The translations under genes were made by a program, and so were the position numbers. The notes beneath the pieces were generated by a model, which was not told where the DNA came from, did not search any database, and saw only the letters and a program-made list of their open reading frames with translations. From contig NZ_JACHGY010000001.1 of NCBI RefSeq assembly GCF_014207595.1, positions 620,001-684,000 on the forward strand: a stretch of 64,000 nt of DNA, read 5' to 3'. Shown here in pieces: positions 1 to 64,000 of this stretch. Positions within the stretch are counted from its first letter, which is position 1, and the number at the start of each line of letters is the position of its first letter. Source of the DNA: Algisphaera agarilytica. GTDB lineage: Bacteria > Planctomycetota > Phycisphaerae > Phycisphaerales > Phycisphaeraceae.

Positions 1-314
1 TGCGCCAGCGTCGGCCAATCCGCCACACGGTCCCGGGTCAATACCCACAGGTCACGCTGAGCGGGGTCGAGTTCGTCCAGCACCATGCGGTACAGATTGG
101 TGGTCGCCTGACGGCGGCTGATCAACCAGTCCTCATCGGCCAAAACCTTGAGGTGCCGGCTCACCGTCGACTGCGGGAGCTGCACCACGCTGCACAGGTC
201 CGACACGCCCAGCTCCTGCCGATCGAGCAGGCGGAGAAGCCGCACCCGCGTGGCGTCGGCCAGGGTGGCCAGCCAGCGGAGCATCGCGTCGGGTTGGGTG
301 TCGGTGCGGTTCAT
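1..314 (-). CDS. ArsR-family transcriptional regulator (N-terminal part, runs off the window)
   Basis: About 104 codons are visible, reading leftward from an ATG at 314 and leaving the window at base 1. The sequence opens with a winged-helix ArsR domain: a LATLADATRVRLLRLL helix near residues 14-29, then LGVSDLC and the recognition helix LPQSTVSRHLKVL. I see no metal-binding ELCVCDL-type cysteine pair, since only one Cys lies in that helix. A classic metal sensor is therefore unlikely. Such N-terminal domains are often fused to a SAM methyltransferase, but the part that would show this is outside the window. The gene is divergent from the oxidoreductase at 489. An inverted repeat 31 bp upstream of the start could be its operator. 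Confidence 0.85.
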   Translation of the reverse strand, partial: MNRTDTQPDAMLRWLATLADATRVRLLRLLDRQELGVSDLCSVVQLPQSTVSRHLKVLADEDWLISRRQATTNLYRMVLDELDPAQRDLWVLTRDRVADWPTLA

Positions 315-344
315 GGGGTCATTATCGGCGATCTTCGCCAACAC

Positions 345-366
345 TTCATCAGTCTATCCGGATGAA
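345..366. promoter_or_regulatory. Candidate operator: inverted repeat upstream of the ArsR gene
   Basis: TTCATC at 345-350 and GATGAA at 361-366 form a perfect 6-bp inverted repeat with a 10-bp spacer. It lies 31 bp upstream of the ArsR start and in the divergent gap with the oxidoreductase. ArsR dimers bind such symmetric sites and usually autoregulate. Position and symmetry are observed; binding is inferred. Confidence 0.35.
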
Positions 367-488
367 TGAATAAATCTAGTCGATTTGGTGATATTCACCC
401 GAAAATGCCCGTTTGGAGCCGGATTTCCTGGTTTTGTTGGCTTGATCCGCCAAGCGACCAGGGGCCGTGAGCCGTATCATGGCCGACG

Positions 489-1727
489 ATGACCAGCACG
501 GAAGCCGTTAAAATCGGGGTGGCGGGGTTGGGCGGATACGCCCAGACGATCGCCCAATTGCTCCTGGATCACGGCCCGGCCACCCAGCCGCGGGCGGAGT
601 TTGCCGCGGTGTGCGAGCCGGACCTCCAGACCCACGCCGAGCCGGCCGAGCGTCTGCGGGAACGGGGCGTGACGATCTATGACAACTACGAGCAGATGCT
701 GGAGCACCCCGGGCTCGAAGCGGTTTGGTTGCCGGTCCCGATCGACCTGCACGTGCCGTTTGCCGAGCGGGCATTGGCGAAGGGCCTGGACGTGATGCTC
801 GAAAAGCCCGTGGCGGGCACGATCGACGAGATCGATCAACTCATCGCCGCACGCGACGCCGCGGGCAAGCAGGTGTTGGTCGGCTTCCAAGACGTGTACG
901 ACAACGCAACCCTGCCGCTCAAACGCCGCCTGTTATCCGGCGAGCTCGGCAAGGTCCTGAGCGCAACCGTCCACGGCTGTTGGCCCCGCGACACGCACTA
1001 CTTCAACCGCGCCACCTGGGCGGGCGCTCTCCGGCGCGGCGACACCTGGGTCCTCGACAGCCCGGCCAACAACGCGATGGCCCACTTCATCAACATCGTC
1101 CTGTTTCTTCTGGGCAACGATGAAGCGAGCAGTGCCCGCCCCACCCACCTCGCGGCCGAGCTGTATCGCGCTGCCGACATCGAGAATTTCGATACCGCTT
1201 CGATGCGGGTCACGCTCAATCGGCCCGACCCCGCCAACTTTCTCATCCACCTGACCCACGCCTGCAAAACCAACCACCAACCCCTCATCCGGATCAAAAC
1301 CGAGCGTGGCGAAGTCGGCTGGACGGTCCACGACACCTCGGTCACGCTCGACGGCCAAACCCTCACCACCCCCCGCGACAGCCTGATGCGACGCAACATG
1401 CTCGAAGCCTTCGCGCAGTCTGTCCGAGGCGAGAGTTCCAACGACCGATGCGTCGCCACACTCGAGTCGGCCCGTTGTCACACGACGATCATCAACGCCG
1501 CCTCCCAGGCCGCAGCCATCACCCCGGTGCCCGCGTCGTCGATCGCGGCGGTGCAGACCGAGGCCGGCACCGTCCACGCCATCCCCGAGATCGAATCCGT
1601 GTTTGAACGGTGTGCCGCTCAGGGCCAGATGCTCCACGAGTCCGGCCTCCTGCCGTTCACCGTCCCCGCCGCGGAGCTGGACCTCACCCACTACTCCCGC
1701 TTCGCCGGCCCCGCCACCGCCCCATAA
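489..1727 (+). CDS. Gfo/Idh/MocA family NAD(P)-dependent oxidoreductase
   Basis: This 412-residue protein begins with a Rossmann fold (VKIGVAGLGGYA, residues 7-18). It carries the family's EKP signature (LEKPVAG, about residue 104), whose lysine is the usual catalytic residue. The C-terminal half fits the GFO/IDH/MocA substrate domain. Members oxidise or rearrange sugars, inositols and similar polyols; the substrate cannot be read here. There is no signal peptide, so it is cytoplasmic. An ATG 10 bases upstream is out of frame and ends after a few codons, so 489 is the best start. The ArsR gene diverges from it. Planctomycetes carry many paralogues of this family, often with sulfatase and sugar-catabolism genes. 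Confidence 0.88.
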   Translation: MTSTEAVKIGVAGLGGYAQTIAQLLLDHGPATQPRAEFAAVCEPDLQTHAEPAERLRERGVTIYDNYEQMLEHPGLEAVWLPVPIDLHVPFAERALAKGLDVMLEKPVAGTIDEIDQLIAARDAAGKQVLVGFQDVYDNATLPLKRRLLSGELGKVLSATVHGCWPRDTHYFNRATWAGALRRGDTWVLDSPANNAMAHFINIVLFLLGNDEASSARPTHLAAELYRAADIENFDTASMRVTLNRPDPANFLIHLTHACKTNHQPLIRIKTERGEVGWTVHDTSVTLDGQTLTTPRDSLMRRNMLEAFAQSVRGESSNDRCVATLESARCHTTIINAASQAAAITPVPASSIAAVQTEAGTVHAIPEIESVFERCAAQGQMLHESGLLPFTVPAAELDLTHYSRFAGPATAP

Positions 1728-1751
1728 CTCGACCCCACGGTTTTCTAGGGG

Positions 1752-1779
1752 TTTCGGCTTTGTCGGGTTAAACTATACG
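1752..1779 (+). promoter_or_regulatory. Candidate promoter for the 1787 lipoprotein gene
   Basis: TTTCGG at 1752-1757 and TATACG at 1774-1779 are separated by 16 bp and resemble sigma-70 -35 and -10 boxes. A transcript would begin about base 1786, one base before the ATG at 1787. No ribosome-binding site is visible, so the mRNA may be leaderless. This rests on motif match only. Confidence 0.35.
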
Positions 1780-1786
1780 GCCCCCC

Positions 1787-2617
1787 ATGCCGTATCCACC
1801 CGTACAACCCACACCAAGCCTCCGGACCCTGCGATGGCTCTCGTGCGCTCTGGCGTGCCTTCTTCTGGCATCGCTCTCCATTGGCTGCGTAGAGACGCGG
1901 GTGGTCAGCAGCAGCTGGGACAGCCTCCGCGAATTGGCCGACCCACCCACCGAGCAGGGCAAAGACGGCCGACGGGTGCGTGGCCAAGCCTTTGCCGTCG
2001 AACTCCAAACCCTCGAAGGCACCGATCGTCTCCAGCTGGCGTACGACTACGCCAACGTCGTCCGCACCCAGGCACAGATCGCCGACGTGTGGTTCGTCGA
2101 TCGAGGCCAGGACGCGGTGGTGTATGCCGGGCGTTACCCGCGAAAAGATCACCCCGAAGCGCGGGCCAAGCTGAAGGAAGTCCGCGCCGCCACCGTCGAG
2201 GGCAAGCGTGTCTTCCGCAAGGCCAAGCTCGTCGCCATCGACCGCAAGCAAGCGGGCATCCGAGACAAGCACGACCTCAGTCAATACTCGGGCTACCGCA
2301 CGCTGCTGGTCGCGGTGTTCGATGAGAACCACGGCAAAGAGTTCCGCCGATCCGCCGAGGAAACCGCCGAGGCGCTACGCGAAGAACACGAGGTCGACAT
2401 CTACTTCTACCACGGCCCCAACCAATCCCTCGTCACGGCCGGCCTCTTCACGCAGATGGACTTCGTTCCCGTGGACGGCGTCGACAGCTACGGCCCCGAG
2501 ATCCGCCAGATGCAGGAAATCTTCCCGCACACCCAACGCAACGGCGAATACCTCATCGGAGAAGACCTCGCGAGCGAGGACAAACGCGAGCCGACCGTCG
2601 TGGTGCGGGTGCCGTGA
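1787..2617 (+). CDS. Putative lipoprotein of unknown function
   Basis: The 276-residue protein has a hydrophobic N-terminus ending in a lipobox (ASLSIGC, Cys about residue 34), so it should be exported and lipidated. I do not recognise the mature domain. It is mixed alpha/beta with no internal cysteine cluster. Its central region (YDYANVVRTQAQIADVWF, then a YPRKDHPEARAKLKEVR stretch) resembles repeated short alpha/beta units, as in SPOR-like or small-molecule-handling domains, but no signature decides it. No ribosome-binding site precedes the ATG and the gene may have a leaderless message. A G-rich tandem repeat begins right after its stop codon. Confidence 0.75.
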   Translation: MPYPPVQPTPSLRTLRWLSCALACLLLASLSIGCVETRVVSSSWDSLRELADPPTEQGKDGRRVRGQAFAVELQTLEGTDRLQLAYDYANVVRTQAQIADVWFVDRGQDAVVYAGRYPRKDHPEARAKLKEVRAATVEGKRVFRKAKLVAIDRKQAGIRDKHDLSQYSGYRTLLVAVFDENHGKEFRRSAEETAEALREEHEVDIYFYHGPNQSLVTAGLFTQMDFVPVDGVDSYGPEIRQMQEIFPHTQRNGEYLIGEDLASEDKREPTVVVRVP

Positions 2618-2620
2618 GTT

Positions 2621-2680
2621 AGGAGTTGGGAGTTGGGGGTTGGGGGTTGGGGGTTGGGGGTTGGGGGTTGGGGGTTGGGG
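2621..2680. repeat. G-rich heptamer tandem repeat (TTGGGGG)n
   Basis: After the lipoprotein stop the + strand runs through about seven units of TTGGGGG, preceded by two shorter variants (AGGAGTTGGG, AGTTGGG). The G-runs separated by TT are suited to G-quadruplex formation. The first 24 bases (2621-2644) recur exactly, in the opposite orientation, inside lipB at 4447-4470. A second C-rich repeat (CCCCTCA units, 2733-2755) lies at the end of the convergent gene. Confidence 0.9.
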
Positions 2681-2735
2681 AAGCGTATTTCCGAAAGCCC
2701 GCGGATGGCGCAGCCTTCCGCGCGGTTCAAAGCCC

Positions 2736-4133
2736 TCACCCCTCACCCCTCACCCCCCGCACCTTCCAAGCCCCCCACCCCAGCGCCGCATACACCGGCA
2801 GCCACACCGCCAGCGTCAAACCTGTCCCGATCTGATACTCCCCGTCGAACGCCCCGCCGTTGGCGTAGTTCACCCACGCCCAGTACGACCAGGGCAGCGT
2901 CAGGCTCGCGACCCACACGGCCGGGCCCACGATCGTCCGCCCCGCCGACCACGCCACCGGCAAGAGCGCCATCGCCCACAGCAGATACCACGGATGCACC
3001 GTGCTCGACAGACACACCATCGCAAAGAAAAACGTTGTCGCCGCCCGCCACGGCACGCGGTGGAACAGCATCGCCAACACCAACACCCCCATCAGCAACA
3101 CGCCCGACACCAGGTCCGCCCACCGCTTAGCCTGCTTCTGCATCTCCCACACCGGGCCTTCGGATAAAAACGGCTGCACGCCCGCCTCGATCAGCGGGTG
3201 CAGCGATCCGTTGAAGCTCCATCGCTCGACAAACTGCCGTGAGGTTTCGAACATCCCGTCGAGCCCACCCGCCATCAGCGTGAACGGCACGTAAAGCAAC
3301 ACCAGAGCCAACACACACGAACCCGCCGCCAGGAAGATACGGCCCCACCCGCCGACCTCGCTGCGCAGCTTCCACGCCATCAGCAACGCCAACGGCATCA
3401 CGATCGGCTTCACCCCCGCCGCCAACGCCAACAACACCCCCGCCCCGATCGCGCACCACACCGCCAGACGTTGACCCTCCCAGCGCCAAGCCCGCTGGGC
3501 GAGCATCAGCGACCCGATCATCGCCGCGATCCCGATGCCGTCCTGGTGCCCCGCCCACGAGGTTTCCACGATCACCAGCGGGCTCCACGCGTACATCACC
3601 GCCCACCACGGCGACCGCCCCAGGCTCTTGAGCTGAACCAGCAGCAACAACACGATGAGCAGGTCGATCAATGCAAACGCCAAGCGAAACGCCGTGGCCG
3701 CACCGACGCCGGTCCCCGCCTCGCCCGCCCAGAAGTTGTAGGTCTTCGCGACCCCGGCAAAAATCCACTGGCTGGTCGGCTGATAGATCGTCACCAACTC
3801 TTTGTTATTGATCCACGTCATCCACTCGGATGATTCGTAGTCGCCCGACGCCGTCGATGCCTCGATGGATTCGATCGGCGCAGCACCGTAGGGGTTCTGA
3901 CCCGCCGCCAGCATTTGGCCGTCGTAGACGTATCGCCAGATGTCGTCACTCATCGACACCGGCATGAAGAAGACGTAGCCCAGCCGCACCACCGCCGCGA
4001 CGCCGAGGATGATCCACGGCGCGTGCTTGCGGGTGAGCTTGTTGCGTCGGAAGACGAGCAGCGACAGCCCGAGCCAGATCACCGCCGAGCCGATCCACAC
4101 CGTCCAGAGCAGTGCCGCGTCGGGAACGATCAT
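2736..4133 (-). CDS. Polytopic membrane glycosyltransferase, GT87 (DUF2029)-like
   Basis: The 465-residue protein is almost entirely transmembrane helices (about ten). It has an early acidic motif MSDDIWRYVYDGQ (residues 61-73) followed by GQNPY. These are typical of the GT87/DUF2029 and related polyprenol-phosphate-sugar-dependent mannosyltransferases (GT-C fold). It probably adds a sugar to a periplasmic acceptor from a lipid-linked donor. I chose the ATG at 4133 because it overlaps the lipB stop in an ATGA arrangement (4130-4133), implying translational coupling. Longer readings upstream would run through lipB. The last residues (GVRGEG) and the stop are encoded by a CCCCTCA tandem repeat, so the C-terminus may have been rewritten by repeat expansion. 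Confidence 0.8.
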   Translation of the reverse strand: MIVPDAALLWTVWIGSAVIWLGLSLLVFRRNKLTRKHAPWIILGVAAVVRLGYVFFMPVSMSDDIWRYVYDGQMLAAGQNPYGAAPIESIEASTASGDYESSEWMTWINNKELVTIYQPTSQWIFAGVAKTYNFWAGEAGTGVGAATAFRLAFALIDLLIVLLLLVQLKSLGRSPWWAVMYAWSPLVIVETSWAGHQDGIGIAAMIGSLMLAQRAWRWEGQRLAVWCAIGAGVLLALAAGVKPIVMPLALLMAWKLRSEVGGWGRIFLAAGSCVLALVLLYVPFTLMAGGLDGMFETSRQFVERWSFNGSLHPLIEAGVQPFLSEGPVWEMQKQAKRWADLVSGVLLMGVLVLAMLFHRVPWRAATTFFFAMVCLSSTVHPWYLLWAMALLPVAWSAGRTIVGPAVWVASLTLPWSYWAWVNYANGGAFDGEYQIGTGLTLAVWLPVYAALGWGAWKVRGVRGEG

Positions 4134-4882
4134 GCGGTGTCCGCCCCCGCCTTCAGGGCCGAGGCCAGTTGCTGAGCGAGCGTTTGCTTGATGGCATCTA
4201 TCGACGGGCAGTCTCCGCCGAGCAGTTGCTGGAGGCTCGTCACGGGCCGGTTGCCCAGGCCGCAGGGGTCGATGGTCTGGAAGTGCGACAGGTCGGTGGT
4301 GACGTTGATCGCGAGGCCGTGCATGGTGGTGTTCTTGCGGATGCGGACGCCCATGGCGCACAGCTTCGCTGTGCGGGATTTAGGTTTTGGGTTTTGGGGA
4401 TTTGGGGAGACCGCATTCGGTATGGAAGGTTGATTTGTCGCCAAATCCCAACCCCCAACTCCCAACTCCTGCGCGACCCACACGCCGGTCGCGCCTGTTT
4501 CGGTGTGCCCCTCGACCCCAAACGCCGCCGCGGTCCCGATGACGACCTGCTCGAGCAGTCGCATATACCGGCCGAGGTTCAGGCCGTGGTCGTTGAGGCG
4601 GAGGATGGGGTAGGCGACGAGTTGGCCGGGGCCGTGGTAGGTCACGTCGCCGCCGCGGTCGGTCTCGCAGACTTCGATACCCAGTTCTTCGAGCCGTTCG
4701 GGCGTGGCCAGCACGTGGTCGCGGACGCCTTTGCGGTGGCTGACGGTGATGACCGGGTGGTGTTCGACGAGGATGAGCGCGGGCCGGGCCTCGCCGAGGC
4801 TGACCGCGAGGTTGCGCTCACGCTGGAACTCCAGCGCCTCGGCGTACCCCATGCGATCCAGATCAACGATGTCCCAATCCAT
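4130..4882 (-). CDS. lipB: Octanoyltransferase LipB with an in-frame insertion
   Basis: LipB moves octanoyl groups from acyl carrier protein to lipoyl domains, the first step of lipoate synthesis. The 250-residue product has the family signature RGGDVTYHGPGQLVAYP (76-92), the lysine motif AKLCAMGVRI (172-181), TMHGLAINV and the catalytic cysteine in IDPCGLGNRP (Cys207). Most LipB proteins are about 210-230 residues. Here roughly 34 extra residues (139-172) separate GVWVAQ from AKLC, a place where homologues have only a short turn. The insert is rich in Pro, Asn and Gly and is encoded by G/C-run repeat DNA. I chose the ATG at 4882 because GGAAA precedes it; ATGs at 4900 and 4915 are alternatives. 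It is coupled to the GT87 gene downstream. Confidence 0.9.
   Translation of the reverse strand: MDWDIVDLDRMGYAEALEFQRERNLAVSLGEARPALILVEHHPVITVSHRKGVRDHVLATPERLEELGIEVCETDRGGDVTYHGPGQLVAYPILRLNDHGLNLGRYMRLLEQVVIGTAAAFGVEGHTETGATGVWVAQELGVGGWDLATNQPSIPNAVSPNPQNPKPKSRTAKLCAMGVRIRKNTTMHGLAINVTTDLSHFQTIDPCGLGNRPVTSLQQLLGGDCPSIDAIKQTLAQQLASALKAGADTA
4367..4470. repeat. Repeat-derived insertion within lipB
   Basis: This stretch encodes the extra residues of LipB. Its right end (4447-4470) is the exact reverse complement of 2621-2644. Its middle carries TTTTGGG and ATTTGGGG variants (about 4380-4405). Just to its left a perfect hairpin, GCACAGC/GCTGTGC with a 3-base loop (4358-4374), covers the codons of the catalytic lysine motif. 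The insertion keeps the reading frame. Confidence 0.7.
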
Positions 4883-4960
4883 AACGGTTTCCGCGCGCAT
4901 TGATACAACCCGCATGATACGCCAACTGGGTATCACTTCGGCGTATTCCACACAGGAGCA

Positions 4961-5854
4961 TCACGCCGCGTGGCGGGAAGCGATCGGATCGGGATCGGAG
5001 GTGTTGAGAAACTCCCAGGCGTTGGCGATACGCAGGTTGTCCCGGCCGCTGCGTTTGACCGCATACATCAACTGGTCGACCTGACGCACCAGGGCGTCTT
5101 CGTCTTCGACTCGGCCGTCGCAGTTGAGCAGCCCGATGCTGAAGGTAATCGACCATCCCTCGCGGCGCATGGATTCGAGCAGCTCGAAACGCAGCTTGGC
5201 GATCAGCAGTTCCGCGGCCAGCGGCGGGATCTCGGGCAGCAGCAACGCGAACTCGTCGCCGCCCAGTCGGGCCACCGTGTCAGTCCTTCGGAGGCGCTTC
5301 TGCATCTCTTCCACCACCGTGACCAGCACCCGGTCGCCCTCGGCGTGGCCGAGCTGATCGTTGACCTGCTTGAAGTGGTCCAGGTCGAGGTACACCAGCG
5401 CAAAGCCTCGGCCGTAGCGCTGCGATCGGGCCAACTCGTACATCAGAGTCTCAAAGAAACTCCGGCGGTTCACCGCGCCGGTGAGCACATCGGTCCGCGC
5501 CAAGTCGTGTTGGCGAGCAATCGCCGTACGTAATGATTGGATCAGGATCGTGAAGGTCAGGAAAAACGACAGCCGAACCACCGCGTTCCAGAACGGGATG
5601 GCGACGTGGCTGTAATCCGTACCGCTGAGCACTTCGGCCTCGGCCCAAGCCGCGGCGCTGAGACCGGCGATCAGCATCGCGCTGCGTCCGCCGACTTTTA
5701 AACACACGATCCCGATCGGCACCAGGTAAAACAGCGAGAACGAAACCTCGCGCCCCGTCACGATGTCCAGGCCCATCACGCACAACACCGCCAAGACCCC
5801 GGCCGTCAACCAGTGCCACTTGGAGATGTGCGGATTGGTCCCATATAAACGCAT
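4961..5854 (-). CDS. Membrane-bound diguanylate cyclase (GGDEF)
   Basis: The enzyme makes cyclic di-GMP from two GTP. The 297-residue protein has four hydrophobic segments in residues 15-107 and then a complete GGDEF domain: TDVLTGAVNRR (121-131), LDLDHFKQVND, and the active-site GGDEF at 198-202. RRTD at 189-192 matches the RxxD inhibitory site, five residues before GGDEF, so product inhibition is likely. There is no recognisable extracytoplasmic sensor domain; the membrane segment itself may sense. It stands alone, divergent from a 350-bp gap. The C-terminal tail after the domain is short. Confidence 0.92.
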   Translation of the reverse strand: MRLYGTNPHISKWHWLTAGVLAVLCVMGLDIVTGREVSFSLFYLVPIGIVCLKVGGRSAMLIAGLSAAAWAEAEVLSGTDYSHVAIPFWNAVVRLSFFLTFTILIQSLRTAIARQHDLARTDVLTGAVNRRSFFETLMYELARSQRYGRGFALVYLDLDHFKQVNDQLGHAEGDRVLVTVVEEMQKRLRRTDTVARLGGDEFALLLPEIPPLAAELLIAKLRFELLESMRREGWSITFSIGLLNCDGRVEDEDALVRQVDQLMYAVKRSGRDNLRIANAWEFLNTSDPDPIASRHAA

Positions 5855-6204
5855 AGGAATACCCCGGCGAGTTGTTCGCCAAGGATGCTATCGACTATGG
5901 CCGGGGGTCGGTTTATGCGGGTTGGCGAAGCCGCACCGAAATGGGGGATTGCCGGATTTGGTTATTGGACGGGTTACCGATGGCGCCGAGTTACTTGTTC
6001 ACCCGCCGCAGAATGATCGTGATCCCACACATGGGCATGCACCTTTCTCACCGCATCGCCACGCAACACTTTCATTGACCGGAAGAACCGCCCAGCTTCT
6101 CAACGCGAAAATTTATTGGACTTGCGTGCAATATTCCCGACGGCTCGCGGGATGTTACTTACGGAAGAACAAACCCACTCCCCGTACATCGCAAGGACCT
6201 CCAG
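5855..6204. other. Intergenic region, no gene seen
   Basis: This 350-bp gap lies between the divergent cyclase and small lipoprotein genes. It is less GC-rich than its surroundings. Reading frames inside it have no coding character. It should contain both promoters, but I cannot place convincing boxes. AAGGA at 6190-6194 is the likely ribosome-binding site of the lipoprotein gene. Confidence 0.5.
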
Positions 6205-6417
6205 ATGAAACTCAAACTCGCCTTACCCGTTCTCGCCGCCTCACTCTTCGCCGTGGGGTGCCAGTCCTCGGGCGTCTACAGCCTGACGGGCGACACGCAA
6301 AGCACCACCGCGACCGCGGCCGCCGAAGCCCCGCAAGACTACTTCCAGACCCAGGAGTACCGCGACACGCAAGACCTCTTCGATCACGGCTACGTCACCG
6401 ATCGCGATTTGTACTAA
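6205..6417 (+). CDS. Small lipoprotein of unknown function
   Basis: The 70-residue product begins with a lysine-rich, hydrophobic signal ending in LFAVGCQSS, a good lipobox with Cys at residue 19. The mature peptide is only about 52 residues and acidic, ending in an aromatic-rich segment (DYFQTQEYRDTQDLF, then HGYVTDRDLY). AAGGA lies about ten bases before the ATG, and a strong hairpin follows the stop. I recognise no family. It looks like a small envelope lipoprotein with its own transcript. Confidence 0.72.
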   Translation: MKLKLALPVLAASLFAVGCQSSGVYSLTGDTQSTTATAAAEAPQDYFQTQEYRDTQDLFDHGYVTDRDLY

Positions 6418-6448
6418 CTCACTTCGCATTGAACTCGACGTAATGAAC

Positions 6449-6475
6449 AAGGCCGTGCCAACTCGGCACGGCCTT
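6449..6475. terminator. Shared terminator between convergent genes
   Basis: AAGGCCGTGCC (6449-6459) pairs perfectly with GGCACGGCCTT (6465-6475) around a 5-base loop. It lies between the + strand lipoprotein gene and the - strand purB, so it may serve both. The T-tracts are weak on either side. Confidence 0.7.
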
Positions 6476-6511
6476 GCATCATTTCGATTGGATCACACGT
6501 GATCGTCTTGA

Positions 6512-7948
6512 TCACACAGCCAGCGTCGGGTCGTAGCTGAGCACTTGGGCGTAGCGTTGACGGATCGGTTCAACGACCTCGGCGACAAACGCATCAACCT
6601 GTTCGGGCGCACGGCCGACGAACAGTGACGGGTCGAGCGCACCATCCAAGTCGACGTTCGCAAACGCGGGCTCGGCCTTGAGGCGTTCGAGCAAGTCGTT
6701 GGGCTTGCCTTCGGCCTTGACCTGCTGTGCGGCGGCCTGACTGTGGGTGCGGATGATCTCGTGCAGTTCCTGGCGGTCGCCGCCTTGTTGCACGGCGGCC
6801 ATCATGATATTTTCGCTGGCCATAAACGGAAGCTCGGCAGCGAGGTTGGCGGCGACGGTCTTGTCGTAGACGACCAGGCCGGAGGAGACGTTGATAAAAA
6901 GATCGAGCACGCCGTCGAGCGCGAGGAAGGGCTCGGGCAGCGTGAGACGGCGGACCGACGAGTCGTCGAGGGTGCGTTCGAACCACTGTTCGCTGGCGGT
7001 GACGAAGGGGGTCTGGGTCATGCCGATGACGAACTTGGCCAGGCCGCAGATGCGCTCGCAGCGCATCGGGTTGCGCTTGTAGGCCATAGCGGAGCTGCCG
7101 ATCTGGTTCTTCTCGAACGGCTCTTCCATTTCTTTGCGGTTGGCCAAGAGGCGGATGTCGGTCGCGCAGCGCTGGGCCGCGGCGGCGACGGCAGCGAGGC
7201 TGGAGACGATCTGCCCATCGAGCACGCGCGGGTAGGTCTGCCCGGTGATGGCGAACCGGCGGTCGACCGGCCAGCCCATTTTTTGCGTGACCAGACGGTC
7301 GAGCTCGTCGACCTTGGCGTGGTTGTTGTCGAAGAGCGAGAGGAAGGACGCCTGGGTGCCGGTGGTGCCCTTGACCCCGCGGAAGCGGATGGTGGCGAGG
7401 CGGTGCTCGACGTCTTCGAGGCCGAGCATGAGGTCGTGGGCCCAGAGCGCGGCGCGCTTGCCGACGGTGGTCGGCTGGGCGGGCTGGTAGTGGGTGAAGG
7501 CCAGCGTCGGCGTGGCGCGGTATTCGACCGCAAACTTGGCCAGGCGGTCGATCACCGTGGCGAGCTTCTGGGCGACGAGGGTGAGGGCGTCACGCAGGAG
7601 GATCAGCTCGGTGTTGCAGTTCACGAACTGGCTGGTCGCGCCGAGGTGGATGATCGGCCGGGCGGTCGGGGCCTGGTCGCCCAGGGCGTGGACGTGGGCC
7701 ATCACGTCGTGACGGAGCTTCTTCTCGTAGCCCGCGGCGGCCACGAAGTCGATGTCGTCGAGGTGTTCCTGCAGCTCGGCGATCTGCTCCCGGGTGACGG
7801 GCAGCCCCAGCTCGTGCTCGGACTCGGCCAGAGCCAGCCACAGCCGACGCCAGGTGGAAAACTTCTTCTGCGGCGACCAGATCGCCTGCATCTCGGGCGA
7901 GGCGTTGCGGCTGGCGAGCGGGGAAACGTAGCGGCTATGGTCGTCCAA
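6512..7948 (-). CDS. purB: Adenylosuccinate lyase
   Basis: PurB cleaves SAICAR and adenylosuccinate, releasing fumarate, in de novo purine and AMP synthesis. The 478-residue protein shows the fumarase/aspartase-superfamily signature SSAMAYKRNPM (285-295), HLGATSQFV (101-109) and FTHYQPAQPTT (151-161). Its length and YVSPLASRNAS opening resemble the longer, animal-like PurB form. There is no usable ATG in frame. A TTG at 7948 preceded by GGAG nine bases upstream gives exactly the expected N-terminus. An ATG at 8023 opens a 29-codon frame that is out of phase and ends just past the TTG. purA lies at 44.4 kb in the same window. Confidence 0.92.
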   Translation of the reverse strand: MDDHSRYVSPLASRNASPEMQAIWSPQKKFSTWRRLWLALAESEHELGLPVTREQIAELQEHLDDIDFVAAAGYEKKLRHDVMAHVHALGDQAPTARPIIHLGATSQFVNCNTELILLRDALTLVAQKLATVIDRLAKFAVEYRATPTLAFTHYQPAQPTTVGKRAALWAHDLMLGLEDVEHRLATIRFRGVKGTTGTQASFLSLFDNNHAKVDELDRLVTQKMGWPVDRRFAITGQTYPRVLDGQIVSSLAAVAAAAQRCATDIRLLANRKEMEEPFEKNQIGSSAMAYKRNPMRCERICGLAKFVIGMTQTPFVTASEQWFERTLDDSSVRRLTLPEPFLALDGVLDLFINVSSGLVVYDKTVAANLAAELPFMASENIMMAAVQQGGDRQELHEIIRTHSQAAAQQVKAEGKPNDLLERLKAEPAFANVDLDGALDPSLFVGRAPEQVDAFVAEVVEPIRQRYAQVLSYDPTLAV

Positions 7949-8098
7949 CGGGAAGGGCTCCGGGGAATCTGGGGTCGGCGGGGGCGGGGTGCCTCGCCAC
8001 GTCGAGCGTGGCGGGATGGGGCATGGTAGCTTTTTTTGCAGAAGAACCCGTGGATCGCCGACTTCGTAATAGTTTCTTCTCCTGTACCCCTCCCGCTT

Positions 8099-8689
8099 AT
8101 GCAAGACGTCGACGAACCAGCCCTGATCCAGCGGGTCCAGCAAGGCGACCGGGCTGCGCTGGGCGACCTGCTGCGGGGCCACCAGCGTCGGCTGTACAAC
8201 GTCTGCTACCGCATGGTCAGCCACCCCGACGACGCGGCCGAGCTGACCCAGGACGTGTTGCTGAAGGTGGTGGAGAAGATCGACGAGTTCCGCTGGGACG
8301 CGAAGCTGACCACCTGGATGACGCGGATCGCGATGAACGCCTCGATCTCGCATCTGCGTAAGCGCAAGCTCCGCCAGACCGTGTCGCTGAGCCAGCCCAC
8401 GGGGGGCGACGACGACGGCCGGCTGACCCTGGCGGGCGGGCTGACCGATGAGCGGGAACCCGGGCCGGAGGTGTGCGTCCAACAACACGAGATGCTGGAC
8501 GACCTGCAACGCGCGATCGCCGGGCTGGAGGAAGACCAGCGGGCGGTGCTGGTGCTGCGGGACGTCGAAGAGCTGGACTACCTGCAGATCGCCCAGACGC
8601 TGGACCTGCCGGTGGGCACGGTGAAGAGCCGGTTGTTCCGGGCCCGCCTGGCGCTCCGCGAAAAACTCAACCCGACCCCAACCGCTTAG
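8099..8689 (+). CDS. ECF-type RNA polymerase sigma factor
   Basis: This 196-residue sigma-70 family protein has only regions 2 and 4. Region 2 spans about residues 25-90, with the core-binding stretch DDAAELTQDVLLKV (44-57) and a DNA-melting segment ending in LTTWMTRIAMNASISHLRK. Region 4 (about 135-190) has a helix-turn-helix, LDYLQIAQTLDLPVGTVKSR. The ATG at 8099 gives the usual N-terminus; an upstream in-frame ATG at 8036 would overlap the purB leader. The gene for its probable anti-sigma factor starts 35 bases after its stop. An envelope-stress or cell-surface role is typical but not shown here. Confidence 0.92.
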   Translation: MQDVDEPALIQRVQQGDRAALGDLLRGHQRRLYNVCYRMVSHPDDAAELTQDVLLKVVEKIDEFRWDAKLTTWMTRIAMNASISHLRKRKLRQTVSLSQPTGGDDDGRLTLAGGLTDEREPGPEVCVQQHEMLDDLQRAIAGLEEDQRAVLVLRDVEELDYLQIAQTLDLPVGTVKSRLFRARLALREKLNPTPTA

Positions 8690-8724
8690 CATGGACCTGG
8701 AACCCCACGACTCGAACTGACCCC

Positions 8725-10245
8725 ATGGACGACCGCTACGGCCCCAACCTGATCCTCGCCTACGTCGAAGACGAACTCGTCGCCGCCGACCGCGCACGCG
8801 TCGACGCGATGCTCGCGGAGGACCCGGCGTTGGCGGCGCTGGTGGCGGACATGCAGCGCAACCGCGAGGCGTTGCGCGGGGCCGCGCCGCTCGAGCCGAC
8901 GGCCGACCTTGCCGAGGGAGCGATCGCGGCGATCGAGCGTCAGCTGCTGCTCGAAGACACCTCACCCGAAGCAAGCCCACCGCCCCCGGCCCCGAAGCGT
9001 TTCCACATCGCGCAGTACCTCACCTACGGCGGGATCGCGGCGGTCCTGGCGATCACCGCGACGGCGGTGTTCCAGTCGCTGCAGAGCGACGAGCAGCCGA
9101 TGTCGACGGTGGCGATGAGCGAAGCGCCCACGCCGGGCCAGAGCCTGGCCGAAGCGACGCTCGAAGCGCAGCGTAAAGCGATGCGTGAGTTTGAAGCCGA
9201 AGTCCCTGCGAAGGAATCCGAAGCCCTCGCCGCCGAATCGGCCCCGCCGGTCGAGGAAGCCTTGGCCGCGGCCGAGCTGGCAGACCGCGACAGCGCACGC
9301 TTGGCAGACCGGCGCGACTCGCGCTCGGCGTCCGGCGGCGCCGGGTTTGGCGGCAACGTTGACGCCGCGGATGCCTACGGCGGCGGCTATGGCGGTTACG
9401 ACGACGGGTACGGCGGCCGATCCGCTGCACGTGAAGAACCCAAGCGTATCCAGGACAAGACCGCGTCGGCCGATACGCCCGAGTCCGCCACGCTGCCCCC
9501 CGCTGCGACCACGCCTCCGCCCTCGCCGACGGTGACCGCCGCCGTGGTCGAATCGGACGTGCTGGCCGAACCCGTCGATCCCGGACCAGGCAGCGGGCCC
9601 GCCCTGGCTTCCGCCGCCATCGTTTCCGAACCCGAAACCTCGCTGGCCCGCGCCGCGGCGCAGAAGCCCGATAGGCCCCCGGTCGATGAGGCGCACCTCA
9701 CGTCGCTGCAGACCCAGACCTTCGCTCAGGTGGCCGGCAACCAGATCATGCTCAACGTTTCGACCACCTCGCCGGAGCGGTCGCTGCAGCAGGTCAACGA
9801 ATGGGCGGTGAGCAACCGCATCCAGGTGACCAACCTCCCGGCCGACTTCAGTGAGGTCCCGTTGGCGGATTCCACGGAAGGCTTCTCTGAAGACGCATTC
9901 AGCATGCGACTGGAAGTGCCGGCACCCGAGACCAAGGCCCGGAAGTTCAGCGGGAAAGAGGAAACCGATTCCGACCTCGATGCTGAGCAACTCGCGGCGC
10001 AGGATGAGATACCGATGCAGCTCGGCCGACAACGCCTGACGCTGACCGCCACCACGCAGCAGGTGGATGAATTGGTCGCCGCGTTGTCCGAGACGGATGT
10101 GCATCCCGAGCCCGCGGCGGTGCCGTGGTCGTTCGCCCCGGCCTGGATGCAGTGGCAATCTATCCTGCAGCCCTCGGAGGTCGAGGTCATCATCGAGCCG
10201 ATGCCCGAGAGCGAGCCGGATGTCTTACCATTCCAGTTGCCGTAA
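8725..10245 (+). CDS. Probable anti-sigma factor with a large extracytoplasmic domain
   Basis: The 506-residue protein starts with an acidic helical segment (LILAYVEDELVAADRARV, residues 9-26), as in planctomycete anti-sigma proteins, though it lacks the zinc HxxxCxxC motif. One membrane helix follows at 98-119. Beyond it lie a long Ala/Glu-rich region, a Gly/Tyr-rich stretch (YGGGYGGYDDGYGG), a Pro-rich linker and a folded C-terminal region with two short repeated segments (LQQVNEWAVSN and TQQVDELVAALSE) that suggest a duplicated small domain. It is adjacent to the ECF sigma gene and the same way round, so regulation of that factor is inferred from context. The sensed signal is unknown. Confidence 0.75.
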   Translation: MDDRYGPNLILAYVEDELVAADRARVDAMLAEDPALAALVADMQRNREALRGAAPLEPTADLAEGAIAAIERQLLLEDTSPEASPPPPAPKRFHIAQYLTYGGIAAVLAITATAVFQSLQSDEQPMSTVAMSEAPTPGQSLAEATLEAQRKAMREFEAEVPAKESEALAAESAPPVEEALAAAELADRDSARLADRRDSRSASGGAGFGGNVDAADAYGGGYGGYDDGYGGRSAAREEPKRIQDKTASADTPESATLPPAATTPPPSPTVTAAVVESDVLAEPVDPGPGSGPALASAAIVSEPETSLARAAAQKPDRPPVDEAHLTSLQTQTFAQVAGNQIMLNVSTTSPERSLQQVNEWAVSNRIQVTNLPADFSEVPLADSTEGFSEDAFSMRLEVPAPETKARKFSGKEETDSDLDAEQLAAQDEIPMQLGRQRLTLTATTQQVDELVAALSETDVHPEPAAVPWSFAPAWMQWQSILQPSEVEVIIEPMPESEPDVLPFQLP

Positions 10246-10256
10246 AACCCACATCG

Positions 10257-10286
10257 TTTAGCGGGCGACGCGAAGCGTCCCTCGCC
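10257..10286. repeat. Half copy of a TTTAGCGGGC palindromic repeat
   Basis: TTTAGCGGGCGACGCGAAGC and the following GTCCCTCGCC match the left half of the repeat at 40463-40534. The right half of that family (CACTTCGTGCCGCCCGCTAAA type) is also part of the composite repeats at 27819 and 30219. Confidence 0.7.
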
Positions 10287-10292
10287 GGAGCA

Positions 10293-10546
10293 CTACCGCG
10301 CCGCATCACGATACGTCGTCCAAGACAGCGTCCCGTCCTCACCCACCACCACCGTCGCCGTGCCGACGCGGTCGCTCACCAGCCGCTTGATACCACGCGA
10401 CTCGATCAAGCCCGCCCAGCGATCCCGGCGCAGCCTCGCCCGGCCGCTCGACTGCAACACCAGCTCCGGGCCACCGCATCCAGCCAACGTTCGCTCGCGT
10501 CCACAAAGCTGCCGTGGTGCGGCAGGTCGGCCACATCTTTCCTATA
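10293..10546 (-). pseudogene. C-terminal remnant of comEC (competence MBL-fold domain), frameshifted
   Basis: Reading leftward from about 10540, one frame gives KDVADLPHHGSFVDASERWL, containing the PHHGS metal-binding motif of the ComEC/Rec2 beta-lactamase-like domain. The continuation of that domain (PELVLQSSGRARLRRDRW, then SDRVGTATVVVGEDGTLSW and a TAG at 10293-10295) is in another frame. The two join if one base is restored in the G-run at 10468-10470. Only about 80 residues of a protein that is normally 600-900 residues remain. Upstream of KDV there are stop codons and then the AT-rich segment. The truncation is clear; the frameshift could also be a homopolymer sequencing error. Confidence 0.75.
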
Positions 10547-10564
10547 AGAAGATCATTACGGCAT

Positions 10565-11203
10565 TTATGCGCTGGCTTCCGCAACAGCCTTGATCCGCCC
10601 GGCAACGAGTGAGCAAACAACCCCAGAAAAGAAAGCAATAAACAATAGCACTTGGACAATCCGCAGAGAACCACCGACATGCTGGACACTACCGCTTGGA
10701 TGGAGCAATACGGCCGTTGTCCTAGAGGGATCGAGTGCTCGAATCTCCACTACCGTGCCTTCACGAATAGTCGCAACATAGTTTGCGCCAGCATCAATGC
10801 CAGCATAGCGAGCTGCTTGTCCATCGATCGAAGCCATGACAAAAGAACCATCAGGATCCTCGACTCCCCCATCTACAAGCTTCGGGTTTTCGGGCAAATC
10901 TACTTGGTCAGACACATTAATAAAACCTGGTGTCGCATTAACCAGGCCGAAAGCCAGCACAAGCGCAACGGAAAAAACGGAAATCCAAAAACACGTAGTG
11001 ATGATAATTCTTCGATAAAAGTAGTCAGTACACACGTCACGATTTTTTTCGTGATCGGCTACTTTTTTTATTTCGCCGTTTCTGGGCATGTAGCCTAAAG
11101 TGCGTGCACCAAGCAGCTTGGTTGCCGCTCGAACTTCCTTCTGAGCCCCTAACCTAATTAATAGCGCGACTATTCCTGCAAATGTAAAAGTAACCGCTGT
11201 CAA
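10565..11203 (-). CDS. Membrane protein of unknown function coupled to the SSS permease
   Basis: The 212-residue protein has a membrane helix near the N-terminus (VTFTFAGIVALLIRLGA), a second at about 66-88 (IIITTCFWISVFSVALVL) and a third near the C-terminus (VQVLLFIAFFSGVVCSLVAG). Between helices two and three lies a roughly 90-residue extracytoplasmic domain. I know no family for it. It starts at a TTG that overlaps the permease stop (TTGA, 11200-11203), so its translation should depend on the permease. This suggests a permease partner or accessory subunit. Base composition matches the permease and not the surroundings. Confidence 0.72.
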   Translation of the reverse strand: MTAVTFTFAGIVALLIRLGAQKEVRAATKLLGARTLGYMPRNGEIKKVADHEKNRDVCTDYFYRRIIITTCFWISVFSVALVLAFGLVNATPGFINVSDQVDLPENPKLVDGGVEDPDGSFVMASIDGQAARYAGIDAGANYVATIREGTVVEIRALDPSRTTAVLLHPSGSVQHVGGSLRIVQVLLFIAFFSGVVCSLVAGRIKAVAEASA

Positions 11204-12708
11204 CTTTGCTGCCCCGCTTCCAGTGCGGACAAATTCTCTGTGCCCTTAGTAATATGAGCGGCAAGCACGCCTAGCGTAGAAACAGCCACTGCGATAAATG
11301 TCGCGATTTCCTGAGACATCTCTTGCGGCAGGTATCCTTGGGCCTTCAGCAAGGTTGATCCCATCAATATCAACCAAGCTAGGCACATGGCAACAGCGTT
11401 TAGGGAATCGCCCAAAACACTGAGTGATCTACTCGACGCACCTCGTATGTGCCCAACAATTGCGTAAAGCATCTGTGGTGCAGTAATGGTTAGCTGTCCA
11501 AAAATCGCATAAACCAATGGCATAAACCAACTGCCCAGGTCGGCCTGTGCTACGAAAAACACAGCCCCCAATAAGATGACAATGACAATCATAGAAACTA
11601 GAAAACGCTTCCTAAGCACCTGTTCATCAGTACTTTGAAAAGTTTTACCAGAAAGCAGCTTATCCGACACCGCAAACTGTAGCGCAATCATTGCAGTGTC
11701 AGCTGTGGAAAAGAGTGCAGAAGCAAACCCGATAAAAATAATGGGATACAAGATGCCTTCAGATGTCTCTGGCCCTGTCCGAAGTGTATCGAACAATTGT
11801 GTCAAATCGCCAAACTCGTAGCCTTTGGCCAGGAGGCCAGCGAAACACAACACTGGTAGAAACCAAATAATAAGGAATGATGGCGAGGATCGGATTAGTC
11901 CAGACATCGCCTCCCTTACCGAACTGGTAGAAGCCAGTCGCTGCCATGAGGAAAGTTGCGTAAAGGGCAGAGTAAAATTAAGCAGGATAATCCACGCATA
12001 AAATACGATAAGCGTGCCGGCAGAAGCCGAGAATGAGCCAAATGCAGGCGGTTCGGTATCACTAGTTGTAGGTGGCAATGTAAATACGAAAATTGCTAGA
12101 GCAATTACGGATGCCAGCATGAGCCGCAGCTGCCATGCATCAGTTTGGAAGACCACACGCATTCCGCCGACACGAACATAGGCAATTACAACAGAGCCAA
12201 GCAATACGAACGCTAGCAGCCCTGCCCAACCCGACACGCCATCGTCACCCGCGAAGTAATAAGTGAGAATCACCGAGCCGATGTAGAGTTCAACAAAAAG
12301 GATGATTAAAAACGCCATAACCGTTAGTAAGGCGATAACAAATGACGTAAATCGTGCTCCGGTGTAGTCGTGCCAGAATTGAGCGTTGGTGGATAAGGAG
12401 TTCGTACTGATTCTCGTACGTCCTACCAATTTTATAAATAGTATTTGACCCGCATAGTATGTGATCCCACATAACAACAGCGTCCAACCATAATAGGAAA
12501 CCGTGCCGAGAAAAAATAGAATTACTGTCGCCAATGATGTGCTAGCGGCAACCATTGAAGGACCGTAGTCCTTTTTTGTGGCTGTCCGGTCAGCGAGAAG
12601 GTAGCTGGATACTGTTAGGCGGTTTGATGCCGCAGAACGAGCTAAAAGAAAGAACACAATAGCTGAAGCAGCCAGTCCTGTAAGGGCAAGATAATCGCCA
12701 AACCCCAT
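11200..12708 (-). CDS. Sodium:solute symporter (SSS/SLC5)-family-like permease
   Basis: The 502-residue protein has about 13 membrane helices. It shows SSS-fold features: an early helix with DYGPSMVAASTSLATVILFF, the break in helix 1 followed by YYGWTLLL, and ALFSTADTAMIALQFAVSD around residues 315-335, which corresponds to the Na2-site helix (STxDS/T) of SSS transporters. Substrate cannot be inferred. SSS modules also occur as sensory parts of histidine kinases, but no kinase is attached here. The gene is AT-rich compared with neighbours and leads a two-gene unit with the membrane protein that overlaps its stop codon. Confidence 0.8.
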   Translation of the reverse strand: MGFGDYLALTGLAASAIVFFLLARSAASNRLTVSSYLLADRTATKKDYGPSMVAASTSLATVILFFLGTVSYYGWTLLLCGITYYAGQILFIKLVGRTRISTNSLSTNAQFWHDYTGARFTSFVIALLTVMAFLIILFVELYIGSVILTYYFAGDDGVSGWAGLLAFVLLGSVVIAYVRVGGMRVVFQTDAWQLRLMLASVIALAIFVFTLPPTTSDTEPPAFGSFSASAGTLIVFYAWIILLNFTLPFTQLSSWQRLASTSSVREAMSGLIRSSPSFLIIWFLPVLCFAGLLAKGYEFGDLTQLFDTLRTGPETSEGILYPIIFIGFASALFSTADTAMIALQFAVSDKLLSGKTFQSTDEQVLRKRFLVSMIVIVILLGAVFFVAQADLGSWFMPLVYAIFGQLTITAPQMLYAIVGHIRGASSRSLSVLGDSLNAVAMCLAWLILMGSTLLKAQGYLPQEMSQEIATFIAVAVSTLGVLAAHITKGTENLSALEAGQQS

Positions 12709-12820
12709 ATCAATCGTCCAATCGCGAAGTAGCCGGAAAAAGAAAAGAAGTCACAGAAGTATGATAATTAACATGTGTTATAAGTGAAAGGCTTGACCGA
12801 GTCCACTCAAGCCAGCCTTC

Positions 12821-13081
12821 CTATACTACGGCCACCACCCCCCAAACCTGAAACCAAGGCCACTTGCCCGCGCGACGCGCACGCCACATGCCCCACAACC
12901 CCAAACCCACTACTGCCCACCAGAGCGCAAAACTCCCCAGCACCGTGGACGCGAGGATGCCGACGATCAATCCCAGCGCCGCGAGCTTCGGCCACCGCGG
13001 TTCTGGCCAACCCGGAAAGTCTTGTTGTGTGTGCGGCTCGGCGGGGGCGACGCTCACGGCGTCGGCGATGTCTCCGACCAC
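12821..13081 (-). CDS. Small membrane protein overlapping the DUF4159 gene
   Basis: An 86-codon frame opens at a GTG (13081), 28 bases inside the end of the DUF4159-protein gene, in the same direction. The product has a Pro-rich start, then two close hydrophobic helices (LAALGLIVGILASTVLGSFA and LWWAVVGLGLWGMW) with a basic RARRAGK segment after them. The overlap, direction and plausible helices support a real gene coupled to the one upstream. The unusual start codon and lack of a known family keep confidence moderate. Confidence 0.5.
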   Translation of the reverse strand: MVGDIADAVSVAPAEPHTQQDFPGWPEPRWPKLAALGLIVGILASTVLGSFALWWAVVGLGLWGMWRARRAGKWPWFQVWGVVAVV

Positions 13082-15315
13082 AAGAGGATGTTGGTCATGA
13101 GCGGCCGGGCCGACTCGCTGGCGTAGCCGTTGATGCGGTAGTGCCGGCTGCCCAGCACGCCCAGCGACAGGTCGCGTGGCGAGATGAGGACCGCGGGCCG
13201 ATCGCCCACGAAGACCGCGGCGAGGCTGGGCCCCTTGCCGGGGCTGCCCTGGAGCTGGGTGTAGCCGCGGTAAGTGACGCGCGAGTTGTCCGCCCCGCCG
13301 TCGAGGCCTTCGCCGGTGATGATCGGGTGGCTGTCGTCGAGCCAGCGCCGCTTGCCGTCGAGTACCCTGGCGAACTGATCGGCCGCGTGGTCGGCAAACT
13401 CGCCGAGCCCGCCCACGGTTTCGACCAGCAGCGTGCCGCCCGACTCGACGTGGCGTTTCACCGCCGCCAACTGCTCTTCGGTGAACTCCACTTTCTCGGT
13501 CCCCGTGAGGTGGACCAACGCCGGAGCGGACTCGCTTTCGTCGTCCGACATCGCGTCCGCCCCCAGCGAGTCGAGGGCCGCCACGGTGATCTCGAGCTCT
13601 TTGCCCGAACGGTTGAACAACGTGGTTTGGGCGACTTCGAGGGCCAACGGCTCGGCGTCCCAGTTGCCGTCGTAGCTGGCGCGGACCACGCTGATCGTGC
13701 CCGAGGGCGACTGTTTTTCATCACGCACGGGCAGCGGCGGCTCGAGGCGGTTGCGGAGTTGGCCGCGGTCGGTCAGCGCCGCGTACACGTTGGTCATAAG
13801 CTGCCATTCCTTGCCGCGCCCCGCTTCCTTGGCCTGGAAGATCTTGCCCCAGTCGCCCCGCGGCAGAACCACCAGATCGCGTGCGCCGTTGCCGAGCGTG
13901 CGGAACGACGGCGTGCCGTGCACCTGCGAAATTAGCGACTGGAAGGGATGGTCCTTTCCCGCGGATTCAAACTTGTAGCGGGGATACATCTCCTTCACCA
14001 ACGCCTCGACCGATCGGCGAAACCTCGTGCCCCGGCCCTCGATGTTGATCATCAGCGTGCCGCCGAGGTCGAGGTAGCGTTTGAGGTTGGCCTGTTGCTC
14101 GGGGGTGAGCTCGGCCGAGTCGCCACCCGACCAGTACAGCAGCGGCGCCCGGAGCCACTGCTCGGGGTCATCGTCGATCGAAACCATCTGCCAGTTCAGC
14201 TCGGCCTCGCGCTGGTCCGAGAGGAACTGGGTGAGGAAGTACAGGTCGTTCGGCCGGTTGTTCGAGGCGTGCTGCGGCACCTGCAGCTTGCTGGCCCACA
14301 CCGGCACCCGGCCGCGGGCGAGGAACGACAACGCAAACGCGGTGTCGATCCGGCTGGACACCTCGGCACTCGACGCACGGCGAACGGTGCCCTTGCCGTC
14401 CTCTTCTTCAAGGATGAACTTGGCCCCGGCGGCGAACCAGTCTCGGCCGTTGAGGGTGGAGATGCCGTTGGCCAGGGCGAGACGCTCGATTCCATACAGA
14501 TAGTAGAAGCGGTATCGGGTTTTGAGCCCCGGGTTGACCTCGGGGTCGTAGCGTTGGTCGAGCCAATCGACACCGCGTTGCAAAGCCTCGGCGAGGCGCT
14601 GGTCCTGCTCATCGAGGTCGCGGGTGAGTTGTTGTTGGGCGATCTGGAGGATGGCGATCCCGGCGGCGGTCATCGAGCCGGTGGATGCCCCGTTGCCGCG
14701 CCCCGAGCGGTCGTTGTAGCCCCAGCCGCCGTCGGTGTTTTGGTCGGCGAAGATGTGCTCACCGATGTCCTGCCACAGATCGTCGTCGACCTTGCCGCCG
14801 CGCTTGGCGTGTTCCCATATGCCCAGCATGCCGTACTGGGTGAGGGAGTTGGACCAGATCGGGTTGTCGGATTGGTAGTGGAACCGGCCCTCGTGGACCG
14901 CGGATTCGAGGTACTTCGCTTCTTCCTTGAGCAGCGGCAGGTAGTCGTCGGGCATCCGCGCCCAGATGTGGGCCCGCATCGACGCGAGGTAGGTCGACCA
15001 GGTGCGGTTGGCTTTGAGATATTCGATGGCCTTGGCGATGCGCGGGTCCTGGTGGCTCTCGCCGCTGAGCATCAGGGCGTAGGTGATCAGCGCGGTCTCG
15101 CCGGTGGCGTGGTAGGACTGGTTCTTGAGCTCGCTCCAACGCGGGTCGTCGAAGCTGCCGGTCTCGGGGTCCTGCAGGTCATAGAGCCAGGCCCGCATCC
15201 GGTCGAGCGCTTCGGACACCTCGGCGTCGGTCTGCGCGGCGGCGGGCAGCGCGGCGAAGACACACCACATCGCCAGGGGCAACGCGAGCAGCCTGGGCAG
15301 ACGACGTCTTGGCAT
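13054..15315 (-). CDS. Exported DUF4159 / alpha-alpha-toroid protein
   Basis: The 753-residue protein has a signal peptide (cleavage near AAAQT, residue 28). An alpha/alpha-toroid region of about 300 residues follows, with prenyltransferase/squalene-cyclase-type repeats (DGGWGYND near 200, GVDWL). Around residue 355 the DUF4159 domain begins (DLYFLTQFLSD, then APLLYWSGGD). Its core GGTLMINIEG (about 415) is echoed near residue 625 by GGTLLVETVGG, so the glutamine-amidotransferase-like core appears twice. Planctomycetes carry several such proteins, often near MoxR/DUF58 clusters, which are absent here. Function is unknown. An 86-codon membrane-protein frame overlaps its 3' end. Confidence 0.85.
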   Translation of the reverse strand: MPRRRLPRLLALPLAMWCVFAALPAAAQTDAEVSEALDRMRAWLYDLQDPETGSFDDPRWSELKNQSYHATGETALITYALMLSGESHQDPRIAKAIEYLKANRTWSTYLASMRAHIWARMPDDYLPLLKEEAKYLESAVHEGRFHYQSDNPIWSNSLTQYGMLGIWEHAKRGGKVDDDLWQDIGEHIFADQNTDGGWGYNDRSGRGNGASTGSMTAAGIAILQIAQQQLTRDLDEQDQRLAEALQRGVDWLDQRYDPEVNPGLKTRYRFYYLYGIERLALANGISTLNGRDWFAAGAKFILEEEDGKGTVRRASSAEVSSRIDTAFALSFLARGRVPVWASKLQVPQHASNNRPNDLYFLTQFLSDQREAELNWQMVSIDDDPEQWLRAPLLYWSGGDSAELTPEQQANLKRYLDLGGTLMINIEGRGTRFRRSVEALVKEMYPRYKFESAGKDHPFQSLISQVHGTPSFRTLGNGARDLVVLPRGDWGKIFQAKEAGRGKEWQLMTNVYAALTDRGQLRNRLEPPLPVRDEKQSPSGTISVVRASYDGNWDAEPLALEVAQTTLFNRSGKELEITVAALDSLGADAMSDDESESAPALVHLTGTEKVEFTEEQLAAVKRHVESGGTLLVETVGGLGEFADHAADQFARVLDGKRRWLDDSHPIITGEGLDGGADNSRVTYRGYTQLQGSPGKGPSLAAVFVGDRPAVLISPRDLSLGVLGSRHYRINGYASESARPLMTNILLWSETSPTP

Positions 15316-15394
15316 GGTGAGGGGTGCTCCGGTCGGCCGTGCCGGGGCTTGGCAGCCACTCCCGGCGGGATGCGTTCAGCGAGACCCCAAGAGT

Positions 15395-16264
15395 TTACGC
15401 GTTCACATCGGCCTTCGGGGCGGTGGCGGCACGCTGACGCTGGATCTGGGCCCCGGCGATCTGGAGGCGGTCGATGATCTGGCCCATGTTCTGGGGGCGT
15501 TCGTCGACCTTTCGCTCGATGCTGTCCATGACCAGGCTCGACAGGGCCGGGGCGATCTCGGGATTGATCTCGATCGGGGGCGTGGCCCGCTTGACGTTGT
15601 CGCTCTTGCTGGAGGAGATGCTGCCCTTCTGCTTCTTGTGCATCATCGTCGGGATGTGCTGGCCCGTGAGGATCCAGTAGAAGGTGGCCCCGAGGTTGAA
15701 CACATCGGTGCGTTCGGTGATGGCCTCGCGCTTGACCTGCTCGGGGGCGATGTAGTCGGGGGTGCCCTGGATACGGTGCTTGATCGTCCCGGACTTACAG
15801 CTCTGGCCGAAGTCGATAAGCTTCACGCCCTCTTTCTGGGTGATCATGATGTTGTTGGGCTTGATGTCGGCGTGGACAAAACCCGCCTGATGCATCGCCT
15901 GGAGGCCCTCGGCCGCCTGGTAGTAGATCTGACAGACCTGAAGCAGGTCGGTGGGCCGATGCTGCTCGAGCGTCTTGCCGTTGACCATCTCCATGAGCAC
16001 CAGCACCTCGCTGACGCGGATGACGTTGCGCTGCTTGATGACCTTGATGCTTTTGCGGACCCGGGGGTGATCGATCTTGCTGGCCACATCGTGCTCGGCC
16101 AGGGCCTGATCGATGAATCGCTGTTGGCTGGGACCTTCCTTAATCACGCGCTTAAGCACCATGATCTGGCCGGTCTTGTCGCGGACCTCGTAAATCGTGC
16201 TGTGCGCACCTTCGCCGAGCGTTGAAACGACGTCGTAGCCCGCGATTTGGTGAAAATCGGCCAT
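15395..16264 (-). CDS. Serine/threonine protein kinase (Hanks type)
   Basis: The 289-residue cytoplasmic kinase has the glycine loop GEGAHSTIY (17-25), the ATP-anchoring lysine in MVLKRV (Lys38 or 39), the catalytic loop HADIKPNN (131-138), DFGQS (151-155) and APE (173-175). The arginine of the usual HRD motif is alanine, so it is a non-RD kinase and probably does not need activation-loop phosphorylation. No transmembrane or sensor domain follows; only a short Ala/Gln-rich tail remains. I took the ATG at 16264. A start 11 codons upstream lacks support. Target unknown. Confidence 0.92.
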   Translation of the reverse strand: MADFHQIAGYDVVSTLGEGAHSTIYEVRDKTGQIMVLKRVIKEGPSQQRFIDQALAEHDVASKIDHPRVRKSIKVIKQRNVIRVSEVLVLMEMVNGKTLEQHRPTDLLQVCQIYYQAAEGLQAMHQAGFVHADIKPNNIMITQKEGVKLIDFGQSCKSGTIKHRIQGTPDYIAPEQVKREAITERTDVFNLGATFYWILTGQHIPTMMHKKQKGSISSSKSDNVKRATPPIEINPEIAPALSSLVMDSIERKVDERPQNMGQIIDRLQIAGAQIQRQRAATAPKADVNA

Positions 16265-16612
16265 GCCGGATCTCGATTCCCTTAGCTCAAAACACAAAGC
16301 GATAACATCGGGCGACCGACAGACGCTGTAGCGAGTTCCGAGCTGTCTCTAACCAATAAACGAATAACGTATCCTTACACAATAGACGCTGTTCTTCCTA
16401 CAAACAAGCCTACTGAAACCCGAATCCCTTATCCGAGAAAACCTTAAACCCTGTCCCCACCTATGCTAAAACACCTTTATCGCGGAATTATTGCATCCGC
16501 TGGGACAAAACTACCCATATTCAAAATCTGATCAAAACACCCCAGGGGTTGGGGGTTTGGCGGGCCCGGAACTCCGGAAGTTTATCACATCTTTAGCGGC
16601 AAGCCAGCGTTT
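16265..16612. other. AT-rich intergenic region, no gene seen
   Basis: About 350 bp between two - strand genes, more AT-rich than the flanks. It should hold the kinase promoter, but no strong box pair stands out. Near 16542-16557 it contains a short GGGGTTGGGGGTTTGG run resembling the G-rich repeat at 2621. Confidence 0.5.
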
Positions 16613-17323
16613 TCAGCGAGAAACCAGGCTGCCGCCCAGCAAGCCCGAGCGGAAGCGGGGACCCGAGAAGTGCTTGGCGGGGGCGTGGGTGTCCACGCCC
16701 ATGTCGATAAAGACGTATTCGGCGGGGATGTCGTATTGCTGCTGGAGCTGGCGGACCAGCCAGGTCAGTTCACGCATCTGGGCGTCGGTGAACGGCTGCT
16801 CGTCGGCGTTGCCCACGACGCAGATGCCGATGGCGTTTTGGTGGTACCACGGGGCGTTGGGGCCGACGAGGTAGTCGCCGGATTCCTGGAATTTCCAGCG
16901 GTAGCCCAGCTCGATGCGGCCGTCGTCGTCGCCCGTGCCGTTGTTCACGACCAGGTGGTAACCGCAGCCGTCCTTGCCGGACTTGCGGTGGGCTTTGTCG
17001 ATGGCGTCGTAGCTGCCCACGAGCGTGCGGCTGTCGTGGATGACGATCGCCCGCCAGGGCCGGGCCTGGGCAGTGGTGTCGAACAGCTTGTCTTCGGGGC
17101 GTTCGGTGGCGTTGCGCTCGACCGACATCAGGGTCACCCCCGCGATCGGCGGGACGGCCCCGGGTTCGAGGACCCGCAGGAGCCCAGCGGTCAGCGTCAT
17201 GCCGAGCACCAGCGAGCCAAGGACCAGGATGGTTCGTCTTTCGGGCAAGGCCTTGACACCTATAACAACTGAGCGGTCAATCCATTGGAGTCGGCGGGGC
17301 TCCCAGCCGGTGTTGATGTACAT
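16613..17323 (-). CDS. Membrane-anchored PGRP/N-acetylmuramoyl-L-alanine amidase-like protein
   Basis: The 236-residue protein has a membrane helix near the N-terminus (RTILVLGSLVLGMTLTAG, about 27-44) and then an amidase_2/PGRP-like domain. RAIVIHDSRT supplies the first zinc-site histidine. CGYHLVVNNGTG, RWKFQESGDYL and the NAIGICVVGN strand follow the family order, and DTHAPAKHFSGPRF replaces the usual HRDV-x-T-x-CPG segment. The last Cys ligand of that segment is absent, so the domain may bind rather than cut peptidoglycan. I chose the ATG at 17323. Confidence 0.75.
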   Translation of the reverse strand: MYINTGWEPRRLQWIDRSVVIGVKALPERRTILVLGSLVLGMTLTAGLLRVLEPGAVPPIAGVTLMSVERNATERPEDKLFDTTAQARPWRAIVIHDSRTLVGSYDAIDKAHRKSGKDGCGYHLVVNNGTGDDDGRIELGYRWKFQESGDYLVGPNAPWYHQNAIGICVVGNADEQPFTDAQMRELTWLVRQLQQQYDIPAEYVFIDMGVDTHAPAKHFSGPRFRSGLLGGSLVSR

Positions 17324-17448
17324 CGGACGCCATGGCCCAACACGTCCAACAAAAACCCAAACGGGCCGATAATACGCCTCGGAACTCCGGTGATCACCGC
17401 CGCACAACGTTCAGCCGTGGGGAGTCACCCGATGCCCGCATGCCACGA

Positions 17449-17673
17449 TCACTGCTGATCGAGCGGCGCAAGCCTGGCCCGCAACGCGGGCTGCTCTCGT
17501 CCGAAGGAATCGGTGTAAGTTTTGGGTCTCTGTTCCCCCCGCAGGACCTGATACCGCTCGTAGGGTGTCCGCACCTGTTTTGTGTCTTTAAACGGGGTGC
17601 CGGCACATGCCGTGACGAACGAGATGGTGACTGCGAGACAGGCCGCCGTGCCTACAACTCTTCCAACATCCAT
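17449..17673 (-). CDS. Small lipoprotein of unknown function
   Basis: The 74-residue product has a signal ending in VTACAGTPF, a lipobox with Cys at about 23. The mature part, [20 protein letters not shown] then GEQRP, is a short Tyr/Arg-rich peptide ending in [10 protein letters not shown]. Small lipoproteins with a TPYERYxxLRG segment occur in planctomycetes, as far as I recall, with no assigned function. I chose the inner ATG at 17673; one ten codons upstream also exists. It is divergent from proS. Confidence 0.65.
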
Positions 17674-17822
17674 CACCGAATTATAATCCCGAAACCGGTG
17701 CATGCGAACGCGGATCGCCCGATTGGGGACAATTCGACCAAGTTTTCCCAGCTTCCAGAACCTCCATCTTTCTCCGCGGCCGTAACCGTGGCGCGGGTCC
17801 TTCTGCTATCTTCCCTCGGATC

Positions 17823-19349
17823 ATGGCCAAAGCACCGAAAAACGCGATCTCCCCCACCCGCGCCGAAGACTACCCCCAGTGGTACCAACAGGTCGTCCGC
17901 GCCGCCGACCTGGCCGAGACGTCCGACGTCCGCGGCTGCATGGTGATCAAGCCCTGGGGCTACGCCCTCTGGGAGAACATGCAGGCCGTCCTCGACAAGA
18001 TGTTCAAGGACACCGGCCACAAGAACGCCTACTTCCCGCTGTTCATCCCCAAGAGCTACCTCGAAAAAGAAGCCGAGCACGTCGAGGGCTTCGCCAAAGA
18101 GTGTGCCGTGGTCACCCACCACCGCCTCGAAGCCGACGGTGAGGGCGGCCTCAAGCCCGCCGGGGAATTGGAAGAACCTCTGGTCGTCCGCCCCACCTCC
18201 GAGATGATCATCGGGGCGAGCTTCGCCAAGTGGGTCGAGAGCTACCGCGACCTGCCGCTGCTGATCAACCAGTGGGCCAACGTCGTCCGTTGGGAGATGC
18301 GGACCCGGCTGTTCCTGCGCACCGCCGAGTTCCTCTGGCAGGAGGGCCACACCGCCCACGCCACCGAGCAGGAAGCGCTCGACGAGACCGCGCAGATGCA
18401 CGAGGTCTACGCCCGCTTCGCCGAGGACTTCATGGCCATGCCGGTCATCAAGGGCGCCAAGCCCGAACACGAACGCTTCCCCGGGGCGGTCGATACGCTG
18501 TCCATTGAAGCCATGATGCAGGACAAAAAAGCCCTGCAGGCCGGCACGTCCCACTTCCTCGGGCAGAACTTCTCCAAAGCCATGGGCATCGAGTACCAGG
18601 GCGAAGACAAGCAGAAGCACCACGCCTGGACCACCAGTTGGGGCGTCTCCACCCGGCTCATCGGCGGGCTCATCATGACCCACTCCGATGACGACGGCCT
18701 GATCCTCCCGCCCAAGCTCGCGCCCGCCCACGTGGTCATCATGCCCATCACCTTCAAGGCCGACGATCCTGACGCGGTGCTCGCCTACTGCGAGAAACTC
18801 GCTGAAGACCTGAAGCAAGTCACTTACGACGGCCAGCCCATCCGCGTCGAGCTCGACAACCGCGACATCCGCGGCGGCGAGAAGACCTGGGGCTGGGTCA
18901 AGAAGGGCGTGCCCATCCGCCTCGAAATCGGCCAGCGCGACATGGCCGACGACAGCGTGTTCATGGCCCGCCGTGACCAATCGCCCAAGGACAAGGCGGG
19001 CGTCGGCCGCCAAGAGTTCCTCGACACCGTCAGCGACACGCTCGCGGACATCCAGAACACCCTCTTCGAGCGGGCCAAGACGTTCCGCGCCGAGAACTCC
19101 CGCGTCATCAACGCCCGGGACAAGTTCGAGAACTATTTCAAAGGCGACAAAGGCGGCTTCGCCCTGGCCCACTGGAACGGCGACGTCGAAGTCGCCAAGA
19201 AGATCCAGGACGACCTGGCGGTCACCATCCGCTGCATCCCCGACGACGGCGCGATCGATGACCTGCTCGGCGGCCCCAACGAGCCGGGCAAGTGCATCTT
19301 CACCGGCGAACCCAGCGAAAAACGCGTCGTCTGGTCGAAGGCGTACTGA
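17823..19349 (+). CDS. proS: Prolyl-tRNA synthetase (eukaryote/archaeal-like type)
   Basis: ProRS charges tRNA-Pro with proline. The 508-residue class II synthetase has VRPTSEMII (motif 1 area), motif 2 [20 protein letters not shown] with HTAHAT, a [12 protein letters not shown] segment and motif 3 [20 protein letters not shown]. It lacks the large editing insert of the E. coli type and ends in a Tyr (KAY), so it is the shorter archaeal/eukaryote-like form. An anticodon-binding domain follows from about residue 300. It is transcribed alone, divergent from the small lipoprotein gene. Confidence 0.95.
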
Positions 19350-19477
19350 GCCGATTCGCACGGGTCTGTGTCCGTCGGGCCGATGAAGTGGAAGGATGAG
19401 CGGTGACGCCTCGCGTGGCCGCCCATCGCGCCGGGGCCGCCCAAGTCCCGACTACTTCTTCAAACCCCACGCCCGCC

Positions 19478-21265
19478 ATGCCCAAACGCCCCCGCCCGGA
19501 ACTCGCCCCCCTCCCGCTCCTCGGCGAACAACGCGGCGTGTGGTTCAACGCCTGGCCGTTGCTGATCATCCTTGTTGCTTCGCTCCCGGCGCTTCTGATG
19601 AGCATCGGGCAGCGCGACGTGACGCGCGTGATGGAAAACGTCTCCATCGGCTCATCCCAGGAAACCTGGCACAAGGTTGTCGGCGTCCGCGGCGAGCCGG
19701 GCGACGCCTCGGCGTTGATCCTGCCCGAATGGAACGGCAAGCCTCGCATCGCCAAACCGCCGATGCTGGTGTGGGTCAACATGGGTGCGGCTGAACTCAC
19801 CGGGCACGACCCCGAGACCACCTCGGCCGACCGCTTCATCCTGATCTGTCGACTCGTCGCCGTCGCCTTCGGCCTGCTCGCCATCGCGTCCACCTACGGC
19901 ATCGGCCTGCTCGTGGGCGACCGCAAGCTCGCCGTCTTCGCCGCCGCGATCTTCGCCACGATGTGGTGCATCGTCCGCGCCTCACGCACCGCGTCCTACG
20001 ACGGCCACCTGCTGGGCTACGCCACGTTCGCGCTGTGCGCTTCGCTCTGGGCGCTCGCGCCGTTCCGCGACGACCCCGCCAAGCTCGGCCGACAACTGCT
20101 GGGCTTCGCCGCCGCCGCCCTCGCCACCGCCGCCGCGATGCTCACCAAGGGCCCGCTGGCGCTGGTCATCGTGCTGCTGCCGCTGCTCGCCATGGCCGCC
20201 GTCATGGGCAAGCGCTGGAAAACCGCCGCCCTCGGCATGGTCGCCATCGCCGCGGTCAGCGTCGCCGCGTTTGCCTGGTGGTACTTCGCCGTCGAACAGC
20301 TCGTGCCCGAGCTCCGGGCGTCGCTCGCCCGGGAGTACGCGGCGCAGCGCGACGAAGCGCAGCCCGTGTGGTACTACGTGCTGGTCTTGGTCATGGTGGT
20401 GCCGTGGTCGCCGTGGCTGGTCGCGGGGCTGCTGCACCCGTTTGTAAACACCGGGGGCAGAGACCGTCGGGTACGCCTGGTGCCCTACGCCTGGTTTGCC
20501 GCGCTGCTGCTGTTCTTCTCGATCCCGATGGCCAAGCAGCAGCGTTACATCCTGCCGCTGATCCCGGCCGCGGCGCTGTTGTGTGCCACCGTCATCCGCG
20601 ATCAATTGCACATGGCCAAGGCGGGCAAGCCCGACCCCGGTGCCTGGATCCTGCAACGCCCCATCGGCGGCGTGGCGGTCGTCGGCGCGGTCGCGTTCCC
20701 CGCGTTGCTGGCGCTGCAGCCCTGGCTCATGGACAAGGGCTGGATCGACGACCTGAACCTCGCCACGCTATCGGCGCCGATCGCGATTGTGCTCGGGCTG
20801 TTGCTGCTCGCCCTCGCGATTCCCGCTGAGCACTACCTGCGGACCCACCGCCTGCTGCGTGGCGTGCTGTTCCTCGCCGCGTGGATGTCGATCATCACGG
20901 CCGTCGCTGGCCACGCCTACGCCGTACGCTCCGGGGCGGACGACCCGACGCGAGACAACGCCAAGCAGCTGCTGAACCTCGCCGCGGGTCGACCGCTGGT
21001 GTATGTGCGACCCGAGGTGGCCACGCAGCCGGTCATCGACGACGAAGAGCCGCTGCTCATCCACCTCCAACGCGCGATCCCCACCTACGACGCCGAGGCT
21101 TTCGCCCAGGCATTCCCCGTCGACGCCCCGTGGGCCAAGCGCCCCATCGTCATCACCGAACCCACCGACGGCCCCACCCACCTCGCCCTCGACGCCCTGG
21201 GCTACGCCCCCGCGTTCACCTTTCTGGGCGACAAAGAAACCCCCCGTGCGGTCTACGCCCCGTAA
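19478..21265 (+). CDS. Polytopic glycosyltransferase, GT39/GT83 (ArnT/PMT-like)
   Basis: The 595-residue protein has a dozen membrane helices and an early periplasmic loop with KPRIAKPPMLVWVNM, corresponding to the YxxKPPL-type segment of ArnT/PMT-like GT-C enzymes that use polyprenyl-phosphate sugars. RASRTASYDGHLLGYATF and LTKGPLAL are further family landmarks. It probably glycosylates lipid or protein on the outer face of the inner membrane. ATG 19478 is taken, but a GTG at 19403 has a good AAGGA site upstream and would add 25 residues. It lies 128 bases after proS. Confidence 0.85.
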   Translation: MPKRPRPELAPLPLLGEQRGVWFNAWPLLIILVASLPALLMSIGQRDVTRVMENVSIGSSQETWHKVVGVRGEPGDASALILPEWNGKPRIAKPPMLVWVNMGAAELTGHDPETTSADRFILICRLVAVAFGLLAIASTYGIGLLVGDRKLAVFAAAIFATMWCIVRASRTASYDGHLLGYATFALCASLWALAPFRDDPAKLGRQLLGFAAAALATAAAMLTKGPLALVIVLLPLLAMAAVMGKRWKTAALGMVAIAAVSVAAFAWWYFAVEQLVPELRASLAREYAAQRDEAQPVWYYVLVLVMVVPWSPWLVAGLLHPFVNTGGRDRRVRLVPYAWFAALLLFFSIPMAKQQRYILPLIPAAALLCATVIRDQLHMAKAGKPDPGAWILQRPIGGVAVVGAVAFPALLALQPWLMDKGWIDDLNLATLSAPIAIVLGLLLLALAIPAEHYLRTHRLLRGVLFLAAWMSIITAVAGHAYAVRSGADDPTRDNAKQLLNLAAGRPLVYVRPEVATQPVIDDEEPLLIHLQRAIPTYDAEAFAQAFPVDAPWAKRPIVITEPTDGPTHLALDALGYAPAFTFLGDKETPRAVYAP

Positions 21266-21308
21266 AACATAACCCAAGCGACAACACACTCGCGTCGGCG
21301 TGCGGGCT

Positions 21309-22199
21309 TCAGCCCGCATGCGACTTCAACAACAACCGCCTGAAGTCCCGCGTCAGCCGTACCGTCGCCCACCAAATCCACAAGACCACCACCAGCACGA
21401 TGCCGACCAGGATCAGCGCGGTCCATTCGTACAGCTTCCCGGGCAGCTGCCAATCCATCCACTCGACCACGTTCGTCGCCACCGCCAACCCCACTATCGC
21501 GCCCACGCCAACGAGGTAACGCTTCCACGTCGCCCGGCAGCGCTGCGCCACCGCGGGCCCGTCCGCCCGCGCCGCCAACGCAAACAGGTGACGCCACGCC
21601 TCGAGCATCGCCACCGCCATCGCCGCCGCCGCGGTGCTGGCCAGCAGGTCGAACGTGCCCCAATCGCCCGACATCATCGGGGCCACCGCCCGCTGGATTT
21701 TCAGGATCGGGTTCACCCCCGACGGGCCGCCGCCGAGTTCGATCCCTTTTTCGCTCCAGGCCGTGACGTAACGCGCAATCAACATGCCCAGCGTCGCCAA
21801 CGCCGCAGCCGCCGCGAGCACCGACGCCCAACGGGCCGACAACCGCGTCCCCCGGTGGTACCACGTCTCCCGGCGGTTGGGTTCCTTGGTCGTCAGCAGC
21901 CACAGCGCCGCGGCCGCCCAGACGATGCCGGGCACCACAAAAAGAACCGTCGCGAGCGCCGCGCCGTGCAGCCAACCCGTCCCGCGCTCGATCCGCTTGA
22001 GCCAACCCGGGTCGGCCCGCTCCAGCCGGTCCGCGTCGTCCCGCTCAACCACATCCACCGGCGCCCCGCACTCGGGACACGCGTTGGCCACCTTCTGCAT
22101 CCGCAGGTTGTAGCCGCACGTCGGGCAGTGCACATCGATGTCGATGTAGCCCTCGGCGTTGAGTCGGACCGGGATGGTGGCGGGGAAGGCGGAGGACAT
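21309..22199 (-). CDS. Zinc-ribbon membrane protein of unknown function
   Basis: The 296-residue protein has an N-terminal zinc ribbon, CPTCGYNLR then CPECGAPV (residues about 25-46), followed by four to five membrane helices. The layout (zinc ribbon in the cytoplasm, then a polytopic region) recurs in planctomycetes with no known function. It is divergent from cca. The 5-bp gap before its ATG is occupied by one arm of an inverted repeat, so its translation signals lie within repeat DNA. Confidence 0.75.
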   Translation of the reverse strand: MSSAFPATIPVRLNAEGYIDIDVHCPTCGYNLRMQKVANACPECGAPVDVVERDDADRLERADPGWLKRIERGTGWLHGAALATVLFVVPGIVWAAAALWLLTTKEPNRRETWYHRGTRLSARWASVLAAAAALATLGMLIARYVTAWSEKGIELGGGPSGVNPILKIQRAVAPMMSGDWGTFDLLASTAAAAMAVAMLEAWRHLFALAARADGPAVAQRCRATWKRYLVGVGAIVGLAVATNVVEWMDWQLPGKLYEWTALILVGIVLVVVLWIWWATVRLTRDFRRLLLKSHAG

Positions 22200-22204
22200 G
22201 GGGG

Positions 22205-22368
22205 TTGGGATTTCGGATTTGAGATTTCGGAAATGATTCGGCGCTGATTAGCCTTATTCCTAACTACAAGATCATACGCAGCCCATTCGCTTGCGTTACG
22301 TTAATGACAAAGACACCGCGTCCGCTGTCCCCCAATCCGAAATCCGAAATCACAAATCCGAAATCCAA
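22205..22368. repeat. Inverted repeat arms abutting two divergent start codons
   Basis: The left arm (22205-22230) reads TTGGGATTTCGGATTTGAG then ATTTCGG. The right arm (22344-22368) is its reverse complement apart from one mismatch and one missing base. The left arm ends 5 bp from the ATG of the zinc-ribbon gene, and the right arm runs into the ATG of cca. The 113-bp centre is less GC-rich and must hold both promoters. The ATTTCGG/ATCCGAAATC unit is repeated within each arm. Confidence 0.85.
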
Positions 22369-23666
22369 TGTCCCGCGACGCCGCCACCACCATCATCCAG
22401 ACCCTCCGCGAGCACGGCCACGTCGCCTACCTCGCCGGGGGGTGTGTGCGCGATCGGCTGCTGGGCGTCGCCCCCAAAGACCACGACGTCGCCACCGACG
22501 CCCCGCCGGATGTCGTGCAGAAACTTTTCCGTCGTTCGCAACCCGTCGGCGAAGCGTTCGGCGTCATCCTCGTTTACGCGCCCGGCATCAACCCCAACGC
22601 CGACGCTGAGCCGCAACGCGGCGAAGCGTCTGGTACCGATCGCCCCCAACGCCGCTTCGTCCCCATCGAAGTCGCCACCTTCCGCACCGAAGGCGTCTAC
22701 TCCGACGGCCGCCGCCCCGACGAAGTCAATTTCACCACCGCCGAGCACGACGCCCAGCGCCGTGACTTCACCATCAACGGCCTGTTCGAAGACCCGCTCC
22801 ACCCCGACACCCCCAACCCCGACGCGGACGGCCACGGCGTGATCGACTACGTCGGCGGACGGGCCGACCTCGAATCCAAAACCCTCCGCGCCATCGGCGA
22901 CCCCGACCGACGGTTCGGCGAAGACTACCTGCGCATGCTCCGGGCCGTGCGCTTCACCACCCGGCTGGGCTTCACGCTCGACCCGTCCACCGCGCAAGCG
23001 ATCCGTAACCTCTCGAAGTTCCTCAGCCAGATCAGCCGGGAACGCATCGGCGGCGAGCTGCAGCTCATGCTCACCACGCCGCACTTCGCCGCCTCGGCCG
23101 ACCTCTTGCAACAGCTCCGCCTCGACGGGCCGACGCTCAACGAAGACCACCTCGACGCCGAGATGTCGGTCCTCACCCGCCTCTCGCCCGACGCGGGCTA
23201 CGCCGCCAAGCTAACCGCCTGGATGATCGACCGGCACGGCCTTGCCGCCGCGACACCCGCACGCGTCCGCCGCTGGCGCAAGGCGCTGTGCCTCAGCAAC
23301 GACGACACCGACACGCTCAATCGGATCCTGCGTCAGCTCCACGCCGCCGAGGACTGGGCGACGATGTCGGTGGCGAAGCGCAAGCGTCTGCTATCGATGA
23401 CCGACTGGGACCAGACGCTGCTGGTCTGGCGGGCGATGAAGCGGGCCGACGCCATCGATGCCGACACCCCCGCGCTCATCGAGGACGGCATCGGCCTGGC
23501 CCCCGCGCCGCTCGTTGACGGCGCGGACCTCATCGCGATGCAGCTCAAGCCCGGGCCGTTGTTCAAGACGCTGCTGGATCAGGTGTACGACGCCCAGCTC
23601 GAGGGCCGGGTGACCGATCGGCAGGCCGCGTTGGCGTGGGTGCGCCAGAGCGCTTCGGAGGGTTAA
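22368..23666 (+). CDS. CCA tRNA nucleotidyltransferase / poly(A) polymerase family
   Basis: The 432-residue class II nucleotidyltransferase has AYLAGGCVRDRLLG (20-33) and the metal-binding DHDVATDA (38-45), the EVATFRTEGVYSDGRRPD strand, the RRDFTINGLF motif (about 137) and the RF-EDYLRMLRAVRF region that selects nucleotides. It adds or repairs CCA ends of tRNA, or adds poly(A). No HD domain is evident. An extra 20 or so residues (about 75-98) separate VYAPG from VPIEVATFR compared with usual members. Its 5' leader is repeat DNA. Confidence 0.88.
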   Translation: MSRDAATTIIQTLREHGHVAYLAGGCVRDRLLGVAPKDHDVATDAPPDVVQKLFRRSQPVGEAFGVILVYAPGINPNADAEPQRGEASGTDRPQRRFVPIEVATFRTEGVYSDGRRPDEVNFTTAEHDAQRRDFTINGLFEDPLHPDTPNPDADGHGVIDYVGGRADLESKTLRAIGDPDRRFGEDYLRMLRAVRFTTRLGFTLDPSTAQAIRNLSKFLSQISRERIGGELQLMLTTPHFAASADLLQQLRLDGPTLNEDHLDAEMSVLTRLSPDAGYAAKLTAWMIDRHGLAAATPARVRRWRKALCLSNDDTDTLNRILRQLHAAEDWATMSVAKRKRLLSMTDWDQTLLVWRAMKRADAIDADTPALIEDGIGLAPAPLVDGADLIAMQLKPGPLFKTLLDQVYDAQLEGRVTDRQAALAWVRQSASEG

Positions 23667-23744
23667 ATCGCGCCTGTTGCAGCGTTAACCCACAACCCTG
23701 CGCATCTCGTTGCGTCGCTTCTCCAATCCGCCTAACCTAACAGC

Positions 23745-24521
23745 ATGACTCCGCAGCACGCTGGCCCGAGCCAACTCAAGGACGCCTTTCTCGCGGTAAA
23801 CGACCGCATCGCCGACGCCGCCGCCCGCTCGGGGCGTAAACGTGAAGACGTGGCCATGGTCGCCGTCACCAAGTACGCCAGCCCCGACCAGATCCGCAGC
23901 ATCGTCGAGCTGGGCCAGGCCGACCTCGGCGAGAGCCGCGTCCAACAACTCACCCAGCGCGTCCCCCAACTCACCGAGTTCCTCAGCCGCAAGAAAACCC
24001 TCGCGGGTGCCAGCGCCCGCGCCGAAGACGCCACGCCCGACAAGGTCCGCTGGCACATGATCGGCCAGCTCCAACGCAACAAGGTCAAACAGGTCGCCCC
24101 CCACGTCGACCTCATCCACTCGGTCGACTCGCTCCGCCTCGCTGAGGAGCTGCACAACTACGCGTCGCGCCTCGACATCGTCATCGACATCCTCATCCAG
24201 GTGAACACCTCCGGCGAAGCGTCCAAGTCCGGCATCGCCCCGCCCGCCGTGACACACCTCGTCGAATCCATCGACACCATGATGCACCTCCGCCCCCGCG
24301 GCTTGATGACCATGGCCCCGCTGTCGGAGGACCCCGAAGACGCCCGCCCCACCTTCGCCCGCACCGCCGAGCTGTTCAACGACGTCAAGACCGAAGCGAT
24401 CGGCGGCGACCACTTCAACGTCCTGTCCATGGGCATGACCAACGACTTCGAGGTCGCCATCGAAGAAGGCGCCAACGTCGTCCGCATCGGCCGTGCCCTG
24501 TTCGGCGAGACCGAAGCCTAA
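23745..24521 (+). CDS. YggS/PROSC-family pyridoxal-phosphate homeostasis protein
   Basis: The 258-residue protein is a type III PLP-binding barrel without a second domain. VAVTKYASPDQI carries the PLP lysine (Lys43). WHMIGQLQRNKVKQV, DILIQVNTSGEASKSG, RGLMTMAPL and LSMGMTNDFEVAIEEGA then NVVRIG follow in the family order. These proteins buffer PLP and affect amino-acid metabolism; no enzyme activity is established. It is somewhat longer than most members (about 230) owing to a 15-20 residue insert near LSRKKTLAGAS. A palindromic repeat pair follows its stop. Confidence 0.93.
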   Translation: MTPQHAGPSQLKDAFLAVNDRIADAAARSGRKREDVAMVAVTKYASPDQIRSIVELGQADLGESRVQQLTQRVPQLTEFLSRKKTLAGASARAEDATPDKVRWHMIGQLQRNKVKQVAPHVDLIHSVDSLRLAEELHNYASRLDIVIDILIQVNTSGEASKSGIAPPAVTHLVESIDTMMHLRPRGLMTMAPLSEDPEDARPTFARTAELFNDVKTEAIGGDHFNVLSMGMTNDFEVAIEEGANVVRIGRALFGETEA

Positions 24522-24535
24522 AGTCTGTTTGCCTT

Positions 24536-24654
24536 GCCCCCTCTCCCCCCGGGAGAGGGCCGGGGTGAGGGCAGCCGGATGCTTCTATCCCTCAACGCAA
24601 ACACCTAGACTCCAAACCGCCCTCACCCTAACCCTCTCCCGGAGGGAGAGGGGA
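24536..24654. repeat. Palindromic CCCTCTCCC...GGGAGAGGG repeat pair
   Basis: Two inverted copies occur. Copy one (24536-24572) is CCCCCTCTCCCCCCGGGAGA and onward to GGCCGGGGTGAGGGC. Copy two (24619-24654) is GCCCTCACCCTAACCCTCTC and onward to CCGGAGGGAGAGGGG. Each forms a GGGAG/CTCCC hairpin and together they form a larger one. Similar palindromes are widespread in high-GC bacteria. It sits between the yggS-family gene and nth. Confidence 0.85.
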
Positions 24655-24668
24655 CCGAGCCAACCCCC

Positions 24669-25331
24669 ATGCCCGCCGCCCCGAAAAAGACCGCCAACGA
24701 GAAGGCCCGCGCCCGCCGCCTGTACGCCAAGCTGGATGCGCTCTACCCGGATGCCAAGTGTGCGCTGCACTTCGATTCGCCCTTCCAACTCCTCGTCGCC
24801 ACCATCCTCTCGGCCCAGTGCACCGACGAAGCGGTCAACAAAGCCACCCCCGCCCTCTTCGCCAAGTACCCCACGCCCGCCAAGATGGCCGATGCGAAAG
24901 TCGAAGACCTCGAAAAACTCGTCAAGACCTGCGGCTTCTACCGCAACAAGGCCAAGAACATCAAAGCCGCCGCCGCCGGCATCATGGAAGACTTCGACGG
25001 CGAGGTCCCCCAAACCATCGAAGACCTCATCACCCTCCCGGGGGCCGCCCGGAAGACCGCCAACGTCGTCCTGGGCAACGCCTTCGGCATCAACGAGGGC
25101 ATGGTCGTCGACACCCACATCGGCCGACTCTCCGTCCGCCTGGGCTTCACGCAACACGACAGCAAAAACGCCGTGAAGATCGAACAAGACCTCATGGCCC
25201 TCTTCCCCCGCAAGACCTGGACCCAACTCGCCCACCTCTTCATCGCCCACGGCCGGGCGGTGTGCAAAGCTCAACGACCCGCGTGTGATACTTGTCCGAT
25301 CAAGCGGAGTTGCCCACAGAAATCTCTTTAA
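24669..25331 (+). CDS. nth: Endonuclease III (DNA glycosylase/AP lyase)
   Basis: Nth excises oxidised pyrimidines and cuts the backbone. The 220-residue protein has LSAQCTDEAVN, the helix-hairpin-helix LPGAARKTANVVLGNAFG with catalytic Lys129 and the aspartate in VDTHIGR (Asp148). It ends with a four-cysteine iron-sulfur loop spaced C-x6-C-x2-C-x5-C (CKAQRPACDTCPIKRSC). All catalytic and cluster residues are present. It begins 15 bases after the palindromic repeat. Confidence 0.96.
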   Translation: MPAAPKKTANEKARARRLYAKLDALYPDAKCALHFDSPFQLLVATILSAQCTDEAVNKATPALFAKYPTPAKMADAKVEDLEKLVKTCGFYRNKAKNIKAAAAGIMEDFDGEVPQTIEDLITLPGAARKTANVVLGNAFGINEGMVVDTHIGRLSVRLGFTQHDSKNAVKIEQDLMALFPRKTWTQLAHLFIAHGRAVCKAQRPACDTCPIKRSCPQKSL

Positions 25332-25396
25332 TTCAAAAACACCTTAAACCTCAGATACGTGCCGTGGATACGGCCTCCTGCCGTGTAAGACATCTT

Positions 25397-25909
25397 CTAT
25401 GACCTTACTAATCGAAGCGTAATCTGGTCTTCGGGGTCCATCTGTAATGATTCTGTAACTACAGTCATGGCCTCTTGGGACTGACCGCAAAACAAATACG
25501 CCAAGGCTAAATTCGCCTTCAGGCCTGCATCTTCCGGACTGGCAATAACAGCACGTTTAGTAACCGCAACAGCTAAATCTGGCTTACGAATATCCATTGC
25601 GGCAATACCTGCCTCACGCGCTACATCCGGGTGTGTAGGATTCAGTTGGTGAGATTTGATGTATGCATCGAAACGCCGATCATCATTACCCAAACGTTGC
25701 CAAGCTTTTCCCATTAACCAAAATGCAGCCCAGTTTTCAGGCTAAAGCTCTACCACTTTCTCGAATAGAGATATTGCTTTATTGACCTTACGCTTACTAA
25801 ACCAATTCAGTTTCTTTAACTGAGAATCGGCAAGTGGAATCTCATCTTCAAGTAATGCCACAGCCTTTTTGTAGTACTGAACAAACTCTGGCTCGCCTTC
25901 ATCGCTCAT
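25397..25909 (-). pseudogene. TPR protein gene with an internal amber codon, coupled to argC
   Basis: The reading frame opens at ATG 25909, overlapping the argC stop as ATGA (25906-25909). It encodes MSDEGEPEFVQYYKKAV and onward to FEKVVEL, meets TAG at 25742-25744 (codon 56), then continues in frame as PENWAAFWLMGKAWQRLG and onward to a normal stop at 25397. The second part has about three TPR-like repeats (NPTHPDVAREAG, SPEDAGLKANLALAYLF, MDPEDQITLRL). The two parts together make one coherent 170-codon gene. An internal ATG at 25714 could restart. The segment is AT-rich compared with argC and nth, suggesting foreign origin. Confidence 0.75.
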
Positions 25910-26946
25910 GACAACCCCAAAATCTCATCCAATTCAAACACCGCGTTCATGTTCTGAACCGCCTGGCCGGACGCTCCCTTGACCATGTTGTCTTCGGCGA
26001 CGAACACCACCACCTGCCCCGAGTCGGTGAGCCGTACGGAGACATCCACATAGTTTGTATCCACCACGTGCTTCACGTTGGGTAGGACATCGTCTTCAGT
26101 CCGCACGCGGATGAACGGCTCGTGGGCGTAGGCGTCCTGGAAGGCCTCGAACAGGTCCGCCTGGGTGACGTCGCTGTCGGCGGGTTGGAGGACGATGGTT
26201 TCGAGGATGCCTGCGTCGATCGGCAGGAGGTGCGGAATAAACAGCGGGGTGACGGGTTTGCCGGCGACGCGGGTGAGGGTCTGGGCGATCTCGGGTTGGT
26301 GGCGGTGGCCGCCGATCTGGCCGTAGGGGCCGAAGGCCTCATTGACGCTGAGGAAGCTGGTCGCGGGCTTGGCGGCCCGACCGGCGCCGGTGGTGCCGCT
26401 GGCGGCGTAGACGGTGATGCCCTCGGGCTTGACGAGGCTGTGCGACAGCAGCGGCGCGACGCCGAGCGCCGCGGCCGTGGGGTAGCAGCCGGGGTTGGCC
26501 ACGAGCATCGCGCCCGGGAGGTCCTTGCGGAAGAGTTCCGGTAAGCCGTACACGGCGTTGGGCAGGTTGGCGGGGTCGGTGTGCGGGGTGTCGTAGACCG
26601 ATTCGTAGAGGGCCTGGTCGCTCAGCCGGTAGTCGGCCGAGAGGTCGATCACACGCAGCCCCGCGTCGAGCAGCTGCGGCGCGTACGCCATCGCGGCCTT
26701 GTGCGGTAGACCGAGAAAGACCACGTCGGCTTCCTTGGCAATCGCCTCGGGATCGATCGGCCGACACTGCGCCACGTCTTCATCCAGCAATCCGAGCAAC
26801 GAAGGAAACTCGTCGCGCAGGTCCGGCAGCTCGTCGCGGTGGGACGCCAGATACATCAGCTCCGCCTGCGGGTGGCGGTGCAGAAGTTTGACGAGGTACA
26901 TCCCGGTGAGGCCGGTGGGTCCAACGATCGCGGCACGGATCTTCAT
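25906..26946 (-). CDS. argC: N-acetyl-gamma-glutamyl-phosphate reductase
   Basis: ArgC reduces N-acetylglutamyl phosphate to the semialdehyde, the third step of arginine synthesis. The 346-residue protein has the NADP-binding GPTGLTGMYLVKLLHRHP (9-26), DLSADYRL, and the active-site cysteine in VANPGCYPTAA (Cys154), then GGHRHQPEIAQTL and PHLLPIDAGI. It is the long (about 345-residue) type. No other arg gene adjoins it here. The ATG at 26946 is preferred over one five codons upstream because it begins the conserved KIRAAIVG strand. Confidence 0.95.
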   Translation of the reverse strand: MKIRAAIVGPTGLTGMYLVKLLHRHPQAELMYLASHRDELPDLRDEFPSLLGLLDEDVAQCRPIDPEAIAKEADVVFLGLPHKAAMAYAPQLLDAGLRVIDLSADYRLSDQALYESVYDTPHTDPANLPNAVYGLPELFRKDLPGAMLVANPGCYPTAAALGVAPLLSHSLVKPEGITVYAASGTTGAGRAAKPATSFLSVNEAFGPYGQIGGHRHQPEIAQTLTRVAGKPVTPLFIPHLLPIDAGILETIVLQPADSDVTQADLFEAFQDAYAHEPFIRVRTEDDVLPNVKHVVDTNYVDVSVRLTDSGQVVVFVAEDNMVKGASGQAVQNMNAVFELDEILGLS

Positions 26947-27081
26947 AGCTGCAACTTTCAAGGCGGGGCTTCGCAGGCGTGCAAAGCCAAATTAACGCGT
27001 GATTTTAGCGAACCTGTCAGTTCGGCATCCTGCCAAAATCTACACCAAAACGTAAACCCAGCTTAGCCAATCATTTGCCCA

Positions 27082-27098
27082 TTGGCACGTTTTCGGCA
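27082..27098 (+). promoter_or_regulatory. Weak candidate sigma-54-type promoter upstream of hsp20
   Basis: TTGGCACG (27082-27089) matches the -24 element exactly, and a GC at 27096-27097 lies ten bases after the GG as required. The -12 box itself (CGGCA) departs from TTGCA. GGCACG is directly repeated across it. It is 134 bp before the hsp20 start. Based on pattern only. Confidence 0.25.
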
Positions 27099-27232
27099 CG
27101 TCGGTTGCGATATGAAGGGCGACGGCGTGACGTTCGGAACCACACGCCGAAGCCCGACGTTCCGCGAAGGATTTTTCGCGGCGGGTGAAACCTCCGAACC
27201 GTTCCGAGCGTATTGCTTACTGGAGAACTGAT

Positions 27233-27661
27233 ATGCAAGCTTCCCTCCGCCGAACCCTGGACAACCCGTTTCAAGCCCTGCGTGACTTCGACCGTGTGGT
27301 GAACCGCATGTGGGACACCGTCGAAGAAGGCGTCGGCACGACGAGCTTCCCGGTCGACATCCGCGAAGTCGACGACACCCTCACCGTCGAAGCGGAACTG
27401 CCCGGCTTCGCCAAGGACCAGATCGACGTCAGCGTCGAGCAAGGCGTCCTCAACATCGAGGCGCAGCGCCCCGCCCGCGAGGCCAAGGCCGAGGTGAAGG
27501 TCCACCTCAGCGAACGCCGAGCGACGCACTACGCCCGCCGGTTCACGCTGCCGACCGCGTACGACACGAACAACGTCGAAGCGTCGCTCGTCGATGGTGT
27601 GCTTACGCTCACGCTCGCCAAACGCGAAGAGAGCAAGCCGAAGAAGATCGAAGTGAAATAA
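27233..27661 (+). CDS. Small heat-shock protein, Hsp20/alpha-crystallin
   Basis: The 142-residue cytoplasmic chaperone has an N-terminal helical arm (RRTLDNPFQALRDFDRVVNR) and the alpha-crystallin domain from FPVDIREVDDTLTVEAELPG (about 37-56), through DQIDVSVEQGVLNIEA, to the conserved VDGVLTLTLAKRE near residue 125. A short Lys-rich tail (KPKKIEVK) replaces the usual IxI motif, though IEV may serve. GGAGA seven bases before ATG 27233 marks the start. Such proteins hold unfolding proteins as large oligomers. The 286-bp upstream gap is large, which fits regulated expression. Confidence 0.92.
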   Translation: MQASLRRTLDNPFQALRDFDRVVNRMWDTVEEGVGTTSFPVDIREVDDTLTVEAELPGFAKDQIDVSVEQGVLNIEAQRPAREAKAEVKVHLSERRATHYARRFTLPTAYDTNNVEASLVDGVLTLTLAKREESKPKKIEVK

Positions 27662-27818
27662 GTTTGCTTTTCCGCAAGTTGTACTGATAGCCGTGAGACA
27701 GCCACGGCGACTAAAACGACCCATCCCTCCTCCGGCCGTTGATGCGAACCTTTCGTATCAGCGGCTTTTTATTGGGTTTCGCTCGGGCCTGTTGGGCATG
27801 AAGGTTTTTCAAGGCCAT

Positions 27819-27971
27819 CGCCTGCGCGGCGGGCGGTCAGGGCTTCGCCCCGACACCCCAACAGCCACACGGGGCACTTCGTGCCGCCCGCTAAACGTAA
27901 GAAGGGTTCCCGTTCTGCGTTTTTGCCTTCGGGGTGCAGGGGCAGAGCCCCTGCCGCTCGTCGCGCAGGCG
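27819..27971. repeat. Composite 153-bp repeat with 18-bp terminal inverted repeats, copy 1
   Basis: The element starts CGCCTGCGCGGCGGGCGG and ends CCGCTCGTCGCGCAGGCG, imperfect inverted ends. Inside are small hairpins (GGGCTTCGCCCC, GGCACTTCGTGCC, GGGGCAGAGCCCC). Copy 2 lies at 30219-30369 with nearly identical ends (about 80 bp left, 45 bp right) and a different middle. No protein is encoded. It fills most of the 359-bp gap between hsp20 and the HAD gene. Confidence 0.88.
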
Positions 27972-28020
27972 ACTGCCTTGAATCATGCAAATATTCTGTG
28001 AGAACGAAATCCCGCAAGAC

Positions 28021-29016
28021 TTATGCGATGTACTTCCACAGGATGTGGGCCACGCCCTCTTCGTCGTTGGTCGGTGCGACGAGGTCTGCGGCTTCTTTGG
28101 CTTCGGGGAACGCGTTGCCCATCGCGACGCCCAGGCCCGCGAACTTGAGCATGCCTACGTCGTTGGGGCCGTCGCCGATGGCGAGGGTGTGGGCAGGATC
28201 GATCTTGTATTTCTCGCAGAGGAACTTCAGCGCCCGGCCCTTGTCGGCCTGGTACGACGCGATCTGCGTGAGGTGGTCTTCGTTGGTCACCATCATCGTC
28301 GACTGCTTGTACCGCTCGACCAACACCTTGCGGATGATCGCCATGCGGTCAGCGGGGGCGAGGACCATGAGCTTGGTGATGGGCATCTTGAGTGGCTCGA
28401 GCAGCGAGCCGACGTAGTCGGGGTCGAACTTCTTGCTCGTCTCGGTCTCGAGGCTGGGGTCGTGCTTGTCGGTGTACCACTTGTCGAGGATCTCCAGCGC
28501 GATGATGCACTTATTGTCGGTCTTGCGGGCGACGGTGCAGATGGCGTAGGCGAGGTCGGGCGACAGGGGTTCGTGGCGGAGCGGCTTGCTGTGGTCGGGG
28601 TGCTGGATGAGCGCGCCGTTGTAGTTGATCTGGTGGGTGTTGAGCTTGAGGTGGTTATAGATCTCGAGCACGGTGCGTGGCGGACGGGCCGTGGCGATGA
28701 CGACCTTGATGCCGCGCTTGCGGATCTCGGTGACGGCTTCGATGGCCTTGACGCTCAGGCGTTTGTCGCTGGTGAGCAGCGTGCCGTCGAGGTCGAGGGC
28801 GACCAGGTCGACCCGGCGGGCGCGGATCTGCTGGTCCTTGGTGCGCGAGGCGACGCCGGGCGCGGTCTTGAACTGGCCGACCGAGGACCGTCCGGGGTCC
28901 TTGGATTTTGGCTTGGACTTGGGTTGATCGAGTCCGAGTTCTTCGTCGAGATTGAATCGTTCGGGCGAGATGATGAGCCTCCCTGCGTACAGATGAGCGG
29001 AGAACCGCGACACCAT
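28021..29016 (-). CDS. HAD-superfamily hydrolase, Cof/YidA type (IIB)
   Basis: The 331-residue protein has the HAD nucleophile motif VALDLDGTLLT (about residues 72-82), motif II in VVIATARPPRT, and motif III/IV as KGRALKFLCEKY followed by AIGDGPNDVGML. The large IIB cap lies between. Such enzymes dephosphorylate sugar or cofactor phosphates. A 65-70 residue N-terminal extension, Lys/Pro-rich and of low complexity, precedes the catalytic domain. The start at 29016 is supported by GGAG just upstream. The gene is divergent from the amidohydrolase, 35 bp away. Confidence 0.9.
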   Translation of the reverse strand: MVSRFSAHLYAGRLIISPERFNLDEELGLDQPKSKPKSKDPGRSSVGQFKTAPGVASRTKDQQIRARRVDLVALDLDGTLLTSDKRLSVKAIEAVTEIRKRGIKVVIATARPPRTVLEIYNHLKLNTHQINYNGALIQHPDHSKPLRHEPLSPDLAYAICTVARKTDNKCIIALEILDKWYTDKHDPSLETETSKKFDPDYVGSLLEPLKMPITKLMVLAPADRMAIIRKVLVERYKQSTMMVTNEDHLTQIASYQADKGRALKFLCEKYKIDPAHTLAIGDGPNDVGMLKFAGLGVAMGNAFPEAKEAADLVAPTNDEEGVAHILWKYIA

Positions 29017-29051
29017 GATAGCTCCGATTCGGAAGGCTACGATACGGGGTC

Positions 29052-30188
29052 ATGAAATCAAACTCCCCCGCTCAGGAAAATCCCGCTGCCTCCGCCCACG
29101 CCCAGCCTGTCGCGGGTTATTCGGACACGGCGGGGACGTACTACCCCGCCCCCGAGTCGGCCGACCCTGCGAACACGTTGGGGCTGGACTACCGGGCGCT
29201 GGCGGCGGAGTTGTCGGACACCGGGCCGATCATCGACGTGCACACCCACGTGGGCACGCCCGAAGCGGCGGAGCTGTTTCTTGAAGTCGCGGATTTGTTT
29301 CAGGTCGAGCGGACCTACACCATGACCGGCCTGGACAACGCCCGGGTGCTGCACCCCGACTTCGGCGAACGCATCAAGTTCATCTGTGTGCCCGACTACC
29401 TGAAGAAAGACACGCCCGGCACGTTCACCACGCAGTGGCTCAAAGACATCGAAGCCTTCCGCCACGAGTTCGACAGCCAGGTGATCAAGTTCTGGTGCGC
29501 TCCGCGCGGCCGAGACTTCGCGGAGATGACGCCCGACCCCGAAGCCGCCGACGCGATGCTGCTGGACTCACCGATCCGCAAGCAGGGCATGAAGCTGGCC
29601 TACGACCTGGGCTACCGGGTCTTCATGACCCACGTCGGCGACCCCGACACCTGGTTCGCCACCGCGTATGCCGACGCCGATCGCTACGGCACGAAGCTGC
29701 AGCAGTTCGAGCCGCTCGAAGCAGCGCTCGAGGAGTACCGCGATGTCACTTGGATCGGGGCCCACATGGGCGGCTACCCCGAAGACCTCGATTGGCTGCA
29801 GGGCATGCTCGACCGCCACCCGAACTACGTCGTCGACACCTCGGCCTGCAAGTGGCAGATCCGCGAACTCTCCAAACACCCCGAAGCGTTCAAGGCCTTT
29901 TGCCAGCGCAACCCCGGGCGGGTGCTCTTCGGCACGGACATCGTCGCCAACCAGCACATGAACAACTCCATCGGCTTCGACCTGTTCGCCTCACGTTTCT
30001 GGGCCGTGCGGACGATGATCGAGACGCTCTACGACGGGCCATCGCCGATCGTCGATCCCGACCTGCCGAAGGTTGATCCCGCCGTGCCCAACCCCAGCAC
30101 GACGCACCTGCGCGGCGCGGGGATCGGGGGCGACCTCTTGCGTGATATGTATTTCAACAACACGGCAAGAATCATAGAAGGCGCGTAA
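29052..30188 (+). CDS. Amidohydrolase-family (amidohydro_2/ACMSD-like) TIM-barrel protein
   Basis: The 378-residue protein shows IIDVHTHVGTPEA (about 59-71), whose HxH pair binds the first metal, then VIKFWCAPRG, FMTHVGDPDTWF and WIGAHMGGYPEDLDWL, which supply the later histidines, and VLFGTDIV with the final aspartate. These match the amidohydrolase-2 family, which includes decarboxylases and hydrolases. Residues 1-50 are Ala/Pro-rich and look unstructured. Substrate is unknown. Confidence 0.85.
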   Translation: MKSNSPAQENPAASAHAQPVAGYSDTAGTYYPAPESADPANTLGLDYRALAAELSDTGPIIDVHTHVGTPEAAELFLEVADLFQVERTYTMTGLDNARVLHPDFGERIKFICVPDYLKKDTPGTFTTQWLKDIEAFRHEFDSQVIKFWCAPRGRDFAEMTPDPEAADAMLLDSPIRKQGMKLAYDLGYRVFMTHVGDPDTWFATAYADADRYGTKLQQFEPLEAALEEYRDVTWIGAHMGGYPEDLDWLQGMLDRHPNYVVDTSACKWQIRELSKHPEAFKAFCQRNPGRVLFGTDIVANQHMNNSIGFDLFASRFWAVRTMIETLYDGPSPIVDPDLPKVDPAVPNPSTTHLRGAGIGGDLLRDMYFNNTARIIEGA

Positions 30189-30218
30189 CTTTTCCCAAGA
30201 TTAGTTAATCATGGCTGT

Positions 30219-30369
30219 CGCCTGCGCGGCGGGCGGTCAGGGCTTCGCCCCGACACCCCAGCAGCCACGCGGGGCACTTCGTGCCGCCCGCTAAACTTAA
30301 GAAGAACTTACGTTGAGGTTATGCCTTCGGGGTGCAGGGGCAGAGCCCCTGCCGCTCGCCGCGCAGGCG
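30219..30369. repeat. Composite 151-bp repeat, copy 2
   Basis: Same family as 27819-27971, in the same orientation, with 18-bp imperfect inverted ends (CGCCTGCGCGGCGGGCGG and CCGCTCGCCGCGCAGGCG). The centre after CGCTAAACTTAAGAAG differs from copy 1. It fills the gap between the amidohydrolase and the convergent 111-residue gene. Confidence 0.88.
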
Positions 30370-30391
30370 TGCTGCAAACCGCTATTAAAAC

Positions 30392-30727
30392 TTACAAATT
30401 AGCACCTGATTCGCTTTCAACGAACCAGCCCCCGGGCGCCGCGACGCATCGGAACACCCGCGGGGGGACGTCGATCGCGTTGCCCCAATCATCGGCACTC
30501 AGCACTAACTCAAAGTTTTCCGGCTCGACCTTGACGACCCGCAGATCCACCACGCAGGTGTAATTCAGCCGGACCAAAAAGTACGGCCCGCGATGGTCGG
30601 TCGCGACGGTCACGGTGATGCCCGGCTGGTCGGCGGGCTGGACGCGCAGGTCCATCCCCATCGGGGAGATGCGGGCCCTCGCCCCCACCTGTTCAAACGC
30701 GTTGGCTAAGTCGGTTGTACTGATCAT
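30392..30727 (-). CDS. Hypothetical protein
   Basis: The 111-residue protein has no signal peptide, membrane helix or known motif. It is mainly predicted strands (MDLRVQPADQPGITVTV, FLVRLNYTCVVDLRVVKVE) with a final Trp-containing segment (APGGWFVESE), suggesting a small beta domain. GC content and codon use match neighbours, and the frame is well bounded, so it is probably real. It lies between repeat copy 2 and a gap holding a terminator. Confidence 0.6.
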   Translation of the reverse strand: MISTTDLANAFEQVGARARISPMGMDLRVQPADQPGITVTVATDHRGPYFLVRLNYTCVVDLRVVKVEPENFELVLSADDWGNAIDVPPRVFRCVAAPGGWFVESESGANL

Positions 30728-30827
30728 CGAACTCCTGCACTTTCTGAATCACTAGACGCACAACACGCCGCGGGGATTCACCGCCCTCATCAAGGAAACT
30801 CAAAAACTTCAATTCACTGGGCATACA

Positions 30828-30862
30828 ACAAAAAAAGCCCCGAAGGTTGGAGCCTTCGGGGC
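30828..30862 (-). terminator. Rho-independent terminator on the - strand
   Basis: GCCCCGAAGG (30837-30846) pairs perfectly with CCTTCGGGGC (30853-30862) around a 6-base loop. On the - strand the stem is followed by a run of T (30828-30836). It ends a short transcript coming from the right that contains the 33-codon frame at 30894-30995. Confidence 0.88.
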
Positions 30863-30893
30863 AAGGGGTGTGGTTTGATTGACCAACAACTTC

Positions 30894-30995
30894 CTAGCCG
30901 AGAGGCCCCATAACTGCGCCAATAGCCGACGACATCCAGCAGCGGTGCTGCGGAAGGACGGCGGCGACGAGTTTGGTGGTGAAGTTGCGTTTCAT
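30894..30995 (-). CDS. Possible 33-residue small protein with its own terminator
   Basis: ATG 30995 opens a short frame: a basic start MKRNFTTKLVAAVLPQH, a hydrophobic middle and RCWMSSAIGAVMGPLG at the end, then TAG. The MK-R start and apolar stretch are signal- or membrane-like. No clear ribosome-binding site is visible. A strong terminator follows 31 bases after the stop. The surrounding 387 bp (30728-31114) hold no other gene. It may be a small protein, or the region may be an RNA gene. Confidence 0.4.
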   Translation of the reverse strand: MKRNFTTKLVAAVLPQHRCWMSSAIGAVMGPLG

Positions 30996-31114
30996 GGTTC
31001 TATGGTGGGCCAACATCGGCCCGGTTTGGATTATTTCACCTAGAGGGTAGAAAACCAAATGCTAATTTCAAGGGCCGATACCCGAATTTTCTCAAAAAAG
31101 CGGATTTCGCGTTT

Positions 31115-31630
31115 TTATAACGCACCCTTGGCTGCGGCCAGAGCGGCGTCGTAGTCCGGCTCCTCGGCGACTTCGCCGACCAGCTGGGTGTAGACAATCT
31201 TGTCGTCCTTGTCGACGACAAAGATCTGGCGGGCCAGCAGGCCGATCTCTTTGATACGGACGCCGTAGGCGGGGCCGAAGGTGTGGTCCTTGAAGTCCGA
31301 GAGGCATTCGACGTTCTCGACGCCGGCGGCGCCGCACCAGCGTTTCTGGGCCATGGGGGTGTCGACGCTGACGGTGAGGACGACCACGCCGTCGCCCAGG
31401 CCGCCGGCCTCCTCGTTGAACTTGCGGGTCTCGGTGTCGCAGACTGGGGTGTCGAGCGAAGGCACAACGCTGATCAGCTTGACCTTGCCGGCGTAGTCGG
31501 CGAGCGACTTGTCGGACATGTCGTTGGCCTTGAGGCTGAAATCGGGGGCGGCGTCGCCGACCTTCAGCTCGTCGCCGAGCAGGGTCATGGGGTTGCCTTT
31601 GAGGGTCACGGCGGCGGATCGTTCGGTCAT
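31115..31630 (-). CDS. tpx: Thiol peroxidase (2-Cys Prx, Tpx)
   Basis: Tpx reduces hydrogen peroxide and alkyl peroxides with thioredoxin. The 171-residue protein has the family start MTERSAAVTLKGNPMTLLG, the peroxidatic site VPSLDTPVCDTETRKF (Cys64) and the resolving cysteine in QKRWCGAAG (Cys99), placed as in E. coli Tpx. ATG 31630 is chosen on that start, with GGAG ten bases upstream. A further Cys follows in VENVECLSDF. It is cytoplasmic or periplasmic in the family; no signal peptide here. Confidence 0.95.
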   Translation of the reverse strand: MTERSAAVTLKGNPMTLLGDELKVGDAAPDFSLKANDMSDKSLADYAGKVKLISVVPSLDTPVCDTETRKFNEEAGGLGDGVVVLTVSVDTPMAQKRWCGAAGVENVECLSDFKDHTFGPAYGVRIKEIGLLARQIFVVDKDDKIVYTQLVGEVAEEPDYDAALAAAKGAL

Positions 31631-31719
31631 GGGGAGGGTGCTCCAGGTAAAAGTGGCAGGTTGGAGCGGCATTGTAGGAGCGAGACCCGGCGGGGCAACC
31701 GGCGGACGTTTGGTTTCGG

Positions 31720-32586
31720 TCAGTCCGCCACGACCTGCCAGGGCAGGCCTTGGCGATCGAGGAACGAGAGGATGTCGTCCCAGCTACCGTGGCCGTTGGG
31801 CATGTCGTTGTGGTTGACCCCGGGGTAGATGATCAGCGTCGCGTCCTGTGCCGCTTCGGCGTTTTGCTTGGCCAAGCTGAGGCGGACCGCCTGGTCGATC
31901 TCGCCGTGGAGGATGAGCACAGGGCCGGCGTAATCTCGAAGCACCGGCTCCACCGGGAGCGGGTCTCTGATCATGAAACTCGGCACTGGGATCGGCCCCA
32001 GCGCGGCGTCGGTCACGCTCGTGAAGGTCGAGGCCAGGATCATGGCTCGCGGCGTGCGGGCGGCGGCGAGTTGTGCCGCCACCCCCCCGCCGAGGGACCG
32101 GCCGTGGAACACGATCCGCTCCGAATCGACGGAAGGCAATGCCACCAAGCGGTCGTAGAAATGGATCGCGTCCTCGACGATCTCGGTCTGGGACGGGCTG
32201 CCCTCGGATCGGCCGTAGCCACGGTATTCGGGAAGCATGACCGTGTAGCCACGCTCGGTGTACCAGCGCATCTCGCCGGTCCAGATGTTGACCAACTCGC
32301 CGTTGCCGTGGGTGAACACGACCGCGGGTCCGGGGGTTTCGGGTGATGCGCCTTTGCCGTGCATCACCCAGGCTTCCACCACGCCCTCGTCGGTGTCGCG
32401 GGTCCAGACTTCCACGTCTTCGGGCGGGTCCATCGAGACCGCGTGCTGGAAGTAGGCCCCGGGAAACACCAGCAGCCGCTGCACGGCGTACAGCACGGCG
32501 AAAAGTACGATCACAAACAAAAGGATGGCGGTGCCGATGCGTTTCATGCGTCTGCCCCAGGAACGTTTAACCGGAATCTCGTCCAA
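31720..32586 (-). CDS. Membrane-anchored alpha/beta hydrolase (Bem46/S33-like)
   Basis: The 288-residue protein has one N-terminal membrane helix (17-36) and then an alpha/beta-hydrolase fold. VVFTHGNGE is the oxyanion-hole strand, VFHGRSLGGG the nucleophile elbow (Ser164), LILHGEIDQAV the acid (Asp about 228) and GVNHNDM the histidine (about 259). This matches the Bem46/FrsA-like serine hydrolases; substrate is unknown. The active domain should face outside. It is transcribed toward tpx with a 89-bp gap. Confidence 0.88.
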   Translation of the reverse strand: MDEIPVKRSWGRRMKRIGTAILLFVIVLFAVLYAVQRLLVFPGAYFQHAVSMDPPEDVEVWTRDTDEGVVEAWVMHGKGASPETPGPAVVFTHGNGELVNIWTGEMRWYTERGYTVMLPEYRGYGRSEGSPSQTEIVEDAIHFYDRLVALPSVDSERIVFHGRSLGGGVAAQLAAARTPRAMILASTFTSVTDAALGPIPVPSFMIRDPLPVEPVLRDYAGPVLILHGEIDQAVRLSLAKQNAEAAQDATLIIYPGVNHNDMPNGHGSWDDILSFLDRQGLPWQVVAD

Positions 32587-32722
32587 TGAATGCTGCCTCC
32601 TGCTGGCGTGGAGCGGGTGGGGAGGTGGGCTGCACGCGAAAATTCCACTACCGCTGCAATCATTTCCGCCTCCGACAACGTTTATACTGTTTACACACCA
32701 ACCTTGTTACACGGAGCACGTC

Positions 32723-33670
32723 ATGTCTACCTCAGCCCCCACCCTTCTCCACGGCAAAACCTACGGCAACGTCGTCGACACTGTCGGCAACACCCCCCTG
32801 ATCAAGCTCAACCGGCTCGCCCCCGACAACGGGTCGTCGGTCTACATGAAGTGCGAGTTCTTCAACCCGCTCGCCTCGGTCAAGGACCGGATCGGCCGGG
32901 CGATGATCGAGGCCGGCGAAAAGGCGGGCAACGTCAACGCCGACACCCACATCATCGAACCCACCTCGGGCAACACCGGCATCGCGCTGGCCTTCGTCTG
33001 CGCCGCCAAGGGCTACAAGCTCACGTTGACCATGCCCGAGTCGATGTCGCTCGAACGCCGGGCATTGCTCAAGGGCCTGGGTGCGAACCTCGTGCTGACC
33101 GAGGCGGCCAAGGGCATGAAGGGCGCGATCGAGAAGGCCGCCGAGCTCGTCGCCGCGACCGACAACGCCTGGATGCCCCAGCAGTTCGAGAACCCCGCCA
33201 ACCCCGAGATCCACTACCGCACCACCGGCCCCGAGATCTGGGCCGACACCCAGGGCAAGGTCGACTTCCTCGTGGCCGGCGTCGGCACAGGCGGCACGGT
33301 CAGCGGCAGCGGCAAGTTCCTCAAGGAGCAAAAGCCCGAGGTCAAAGCGATCGCGGTCGAGCCCGTCGAGTCGCCGGTCATCTCCGGCGGCGGCCCGGGC
33401 CCGCACAAGATCCAGGGCATCGGGGCTGGCTTCGTGCCGATGAACCTCGACGTGCCGCTGCTCGACGGCGTTGAGCAAGTCACCAGCGACGACGCCTTCG
33501 CCTGGGGCAAACGCTTGGCCAAGGAAGAAGGCATCCTCGGCGGCATCTCGTCGGGCGCCAACGCCTGCGCCGCCTGCCGCATCGCCGAGGCCAACCCCAG
33601 CGCGACCATCGTGACCATCGGCTGCTCCTTCGGCGAACGCTACCTCAGCACGCCGTTGTTCGCCGACTGA
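32723..33670 (+). CDS. cysK: Cysteine synthase A (O-acetylserine sulfhydrylase)
   Basis: CysK makes cysteine from O-acetylserine and sulfide. The 315-residue PLP enzyme has VGNTPLIKLNRL (21-32), the PLP lysine in LASVKDRIG (Lys54), the substrate loop TSGNTGIALA and the phosphate-binding GVGTGGTVSGSGKFL. SGGGPGPHKIQGIGAGF is the CysK-type C-terminal segment. ATG 32723 has GGAG upstream, and a TATACT -10-like box lies at 32683-32688. It ends in a strong terminator, so it is monocistronic. Confidence 0.95.
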   Translation: MSTSAPTLLHGKTYGNVVDTVGNTPLIKLNRLAPDNGSSVYMKCEFFNPLASVKDRIGRAMIEAGEKAGNVNADTHIIEPTSGNTGIALAFVCAAKGYKLTLTMPESMSLERRALLKGLGANLVLTEAAKGMKGAIEKAAELVAATDNAWMPQQFENPANPEIHYRTTGPEIWADTQGKVDFLVAGVGTGGTVSGSGKFLKEQKPEVKAIAVEPVESPVISGGGPGPHKIQGIGAGFVPMNLDVPLLDGVEQVTSDDAFAWGKRLAKEEGILGGISSGANACAACRIAEANPSATIVTIGCSFGERYLSTPLFAD

Positions 33671-33708
33671 TCACGAACCAATTCAGTCCAACCAAACTCA
33701 GATTCTTC

Positions 33709-33735
33709 GCCCCGGAATTTCTCCGGGGCTTTTTT
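33709..33735 (+). terminator. Terminator of cysK
   Basis: GCCCCGGA (33709-33716) pairs with TCCGGGGC (33722-33729), followed by six T. It lies 38 bp after the cysK stop. Confidence 0.92.
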
Positions 33736-33828
33736 CTGCGCCGCCCGCTCTCGTAACACGGCCCTCAGGGATTGCGTAAGCCATCCCGTCATTTCTTTGC
33801 CTGAACGAATGCCTTTCGAGAGCCTCCC

Positions 33829-34176
33829 ATGTTCGAGGATTTTCCTAATGAATTCTGGCCCGCGATGCAGTACGAACTCTGGCGATACAACGCCGAGGAC
33901 TCACTCGCGGTGGCGTATCACTGGCTCAATACCTGTGAGGCAATCGCGTGGTTCGTGATTGCCGGTATCGTCGCACGCCGTCTATTCCGAGAGCACCGTG
34001 CTCCGCATTGGGAGGCGTACTACTTCGGTTTGTTCGTTGTGTTCGGCATTTCTGATCTCTGGGAAGCTCAAGTCGTTCCGGTGTGGCTGATCGCGGCGAA
34101 AGGCCTCATCTTTCTCAATATCCTGGGGGTACGCCGGGTGTTGATTCGGCGGTACTACCCCGAAGCCCGGTTTTAG
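33829..34176 (+). CDS. Small membrane protein of unknown function
   Basis: The 115-residue protein has about three membrane helices (EAIAWFVIAGIVARRLF, YYFGLFVVFGISDLW, VWLIAAKGLIFLNILGV) and conserved-looking charged residues between them. It ends in RRVLIRRYYPEARF. I recognise no family. GAGAG precedes the ATG. Codon use is slightly less GC-rich than neighbours, which fits an independently evolving or acquired gene. Confidence 0.65.
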   Translation: MFEDFPNEFWPAMQYELWRYNAEDSLAVAYHWLNTCEAIAWFVIAGIVARRLFREHRAPHWEAYYFGLFVVFGISDLWEAQVVPVWLIAAKGLIFLNILGVRRVLIRRYYPEARF

Positions 34177-34234
34177 GTGATGTCTCGTAAAATCGATCTT
34201 GCATCCCTGCCGGGATATCGGATACACCATTGTG

Positions 34235-34783
34235 ATGTATTCGTCCGTCTATTCCGGAACCGGGCTCAAATGTCTTTCGGTGTTGGCCTGCCTGGTGTGG
34301 GGCCTGGCGTTGAGCGGGTGCACCCACCCGCTGGCTCAGCGTTCGGCTTCGCAATGGAAGGCCGTCCGGGTCCTGGACGAGACCGGCGATGTCACAGACC
34401 GAGACGCTACCCTCAAGAAAAACTACGACACCACCATGGTTTTTCTGCTGCGCGAAACCCAGCCCCCCACCACGCCCGAGCCGCCCGAAGCCGAGATCGC
34501 ACGCGCCACGGTGTACCACGGCGACATGATCGGGTTTGTCTACGAGGGCGGGCAGACGATCGCCGTGGCGGGGTCTCGGGAATGGGAAATCACGCCGGAG
34601 CCCGGGGTCCACTACGTGTGGTACTGCACGCAAGACACCGGCGACGACCTCGCCACCGGGGCACTCCAGGTGGTGGGCGTGGTCTTGGTGCTGGGCGGAC
34701 TTTTGTTCCTCAACTCCCTCGACGACGATGACGACGACTGTGATTACCACCGCACCCGTTACTGCAGCTGCGGCAAGCATTGA
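34235..34783 (+). CDS. Putative lipoprotein with a C-terminal membrane helix
   Basis: From ATG 34235 the product is 182 residues. A hydrophobic signal ends in LALSGCTHP, a lipobox. A beta-rich domain follows (ARATVYHGDMIGFVYEGG, SREWEITPEPGVHYVWYC). A hydrophobic helix near the end (LQVVGVVLVLGGLLFLNSL) precedes an acidic run of six Asp and a Cys/His-rich tail (CDYHRTRYCSCGKH), possibly metal binding. A longer start at 34199 is possible. Function is unknown. Confidence 0.65.
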   Translation: MYSSVYSGTGLKCLSVLACLVWGLALSGCTHPLAQRSASQWKAVRVLDETGDVTDRDATLKKNYDTTMVFLLRETQPPTTPEPPEAEIARATVYHGDMIGFVYEGGQTIAVAGSREWEITPEPGVHYVWYCTQDTGDDLATGALQVVGVVLVLGGLLFLNSLDDDDDDCDYHRTRYCSCGKH

Positions 34784-34859
34784 GGGGCGGGGGTAAAAAA
34801 TGGCCACGCCGAGGCGTCAAGAATCGTGGATAGGATCGGTTTTCAGGAGTGACCGCGGG

Positions 34860-37724
34860 ATGAATCGACGAGTCTGGCGATGGATGAGCGGCGGCGCCTG
34901 CTTGCTATTGGCGGCAGTTTTATGCGCTGGGGCGGATGCGCAGGAAGAACTGGCGGTGGCGTTGCTCGACTGGAGCGTTACGGACGATCGTTACGCCTCG
35001 CACGTGGAAGCCGAGCAGCTGCACGCGTTCATCGAGGCGGCCTTGGTGGGTCAGGGGCCGGTGCGTTGGATCGAGCGCGAGTCGCTGGATGCCGCGGCGG
35101 ACGAACTGATGCTGGCCCGGCTGGGCGGCTCGGAAGACCCCGCAGACTGGTTGCGCCTAGGCCGGTGGGTCAAGGCCGACCTGCTGCTCACCGGCGGGGT
35201 CAGGCGGCAGGCTGAGGGCTGGGTGGTCCACGGCCAGGTGATCGATAGCGAGCGAGCAGACGTGCTCAGCCAGTGGTCGACCCCGCCAGCGGGCGACGTA
35301 GATTCCGCGTTCACGGCCGAGTCGGTCGATCTGCGGACCTACCTCCGAGCGGCCCGCCGCGAGCTGGGCGATGCGAAGCGGGCCTACGAGGCGTCACGCG
35401 ATCAGCAGACCCTGGCGGTCTTGTTTTTCGAGAACCGGACCGAGGTCGGCCGGCGTCTGGATCACCTGGAGCAGCGGCTGATGGATGCGTTGCAGTCGCG
35501 GTGCGATATCACCCCCGGGCAACGGCTGCTGCGTTTCCCCGCGGCGGTGGAGGGCGGCGACGAATACCGGCTGGTTCTGTCGGGGCTGGTCGACGCCGGC
35601 GGCGCAGCGCGTCGGGTGGCGAGCGTCTACGTGTGGGGGCACTACACCGAACTCGACTGGCAGGGCGTGGTCTTCGAAGACGTGCCGGTCCGGCTCACGG
35701 TGTACGCTTGGGACGGACGGGGCGAGCCCGAAGCATTCACGTTCGAAGGCAAAGCCGGGGAGCTCGACCAGCTTGCCAGCCAAAGCATGGAAGAGGTCTC
35801 GGCCTGGGCAGCCGACCGACCCGAGGCCGTTGAACTGGACCCGGCCCAATCGGCCGACACGGCCCAAACGATCTACCGCCGAGTTCAGGCGTTGCAGTCG
35901 ATCCAGGTCGGTAACACGCGATCGGTCACCCCGGCTTTTCTCGACCGCTGGCGTAACACCGTGCGTCTCCTCGAGACCGCATACTTCTTCGATCCCGACA
36001 ACGCCGAGATCCACCGCGAGTTGACCGCCGAGCGGTGGCGAGGCGATTTACAAAGAGACGGCCACGAATTTCTGGAATCCCCCCGCCGGGTGCGCGACCG
36101 CTACCAAGCGGTGCTGTCCCACATCAACCGCTTCGGCTACGGGCAGGCGTGGTCGCTCACGAAGATCACGCCAAGCGGTGGCATGGCCGTGGCCGACCAC
36201 CGCCTCGAAGCAACGGATATCCGAAAGGCTTTGCTGTTTGAAGGACGCGACATGCTCTGGGCCGCGAGCCGGGGCTGGTTCAAAGACATGCCCGAGCAAA
36301 CCGTCGAGTCCGAATTGAAACGGGCAAAGACCGATCACCGCCGCCGAGTGATGGAGATGCTCCGGGCCGAGGATGATCCGGAACTCGCCGAAGCCGCGCT
36401 CTGGTCGATCACTCGGCCCTACACCCCGTCGGAGCAGGTGCAATGGCTGGAAGACCTCGGCCCCATGCTCGACCCGAATTCTCCCGACAAAGACCGGCGG
36501 CATTGGGCCAACAAGGCGCGCGAGGTCTACCGTGCCGCGGGAGACGAAGCCGGGGCTGAACGCTGGCTTGCAAGGTTGAATGAGCCCGAACCGGAAACCC
36601 CGAAGCCGCCTTTGTCCGATGCCGCGGAGTCACGGCGTGAACGCTGGGTCGATTCGTTGCGTATCCCGGATTCGATCAGGCCGCCACAGGTCACGCTTGA
36701 AGTCGCCGACACCCAGAGCGGTCCGCCGCCCGCGACCGACCCGGGTTTATACGCCCGCCGTTACGGACTCGACCTCGCGGAAACGCCGGCGACGGCGGCC
36801 CTCGATCGGCCGGCCGCCGATCCCCAATCGATGTGGTGGACCACCGATGGGGGCGGGCTGATCCGCACCAACCTCGAAGACCAAACCACGCAAACCTTCG
36901 GCCCCGAAGACGGGCTCACCGCCACGCGGTTCCACGCAGCAGCAGAAACCGCCGACTCGCTCGTGTTCCTCGGCGGCGAGTGGGGCGAGTCCCAGCAGCT
37001 GTGCTTCTACAACCCCGAGTCCGGACAGTGGAGCGCGATCGCCTTGCCGCCACCCACCGATTCCGGGGTCCAACCGATCCACGCCAAGCTCCTGGCGGTC
37101 TGCGGCGATTGGATCATCGTGGCAGGCGATGACTACGGCAGCGATCCGCAGATGATGATGTACAGCCTGAGCCGGGAGACCTGGACCGATCTCCACGCCG
37201 AATGGATCACCTACCTCGAAGAGTTCCCGGAGGTGTTGCCCAACAAACCAAGACGCCCCGCCGGTAAGCTCCTGGTCCGTGCGTTAACCGGCGACCCCGA
37301 ACGCGGCGTATTCTGGATCGGCAGCCCGTATGGCTTGACCCGGTACGACCCCGACCGAGATCGATTCAGCACCTGGTTCAGCCTGCCGCCCCGCTCATCC
37401 GAGGCCCAAGCGATGTTTCTCGCCAAGCCGAGGATCTTCGAAGACGTGACCGCGATCGCGCCGGTCGGGAATCACCTCTTGGTGGCCACCTACAGCTGGC
37501 GTTCCGCCTCGTATTTCTCGCACGACCCGGAAATCGGGGGGAGCTATCTCTTTCTGGTCGACGCCGAAACCACCGCCCCCCTTCGCTACGCCAAGCTCAA
37601 ACACAAGGCTCCGATCTACCGCATCACGCCACGCGGCAACGAAGCCTGGCTGAACCGGCAGGTGTTCGATACAAGCCACCCCGAGATCCGCGCGGTCGAT
37701 TGGTCGGTGCTGCGCCCCGAATAA
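34860..37724 (+). CDS. Large exported protein: CsgG-like domain plus beta-propeller
   Basis: The 954-residue product has a signal peptide (MNRRVWRWMSGG, cleavage near ADAQE). The first 300 residues include a CsgG/FlgO-like part: ELAVALLDWSVTDDRYASHV, then LADLLLTGGV-type strand ADLLLTGGVRR, and a second similar unit at QTLAVLFFENRTE. A helical middle (380-640) follows. The last third has propeller-like blades (MWWTTDGGGLIRTNLED, FWIGSPYGLTRYDPDRDRF) as in regulator propellers. It probably acts in the periplasm or at the outer membrane. I chose ATG 34860 because the signal peptide begins there. CAGGAG lies upstream. Confidence 0.75.
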   Translation: MNRRVWRWMSGGACLLLAAVLCAGADAQEELAVALLDWSVTDDRYASHVEAEQLHAFIEAALVGQGPVRWIERESLDAAADELMLARLGGSEDPADWLRLGRWVKADLLLTGGVRRQAEGWVVHGQVIDSERADVLSQWSTPPAGDVDSAFTAESVDLRTYLRAARRELGDAKRAYEASRDQQTLAVLFFENRTEVGRRLDHLEQRLMDALQSRCDITPGQRLLRFPAAVEGGDEYRLVLSGLVDAGGAARRVASVYVWGHYTELDWQGVVFEDVPVRLTVYAWDGRGEPEAFTFEGKAGELDQLASQSMEEVSAWAADRPEAVELDPAQSADTAQTIYRRVQALQSIQVGNTRSVTPAFLDRWRNTVRLLETAYFFDPDNAEIHRELTAERWRGDLQRDGHEFLESPRRVRDRYQAVLSHINRFGYGQAWSLTKITPSGGMAVADHRLEATDIRKALLFEGRDMLWAASRGWFKDMPEQTVESELKRAKTDHRRRVMEMLRAEDDPELAEAALWSITRPYTPSEQVQWLEDLGPMLDPNSPDKDRRHWANKAREVYRAAGDEAGAERWLARLNEPEPETPKPPLSDAAESRRERWVDSLRIPDSIRPPQVTLEVADTQSGPPPATDPGLYARRYGLDLAETPATAALDRPAADPQSMWWTTDGGGLIRTNLEDQTTQTFGPEDGLTATRFHAAAETADSLVFLGGEWGESQQLCFYNPESGQWSAIALPPPTDSGVQPIHAKLLAVCGDWIIVAGDDYGSDPQMMMYSLSRETWTDLHAEWITYLEEFPEVLPNKPRRPAGKLLVRALTGDPERGVFWIGSPYGLTRYDPDRDRFSTWFSLPPRSSEAQAMFLAKPRIFEDVTAIAPVGNHLLVATYSWRSASYFSHDPEIGGSYLFLVDAETTAPLRYAKLKHKAPIYRITPRGNEAWLNRQVFDTSHPEIRAVDWSVLRPE

Positions 37725-37804
37725 ATCTCACGTACTGCCCTTCGATGTTCGGCGACGGGCTATGATTTAAACCGATCTCACTCCACAAGCCGCTTCTCGA
37801 AACC

Positions 37805-38119
37805 ATGTCTGACCCCGCCCACGAACCGATCCGTTGCCCCGAGTGCCGACAACGCATGACGCCCGGGCACATCTCGGTGTCGCAAGGGGTGCACTGGATG
37901 CGTCGGGCCGAGGGGCCGTACGGCGACTTCGCCGAAAACATCCCCGGCACCCACGCGGTCATGCGGGCCAACCGCCTGCCCGCCTGGCGTTGCCACAGCT
38001 GCCACCTGGTCATGTTCCGCTACGGCCACGACGTGCAGCGCCAGGAAGCGATCAAACGGGGTACCTCGCTCCCCGGCACTGGGACCGAGAACGCCAGCGA
38101 CTCCGGGACCCCCGGCTGA
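37805..38119 (+). CDS. Zinc-ribbon protein (DUF6487-like)
   Basis: The 104-residue protein has RCPECRQRMTPGHISV (residues about 9-24) and, after a Trp-containing middle, AWRCHSCHLVMFRYG near 60-75. The two CxxC pairs would hold one zinc. This pattern resembles the short DUF6487-type zinc-ribbon family; I give that as a likely match only. The tail is low complexity. It is transcribed alone. Confidence 0.7.
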   Translation: MSDPAHEPIRCPECRQRMTPGHISVSQGVHWMRRAEGPYGDFAENIPGTHAVMRANRLPAWRCHSCHLVMFRYGHDVQRQEAIKRGTSLPGTGTENASDSGTPG

Positions 38120-38264
38120 GCCCCGCGCCGCCCCACCCCTACAACCGGCACAACCCCACCCCCTCCCCAAGCCCCTCGCTCGGCATCGGCGTATCGCCTC
38201 GCTTGGGGCCGCGCATCGGCCGTAGATATCAGGTGTAACCCGCTTGATCCGTGCGATCGTAACC

Positions 38265-39395
38265 ATGCTGCGCCCCGACTCCTCGCTCGACTTACCTCCC
38301 CGTTTCGAAACGCTCGAAGCCCGGCAGCTCTGCGCAGTTGATCTGGCGGGAAGCCTGGTAGCCCACTGGACCTTTGAGGACGCTCCCGCCGCGGCGGTCT
38401 ACGCGGACACCTCAGCCGACGGATCGGACCACAGCGCAACACCGGCTGGCGACGCGGACATCCAGCCCCAGAACCGCACCAACCAAACCCTGCACCTCGA
38501 CGGAGCGGGCGATTACCTCTCCGCCCCGAATTCCTCGGAGATCAATCTGGTGACCCAGGGCCAGCGCACCATCGCTTTCTGGTTCCGCGCCGACGACGCC
38601 GAGCTGAGCAGCCGCAAGCAAATCATTTTTGAAGAAGGCGGCACGACACGGGGCCTGAACATCTACCTCTACGACGGCCGGGTCTACGTCGGCGGGTGGA
38701 ACCTGCCGGGCAGCGAATCCAACTGGGCCGGGACGTGGCTGAGCGCGGCGGGCATCCGCACCGGGCAATGGCACCACGTGGCGCTCACACTCGACGGCGG
38801 CGCCACGCTTGAGGCCGACGCGATGCGGGGCTACCTCGACGGGCAGGAATTCGCGCGCGGCGAGGGCTCGCAGCTCTGGCCCCACTCCGGATCGATCACC
38901 ATCGGCGATCACTCCGACGGCACGATCTTCCACGACGGCGTCCAGTCCGGCTCGTTCACCGCGTCGTTTGCGGGCCAGCTCGACGACGGCCGGGTCTACA
39001 ACCGCCCGCTCGACGCTTCGGAAGTCTTCACGCTCGCGCGCGGCCCCGCCGCCTCGCAGGGCAACCCGGCCTCGCAGCCGATCGCCCTCTCGGTCCACGA
39101 CATCGAGTACGCCATCGCACCCGTTGCCAAGCTTGCCCCGGTCGCCACCGACGTGCCCGAAAGCCCCGACCTCGGTGCACCCCCCGTCTTCCCGGCTCGC
39201 GCAACCGTCGTGCCCGATCGCGTTGCCGATCCGCTCGCCTCGGCAAGCCAAACGCCACCCGCAGACGCGGGCTGGCCGTCAATCCTGTGGTGGGACATGC
39301 TGGCGGCGATGGATGACCAAGCCGAGCAAGAGGGCGACGACACCGACGACCAGGCCGTGGTCGAAGTCGAGGTGGACGACGCGCCGCTGCGGTAA
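38265..39395 (+). CDS. LEPR-XLL-like surface protein with a LamG/concanavalin domain
   Basis: Near the N-terminus PRFETLEARQLCAVD matches the planctomycete LEPR-XLL-type segment (FExLExRxL), which precedes the export region of many large surface proteins. From AGSLVAHWTFEDAP to about residue 260 there is a laminin-G-3/concanavalin-like domain: NQTLHLDGAGDYLSAP, RTIAFWFRADD, GQWHHVALTLDGG, GSITIGDHSDG and FAGQLDDGRVYNRPL. Such domains bind glycans. A Pro/Ala tail and an acidic end follow, where other members have many more repeats. ATG 38265 is preferred; TTG 38244 would add seven residues. Confidence 0.78.
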   Translation: MLRPDSSLDLPPRFETLEARQLCAVDLAGSLVAHWTFEDAPAAAVYADTSADGSDHSATPAGDADIQPQNRTNQTLHLDGAGDYLSAPNSSEINLVTQGQRTIAFWFRADDAELSSRKQIIFEEGGTTRGLNIYLYDGRVYVGGWNLPGSESNWAGTWLSAAGIRTGQWHHVALTLDGGATLEADAMRGYLDGQEFARGEGSQLWPHSGSITIGDHSDGTIFHDGVQSGSFTASFAGQLDDGRVYNRPLDASEVFTLARGPAASQGNPASQPIALSVHDIEYAIAPVAKLAPVATDVPESPDLGAPPVFPARATVVPDRVADPLASASQTPPADAGWPSILWWDMLAAMDDQAEQEGDDTDDQAVVEVEVDDAPLR

Positions 39396-39404
39396 CATTC
39401 GGGC

Positions 39405-40445
39405 ATGAGTACGCCCTATCACCCACGTCCCGACCGCTACGACGCTGTTCCCGAAGGCTGGTTCCGCCGATGCGGTCGCACCGGCCTGCTGCTGCCCGCG
39501 CTCAGCCTGGGCTGCTGGCACAACTTCGGCGACGCCGGCACCGACCCCCGCCAACTCCCCGAGTCCGACTTCCACGCCAACGCCCAGGCGATGCTGTTCA
39601 CCGCGTTCGACCACGGCATCACCCACTTCGACCTGGCCAACAACTACGGCCCACAGCCCGGCGCCGCCGAGCTCCGCGTCGGCCGTATCCTCCGCGAAGA
39701 CTTCCGCGGCTACCGCGACGAACTGATCATCTCGTCCAAAGCGGGGTACACGATGTGGCCCGGGCCCTACGGCGACTGGGGCAGCCGCAAGTACCTGCTC
39801 GCGTCGCTCGACCAGTCGCTGGATCGGCTGGGCTTGGACTACGTGGACATCTTCTACTCCCACCGCCCCGACCCCGAGACGCCCCTGGAAGAAACGATGG
39901 GGGCGCTCGACACCGCGGTGCGTTCGGGCAAGGCGTTGTACGCGGCGATCAGCAACTACTCCGGCGAGCAAACCCTCGAAGCCCGCCGGGTCTGTGAACG
40001 TGAAGGGTTCATCAAGCCGATCCTGCACCAGCCGCGCTACTCGATGCTCGACCGCTGGATCGAGCCCGAGCTGCTTCCCGTCACCGGCGAGCTGGGCATG
40101 GGCGTGATCGCGTTCTGCCCGCTGGCGCAGGGCCTGCTCACACCCAAGTACCTCGGCGGCATCCCCGACGACTCGCGCGTCAAGCAGGCGGCGGGCTTCC
40201 TCACCGAGGACCGCGTCACGCCCGAGCTGATCGAAAAGCTCCAGAAGCTCAACGCGATCGCGGAGGAGCGTAGCCAGTCGTTGGCGCAGCTCGCGCTGTC
40301 GTGGGCGCTGCGCGACACGCGGATGACCTCGCTGATCATCGGTGCGAGTCGGCCGTCGCAGATCGAAGCGAATGTTGAAGCCGCCGAAAAGCTCGCGTTC
40401 ACCGACAGCGAACTGTTGGCGATCGAAACCGTGCTCGCCGAGTAG
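39405..40445 (+). CDS. Aldo/keto reductase (YghZ/L-glyceraldehyde-3-phosphate reductase type)
   Basis: The 346-residue NADPH-dependent enzyme has the catalytic tetrad in place: THFDLANNYGP (Asp76, Tyr81), IISSKAGYTMWPGPYGDWGS (Lys112) and FYSHRPDPE (His about 148). NYSGEQ, HQPRYSMLDRW and SLIIGASRPSQIEANVEA are the cofactor-binding C-terminal motifs. The GPYGDWGSRKYL sequence is typical of the YghZ subgroup, which handles L-glyceraldehyde-3-phosphate and methylglyoxal. It starts 10 bases after the LamG gene stop. Confidence 0.9.
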   Translation: MSTPYHPRPDRYDAVPEGWFRRCGRTGLLLPALSLGCWHNFGDAGTDPRQLPESDFHANAQAMLFTAFDHGITHFDLANNYGPQPGAAELRVGRILREDFRGYRDELIISSKAGYTMWPGPYGDWGSRKYLLASLDQSLDRLGLDYVDIFYSHRPDPETPLEETMGALDTAVRSGKALYAAISNYSGEQTLEARRVCEREGFIKPILHQPRYSMLDRWIEPELLPVTGELGMGVIAFCPLAQGLLTPKYLGGIPDDSRVKQAAGFLTEDRVTPELIEKLQKLNAIAEERSQSLAQLALSWALRDTRMTSLIIGASRPSQIEANVEAAEKLAFTDSELLAIETVLAE

Positions 40446-40462
40446 CGTGATCCAACTCCAGG

Positions 40463-40534
40463 TTTAGTGGGTGACGCGCAGCGTCCCGCGAAATGCACTC
40501 GGGTTACGCGGGGCACTTCGTGCCGCCCGCTAAA
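40463..40534. repeat. 72-bp palindromic repeat of the TTTAGCGGGC family
   Basis: It begins TTTAGTGGGTGACGCGCAGC and ends CTTCGTGCCGCCCGCTAAA, so the outer 10 bp are inverted copies. Inner hairpins are GACGC/GCGTC and GGCAC/GTGCC. Half of it occurs at 10257-10286, and its right half is embedded in the composite elements at 27819 and 30219. Confidence 0.82.
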
Positions 40535-40583
40535 CCTAACGTTGATTGGCACTACAACCGCCGTTGCGACACGCTAAGCCCGA

Positions 40584-41183
40584 TCATTTCGTCGCGGTGT
40601 AGAAATCAAACGTGTGTTGCAGGTCTTGCTCCTCGCAGACGAACCGCGCTGCCACGAACGGCGGGAAGGGCCACGGGGCGAACCGTCCAAACGCCGGGAG
40701 CTCGGCGATCGGGAACGGCCGATGCTCGGGCACATCGTCCCAGCTGTTGATCAGCACACCGTCCGGGCGGAGGCAGCGGTGGATGTTCTCGACCGATCGG
40801 TTGGCGACCTCGGGATCGTCGAGGCCCCACCCCATGACCCCGAGCATCAGGACCGCGTCGAGGCTGTTCGCCTCGAAGTGTTGGTCGACGTGTTCGACCG
40901 AATCCACGATGTGTTGTTTCGCGCCGTAACGCTTGCGGGCCGGGTCGATCTCGAGGGTCCAGAAGTCTTTGTCGGCGAAGGTTTTTTTGTAGTGCCAGGT
41001 GTACCAGTGGCAGCCGACAAACAGCACCCGCTTGAGGTCCTCCCGGCCGACCAGGTAGGGGAAGATCGTTTCATCCAGAACCCGCCGGTCCTGCTCGTCG
41101 AGCTTGGGGCCCACGCCACAGATCAGCATCAGGTCGCGGACGTTTCGGCCGACCGGCTTGACCAGCGATTTCACGATCGACAT
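40584..41183 (-). CDS. SAM-dependent methyltransferase (class I)
   Basis: The 199-residue protein has the Rossmann SAM-binding start KRVLFVGCHWYTWHYKK, the acidic strand end WTLEIDPARKRYG, then SLDAVLMLGVMGWGLDD (motif IV area) and HRCLRPDGVLINSWDD. The substrate is not identifiable. GGAGG just before ATG 41183 marks the start. It is probably cytoplasmic. No operon partner is clear; yidD upstream ends 66 bp away in the same direction. Confidence 0.82.
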   Translation of the reverse strand: MSIVKSLVKPVGRNVRDLMLICGVGPKLDEQDRRVLDETIFPYLVGREDLKRVLFVGCHWYTWHYKKTFADKDFWTLEIDPARKRYGAKQHIVDSVEHVDQHFEANSLDAVLMLGVMGWGLDDPEVANRSVENIHRCLRPDGVLINSWDDVPEHRPFPIAELPAFGRFAPWPFPPFVAARFVCEEQDLQHTFDFYTATK

Positions 41184-41248
41184 CGAACCCTCCAACTCAA
41201 AAACCTCGACCAACGTCAAACACTACGCCAAGAGCAAGAATACACGAC

Positions 41249-41491
41249 TCAGGCCGGGTCGTGTCCGCAGCCGCCCCAGGGGTGGCAGCGCCCGATGCGT
41301 TTGATCCCCCGCCAACCGCCCCGCCAGGGTCCGTACTTCGCCACCGCATCGAGCATGTATTGGCTGCACGTCGGCTGGTACCGGCAGTAACCCCCCAGCC
41401 AGATCCCCAATGTGCCCCGGTACACACCCACCCCGAGGTGGATGACCAAGACCGCGACTCGGTTGATGATATTCACCCGTAAGACTTTCAC
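41249..41491 (-). CDS. yidD: Membrane protein insertion efficiency factor YidD
   Basis: The 80-residue protein has the family core YRGTLGIWLGGYCRYQPTCSQ (cut here after CRYQPTCSQ), AVAKYGPWRGGWRG and RIGRCHPWGGCGHDPA at the end. YidD helps membrane-protein insertion and is usually next to rnpA and yidC; here it is separated from them and follows hemB by 28 bp. It starts with GTG at 41491. A GTG five codons later is possible. Confidence 0.9.
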   Translation of the reverse strand: MKVLRVNIINRVAVLVIHLGVGVYRGTLGIWLGGYCRYQPTCSQYMLDAVAKYGPWRGGWRGIKRIGRCHPWGGCGHDPA

Positions 41492-41519
41492 TGCGAAGCG
41501 ACACCGCAGAGCCGCGGCG

Positions 41520-42533
41520 CTACTTCTCGCTCAACCAGCCCGCGACCTGAGGCGCAAAGTACGTCAGGATCGCATCCGCCCCCGCACGACGGATCCCAAG
41601 CAGGCTTTCCATGACGACCGCGCGTTCGTCGACCCAGCCGCTCGCCGCCGCGGCTTTGATCATGAGGTATTCGCCGCTGACCTGGTACGCCGCGACGGGC
41701 AGGTGCGTGTGTTCACGCACGGCGCGGATCACATCCAGGTACGGCCCGGCGGGCTTGACCATCACAAAGTCCGCGCCCTCGTTCTCATCCAGTTCGACTT
41801 CGCGCAGGGCCTCGCGCACGTTCGCGGGGTCCATCTGGTAGGTCTTCTTGTCACCCGGGATGGGCTTGCCGCCCTCGGCGGACGATTTGGGCGCGCTGTC
41901 GAGGGCGCCGCGGAACGGGCCGTAGTAGGCCGAAGCGTACTTGGCGGTGTAGGACATGATCGAGACGTCGGCGTGGCCCGCGGCGTCGAGCGTATCGCGG
42001 ATCGCGCCGACTCGGCCGTCCATCATGTCGCTGGGCGCGACGATATCCGCGCCCGCCTCGGCGTGAAGCAGGGCCTGCTTGACCAAGACCTCAACCGTCG
42101 GGTCGTTCTCGATGCCCCCGTCATCATTGACGATGCCATCGTGCCCGTCGCTGGAGTACGGGTCCAGCGCGACGTCGGTGATCACGCAGACGCCGGGGTG
42201 CGCCGCCTTGATCGCCCGGATCGCGCGGGGGTAGAGCCCCTCGGGGTTGTAGGCCTCGTCGCCCGTCACCGACTTCAACCCATCGGCGATCTTGGGGAAC
42301 AGTACCACCTTGTCGATGCCCAGGGCGATGACCCGCCCCACCTCGCCGACCAGCCCATCGACCGACCAACGCGTCAGTCCGGGCAGCGAGTCGAGCGCGA
42401 CATCGTTCGGGTCGTCGTGCAGAAACAGCGGGTAGATCAACTGCCCGGCATCGAGCCGGGTCTCGGCAACCATGGCCCGGATCGCGGCGGTCCGGCGGTT
42501 GCGTCTGGGGCGTTGGGGTAGGTCCTGCGGCAT
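41520..42533 (-). CDS. hemB: Delta-aminolevulinic acid dehydratase (porphobilinogen synthase)
   Basis: HemB joins two aminolevulinate molecules into porphobilinogen for heme synthesis. The 337-residue protein has the two Schiff-base lysine motifs SYTAKYASAYYGPFR and ADFVMVKPAGPYLDVI, and IVAPSDMMDGRVGAIR. In the metal-site region it reads DVALDPYSSDGHDG instead of the cysteine-rich DVCLCEYT type, so it should use Mg rather than Zn at that site. It is between a secreted protein gene (9-bp gap) and yidD in one operon. hemL is at 51.7 kb. Confidence 0.95.
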   Translation of the reverse strand: MPQDLPQRPRRNRRTAAIRAMVAETRLDAGQLIYPLFLHDDPNDVALDSLPGLTRWSVDGLVGEVGRVIALGIDKVVLFPKIADGLKSVTGDEAYNPEGLYPRAIRAIKAAHPGVCVITDVALDPYSSDGHDGIVNDDGGIENDPTVEVLVKQALLHAEAGADIVAPSDMMDGRVGAIRDTLDAAGHADVSIMSYTAKYASAYYGPFRGALDSAPKSSAEGGKPIPGDKKTYQMDPANVREALREVELDENEGADFVMVKPAGPYLDVIRAVREHTHLPVAAYQVSGEYLMIKAAAASGWVDERAVVMESLLGIRRAGADAILTYFAPQVAGWLSEK

Positions 42534-42542
42534 ACACCCATC

Positions 42543-43574
42543 CTAGCGGGATTCGGCCTCACTCGGCGCACTCGCCTCGCCCTCTGATGAAGCGGCCGCT
42601 TCGTCTTCACTCGCGTCCTCGCCCTGCTGCACAGGTTCCGCCGTCTCGGTCGACTCGGGGAACAGTCGATCCAGTTCATCTTGGATCGGCATCAGGCCGG
42701 GCGTGCCCACGGGGACGCCTTCCAGCTTGGCTTTGTCGGACTCGGACAGGCTGCCGCTCTTCATCACGGAGCCGAGCACCGCCACGCGGGTTTCCGGCCT
42801 GTCCTGGTGCTCCATAATCAAATCCCACGCCTGCACAGACAATTCGTCCTGCCCCGAGGCGACCAGCACCGCGTAGATTATGGCAACCTTTCGATCGTAG
42901 GAACGAGCAAGGTTCTTTGTGACCCGCTCTCGGTCCTCCGCGGACATGGTTCCACCGTGGTGCTCTCGCGATTTGGCGTACAACGCCAAAATCCCGCCTC
43001 TCAAGTAGGAATCGGCACACTGCGTAATCGATCCGAGGGGATCCGGGTAATAGTGCTGGAGGTCCGACCAACGCCCTGCCTCCATCAAGTCGGTCTCCAA
43101 AAATCGGCGGGTTAGCTTGACCTGATCGGATTTTGTCTCATCCAAAACCGCCTGATCGAACCACAGTAACGACCGCTCTTGTTCGCCCACCACCCGGTTG
43201 AGGACCATCCAATCGACCAACGCATCGTCCTGAAAAGGGTACGGCTGATTACCCGCCAACTGATCGCGTTGGGACGCAAAATACTGCCGCGGCTTGACGT
43301 GTAACGCAACCAGGTCAATCATCTCCTGGATCTTGTCGTCCGAGTGTATGTTCATCCCCAACTCTTTATTGACGTAACGCTCTCGCCAGAACTTCCGGTA
43401 GAACTTGCCGGCCAGTTGCCAGTCCCCTTCCGCCAGAGCGGCCTTGGCTTTCGCCTCATGGATCCGAAGCGTTTGCCGTTTCTTATTGACATCAGCCAAT
43501 GCTGGGCCAGCGACCAGCATTGCCGACAAAACCACCACGGCTTGAACCCAAACCCGCTGCTTAGCAATCCACAT
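42543..43574 (-). CDS. Secreted alpha-helical protein of unknown function
   Basis: The 343-residue product from ATG 43574 has a signal peptide (VVVLSAMLVAGPALADV, cleavage near residue 28) and a helix-rich mature part that starts with a TPR-like pair (HEAKAKAALAEGDWQLAGKF). The last 60 residues are a Glu/Ser/Ala-rich disordered tail. GGAGG lies just upstream of the ATG. It is first in an operon with hemB and yidD. Base composition is lower in GC than its neighbours. Function is unknown; a periplasmic scaffold is a guess. Confidence 0.7.
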   Translation of the reverse strand: MWIAKQRVWVQAVVVLSAMLVAGPALADVNKKRQTLRIHEAKAKAALAEGDWQLAGKFYRKFWRERYVNKELGMNIHSDDKIQEMIDLVALHVKPRQYFASQRDQLAGNQPYPFQDDALVDWMVLNRVVGEQERSLLWFDQAVLDETKSDQVKLTRRFLETDLMEAGRWSDLQHYYPDPLGSITQCADSYLRGGILALYAKSREHHGGTMSAEDRERVTKNLARSYDRKVAIIYAVLVASGQDELSVQAWDLIMEHQDRPETRVAVLGSVMKSGSLSESDKAKLEGVPVGTPGLMPIQDELDRLFPESTETAEPVQQGEDASEDEAAASSEGEASAPSEAESR

Positions 43575-43683
43575 CGTGAGGCGCCTCCAGAATACCGACG
43601 CGGTTATAGAACTCGAATCAATCAGAAGCCCGGAAGACCGTCCCATGCTAGTGCCACACCCGCCTGCGTGCGACCCCCAAGGC

Positions 43684-44409
43684 TTACACCACCGCGCCGA
43701 ACTTTCGCGTGCGGTTGGTGTAGGCGTCGAACGCTTTGTCTAACTCAGCCACGTCGAAGTCGGGCCAGCAGACGTCGGCGACGTAGAGCTCGGCGTAGCT
43801 GAGTTGCCAGAGCAGGTAGTTGCTTAGGCGCATCTCGCCGGCGGTGCGGATCAACAGGTCCGGGTCGGGGAGGCCGGCGGTGTAGAGGTGGTTGCTAATG
43901 GTCTCAGGGGTGATGTCGGCGGGCGTCATCAGGCCGGCCTGGACCTTCTGGGCGATGGTCTGCACCGCGTCGGTGATCTCGGTCCGGCTGCCGTAGTTGA
44001 GCGCCAGGGCCATGGTCAGCCCGGTGTTGCCCTCGGTCATCGCGGCGGTGGCGTCGAGCTCATCGAGGACTTTTTCGGGCAGGCCTTCGCGTCGGCCGAC
44101 CTGGATGAACCGCACGTTGTTTTCGAGGAACAGCGGGCGTTCGGAGACGAGGTACTCGACGTACAGATCCATCAGGAAGCTGACTTCGTCGTGGCTGCGG
44201 GTCCAGTTCTCGGTGCTGAACGAGTAGAGCGTGAGCGCTTCGAGTCCGAGGTTCGAGCAATGCGTCACGATCGGCCGAACCGCCTCGGCACCCGCAAGGT
44301 GGCCCTTGCTGCGGTTCATCCCGCGTGCGGTCGCCCACCGGCCGTTGCCATCCATGATGATGGCCAGGTGCTTGGGCAAAGGTTTGGTTTCGTCAGCCAT
44401 GGCATTCAT
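43684..44409 (-). CDS. uppS: Isoprenyl (undecaprenyl) diphosphate synthase
   Basis: UppS makes the C55 lipid carrier for peptidoglycan and other glycans. The 241-residue cis-prenyltransferase has HLAIIMDGNGRWATARG (about 14-30, with the catalytic Asp), SFSTENWTRS, LALNYGSRTEI and the DLLIRTAGEMRLSNYLLWQ segment with AELYV near the end. All conserved regions are present. It starts 6 bp after the purA stop, so the two are co-translated. ATG 44400 is an alternative start. Confidence 0.95.
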   Translation of the reverse strand: MNAMADETKPLPKHLAIIMDGNGRWATARGMNRSKGHLAGAEAVRPIVTHCSNLGLEALTLYSFSTENWTRSHDEVSFLMDLYVEYLVSERPLFLENNVRFIQVGRREGLPEKVLDELDATAAMTEGNTGLTMALALNYGSRTEITDAVQTIAQKVQAGLMTPADITPETISNHLYTAGLPDPDLLIRTAGEMRLSNYLLWQLSYAELYVADVCWPDFDVAELDKAFDAYTNRTRKFGAVV

Positions 44410-44415
44410 GCTCTG

Positions 44416-45804
44416 TTAACGAAAGATGCTTTGAGAGCGCTTGGGTCCCACGCTCACCATCACAATCGGCACGCCGAGGAAGTCTTCGACAAACTTCAGG
44501 TAGCCGCGGGCCGCTTCGGGGAGCTGGTCGTAGTCGGTGCATTCGGTCACATCTTCGGGAAAACCCGGAAGCGTTTCGTAGACCGGCTTCGCCTTGGAGA
44601 ATACGCCGATGTCGGCCGGGAAGTTCGTGGTGCGCTGCCCGTCGATCTCGTAAGCCGTGCAGACCTTCAGTTTGGGCAGGCCGGCGAGGACGTCGAGCAG
44701 CATGATCGCCATGCCGGTCGCGCCGCTGACGGTGGCGGTGTATTTCAGGGCGACGAGGTCGAGCCAGCCGGTGCGGCGGGGTCGGCCGGTGGTGGTTCCG
44801 AACTCGCGGCCGACCTGGCGGATGCGTTCGCCGGTCTCGTCGTCGAGCTGGGTGGGCATGGGCCCGCCGCCGACGCGGGTCTGGTAGGCCTTGACGATGC
44901 CGATGACGTTGGTGACGTGGTGCCCCGCGACGCCGGTGCCGGTGTGCACGCCCAGCGACGAGCAGTTGCTGGAGGTGACATACGGGTAGGTGCCGTGGTC
45001 GATGTCGAGCAGCGTGGCGTTGGCACCCTCGAAGAGGATGCGGTCGCCCTTCTGGATACGGTCGTGCAGCACGCCCGCGCCGTCGGTGAGGTGGGGAACC
45101 AGTTGCTCGGCCAGCGGCTTGAGCCAGGCGAGCAACTCATCAACATTGATCGGCGTGAACGCTTCGTTGGCGTACTGGGCCAGCGCCGCGAGCGTGGCGT
45201 TCTTGATCGGGACGATGCGGTGCAGCTTGTGCTTGAGCTCGTCGAAGTCCTTGAGGTCGCTCATCCGCACAGCGGTCGAGCGCAGCGCCTTGTCGGCGTA
45301 GCACGGCCCGATGCCGCGGCCGGTGGTGCCGATGCCTTCGATCGTTTGATCCAAGGCGTTGGGCATGACGTAGGCCGCTTCCTGCAAAGCATCTTGCGCT
45401 TTGTGGTACGGCATGACGACGTGGGCGCGGTCGCTGATGACGAAGTTGTCGTCGAGCTTGAGTTCCTGGGCGCGGAGGCCGGTGATTTCTTTGACGACTT
45501 GCTCGGGGTCGATGACGACGCCGTTGCCGAGCACGTTAAGCTTGTCGGGGTAGAGGATGCCCGAGGGGATGAGGTGCAGGGCGTACTTCTTGTCGCCGAC
45601 GCAGACGGTGTGGCCCGCGTTGGCTCCACCGTTGTACCGGGCGACGACATCGAAGCCGGCGGTGAGCAGGTCGACGACTTTGCCCTTGCCTTCGTCGCCC
45701 CATTGGAGGCCCACCACGGCGGCGTGGCCGGGCTTGAGGTTCAGGCGGTCGATCATGTCTTGCACCTCGGCGGAGGGTGCGGCGGAACTCGTGGTGGTGG
45801 CCAT
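44416..45804 (-). CDS. purA: Adenylosuccinate synthetase
   Basis: PurA makes adenylosuccinate from IMP, aspartate and GTP, the step before PurB. The 462-residue protein has the GTP-binding QWGDEGKGKVVD near residue 34, YNGGANAGHTV, GTTGRGIGPCYADK, and a long VTSSNCSSLGVHTGTGV segment. A 30-residue Ala/Ser-rich N-terminal extension precedes the core. Start 45804 is chosen because the GDEGKGK distance is normal from there. It is the first gene of a purA-uppS pair. Confidence 0.95.
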   Translation of the reverse strand: MATTTSSAAPSAEVQDMIDRLNLKPGHAAVVGLQWGDEGKGKVVDLLTAGFDVVARYNGGANAGHTVCVGDKKYALHLIPSGILYPDKLNVLGNGVVIDPEQVVKEITGLRAQELKLDDNFVISDRAHVVMPYHKAQDALQEAAYVMPNALDQTIEGIGTTGRGIGPCYADKALRSTAVRMSDLKDFDELKHKLHRIVPIKNATLAALAQYANEAFTPINVDELLAWLKPLAEQLVPHLTDGAGVLHDRIQKGDRILFEGANATLLDIDHGTYPYVTSSNCSSLGVHTGTGVAGHHVTNVIGIVKAYQTRVGGGPMPTQLDDETGERIRQVGREFGTTTGRPRRTGWLDLVALKYTATVSGATGMAIMLLDVLAGLPKLKVCTAYEIDGQRTTNFPADIGVFSKAKPVYETLPGFPEDVTECTDYDQLPEAARGYLKFVEDFLGVPIVMVSVGPKRSQSIFR

Positions 45805-45962
45805 CGGCGGAGATTCTCGGAGCGGGGTGCGGAGCGCCCGGGCGGGTCGGGGGCGGGTCACGGGGCCCAGCGGTCGGCCGGGACGCCCAAGCTGGGCATC
45901 TTAACACCTGTGATAACTCGACCCAAACCGTGGTCCAGGGGTCAGATTTCGTGGTGTACCCC

Positions 45963-46027
45963 GTAGGTCAGGCATGCTTGCCTGACGCGAGTGACAAAGC
46001 CGTGTCAGGCAAGCATGCCTGACCTAC
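45963..46027. repeat. REP palindrome, family of the RAYT transposase, copy 1
   Basis: GTAGGTCAGGCATGCTTGCC then TGAC at the left is mirrored by GTCAGGCAAGCATGCCTGAC then CTAC at the right. It lies between purA and the uracil-DNA glycosylase gene. Two more copies follow at 46895 and 47539. Confidence 0.9.
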
Positions 46028-46074
46028 CGAGAGAGACATTGCCCCGCAAATCCGGTGCGGTATGCTGGTCACCA

Positions 46075-46884
46075 ATGAGCGATGTACGCACAGCACGGGT
46101 TCTGCGGCAGCACGTCGAAACCGATCGGCTGCTCGGGGTCGATGCGGTGCCTCGAGGGGCCGTCGTCCCCGTCCAGGCCCCGCCTGCTGCGGCAGAACCC
46201 GCCATGCCACGCCCGGCAGCGACGCCCGCCGCCGCTCCTGCACGTCCCACACCCACTCCACCCCGCCGCCCCACCGGCCCCGTGCCACAAGACCGCGAAG
46301 GCAAGGCCGCAGCTCTCGCCGAACTGGCCAACGAACACGCCCAGTACTGCAACTTCTGCCTGAACAACCCCGGCTACACCCAGATCGTCTTCGGCGAAGG
46401 CGATCCCGAAGCCCAGCTCATGATCGTCGGCGAAGGCCCGGGCGCCGAAGAAGACCGCCAGGGTCGGCCGTTCGTCGGGGCCTCGGGCCAACTGCTCGAG
46501 AAACAGCTCGGCGCGATGGGCCTGAGCCGAGAGCAGGTGTACATCGCCAACGTGGTGAAGTCGCGCCCGCCGAACAACCGCACGCCCACCCCCGCCGAGG
46601 CGGCCGACTGCGGCATCTACCTCAAACGCCAGATCGAGATCATCGCCCCGAAGGCCATCCTCACCCTCGGCGGCCCCGCGGCCAAGTACCTGCTCGACAC
46701 CACCACCGGCGTCACCCGCCTCCGCGGCAACTGGCACACCTACCACGACGCCGACCCGCCGATCCCGGTCATGCCCACGTTCCACCCCGCGTACCTGCTG
46801 CGCTCCTACACCCCCGAAAACCGCCGCACGGTTTGGGGGGATTTGCAGAAAGTGATGGAGCGGTTGGGACTGCCTGCGAAGTAA
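46075..46884 (+). CDS. Uracil-DNA glycosylase, family 4 (iron-sulfur)
   Basis: The 269-residue protein removes uracil from DNA. After a Pro/Ala-rich N-terminal 85 residues it has YCNFCLNNPGYTQIVFGEGD (two cluster cysteines), LMIVGEGPGAEEDRQGRPFV and GASGQLLEKQL, NVVKSRPPNNRTPTPAEA with a third Cys nearby (ADCGIYL), ILTLGGPAAKYLL and MPTFHPAYLLRS. These are family-4 motifs. ATG 46075 is preferred: the earlier 45991 start would lie within the REP. REP copies bracket the gene on both sides. Confidence 0.92.
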   Translation: MSDVRTARVLRQHVETDRLLGVDAVPRGAVVPVQAPPAAAEPAMPRPAATPAAAPARPTPTPPRRPTGPVPQDREGKAAALAELANEHAQYCNFCLNNPGYTQIVFGEGDPEAQLMIVGEGPGAEEDRQGRPFVGASGQLLEKQLGAMGLSREQVYIANVVKSRPPNNRTPTPAEAADCGIYLKRQIEIIAPKAILTLGGPAAKYLLDTTTGVTRLRGNWHTYHDADPPIPVMPTFHPAYLLRSYTPENRRTVWGDLQKVMERLGLPAK

Positions 46885-46894
46885 TCTTCTCTTC

Positions 46895-46963
46895 GTAGGT
46901 CAGGCATGCTTGCCTGACACCGGTTAGGGAGAAAGACACGTCAGTCAGGCATGCCTGACCTAC
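46895..46963. repeat. REP palindrome, copy 2
   Basis: GTAGGTCAGGCATGCTTGCC then TGAC is mirrored by GTCAGGCATGCCTGACCTAC at 46944-46963. It lies 11 bp after the glycosylase stop and 9 bp before the RAYT start. Confidence 0.9.
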
Positions 46964-46972
46964 AATGGCAGC

Positions 46973-47542
46973 ATGCCTAATTTCCGGAGGAATTTCGTTG
47001 AAGGCGGCACCTTCTTCTTCACGGTGGTTACAGGCAGACGACTCCCAATTTTTGCAGATCCCGGTGCCGTGGATTTACTCCGTGATGCGATCCGTGAAAC
47101 GAAGGAATGCCTGCCGTTCGAGATCGTCGCCTCGGCGATCTTGCCAGATCACCTCCACATGATCTGGGCTCTTCCGACGGGCGACTCCCGTTTTGACCGG
47201 CGATGGTCGAGTATCAAACGGAATTTCACTGAACGTTGGCTAAGCCGCAACGCCGTGGAAAACGAGATTTCGGTTAGCCGCCAACGCGAACGCCGCCGTG
47301 GAGTTTGGCAGCCGCGATACATCGAACACACGCTGCGCGATGAAGCGGATTTGGAGAACCACGTTGGCTACATCCATTTCAACCCGGTCAAGCACGGCTA
47401 CGTGAAACAGCCGATTGACTGGCCGTACTCTTCGCTACATCGTTATGTGGAAAGAGGTTGGTTGACGCCGGATTGGGGTTGTGGCTTAAACGATCCCGAT
47501 CAAATTCAACAGAACATAGACATCGATCTGCTGGACCCGTAG
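46973..47542 (+). CDS. REP-associated tyrosine transposase (RAYT, TnpA_REP)
   Basis: The 189-residue protein has the HUH histidine motif LPDHLHMIWALP (about 60-71), SIKRNFTERWLS, the GVWQPRYIEHTLRDEAD segment and the catalytic tyrosine region HVGYIHFNPVKHGYV. It ends with DWPYSSLHRYVERGW. These are typical of RAYTs, single-copy Y1 transposases thought to mobilise REP palindromes. REP copies lie immediately before (46895-46963) and after it. The last copy overlaps the gene: the TAG stop at 47540-47542 is part of the repeat's GTAGG start. A GGAGG-like site follows the ATG and not before it, so start signals are weak. Confidence 0.93.
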   Translation: MPNFRRNFVEGGTFFFTVVTGRRLPIFADPGAVDLLRDAIRETKECLPFEIVASAILPDHLHMIWALPTGDSRFDRRWSSIKRNFTERWLSRNAVENEISVSRQRERRRGVWQPRYIEHTLRDEADLENHVGYIHFNPVKHGYVKQPIDWPYSSLHRYVERGWLTPDWGCGLNDPDQIQQNIDIDLLDP

Positions 47543-47606
47543 GTCAGGCATGCTTGCCTGACGCAAGTTACAGAAAGGCCGTGTCAGGCAGGCATGCCTG
47601 ACCTAC
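47539..47606. repeat. REP palindrome, copy 3, overlapping the RAYT stop codon
   Basis: GTAGGTCAGGCATGCTTGCC then TGAC at 47539 is mirrored by GTCAGGCAGGCATGCCTGAC then CTAC ending at 47606. Its first bases supply the transposase stop. It ends 11 bp from the end of serA. Confidence 0.9.
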
Positions 47607-47616
47607 ATCAATAGCA

Positions 47617-49305
47617 TCAAGCTTCGGGCAGATGCACCGATGCGATCTTCAGGATGCCTTCGCGTTCGCCGAGGGCGTCGTTGAGTTCGTAGCTGGCGGC
47701 CTCGTCGAGTTTGAGGAGCATGAGCGCGGTGGCGCCGCTGCCGTCGGCGTTTTCGCGGCGGCTGATGGTCATGTCGGCGATATTGACGCCGGCCTTGCCG
47801 AACTCGGAGCCGACCAGGCCGATCATGCCGGGGCGGTCGTCGTTCTGGATGATGGCCATGTGCCCGGCGGGGACCATGTCCATGGCGTAGCCGTTGATCT
47901 CGACGACGCGGGGCTGCAGGTCGTCGTAGACCCGGCCGACGATCTTGCGGACCTTGTCGGCCTCGTGGTCGGGGGCGTCGTCGACACAGCCCTTGGGGCC
48001 GTGGATGGTGAAGGTGAGCTGGGTCGGGGCGGACTTGGCGTGGTCGAGTTTGGTGATGCGGGTCTCGATGTCGCGGCTGTCGGCGATGCTGCCGACGTTG
48101 ATGACGTTTAGGGGCGTGTCGAAGTGGCGTTGCAGGAGGCCGACGAGCGCGGTGCGTTCGATGGTGCCGGCGGCGGGGCCGAGCTCGACGCCGCAGATCT
48201 CGATGTCGAGTTCGCTGACGCCGCGGGTGACCATCGGGCTGATCAGGCGGGCCATGCGGTCGGCGAGGCTGACGTAGGCGGCCTGCTGATCGGTAAGGTC
48301 GACGCGGACGCCGCCGGCGTTGACCGCCCCGCTGATGCCTTCGCCGCGGAGGTAGGACAAGCAGGCTTTCGCGGCATCCACGGACACCGCGGTCTGGGCT
48401 TCTTCGGTGCTCGCGCCCAGGTGCGGGGTGACGAGGATGTTCGGGTGGGTGCGGAGTGGGCTGTCCTCGGCGGGCGGCTCGCTGGTGAAGACGTCGAGCG
48501 CCGCGCCGGCACACTGGCCGGAGTCGCAGGCGGCGACGATGTCGGTCTCATCGACGATCCCGCCGCGGGCGGCGTTGACGACGTAGACACCCTTCTTGCA
48601 GAGGGCAAAGGTCTCGGCGTTGAGCATGCCGGTGGTCTCGGGCGTCTTGGGCACGTGGAAGGACATGACGTCGACGTGGGGCACCATCTCTTCGAAGGTG
48701 CGGAAGGTCTTGACGGTGTGGCTGCCGAGCTGGATGTCGGTGTTGACGAAGGGGTCGTAGCCCACGACGGTCATGCCGAAGGCCAGCGCACGCTCGGCGA
48801 AGGTGCGGCCGATGCGCCCGAGGCCCACGACGCCGACGGTCATGCCGTGGAGTTGCCGGCCCTTGAATTTGTTGCGGTCCCAGCCGCCGTCGCTCATGGT
48901 CTTGTAGGCCGGGCCGACCTTGCGGAGCAGGGCCATCATGAGGGTGAAGGCGTGCTCGGCGGTGGTGATGGTCGAGGCCTCGGCGGTGTTGACGACGAGG
49001 ATGCCCTTGTCGGTCGCCGCGGCGAGGTCGATGTTGTCGACGCCGACGCCGGCCCGGGCGATGACCTTGAGGTTGCCGGGGTTCTCGAGCATGGCGGGGG
49101 TGACTTTGATGCCCGAGCGGACGGCCATGGCGTGGACGCCGCCGGCGGCGAGGAGCTTGCCGACCTCTTCATCGACGGCTTCCTGGCCCTTTTCCTTCTT
49201 GAGGTCGACCAGGTCGGGGCGGTCCAGCAGCGTCGCGTCGGACTGGCTGTTGATGAAGTCGAGGCCCTCTTGGGCGAGTTTGTCGGCGGCGAGTAGGGTG
49301 AACAT
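47617..49305 (-). CDS. serA: D-3-phosphoglycerate dehydrogenase
   Basis: SerA starts serine synthesis. The 562-residue protein has the 2-hydroxyacid dehydrogenase fold with VIARAGVGVDNIDL, the NAD-binding VGVVGLGRIGRTFAERA, the catalytic region NAARGGIVDETD and HLGASTEEAQTAV (His with Arg and Glu). It continues with an ASB-type intervening domain and a C-terminal ACT domain (MAIIQNDDRPGMIGLVGSEF, then NIADMTISRREN). This long form resembles the Mycobacterium-type enzyme and may be serine-inhibited. It lies alone, followed by a REP. Confidence 0.94.
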   Translation of the reverse strand: MFTLLAADKLAQEGLDFINSQSDATLLDRPDLVDLKKEKGQEAVDEEVGKLLAAGGVHAMAVRSGIKVTPAMLENPGNLKVIARAGVGVDNIDLAAATDKGILVVNTAEASTITTAEHAFTLMMALLRKVGPAYKTMSDGGWDRNKFKGRQLHGMTVGVVGLGRIGRTFAERALAFGMTVVGYDPFVNTDIQLGSHTVKTFRTFEEMVPHVDVMSFHVPKTPETTGMLNAETFALCKKGVYVVNAARGGIVDETDIVAACDSGQCAGAALDVFTSEPPAEDSPLRTHPNILVTPHLGASTEEAQTAVSVDAAKACLSYLRGEGISGAVNAGGVRVDLTDQQAAYVSLADRMARLISPMVTRGVSELDIEICGVELGPAAGTIERTALVGLLQRHFDTPLNVINVGSIADSRDIETRITKLDHAKSAPTQLTFTIHGPKGCVDDAPDHEADKVRKIVGRVYDDLQPRVVEINGYAMDMVPAGHMAIIQNDDRPGMIGLVGSEFGKAGVNIADMTISRRENADGSGATALMLLKLDEAASYELNDALGEREGILKIASVHLPEA

Positions 49306-49380
49306 AGCGGGCCTGTGTGGGGGTGGGGATGCGGGAAGCGGGGCATTTTATCAAGTCGGCATCGCCGCGCAGGGCACAAG

Positions 49381-49409
49381 AAAACCCCGGCGGTCACCTT
49401 CCGCCGGGG
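49381..49409 (-). terminator. Terminator of the - strand sulfatase
   Basis: CCCCGGCGG (49385-49393) pairs with CCGCCGGGG (49401-49409). On the - strand it is followed by TTTTCTT. It ends the sulfatase transcript before serA begins. Confidence 0.85.
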
Positions 49410-49448
49410 CCTTGGAGGAATACAAGATGGAGACCGGTGGGATGTCGA

Positions 49449-50996
49449 TCAGTTGGCCGATTGGGCCATCGGCGGGGTCGACCGCTCGCCGCTCTCACGC
49501 CACCGCATGAACTCATCGTACATCTCTTTGACGCGCTCGGCGTGGTCGGGGTGGGTGAGCAGGTTCTGCTCTTCCAGCTCCAACGGGTTGTCGTAGAGGT
49601 TGAACAGGGCGACCTTTTTGAACTCGGTCTGGGGGTGGTTGCTGTCAATGATCAGCTTCCACGGGCCGCGGCGATTGATCAGTTCGTGGTTGCTGCCGCC
49701 CTGCAGCGGGAGGAAGCGGTCCAGGTCGTCCTCGGCCTCGCCCAGCAGCACCGGGAGGAGGCTGAGCGAGTCCATGGCCTGGTTTTTCTTGAGCGTCTGC
49801 CCCAGGACATCGGCGATGGTGGCGACGATGTCGCGGTTTGCCACGGGCTGGGCCGACTCGGAATCAGGAGCGATCTTGCCGGGCCAGACGGCGAAGAAAG
49901 GCACGCGGTGGCCGCCTTCGTGGGGCTGGTTCTTCGAGCCGCGCAGGCCGTTGAACGAGATGTGGCCGAGTTTCTCGGCTTTGCCGTCCCGCAGGCCGCC
50001 GTTGTCCGAGCAGAGGAAGATCAGGGTGTTGTCGTAGACGCCTTGCGCTTTGAGCGCTTCGACGATCGCGCCGACCTGCTGGTCGAAGTCGGCGATGATG
50101 TCGACGTGGGGCGTGGGGCCCTGGCCGGCGATGAGTCGGCCGTTGAACTCCTTGGGGGGCAGGTGCGGGATGTGGACCATCGGGCTCCAGAACACCAGCA
50201 GGAACGGCTTGTCCTGGCCGGCCTGATCTTCGATAAACGCGGCGGCCTTGTCGGCGAGCATCGGGCCCACACGGCGGGTGTCCCAGTGCGAGTCGCCCAC
50301 GCCCGGGCCCTTGTCCGAGACAAAAGCGGGATCGAGCGCGTTGGTCTTATCGAGGTACACAAGCTTGGAGTCGTCGGAGAACGGGTACCAGTCGCCGTTT
50401 TCGTAGGCGGTGTAGAGCGGGCCCTGGATGCCGGCGGGCATGGTGAAGCTGTAGTCGAAGCCGATCTGTTGCGGGCCGCTGCCGACCATGCGGGAGACGT
50501 CGACCTGCTCGGGCTTGGCTTTGTGGTTTGCGCCGCGGTAGACCTCGGTGCCCTTGGCGTTCATGAAGTCGCCGCCGAGGTGGTACTTGCCGATGAAGCC
50601 GGTGGTCAATCCGCCCATCTGCCCGACGCGACCGAGGGTGGCGTCTATCTTGGTGATGGGGGTCTGGCGGAACGAGCTCCACACGCCCCAAGGCGCGACG
50701 CTGCGGTGGTTGAGGTTGCCGGTCATGGCGCAGTAGCGTGTCGGCGAGCACAGCGCGGTGGACGAGTGGCCGTCGCTGAAACGCATGCCTTCAGTAGCCA
50801 AGGCGTCCATGTAGGGCGTGGCGACGAACGGCTCCTTGCCGGTGCGGAGCTTGTGGTAATAGCCCACGTCCCCGGGGCCGAGGTCGTCGGCCATGATGAC
50901 CACGATGTTGGGCGGGGCCTCGGCCACGGCGGGCTTGGCAAAGGTGAGGCAGGCGCAGAGGAGGAGAAAAGCAGGCAGATAAGTATTTAATCTCAT
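49449..50996 (-). CDS. Exported sulfatase, arylsulfatase-like (formylglycine type)
   Basis: The 515-residue protein has a signal peptide (cleavage near AVAEA, about residue 26), the metal site NIVVIMADDLGPGDVGYY and the sulfatase signature ALCSPTRYCAMTGN, whose Cys83 should be converted to formylglycine. FIGKYHLGG is the second metal/substrate motif, and TLIFLCSDNGGLRDG gives the other Asp-Asn ligands. It hydrolyses sulfate esters, probably on polysaccharides. A 120-bp gap separates it from the rhodanese gene. It has its own terminator. Confidence 0.93.
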   Translation of the reverse strand: MRLNTYLPAFLLLCACLTFAKPAVAEAPPNIVVIMADDLGPGDVGYYHKLRTGKEPFVATPYMDALATEGMRFSDGHSSTALCSPTRYCAMTGNLNHRSVAPWGVWSSFRQTPITKIDATLGRVGQMGGLTTGFIGKYHLGGDFMNAKGTEVYRGANHKAKPEQVDVSRMVGSGPQQIGFDYSFTMPAGIQGPLYTAYENGDWYPFSDDSKLVYLDKTNALDPAFVSDKGPGVGDSHWDTRRVGPMLADKAAAFIEDQAGQDKPFLLVFWSPMVHIPHLPPKEFNGRLIAGQGPTPHVDIIADFDQQVGAIVEALKAQGVYDNTLIFLCSDNGGLRDGKAEKLGHISFNGLRGSKNQPHEGGHRVPFFAVWPGKIAPDSESAQPVANRDIVATIADVLGQTLKKNQAMDSLSLLPVLLGEAEDDLDRFLPLQGGSNHELINRRGPWKLIIDSNHPQTEFKKVALFNLYDNPLELEEQNLLTHPDHAERVKEMYDEFMRWRESGERSTPPMAQSAN

Positions 50997-51116
50997 GCAG
51001 ACAGTTTACCAACGGCAAAAAATCCTGACCAGCATTTCACCCATGAAATCGATTCGGGGCGCGAAAACAGGGGAAATGGGCAATCCCGCGTTCGGTGCTG
51101 CCGCCTGAAATCCGCC

Positions 51117-51680
51117 TCAGCCGGGGGACGCGACGCGGTTCCACGGCATCTTGCCCAGCAGGATCGCCATGCCGCACCAGCCGCTGGCCCCCGCGAAAAA
51201 CAGACCGCAACCCACGAAGGCCGGGACCGCCAAAAACCACGGCGAGACCGTCACCCCCAGCAGCACGCCCGTCGCCACCAGTCCCCCCGCGACCATCTGC
51301 ACCTGCCGCATCACATCGATCTTCGGGGCAGAGGCGCTGCGCTCCACCGGCCGCCCCGCCGCCTTCCACGCCTCGATGCCGCCCGCCAGGTGGAAGACCT
51401 GCGTCTCGCCGTTCGCCTGGCTGAACCGCCCCGATGCGTCGGCCGAGCGTTTGCCGCCTTTGCAATGAAACACCAATCGCTGCCCCGGATGCTTGTCACG
51501 CAGCGCTTTCCCGTCGAACGACGACAACGCCATCGACGCACTCCCCTCGATCCGCTCGGCGGCCCGCTCGAACGGCTCACGCACATCAACCAACACGATC
51601 TCGCCATTGGCCAGCGACGCCTGCACGTCTGCCGGGGAAAGGTCGATCGGGGTGACGGGTTCGGAGGTTGCAACATTCAT
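51117..51680 (-). CDS. Rhodanese-domain protein with a DUF2892-like membrane region
   Basis: The 187-residue protein has a rhodanese domain (VLVDVREPFERAAERI, active-site loop VFHCKGGKRS with Cys73, HLAGGIEAWKAAGRPV). A two-helix hydrophobic C-terminus follows (MVAGGLVATGVLLGV, then VGCGLFFAGASGWCGMAILL) of the DUF2892 type. It likely moves sulfur at the membrane. A conserved Cys in GWCGM is notable. It lies 30 bp after hemL in the same direction and may be co-transcribed. Confidence 0.9.
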   Translation of the reverse strand: MNVATSEPVTPIDLSPADVQASLANGEIVLVDVREPFERAAERIEGSASMALSSFDGKALRDKHPGQRLVFHCKGGKRSADASGRFSQANGETQVFHLAGGIEAWKAAGRPVERSASAPKIDVMRQVQMVAGGLVATGVLLGVTVSPWFLAVPAFVGCGLFFAGASGWCGMAILLGKMPWNRVASPG

Positions 51681-51710
51681 CTCAAGCTCCTGTGTTTGAG
51701 GTGATGACCA

Positions 51711-53054
51711 TTACGCGATCGCTGCCGCCGCGGCGAAGGCCTTGCGTGCCGCGGCGAGGGTTTGGCTGATCGCCTGCTCGTCGTGGGCGGTCGAGACGAA
51801 CCACGCCTCGAACGCGGCAGGGGCAAGCATGACGCCCTCGTCCAGCATCGTGCCGAAGAACGCGGCGTATCGGTCGGTGCGCGTGGCGGTGGCATCGGCG
51901 TAGTTGTGCACCTCGTCGCCCTCGGCGTCCACGAAGAACGGGCAGAGCATCGAGCCGACACGCGTGAGGTAGATCGGGCAGCCCGCTTCCGCGGCGGCCT
52001 CGCGCAGGCCCGCTTCGAGCGTGGCGGCCGTCGCTTCGAGTTGGGCGTACACCGCAAAGTCATCCGCCGCCAGCGAATCGAGCATCGCGGTGCCGGCCGC
52101 CATCGCCAAGGGGTTGCCGCTCAGGGTGCCGGCCTGGTACATCGCCCCATCGGGCGCGACCTGCCGCATGACTTCTTCCTTGCCGCCATACGCCGCGCAG
52201 GGCAGGCCGCCGCCAACCACTTTGCCCAGGCACACCAAGTCGGGCGTGACGCCGTAGAGCTTCTGGGCCCCGCCGTAGTCCACGCGGAAGCCGGTCATGA
52301 CTTCGTCAAAGAGCAGGTAGATGCCGAACTCGTCGCAGAGGTCACGCAGGCCTTGCAGGTAGCCCTCGGCCGGGGGCACGCAGCCCATGTTGCCCGCGAT
52401 GGGCTCGACCGCCATCGCCGCGATGTCGCTGCCGTGCTCCTGCATCGCCGCGCGGACCGCATCCAAATCATTGAACGGCACGAGCAGCGTGTGCTCGGTC
52501 ACGCTCTGCGGAACGCCCGGGCTGGAGGGCACGCCCAGCGTCGTCGCGGCGCTGCCGGCACTGACCAGCAGCGAGTCGGTGTGGCCGTGGTAGCAGCCGG
52601 TGCACTTGATGATATTGTTTTTCCCGGAGGCGGCCCGGGCCAGGCGGATGGCCGACATCGCCGCCTCGGTCCCCGAGTTGACGAACCGCACCACCTCGAC
52701 GCCCGGCACCGCGTCCACGATCTTCTCGGCCAGGACGGTCTCGGCCTCGGTGGGCATGCCGAAGCTGGTGCCCTTCTGGGCCGCCTTGGCGAGGGCCGAC
52801 GAGACTTCTGGGGCCGCGTGGCCGAGGATCAGCGGGCCGTAGGAGCAGACGTAGTCGACGTACTCGTTGCCGTCGATATCAGTGACACAGGCCCCCTGGC
52901 CCGAGACCACCGTCACCGGCTCCCGGCCCACGGCCTTGTAGGCCCGCACCGGCGAACTGACCCCGCCGGGCATGACTTTCCGGGCCCGGGCGTGGGCGGC
53001 GGCGGATTTGGTGTAGCGGTCGGTACTCGGGGCGGAGGGGGCGATATCACTCAT
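51711..53054 (-). CDS. hemL: Glutamate-1-semialdehyde 2,1-aminomutase
   Basis: HemL converts glutamate-1-semialdehyde to 5-aminolevulinate, the heme precursor used by HemB. The 447-residue PLP enzyme has ADIDGNEYVDY-type strand DIDGNEYVDYVCSYGPLILG, FVNSGTEAAMSAIRLARA, KCTGCYHGHTDSLLVSAGS, LLFDEVMTGFRV and the PLP lysine in LGKVVGGGLPCAAYGG. It is the aminomutase and not a general aminotransferase. This implies the C5 heme route. The rhodanese gene follows. Confidence 0.95.
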   Translation of the reverse strand: MSDIAPSAPSTDRYTKSAAAHARARKVMPGGVSSPVRAYKAVGREPVTVVSGQGACVTDIDGNEYVDYVCSYGPLILGHAAPEVSSALAKAAQKGTSFGMPTEAETVLAEKIVDAVPGVEVVRFVNSGTEAAMSAIRLARAASGKNNIIKCTGCYHGHTDSLLVSAGSAATTLGVPSSPGVPQSVTEHTLLVPFNDLDAVRAAMQEHGSDIAAMAVEPIAGNMGCVPPAEGYLQGLRDLCDEFGIYLLFDEVMTGFRVDYGGAQKLYGVTPDLVCLGKVVGGGLPCAAYGGKEEVMRQVAPDGAMYQAGTLSGNPLAMAAGTAMLDSLAADDFAVYAQLEATAATLEAGLREAAAEAGCPIYLTRVGSMLCPFFVDAEGDEVHNYADATATRTDRYAAFFGTMLDEGVMLAPAAFEAWFVSTAHDEQAISQTLAAARKAFAAAAAIA

Positions 53055-53228
53055 GCCCGGAGTTTATCAGGCTGCCCCCCGGAGATCGCTGCGATCTTGC
53101 CGCCGCGGCCTCCCAACCGCCTCGGCCCGTCGGGGTGGATGGGGCCGATTCAGGTTCAAGCTCGGCAAAGCATTCCGCCGAAGTTAAAATGCCGCCACAC
53201 GGATTCGCAGAGTCTGCCCCCCTTCACC

Positions 53229-54305
53229 ATGTTGTACCGCCCCACCCGTTGGATATTGGTCTGTCTGCTCGCCTTCACCGCGACGGGCTGCTCGGTCATC
53301 GGACCCGAAGCCATCCGCGGCGGCCGGCTCGCCTACAACGAATCGGTCCAGGTCACCGGCGACCAGGAGCTCTTGCTCAACATCGTCCGCCTCCGCTACC
53401 GCGACACGCCGACGATCCTCCAGATCGCCAGCATCAACACCCAGTTCAACATGGAGACCCGCCTCAACGGCGGCACCACCATCGTGTCCTCCGCCGCGGA
53501 GAACTTCAGCGTCTCGGGCACCCAGTCCTATTACGAACGCCCCACCATCAGCTACCGCCCCGTGGTCGGCCAGGCGTTCATCCAGCAGATGCTCGAGCCG
53601 GTCAACGAAGACAAGCTCACCCTGCTCTACAACGCCGGCTGGCCGGTGGACACGCTCTTCGGCCTGACCGTCCAGTCGATCAACGGCATCCAGAACGCCC
53701 CGGGCGCCTCGGGCCCGACCCCCGAGCTCGACCCCGATTTCCGACGGTTCCAACTGGTGATCCGCGGCTTTCGTGACCTGCAGCGTGCCGGGCTGCTGAC
53801 CGTGGGCCGCGACAAGGACAGCTCGCAGCTGCGCATCTCGCCGGACGTGGGGCTGCAGCAAGAGATCGCGTTTATCCAGAAGACGCTGGGGATCGACCCC
53901 GAAGAAACCACCTACAAAATCGCCCAGGCCACCGAAGCCGTTGAAAACGACACCATCGCGATCGTCCCCCGCTCGCTCATGTCGGCGATGTTCTACCTCT
54001 CCCAGGGCGTCGACGTCCCCGAAGGCGATATCGAAGACGGCCGGGTCTTCACCGCTCAGTACGCCGACGGCAAGCCCGTGGACTGGCAGAAGGAAACCAA
54101 CAACCTCTTCCGCGTCCGCACCGGCTGGCTCGCCCCGACGAACGCCTACGTCAGCGTGAAGTACCGCGACCGCTGGTTCTACATCTCCGACAACGACCTG
54201 AGTAGCAAGACGACCTTCGCCCTGATCAGCCAGCTCTTCGCCATGCAGGCCGGCAACCTCCGCAACTCCGGCCCGGTGCTGACCCTGCCGCTCGGCGGCG
54301 GCTGA
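53229..54305 (+). CDS. Putative lipoprotein of unknown function
   Basis: The 358-residue product has a signal peptide ending in TATGCSVIG, a lipobox with Cys about residue 18. The mature part begins with NESVQVTGDQELLLNIVRLR then YRDTPTILQI, a segment I have seen in conserved proteobacterial and planctomycete lipoproteins of unknown role. It then has a beta-rich middle and RGFRDLQRAGLL. The C-terminus shows RDRWFYISDNDLSSK then TFALISQLFAMQAG. ATG 53229 was chosen; longer readings are antisense to hemL. Confidence 0.75.
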   Translation: MLYRPTRWILVCLLAFTATGCSVIGPEAIRGGRLAYNESVQVTGDQELLLNIVRLRYRDTPTILQIASINTQFNMETRLNGGTTIVSSAAENFSVSGTQSYYERPTISYRPVVGQAFIQQMLEPVNEDKLTLLYNAGWPVDTLFGLTVQSINGIQNAPGASGPTPELDPDFRRFQLVIRGFRDLQRAGLLTVGRDKDSSQLRISPDVGLQQEIAFIQKTLGIDPEETTYKIAQATEAVENDTIAIVPRSLMSAMFYLSQGVDVPEGDIEDGRVFTAQYADGKPVDWQKETNNLFRVRTGWLAPTNAYVSVKYRDRWFYISDNDLSSKTTFALISQLFAMQAGNLRNSGPVLTLPLGGG

Positions 54306-54402
54306 TCCTCGGCAGGGGCGTTGAAGCCAACTCAACAATTAACAATTTCGCTCATGCAGGTATGATGGGGCCCCATTCCCCGGTTCCCTTCATGGAGATG
54401 TG

Positions 54403-56121
54403 ATGTTTATTTCTCGGTTCACCCGGACGGCCTGCACGCTCGCCACCGCGTTGCTTCTCACCGCCCTGCCCCCCCAGGCCAAGGCAGATAAGCCCAACAT
54501 CCTGTTCATCATGTCCGATGACCACACCACCCAGGCCATCGGCGCCTACGGCGGGATGCTGGCCCAGTTCGACCCCACCCCGACACTCGACCAGATCGCC
54601 GCCGAGGGCATGCGGTTCACCGCGGCACTCTGCTCCAACAGCATCTGCACCCCCAGCCGGGCCACGATCATGACCGGGCAGTACGGCCACATCAACGGCG
54701 TGCCCACCCTCAACGACCCGCTGCTCATCGAACGCCAATACCTCGCCCAGGAGATGAACGCCGCCGGCTACGACACCGCGGTCATCGGCAAGTGGCACCT
54801 CAAGAACCGCCCCGAAACCTTCGATCACTACCAGGTCCTGCCCAGCCAGGGCCTGTACTTCGACCCCGAGTTTTTCATCTGCGGCCAGGAAGAGCCCGTC
54901 GTCGTTGAAGGCCACAGCACCGACGTCATCACCGACCTGGCCCTCGCGTGGCTCGACGGCGAAGAACGAAACGCCGACAAACCCTTCTTCCTGAAGCTGC
55001 AATACAAAGCCCCGCACGACTACTTCGAGAACGCCCCGCGCTACAACGACTACCTCGCGGATGTGGTCATCCCCGAACCCGCCAGCATGTTCGACGACCC
55101 CTGCCACGGCTCGGTCGCGACCCGCGGCGTGGACGGCGAGCTTCACGGCGTGATCGGCACCTCCATCGGCCGACGCCACTACCGCCGCAGCTACGCCAAG
55201 GACTTCATCGCCCCCAAGCTCCCCCACGACGCCAACGAGTGGCAGCCCGAGATCGGCCCGACCGACCTCGAAGCCAAACGCGCCGCCTACCAGATCTACC
55301 TCAAGCGCTACCTCCGCTGCGTCAAGGGCGTGGACGACAACATCGCCCGCGTCGTCGCCTACCTCAAAGACAACGACCTCTACGACAACACGGTCATCAT
55401 CTACACCGGCGACCAGGGCATGTGGCTCGGCGAACACGACTACCAGGACAAACGCTGGGCCTACGAAGAGTCGCTGCGCATGCCGCTGCTCATCCGCTAC
55501 CCCAAGTCGATCCCGGCCGGCACGGTGTCGGACGCGCTGATCGAAAACGTCGACTTCGCCCCGACCATGCTCGACTTCGCCGGCGTTGAAACCCCCGAGT
55601 ACATGCAGGGCAAGAGCTTCCGCTCCATCCTCGAGACCGGCGAGACGCCCGAGGGCTGGCGCGACGCGGCGTTCTATCAGTACTGGATGCACATGATCCA
55701 CCACCAGGTGCCCGGCCACCTGGCGATGCGCACCGATCGTTTTAAGCTCATCTTCTTCCACGGCCGACCGCTGGTCGATCGTTACATGCCCTGGTGGGCC
55801 GAGGTCGCCAAGCACCCCACGCCCCCCGGCTGGGAACTCTATGACCTCGACGTCGACCCCGGCGAAAATAACAACGTGTACGAAGACCCGGCCTACGCCG
55901 ACGACGTGAAGCGTCTCAAAGAGCGTTTTGCCGAGCTCATCGCGGAAGTCAAAGCAGACGACCCCAGCGCCGCGGGCTCGGATTTTGTGAAGCTGCAGAT
56001 GGACGCCCTGCTGCCGTACCTCGAGAAGTACTGGGACGACACCCCGGAAAACAAAGCCGAGGCGGCCCGCATTTCACGCGAACTGCACGAGTTCATCTAC
56101 GGCGAAAAAGCCGCCGAGTAA
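54403..56121 (+). CDS. Exported sulfatase (formylglycine type)
   Basis: The 572-residue protein has a signal peptide (LATALLLTALPPQAKAD, cleavage near residue 28), the metal site NILFIMSDDHTTQAIGAYG and the signature ICTPSRATIMTGQYG, whose Cys82 is the formylglycine site. VIGKWHLKN and TVIIYTGDQGMWLGEHDYQ complete the active site. It most resembles choline-sulfatase/iduronate-type enzymes, but the substrate is unknown. GGAG lies before ATG 54403. The PhoD gene follows after three bases, so the pair is one operon. Confidence 0.94.
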   Translation: MFISRFTRTACTLATALLLTALPPQAKADKPNILFIMSDDHTTQAIGAYGGMLAQFDPTPTLDQIAAEGMRFTAALCSNSICTPSRATIMTGQYGHINGVPTLNDPLLIERQYLAQEMNAAGYDTAVIGKWHLKNRPETFDHYQVLPSQGLYFDPEFFICGQEEPVVVEGHSTDVITDLALAWLDGEERNADKPFFLKLQYKAPHDYFENAPRYNDYLADVVIPEPASMFDDPCHGSVATRGVDGELHGVIGTSIGRRHYRRSYAKDFIAPKLPHDANEWQPEIGPTDLEAKRAAYQIYLKRYLRCVKGVDDNIARVVAYLKDNDLYDNTVIIYTGDQGMWLGEHDYQDKRWAYEESLRMPLLIRYPKSIPAGTVSDALIENVDFAPTMLDFAGVETPEYMQGKSFRSILETGETPEGWRDAAFYQYWMHMIHHQVPGHLAMRTDRFKLIFFHGRPLVDRYMPWWAEVAKHPTPPGWELYDLDVDPGENNNVYEDPAYADDVKRLKERFAELIAEVKADDPSAAGSDFVKLQMDALLPYLEKYWDDTPENKAEAARISRELHEFIYGEKAAE

Positions 56122-56124
56122 ATC

Positions 56125-57552
56125 ATGAAATACTGCATCGCCACCACGCTGCTCGCCGCCTTGGCGGTCGGCGGTTCCGCCTTTGCCAAGCCGCCGATCC
56201 CGACGCCGCCCGAGACGCCGGTGATCGGGCCGTGGGACCAATACTTCCTCCAGACGCTGTACAAAGAAGCGAACCCCGACACCGGGCTGGTCGAAATCGT
56301 CGGTACCGAGAAGTTCAACCAACACGTCGAGGAGACCGGCGTGAAACTCCTCGGCGGGCCGATGCTCGGCGGCATCACGCCCACCCAGGCCCGCGTGTGG
56401 GTACGCACCGCCGGGCCGGCCACCGTGCAGGTCGTCATCGACGACGAAATCCAAAGCGTCGAACGCCAAACCGGCCCGGACGGCGACTACACCGCCGTGC
56501 TCCACCTGGACGGCCTGGCACCCGCAACCGACTACACCTACGACGTTCTGGTCAACGGCCAACCCGTCTTCGGCGACAACAAACCAACGTTCAACACCTT
56601 CCCCCGCAAAGGCGATCCCGCGACTTTCAGCGTCGGCTTTGGCGGATGCGCACGCTACAACCCGCCGAAGGAACACGTCTGGGCCACGATCGCCTCGGTC
56701 AACCCCGACGCCTTTCTCATGCTGGGCGACAACGTCTACCACGACCTGCCCCAGCACCGCACCAAGCAGCGCGTACACTACTACCGCCGGCAGCTCCACC
56801 CCGACTACCAGAAGCTCACCTCGACCACGCCGATGTACGCGATCTACGACGACCACGACCTGGGCGTCAACGACTCGGCCGGCGGTCTGGGCGTGTACGA
56901 ACCCGCTTGGAAGTACGAGTCGTGGAAAGTATTCCGCGAGAATTGGAATAACCCCTTCTACGGCATGGGCGATTCCTACCCCGGCTGCTGGTTCGACTTC
57001 TCCATCGGCGACGTCGACTTCTTCATGCTTGACGGCCGGTACTACCGCGACTTCAAACAAGGCACCATGCTCGGCCCAGTGCAGAAGATCTGGCTCCAGG
57101 AAAAGCTCAAAGCCTCGACCGCCACGTTCAAGGTGCTCGTCTCCGGCACACTCTGGACCGAACACGCCGACAAAGGCGGCAAGGATTCGTGGTGGGGCGT
57201 GAAGAAAGAACGCGAAGAAGTCCTCGGCCTGATCGACCGCGAGAACATCACCGGCATCGTCCTGCTGTCCTCCGACCGCCACCGCACCGAAGTGTTCAAG
57301 CTCGAACGCCCCGCAGGCTACGACCTCTACGAGTTCAACTCCGGCAAACTCACCAACATCCACACCCACGACCCCAACCCCCACGCCCTGTTCTCGCACA
57401 ACGAAGGCAACTTCTTCGGGCTGCTGAAATTCGACCTCGCCCAGGACGACCCCACGGTCAGCTTCCGGGTGGTCACGATCGATAACGAGTTGGTCCACGA
57501 GACGACCGTCCGCGAGAGCCAGCTGCGGGCAGACGAGCCGAAGAGGCCCTAA
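56125..57552 (+). CDS. PhoD-like alkaline phosphatase/phosphodiesterase
   Basis: The 475-residue protein has a signal peptide (LLAALAVGGSAFAKP), a fibronectin-like N-terminal PhoD domain (LGGITPTQARVWVRTAG, TDYTYDVLVNGQPVF) and a metallophosphatase domain: SVGFGGCARYN, LMLGDNVYHDLPQ, MYAIYDDHDLGVNDS, VSGTLWTEHADKG and LLSSDRHRTEVFKLE. The metal-binding D-N-D-H residues are present. It is exported. Only three bases separate it from the sulfatase, so they are translated together, suggesting joint removal of sulfate and phosphate from a substrate. Confidence 0.92.
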   Translation: MKYCIATTLLAALAVGGSAFAKPPIPTPPETPVIGPWDQYFLQTLYKEANPDTGLVEIVGTEKFNQHVEETGVKLLGGPMLGGITPTQARVWVRTAGPATVQVVIDDEIQSVERQTGPDGDYTAVLHLDGLAPATDYTYDVLVNGQPVFGDNKPTFNTFPRKGDPATFSVGFGGCARYNPPKEHVWATIASVNPDAFLMLGDNVYHDLPQHRTKQRVHYYRRQLHPDYQKLTSTTPMYAIYDDHDLGVNDSAGGLGVYEPAWKYESWKVFRENWNNPFYGMGDSYPGCWFDFSIGDVDFFMLDGRYYRDFKQGTMLGPVQKIWLQEKLKASTATFKVLVSGTLWTEHADKGGKDSWWGVKKEREEVLGLIDRENITGIVLLSSDRHRTEVFKLERPAGYDLYEFNSGKLTNIHTHDPNPHALFSHNEGNFFGLLKFDLAQDDPTVSFRVVTIDNELVHETTVRESQLRADEPKRP

Positions 57553-57782
57553 ACCGCCCCAGGCAGCCCGAAATCCGCGTTTTTGGCCCAAAAACGTGGT
57601 TAAGGCACGGCAATGCCGGGAAGATGAGGTGCGGCTTCGTGGGCTGATTTTGCCGTTTCACCGCCCCTTTGATACATTATTCGGCTCAAAACACGGCGGA
57701 CAAGGTGTCCGCCTCGACCCCCGCACCGGCCCCAAAACGCTGGGCGGAGGGTGACCCGCCCCCTTTTGGAAAGAAGAACCCC

Positions 57783-58052
57783 ATGAGCATCACCGCAGCC
57801 AAGAAAGCCGAAATCATCAAAGAGTTCCAACGCGACGAGAAGGACTCGGGCAGCCCCGAAGTCCAGGTCGCGGTTCTCACCCACCGCATCCGCGAGTTGA
57901 CCGACCACCTCAAGGGCCACAAGCACGACTACTCGTCGCAGCGCGGCCTGCTCCAGATGGTCTCGACCCGCACCCGGCTGCTCAAGTACCTGGCCCGCAT
58001 CGACCGTCAGCGTTACCTCGACCTGATCCAGAAGCTCGGCCTGCGTAAGTAA
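57783..58052 (+). CDS. rpsO: 30S ribosomal protein S15
   Basis: The 89-residue protein binds 16S rRNA and helps assemble the small subunit. [40 protein letters not shown] and [17 protein letters not shown] are all S15 core segments. GGAAAG precedes the ATG at about 10 bases. pnp follows after 248 bp, the normal arrangement in bacteria, with a terminator hairpin between. S15 often represses its own mRNA, but I see no clear operator. Confidence 0.96.
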
Positions 58053-58065
58053 AACCAAACCACTC

Positions 58066-58099
58066 ACACGCCTCGGCTCACCGGCCGTGGCGTGTTTTT
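58066..58099 (+). terminator. Hairpin and T-run between rpsO and pnp
   Basis: ACACGCC (58066-58072) pairs with GGCGTGT (58089-58095) and is followed by five T. It is an intrinsic terminator or attenuator that would let rpsO be expressed more than pnp. Confidence 0.75.
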
Positions 58100-58300
58100 C
58101 TAACTCGACCGATCGACGGATGATCGGCCGAAACACCAACCGCCCCGCCACACTCCATCAGGACCCTCAGAGCAAGAGAGCACGTCATCCCGCTGACCTT
58201 CCGTCAGCATCACGGATCATCTGCTCTCCTGCTCTTCTGAATCTCCTGCTCTGGCCCACGGCGAGGCCCACCCGCGCGATCCGCGCAAGGATATTCAGAC

Positions 58301-60469
<2,169 letters not shown>

Positions 60470-60519
60470 TCCACGCCTCGGTCCACGACCGGACTCTTAA
60501 ATACTTTAAGCACTCACCA

Positions 60520-60542
60520 ACCCGCCATCTGGCGGGTTTTTT
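60520..60542 (+). terminator. Terminator of pnp
   Basis: ACCCGCC (60520-60526) pairs with GGCGGGT (60531-60537), followed by T through 60542. Confidence 0.9.
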
Positions 60543-60650
60543 CTTAATGGAACATCCTGAATCAGGTCTACTCCCACTCAAACTTACGATAAGCCCTTAT
60601 CAGATATCTATATGTGGATTAGTTTTTTTTACCCAATGCCCCATTTTCTC

Positions 60651-60678
60651 TTTGGCTGGCCCGCAATGGTGTTAGGAT
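60651..60678 (+). promoter_or_regulatory. Candidate promoter for the cold-shock gene
   Basis: TTTGGC (60651-60656) and TAGGAT (60673-60678) are separated by 16 bp in an AT-rich stretch (60560-60700). A start near 60685 would give a leader of about 350 nt. Motif match only. Confidence 0.4.
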
Positions 60679-60684
60679 AAAAGT

Positions 60685-61034
60685 GTTGTTTAAGCACTTG
60701 TCACGATTGATCGTGTGGCAAGGCGGCCAAGGCGTCCGGCCGAGTTGTGGGCGCAATTGTTTGGTTCCTGGGGTAGACGGTCGTCACTTCTCATTCAGTA
60801 GCCGTCTACGGTTTCTAGGCCGTTCGCAAGAGTTTTGGGTGGGTTCACGCAGAGTCGTGCACCATGTCAGAGTTTCGGATTCCACAACTAAATTTTCGCC
60901 GTGAATCCAAGGCTGTTGGTCCCCTAGGGACCGTTGTGCTCGTTCCATGATGCGATTGATCACCGCACCGAGCCCAATCGACTTCAATCTCCCGTTTCCC
61001 TTGCATACCCCTCTCTTTCTGTCAGGAGTTGTTC
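60685..61034 (+). ncRNA. Long structured leader of the cold-shock gene, or a separate RNA
   Basis: This stretch has no coding frame but a row of perfect hairpins: AAGTG/CACTT (60681-60699), CACGAT/ATCGTG (60702-60715), CGGCC/GGCCG (60724-60742), GTAGACGG/CCGTCTAC (60773-60809) and GGTCCC/GGGACC (60918-60932). CAGGAG at 61023-61028 is the cold-shock gene's binding site. Cold-shock mRNAs often have long thermosensing leaders. I know no Rfam family that matches by eye, so a distinct small RNA is also possible. Confidence 0.5.
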
Positions 61035-61262
61035 ATGTCTACGCAAGGTTCCGTTAAGTGGTTTGATCCGAAGAAGGGTTATGGGTTCATCTGCGGCCCC
61101 GAGGGTCAGGATGTTTTTGTGCACTACTCGCAGATCCAGGGCGACGGCTTCCGCTCGCTCAAAGACGGTGAAGTCGTGGAATATGAACTCATCCAGGGCG
61201 AAAAAGGCTACCAGGCCAAAGACGTCCACATGGCTCAACAGGACGCCGTGGCCAACGACTGA
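61035..61262 (+). CDS. Cold-shock domain protein (Csp family)
   Basis: The 75-residue single-stranded nucleic-acid-binding protein has RNP1 GYGFICGPEG (KGYGFI) and RNP2 DVFVHYSQIQ, after the SVKWFDPKKG opening. The usual last strand (AxNV) is KDVHMA here. It binds RNA and melts structure during cold or growth. GGAG before ATG 61035 sets the start. The gene has an unusually long, structured upstream region. Confidence 0.95.
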   Translation: MSTQGSVKWFDPKKGYGFICGPEGQDVFVHYSQIQGDGFRSLKDGEVVEYELIQGEKGYQAKDVHMAQQDAVAND

Positions 61263-61330
61263 CGTTTAAGGCCACGCCTCTACACAACCTGCTCCACACG
61301 CCCTGCCGAGCGTGAGGTTATCCTTAACCG

Positions 61331-62239
61331 ATGGCTTGGATGACTCTTTTCTTCGGCGTGGCGATCGGCATCCTGTTGGCGATCCCCGCGGCCTGGGGCT
61401 GGTCCCGACGGACCGAACGCCGGGTCCGCCAGCTCGAGGCGCGCGCCCGCACCGCCGAGCGTTTGGCCGAGCTCGGCACCATGACCGGCGGCCTCGCACA
61501 CGAGATCAAGAACCCGCTCTCCACCGTCGGCCTCAACGTCCAGCTCATCCAGGAAGACCTCGCCGACCTCGCGGATGTGCTCCCTGCGCCGCCCGAGCCC
61601 GAAGACGGGCAGACGCTGCCCCAACGCCACGGCGACCCGCCCCGCGAACGCCTCGCCCGCATCCAGAAACGCACGGACGGCCTCCACCGCGAGACCGCCC
61701 GCCTCCGCGACATCCTCGAAGACTTCCTCCGCTTCGCCGGCCGCGTCGAGCTCGACCGGCAGCCCACCGACCTCAACGCGCTCTGCGACGAACTGATCGA
61801 CTTCTTCCAGCCCCAGGCGGATGAAGCCCGGGTCAAGCTGCGTTGCGACCTCCATGCCGACCCCGCGATCGTCTCGGCCGACCCCGCCCTGCTCAAGCAG
61901 GCCCTGCTCAACCTGCTGATCAACGCCTGCCAGGCGATGACCCTGGCCCGCGAAAAAGACGAGCCGTCGGGCGGCAACAGCGAGCTCATCCTGCGCACCG
62001 CCAACACCAAGTCGGCCGGGCAGGATCAGATCGCGATCCACGTCACCGACACCGGCCCCGGCATCGCCCCGGACGTGCTCGAGAAAATCTTCCAGCCCTA
62101 CTTCTCCTCGAAACGCGGCGGCAGCGGCCTAGGCCTGCCCACCACCCGTCGGCTCGTCGAAGAACACGACGGCACACTCACCGTCCACTCGGACCAAGCC
62201 CGGGGCAGCGATTTCGTGATCACCCTGCCCATGGGCTGA
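61331..62239 (+). CDS. Sensor histidine kinase
   Basis: The 302-residue protein has one N-terminal membrane helix (WMTLFFGVAIGILLAIPAAW) and a coiled segment, then the phosphoacceptor motif GGLAHEIKNPLSTVG (His57). Next come the N box LLNLLINACQAM, G1 VTDTGPGIAP and G2 GSGLGLPTTRRL. It lacks an extracytoplasmic sensor and any receiver domain, so signal input is through the membrane or a partner. No response regulator gene adjoins it (rhaM is next), so it is an orphan kinase. A short GGTTA/TAACC hairpin precedes the ATG. Confidence 0.93.
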   Translation: MAWMTLFFGVAIGILLAIPAAWGWSRRTERRVRQLEARARTAERLAELGTMTGGLAHEIKNPLSTVGLNVQLIQEDLADLADVLPAPPEPEDGQTLPQRHGDPPRERLARIQKRTDGLHRETARLRDILEDFLRFAGRVELDRQPTDLNALCDELIDFFQPQADEARVKLRCDLHADPAIVSADPALLKQALLNLLINACQAMTLAREKDEPSGGNSELILRTANTKSAGQDQIAIHVTDTGPGIAPDVLEKIFQPYFSSKRGGSGLGLPTTRRLVEEHDGTLTVHSDQARGSDFVITLPMG

Positions 62240-62307
62240 GCGATGTGATCATGATCACGCAAGAGCGCCGCCTGTCCTTGTTGCAGTGGCCGCGCGGCGA
62301 AAGGTGC

Positions 62308-62377
62308 GTAGGGTGGGCACTGCCCACCACAACCGTTCTCGACGCCTGCAAGCCATGGTGGGCGATGCCCACCCTAC
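62308..62377. repeat. Palindromic repeat of the GTAGGGTGGGC type
   Basis: GTAGGGTGGGCACTGCCCAC starts it and GTGGGCGATGCCCACCCTAC ends it. It differs from the RAYT-linked REPs in sequence but has the same design. It lies between the kinase gene and rhaM. Confidence 0.85.
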
Positions 62378-62420
62378 CAGACCCGGATACCCGCTCTCCT
62401 GTTTTCCTCAGGGACCCCCA

Positions 62421-62774
62421 ATGCCCCAAGACTCCCCCGCTCGCTACGGCATGACCATCGGCCTCAAGGACGACATGGTCGACGAATACCTCCGCCTCCA
62501 CGCCAGCGTCTGGCCCGATGTCGATGCGATGATCGGCGAATGCAACATCCGCAACATGTCCATCTTCATCCACGAGCTCCCCGATGGCCACCACTACCTG
62601 TTCATGTACCTGGAGTACATCGGCGACGACTTCGACGCCGACATGCAGAAGATGGCGGCCGACCCGATGACCCAGAAGTGGTGGAAAGAAACCGAGCCCT
62701 GCCAGCAGCCGCTGCCCAACCGCAAAGCAGGCGAGCTGTGGGCGCAGATGAAAGAAGTCGTCCACCACTGGTGA
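62421..62774 (+). CDS. rhaM: L-rhamnose mutarotase family protein
   Basis: The 117-residue protein matches the RhaM family that interconverts L-rhamnose anomers: RYGMTIGLKDDMVDEYLRLH, SVWPDVDAMIGECNIRNMSI, LFMYLEYIGDDFDADMQKMA and TQKWWKETEPCQQPLP. The catalytic His is in YLRLHASVW. AGGGA precedes ATG 62421. With the sulfatases it suggests use of deoxy-sugar polysaccharides. No other rhamnose gene is next to it; repeats lie on both sides. Confidence 0.92.
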   Translation: MPQDSPARYGMTIGLKDDMVDEYLRLHASVWPDVDAMIGECNIRNMSIFIHELPDGHHYLFMYLEYIGDDFDADMQKMAADPMTQKWWKETEPCQQPLPNRKAGELWAQMKEVVHHW

Positions 62775-62802
62775 CGACGATTTGGCTTTACCGAGCGTCC
62801 TC

Positions 62803-62893
62803 GGGTGGCCGGGGCAGAATGCCCCGGAACGATCGTATGGAGAGCCCGGGCGTACAGGTTCCGGGGCATCGCTTCGCTCTGCCCCGGCCACCC
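62803..62893. repeat. 91-bp palindromic repeat GGGTGGCCGGGGC, copy 1
   Basis: It starts GGGTGGCCGGGGCAGAATGC and ends GCTCTGCCCCGGCCACCC, with an inner CATCGCTTCGCTC. A second copy is at 63467-63556 in the same orientation. Both flank the 117-residue zinc-ribbon gene. Confidence 0.88.
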
Positions 62894-62912
62894 AACAAAT
62901 CGTGCTTTCTCG

Positions 62913-63266
62913 TTACATCGCCTGCCGGTAGTTCCGGCCCCGACGCCTCGACGTCCAATCGACCGAAGACAGCTCATCCGATCGCGCTTCGAACTGCAGT
63001 TCCTCGACGCTCATCTCGTCGTTGACGTTGCGTTCCACCTCATGGGTCATGAGGTACAGCGCCGCGTTGTTGAACATCGCCTGAGCCGAGGGCAGCATGA
63101 ACTTTTGGCTACAGGACGGACACTTCGCCTGGCGGTACGCCGCCACCAATGGTGCCTCAAGTTCCTCCCCGCAGTGCGGGCACTCGGCCAACCCCTTCAT
63201 CATCCGCTGTTCTTCGGTCATACCCACCACCTGTCCACTGGTTTTCGATCTACCCCGACCCGGCAT
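62913..63266 (-). CDS. Small zinc-ribbon protein of unknown function
   Basis: From ATG 63266 the product is 117 residues. AECPHCGEELEAPLVAAYRQ and AKCPSCSQKF give a four-cysteine zinc ribbon near residues 28-55. A helical segment (AQAMFNNAALYLMTHEVER) and a charged tail follow. It may be a small regulatory or nucleic-acid-binding protein. ATG 63221 is an alternative start. A longer frame to 63554 would read through repeat copy 2 and is rejected. Confidence 0.7.
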   Translation of the reverse strand: MPGRGRSKTSGQVVGMTEEQRMMKGLAECPHCGEELEAPLVAAYRQAKCPSCSQKFMLPSAQAMFNNAALYLMTHEVERNVNDEMSVEELQFEARSDELSSVDWTSRRRGRNYRQAM

Positions 63267-63466
63267 CTGCCGCGCGACATGCGCTCCCGTCGTTATGAGA
63301 TGCGGCGCAATCGAGGGCGCACCACCCACGGGAACGCGGCAAGCAGCCAATAAAACCCTGCCCTTCGCAAGGCAAGAGAATGGATTCCCGGAAACGGGAT
63401 CGCCGCCATTTCGGGCTGTAACGATTGGGAGTCCTCGGGAAGAATCGGGCCAACTTTTTTGCGGTC
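63267..63466. other. Intergenic region, no gene seen
   Basis: About 200 bp between the zinc-ribbon gene and repeat copy 2. I see no frame with coding character. It should hold the promoter of the - strand zinc-ribbon gene. Confidence 0.4.
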
Positions 63467-63556
63467 GGTGGCCGGGGCAGAATGCCCCGGAACAACCACT
63501 CGAAAAATCCGCGCATGCAGATTCCGGGGCATCGCTTCGCTCTGCCCCGGCCACCC
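63467..63556. repeat. 90-bp palindromic repeat GGGTGGCCGGGGC family, copy 2
   Basis: It matches copy 1 (62803-62893) over GGTGGCCGGGGCAGAATGCC and ATCGCTTCGCTCTGCCCCGG and the final GGCCACCC, with a different middle (about 30 bp). It lies between the zinc-ribbon gene and the KDPG aldolase gene. Confidence 0.88.
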
Positions 63557-63609
63557 GGCACTCAGTCTTTGGACTTATCCGGCGAGGGATATCGGCAATT
63601 ACTTGCGCC

Positions 63610-64000
63610 TCAGCTGCGGACCTTGGCGACCGCGTCGACGAACTGCTTGGCGAGATCGGTGAGGCCGGCCCAGTCCTGCTTCTCGATCAGGTCTTTCTTC
63701 ACCAACGCCGAGCCGACGCCGACGCAGCGGGCGCCCGCGGCGAACCAGTCGGGGATGGTGGTGAGGTCGACGCCGCCGGTGGGCGTGAGCTTGAGGTGGG
63801 GCATCGGGGCGAGGATGTCCTTGAAGAACTTCGGGCCGTTGTGGTTGGCGGGGAAGACCTTGACCACGTCGCTGCCCGCCTCGAAAGCCTGGAGCACTTC
63901 GGTCGGGGTGAACGCGCCGCAGAAGCAGGGCTTGCCGTGCTTGTGGGCCTCTTCGATGATCTCGGGCTTGAAGATCGGGCTGACGACGAACTGGGCACCC
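63610..64000 (-). CDS. eda: KDPG/KHG aldolase (C-terminal part, runs off the window)
   Basis: The 130 visible residues belong to 2-keto-3-deoxy-6-phosphogluconate aldolase, which splits KDPG to pyruvate and glyceraldehyde-3-phosphate (Entner-Doudoroff or uronate route). GAQFVVSPIFKPEIIEEA, CFCGAFTPTEVLQAFEAG, the Schiff-base lysine in DVVKVFPANHNG and LTPTGGVDLTTIPDW are all canonical. The N-terminal part and any partner kinase lie beyond base 64000. The gene is next to a repeat, with no operon partner visible on this side. Confidence 0.92.
   Translation of the reverse strand, partial: GAQFVVSPIFKPEIIEEAHKHGKPCFCGAFTPTEVLQAFEAGSDVVKVFPANHNGPKFFKDILAPMPHLKLTPTGGVDLTTIPDWFAAGARCVGVGSALVKKDLIEKQDWAGLTDLAKQFVDAVAKVRS

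Follow-up and report, generated by a model that had tools for sequence, protein, structure and literature searches.

A lipB insert of Algisphaera agarilytica as a probable copy of a dispersed palindromic element built from G-rich heptamers

The lipB locus and its insert

The window, i.e. the whole stretch of 64,000 nucleotides analyzed here (positions 620,001 to 684,000 of contig NZ_JACHGY010000001.1), harbors lipB and several G-rich heptamer arrays grouped into elements A, B and C (Table 1). The lipB product displayed the LplA/B fold with a catalytic Lys and a catalytic Cys; K196 and C230, which we take to be these two residues, were invariant in the LipB alignment. The insert is located just N-terminal of the catalytic lysine, between TGVWV and AKLCAMGVRIR. 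Thermus LipB (2qhs) has zero residues between GVWVGED and KLCAIGV, where the present protein displays residues 163-195; if translation starts at the GTG at 4951, the insert covers residues ~160-193. The initial annotation had recognized about 34 extra in-frame residues beside the catalytic lysine, which was confirmed here, except for its numbering (139-172), which implies a later start.

Table 1. Coordinates of lipB and of the array elements in the window
Feature	Position	Strand	Remarks
Element A, G-rich heptamer array, 9 units of GTTGGGG type	2616..2680	+	between convergent genes
Element A, opposed array, different word GGGGTGA on - strand	2733..2756	-	52 nt away
lipB, octanoyltransferase with 34-residue in-frame insert	4130..4951	-	PF21948, E 1e-36 (profile search); alignment; PDB 2qhs/1w66
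Element B, left arm GGATTTAGGTTTTGGGTTTTGGGGATTTGGG, G-rich heptamers	4376..4406	+	
Element B, spacer, 34 nt	4407..4440	.	
Element B, right arm GGAGTTGGGAGTTGGGGGTTGGGATTTGG, read on - strand	4441..4469	-	contains the 24-mer minus its last base
Element C, left arm TGGGGGTTGGGATTTCGGATTTGAGATTT	22199..22227	+	at start codon of leftward gene
Element C, right arm, GGATTTC words on - strand	22334..22373	-	ends at start codon of rightward gene

Read in DNA order, the insert consisted of GGATTTAGGTTTTGGGTTTTGGGGATTTGGG, the spacer and CCAAATCCCAACCCCCAACTCCCAACTCC, i.e. a G-rich array facing its C-rich counterpart, and constituted palindromic element B (4376-4469); the encoded peptide includes ELGVGGWDLATNQPSIPNAVSPNPQNPKPK. 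The outer end of element B is adjoined by a perfect hairpin, CGCACAGC-TTC-GCTGTGCG (4357-4375), half of which corresponds to the conserved A-K-L-C-A codons of lipB; the remaining half may have arisen at the insertion edge by fold-back copying.

As first reported in the initial annotation, the 24 bases at 2621-2644 (AGGAGTTGGGAGTTGGGGGTTGGG) are the exact reverse complement of 4447-4470 within lipB, and sequence comparison extended this match to 30 nt at 93 %. The 24-mer codes for only eight of the 34 extra residues. The presence of a G-rich heptamer repeat as an in-frame insert, which the initial annotation had proposed, was supported. With at most one mismatch, GTTGGGNGTTGGG had 11 occurrences in the window, compared with a shuffled expectation of 0.54, and a genome search for the repeat unit, as had been suggested, retrieved its core GGAGTTGGGAGTTGGG three times in 4.17 Mb (reversed control: zero). 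The other copy of the 24-mer belongs to the 2616-2680 array of element A, whose two arrays are paired by position and polarity only. Element C (22199-22373) occupies the space separating the start codons of two divergent genes. Because the 2616-2680 array, the lipB insert and element C are separate copies, the 24-mer match links two family members that use a common word and does not denote a source and a daughter copy. A move of the 2621 array into lipB was rejected, the arms being different and both belonging to one family.

In an AlphaFold2 model of LipB (mean pLDDT 85), the core exceeded 90 and residues 161-190, lying between strands 154-160 and 194-205, remained at ~50. The core agreed with those of Thermus and Mycobacterium LipB (2qhs, 1w66). 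Low confidence between two strands of a core matching known LipB proteins led to the prediction that the insert extends a hairpin turn as a disordered segment and leaves the active-site residues in place. Modelling, which the initial annotation had recommended, returned an exposed loop of low confidence. Likely harm to the enzyme, which that annotation had considered, was not supported; the enzyme is probably active, its 34-residue loop being disordered. The mRNA of the insert stretch folded to -42 kcal/mol (a value computed without shuffle control), which makes an effect on expression possible.

Architecture and vocabulary of the elements

The A. agarilytica genome was sampled over 464 kb and at targeted loci; outside the 464 kb the census was partial and pattern-led, and genes were called with a simple home-made hexamer model instead of being taken from curated annotation. 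Strict tandem arrays in the 464 kb had periods of 7 (n = 11), 14 (n = 5), 18 (n = 3) and 12 (n = 1), none being found at other lags from 4 to 20; a looser scan also yielded period-8 pairs. Array loci inside genes numbered five out of 31 in the 464 kb, although 88 % of this sample was coding.

A typical element consisted of two inverted arms, each of ~4.5 G-rich 7-nt words (8-nt in some copies), around a variable spacer. Forty-two clearly paired elements were collected from the sampled part of the genome, and the G-rich strand ran inward in all of them, as it did in 23 out of 26 pairs from G008 and 24 out of 26 from G037. Arm length was nearly constant at about 30-33 nt. Aligned GGATTTC-type arms, which contain only GG tracts, displayed an abrupt outer end, GATTTCGG, with A at position -4 in 28/31 arms of the present genome and 34/34 arms of G037, position -6 being mixed; this fixed end was thus common to two genomes of different families. 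Arms within one element were no more alike (0.874) than arms of different elements (0.867). Target-site duplications of at least five nt showed no excess in the flanks (three genomes). Spacers were mostly unrelated: CGCAAGCG recurred in 11 of the 42 spacers of the present genome, and neither this nor any other recurring spacer motif was found in those of G008 or G037. GACGCAAGCG was encountered four times in the 464 kb, three times inside elements and once beside an array. Single arrays and mixed-word pairs, including element A, also exist.

The words were specific to genomes and the architecture was not. GGGTATC doublets numbered 155 in G008 and zero in nine other genomes. GGATTTS triplets numbered 57 in the present genome, zero in two genomes of the same genus and 91 in G037, which belongs to another family. 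GGRGTTG triplets were found 29 times here and 28 and 12 times in same-genus genomes, a pattern whose reversed control also scores. The arm words GGATTTC, GGRGTTG and GGGTATC are free of stop codons in all six frames; because half of all heptamers have the same property, this is a permissive feature and not proof of selection.

Further repeats were met during this survey. Locus L219 (G037:C32:16400-20400) was a hot spot of palindromic arrays, with about nine paired elements in 3.3 kb and unit types GGATTTC, AGGAGACAGG, GGAACGC, GGTGATTT and GTCAGTA. At positions 571-647 of locus L001 (G000:C1:325442-325518), a palindrome of 8-nt units of GATTTGGT/GATTTTGT type took up nearly all the space separating the stop codon of one ABC-2 permease-like gene from the start codon of its neighbour, and inverted copies of cctcccttgagggaggggctaggggagggtgccgag / ctcggcacccccacccggcctccccctcaagggggagg at 2640-2745 of the same locus formed a further palindromic intergenic repeat. 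A REP-like hairpin, GCTAAGCCGCAAGCGGC, was located at G000:C1:360643/360681, 459387/459426 and 619352, two of these three sites being inverted doublets ~39 nt apart; it constitutes a second, separate repeat family, related words of which appear in some element spacers.

In-frame copies in LipB and other core proteins

The loop ahead of the LipB catalytic lysine varied from four to 58 residues among relatives, and those with only four to ten residues there kept every conserved core residue. Period-7 arrays of differing words occupied this loop in eight out of 52 lipB genes. They formed scored pairs in the present genome, G015, G008 and G033, two opposed arrays below the pairing threshold in G021, and single arrays in G019, G012 and G024. 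Where sampled, the loop word was that of the host genome (GGGTATC in G008 and, in small samples, GGGGTCT-type in G015 and GGAGTG-type in G033). The same-genus genomes G001 and G002 displayed an eight-residue loop without array. G007 had a long Ser/Gly loop without arrays, and 80 kb of its genome contained neither array nor pair. In G008, LipB contained one more extra segment close to the N-terminus (DVKYASPQASGQSGVMSREIKHASPQA...), which looks repetitive too.

Inserts in lipB of relatives had a common architecture and not a common sequence. Since the site is a variable loop, relatives carried inserts of unrelated DNA at exactly the same place, an outcome which the initial annotation had set against its own proposal. 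When the LipB tree was built with the loop excluded, arrays were scattered over it, their presence requiring six changes against a shuffled mean of 7.4; the number of independent gains is uncertain, since support was weak at many forks. LipB proteins of the present genome and G015 were sisters (84/82) with arrays of different words, and a newer array may have replaced an older one at this lipB pair. Repeated entry of arrays into the loop is the simplest reading.

That the lipB insertion is a unique event was not supported: this genome has further in-frame copies of the element inside other core genes. Pfam-supported hosts were rlmN, hemW and purL (the purL array being small), mutL, der, an ABC-F ATPase gene, miaA, a DUF58 protein gene, recJ, a ketoacyl synthase gene, priA and dusB. 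PDB homologues of RlmN, DusB, PriA and RecJ displayed a gap or few residues at the insert position. At locus L173 (G000:C1:2948100-2953100), priA contained two elements of different words (GGATTTC and GGGGCTT types) at two places between the helicase blocks. In G008, in-gene copies were found in what sequence inspection suggests are Tgt, an RsmJ-like methyltransferase, SMC and a glycosyltransferase.

Origin of the insert and relation to known repeats

The lipB insert is best regarded as a copy of a dispersed palindromic element that survived in frame in a tolerant loop, a reading to which we assign a probability of about 0.7. Copies would spread within each genome as discrete, non-autonomous units of a selfish type or, alternatively, the two opposed arms would be written at one break. 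They would mostly be purged from genes, persisting there only if their length preserves the reading frame and the encoded peptide lies in a surface loop that tolerates it; the common words would help, as a stop codon is absent from each of their six frames. The LipB loop between TGVW and the catalytic lysine would be a landing place entered repeatedly in the order. Among the mechanisms considered, entry of the element as one discrete unit is favored most by the evidence. The insertion itself was inferred, because no empty lipB site was found in a close relative, the best LipB matches in GTDB contigs being 47 % identical and hence too far.

Ordinary microsatellite slippage would let heptamer runs expand in place and gain inverted partners by chance or by quasi-palindrome correction. 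Some arrays of the present genome indeed comprise seven to eight perfect units and long runs occur (355115-355168, 598197-598248), as slippage would give; heptamers are moreover described as the commonest long repeat unit in many bacteria and are explained by polymerase slippage (Mrazek 2007, as cited in PMC4679880). Such an origin nevertheless appears unlikely for the elements: pair polarity was constant (42/42), outer phase was fixed in two families, arm length was nearly constant, genome-specific words recurred at many loci and the arms of one element were not homogenised. Fixed ends and polarity disfavor plain slippage. It is similarly doubtful that a single ancestral insertion into lipB was inherited in the lineage, its words drifting later with the genome vocabulary by concerted replacement. 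The sister position of two array-bearing LipB proteins with different words would agree with this, as would the repeated replacement of heptamer classes in Nostoc trnL P6b stems (PMC4476775), but the six changes required on the tree, the array-free eight-residue loop of same-genus G001 and G002, and spacers without visible similarity among lipB inserts all argue against it.

Discrete inverted ends with a fixed terminus could also denote a DDE-transposon MITE whose terminal inverted repeats contain heptamers. This is quite improbable, because such a MITE should leave duplications and share its interior; no excess of target-site duplications was detected in three genomes, and spacers were unrelated within and between genomes except for CGCAAGCG, differing between elements unlike those of ordinary MITEs. 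Spacer homology as a MITE sign was rejected on the same grounds. Under telomerase-like templated addition, each 3' end at a chromosome break would be extended by ~30 nt of G-rich repeat, copied from a fixed template position, before the two ends are sealed with filler. This model predicts inward G-strands, a constant starting phase, arms that are independent of each other, spacers resembling filler, a lack of duplications and a word specific to each genome. It seems rather improbable all the same: the array-bearing genomes G012 and G033 had no Pfam RVT_1 match, and reverse transcriptase was rejected as a necessary factor. That telomerase-like activity writes arms at breaks, making the in-frame inserts in core genes repair scars, is very improbable. 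A selected functional loop built from repeat DNA, serving regulation or partner binding, would explain why it is kept open and in frame in eight genomes; it is highly unlikely given that sequence and length are unconserved and that relatives with four to ten residues there keep all conserved core residues.

A REPIN-like route would fit the element layout. REPINs are REP doublets mobilised by RAYTs, the REPs themselves being palindromic (PMC3116915). The present elements resemble them in having two inverted short repeats around a spacer, in their high copy number, in being mostly extragenic and in forming hairpins. They differ in that their arms are tandem heptamers instead of palindromic REPs, and in that Y1 transposases, among the genomes checked, did not track the arrays. 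A mobilising enzyme for the elements was not found; Y1 transposases (Y1_Tnp) were also present in G007, 80 kb of which contained no pair, and Y1/RAYT was set aside as mobiliser because these transposases are found in genomes with and without arrays.

The dispersed element in lipB and its relatives bear on wider questions. Small palindromic repeats colonise core protein-coding genes in an environmental bacterial order, a situation which a MITE review (PMC10969869) describes at unusually high frequency only for Rickettsia. A genome-specific vocabulary in a shared architecture makes the origin of bacterial heptamer repeats testable, and the inserts provide natural maps of peptide-insertion tolerance for MutL, RecJ, PriA, RlmN, DusB and LipB. 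No account of such elements in Planctomycetes was found in the open-access literature searched.

According to that review, Rickettsia palindromic elements (Ogata 2000, 2002; PMC10969869) are ~150 bp long, form families with conserved peptide and sequence, and lie in frame in unrelated housekeeping genes, apparently where the protein tolerates them. They are the precedent for selfish palindromes in frame and the closest known repeats in effect, as REPINs are in layout. The present elements are likewise small palindromes in frame in unrelated genes but differ in having heptamer arrays as arms, unrelated spacers and words that vary between genomes, without a conserved ~150 bp family or peptide. 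Complementary heptamer repeats also build the cyanobacterial trnL intron P6b stem, in which one class was repeatedly replaced by another (PMC4476775); unlike the present elements, this stem is one RNA locus within an intron, neither protein-coding nor genome-wide.

The G-rich heptameric repeats of Xanthomonas (GGGAATC) and Nostoc (GGGGAYT) described by Rehm et al. 2015 (PMC4692102) are mainly intergenic and near gene ends, prefer about four units and occur as inverted pairs too, 70-75 of them per xanthomonad, an arrangement termed 'convergent orientation', with an intragenic minority of 7-11 % that is larger in Nostoc. The present elements share the G-rich 7-nt words in tandem (specificity for period 7, about four units, arms of 30-33 nt), the inverted pairs, and dispersal with over-representation outside genes. 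Rehm-type repeats were described as quadruplex repeats with one vocabulary per organism studied; the present elements are distinguished by genome-specific words across one order, fixed outer termini, frequently paired arms and a catalogue of in-frame copies in core genes, with recurrent ones at a single enzyme loop.
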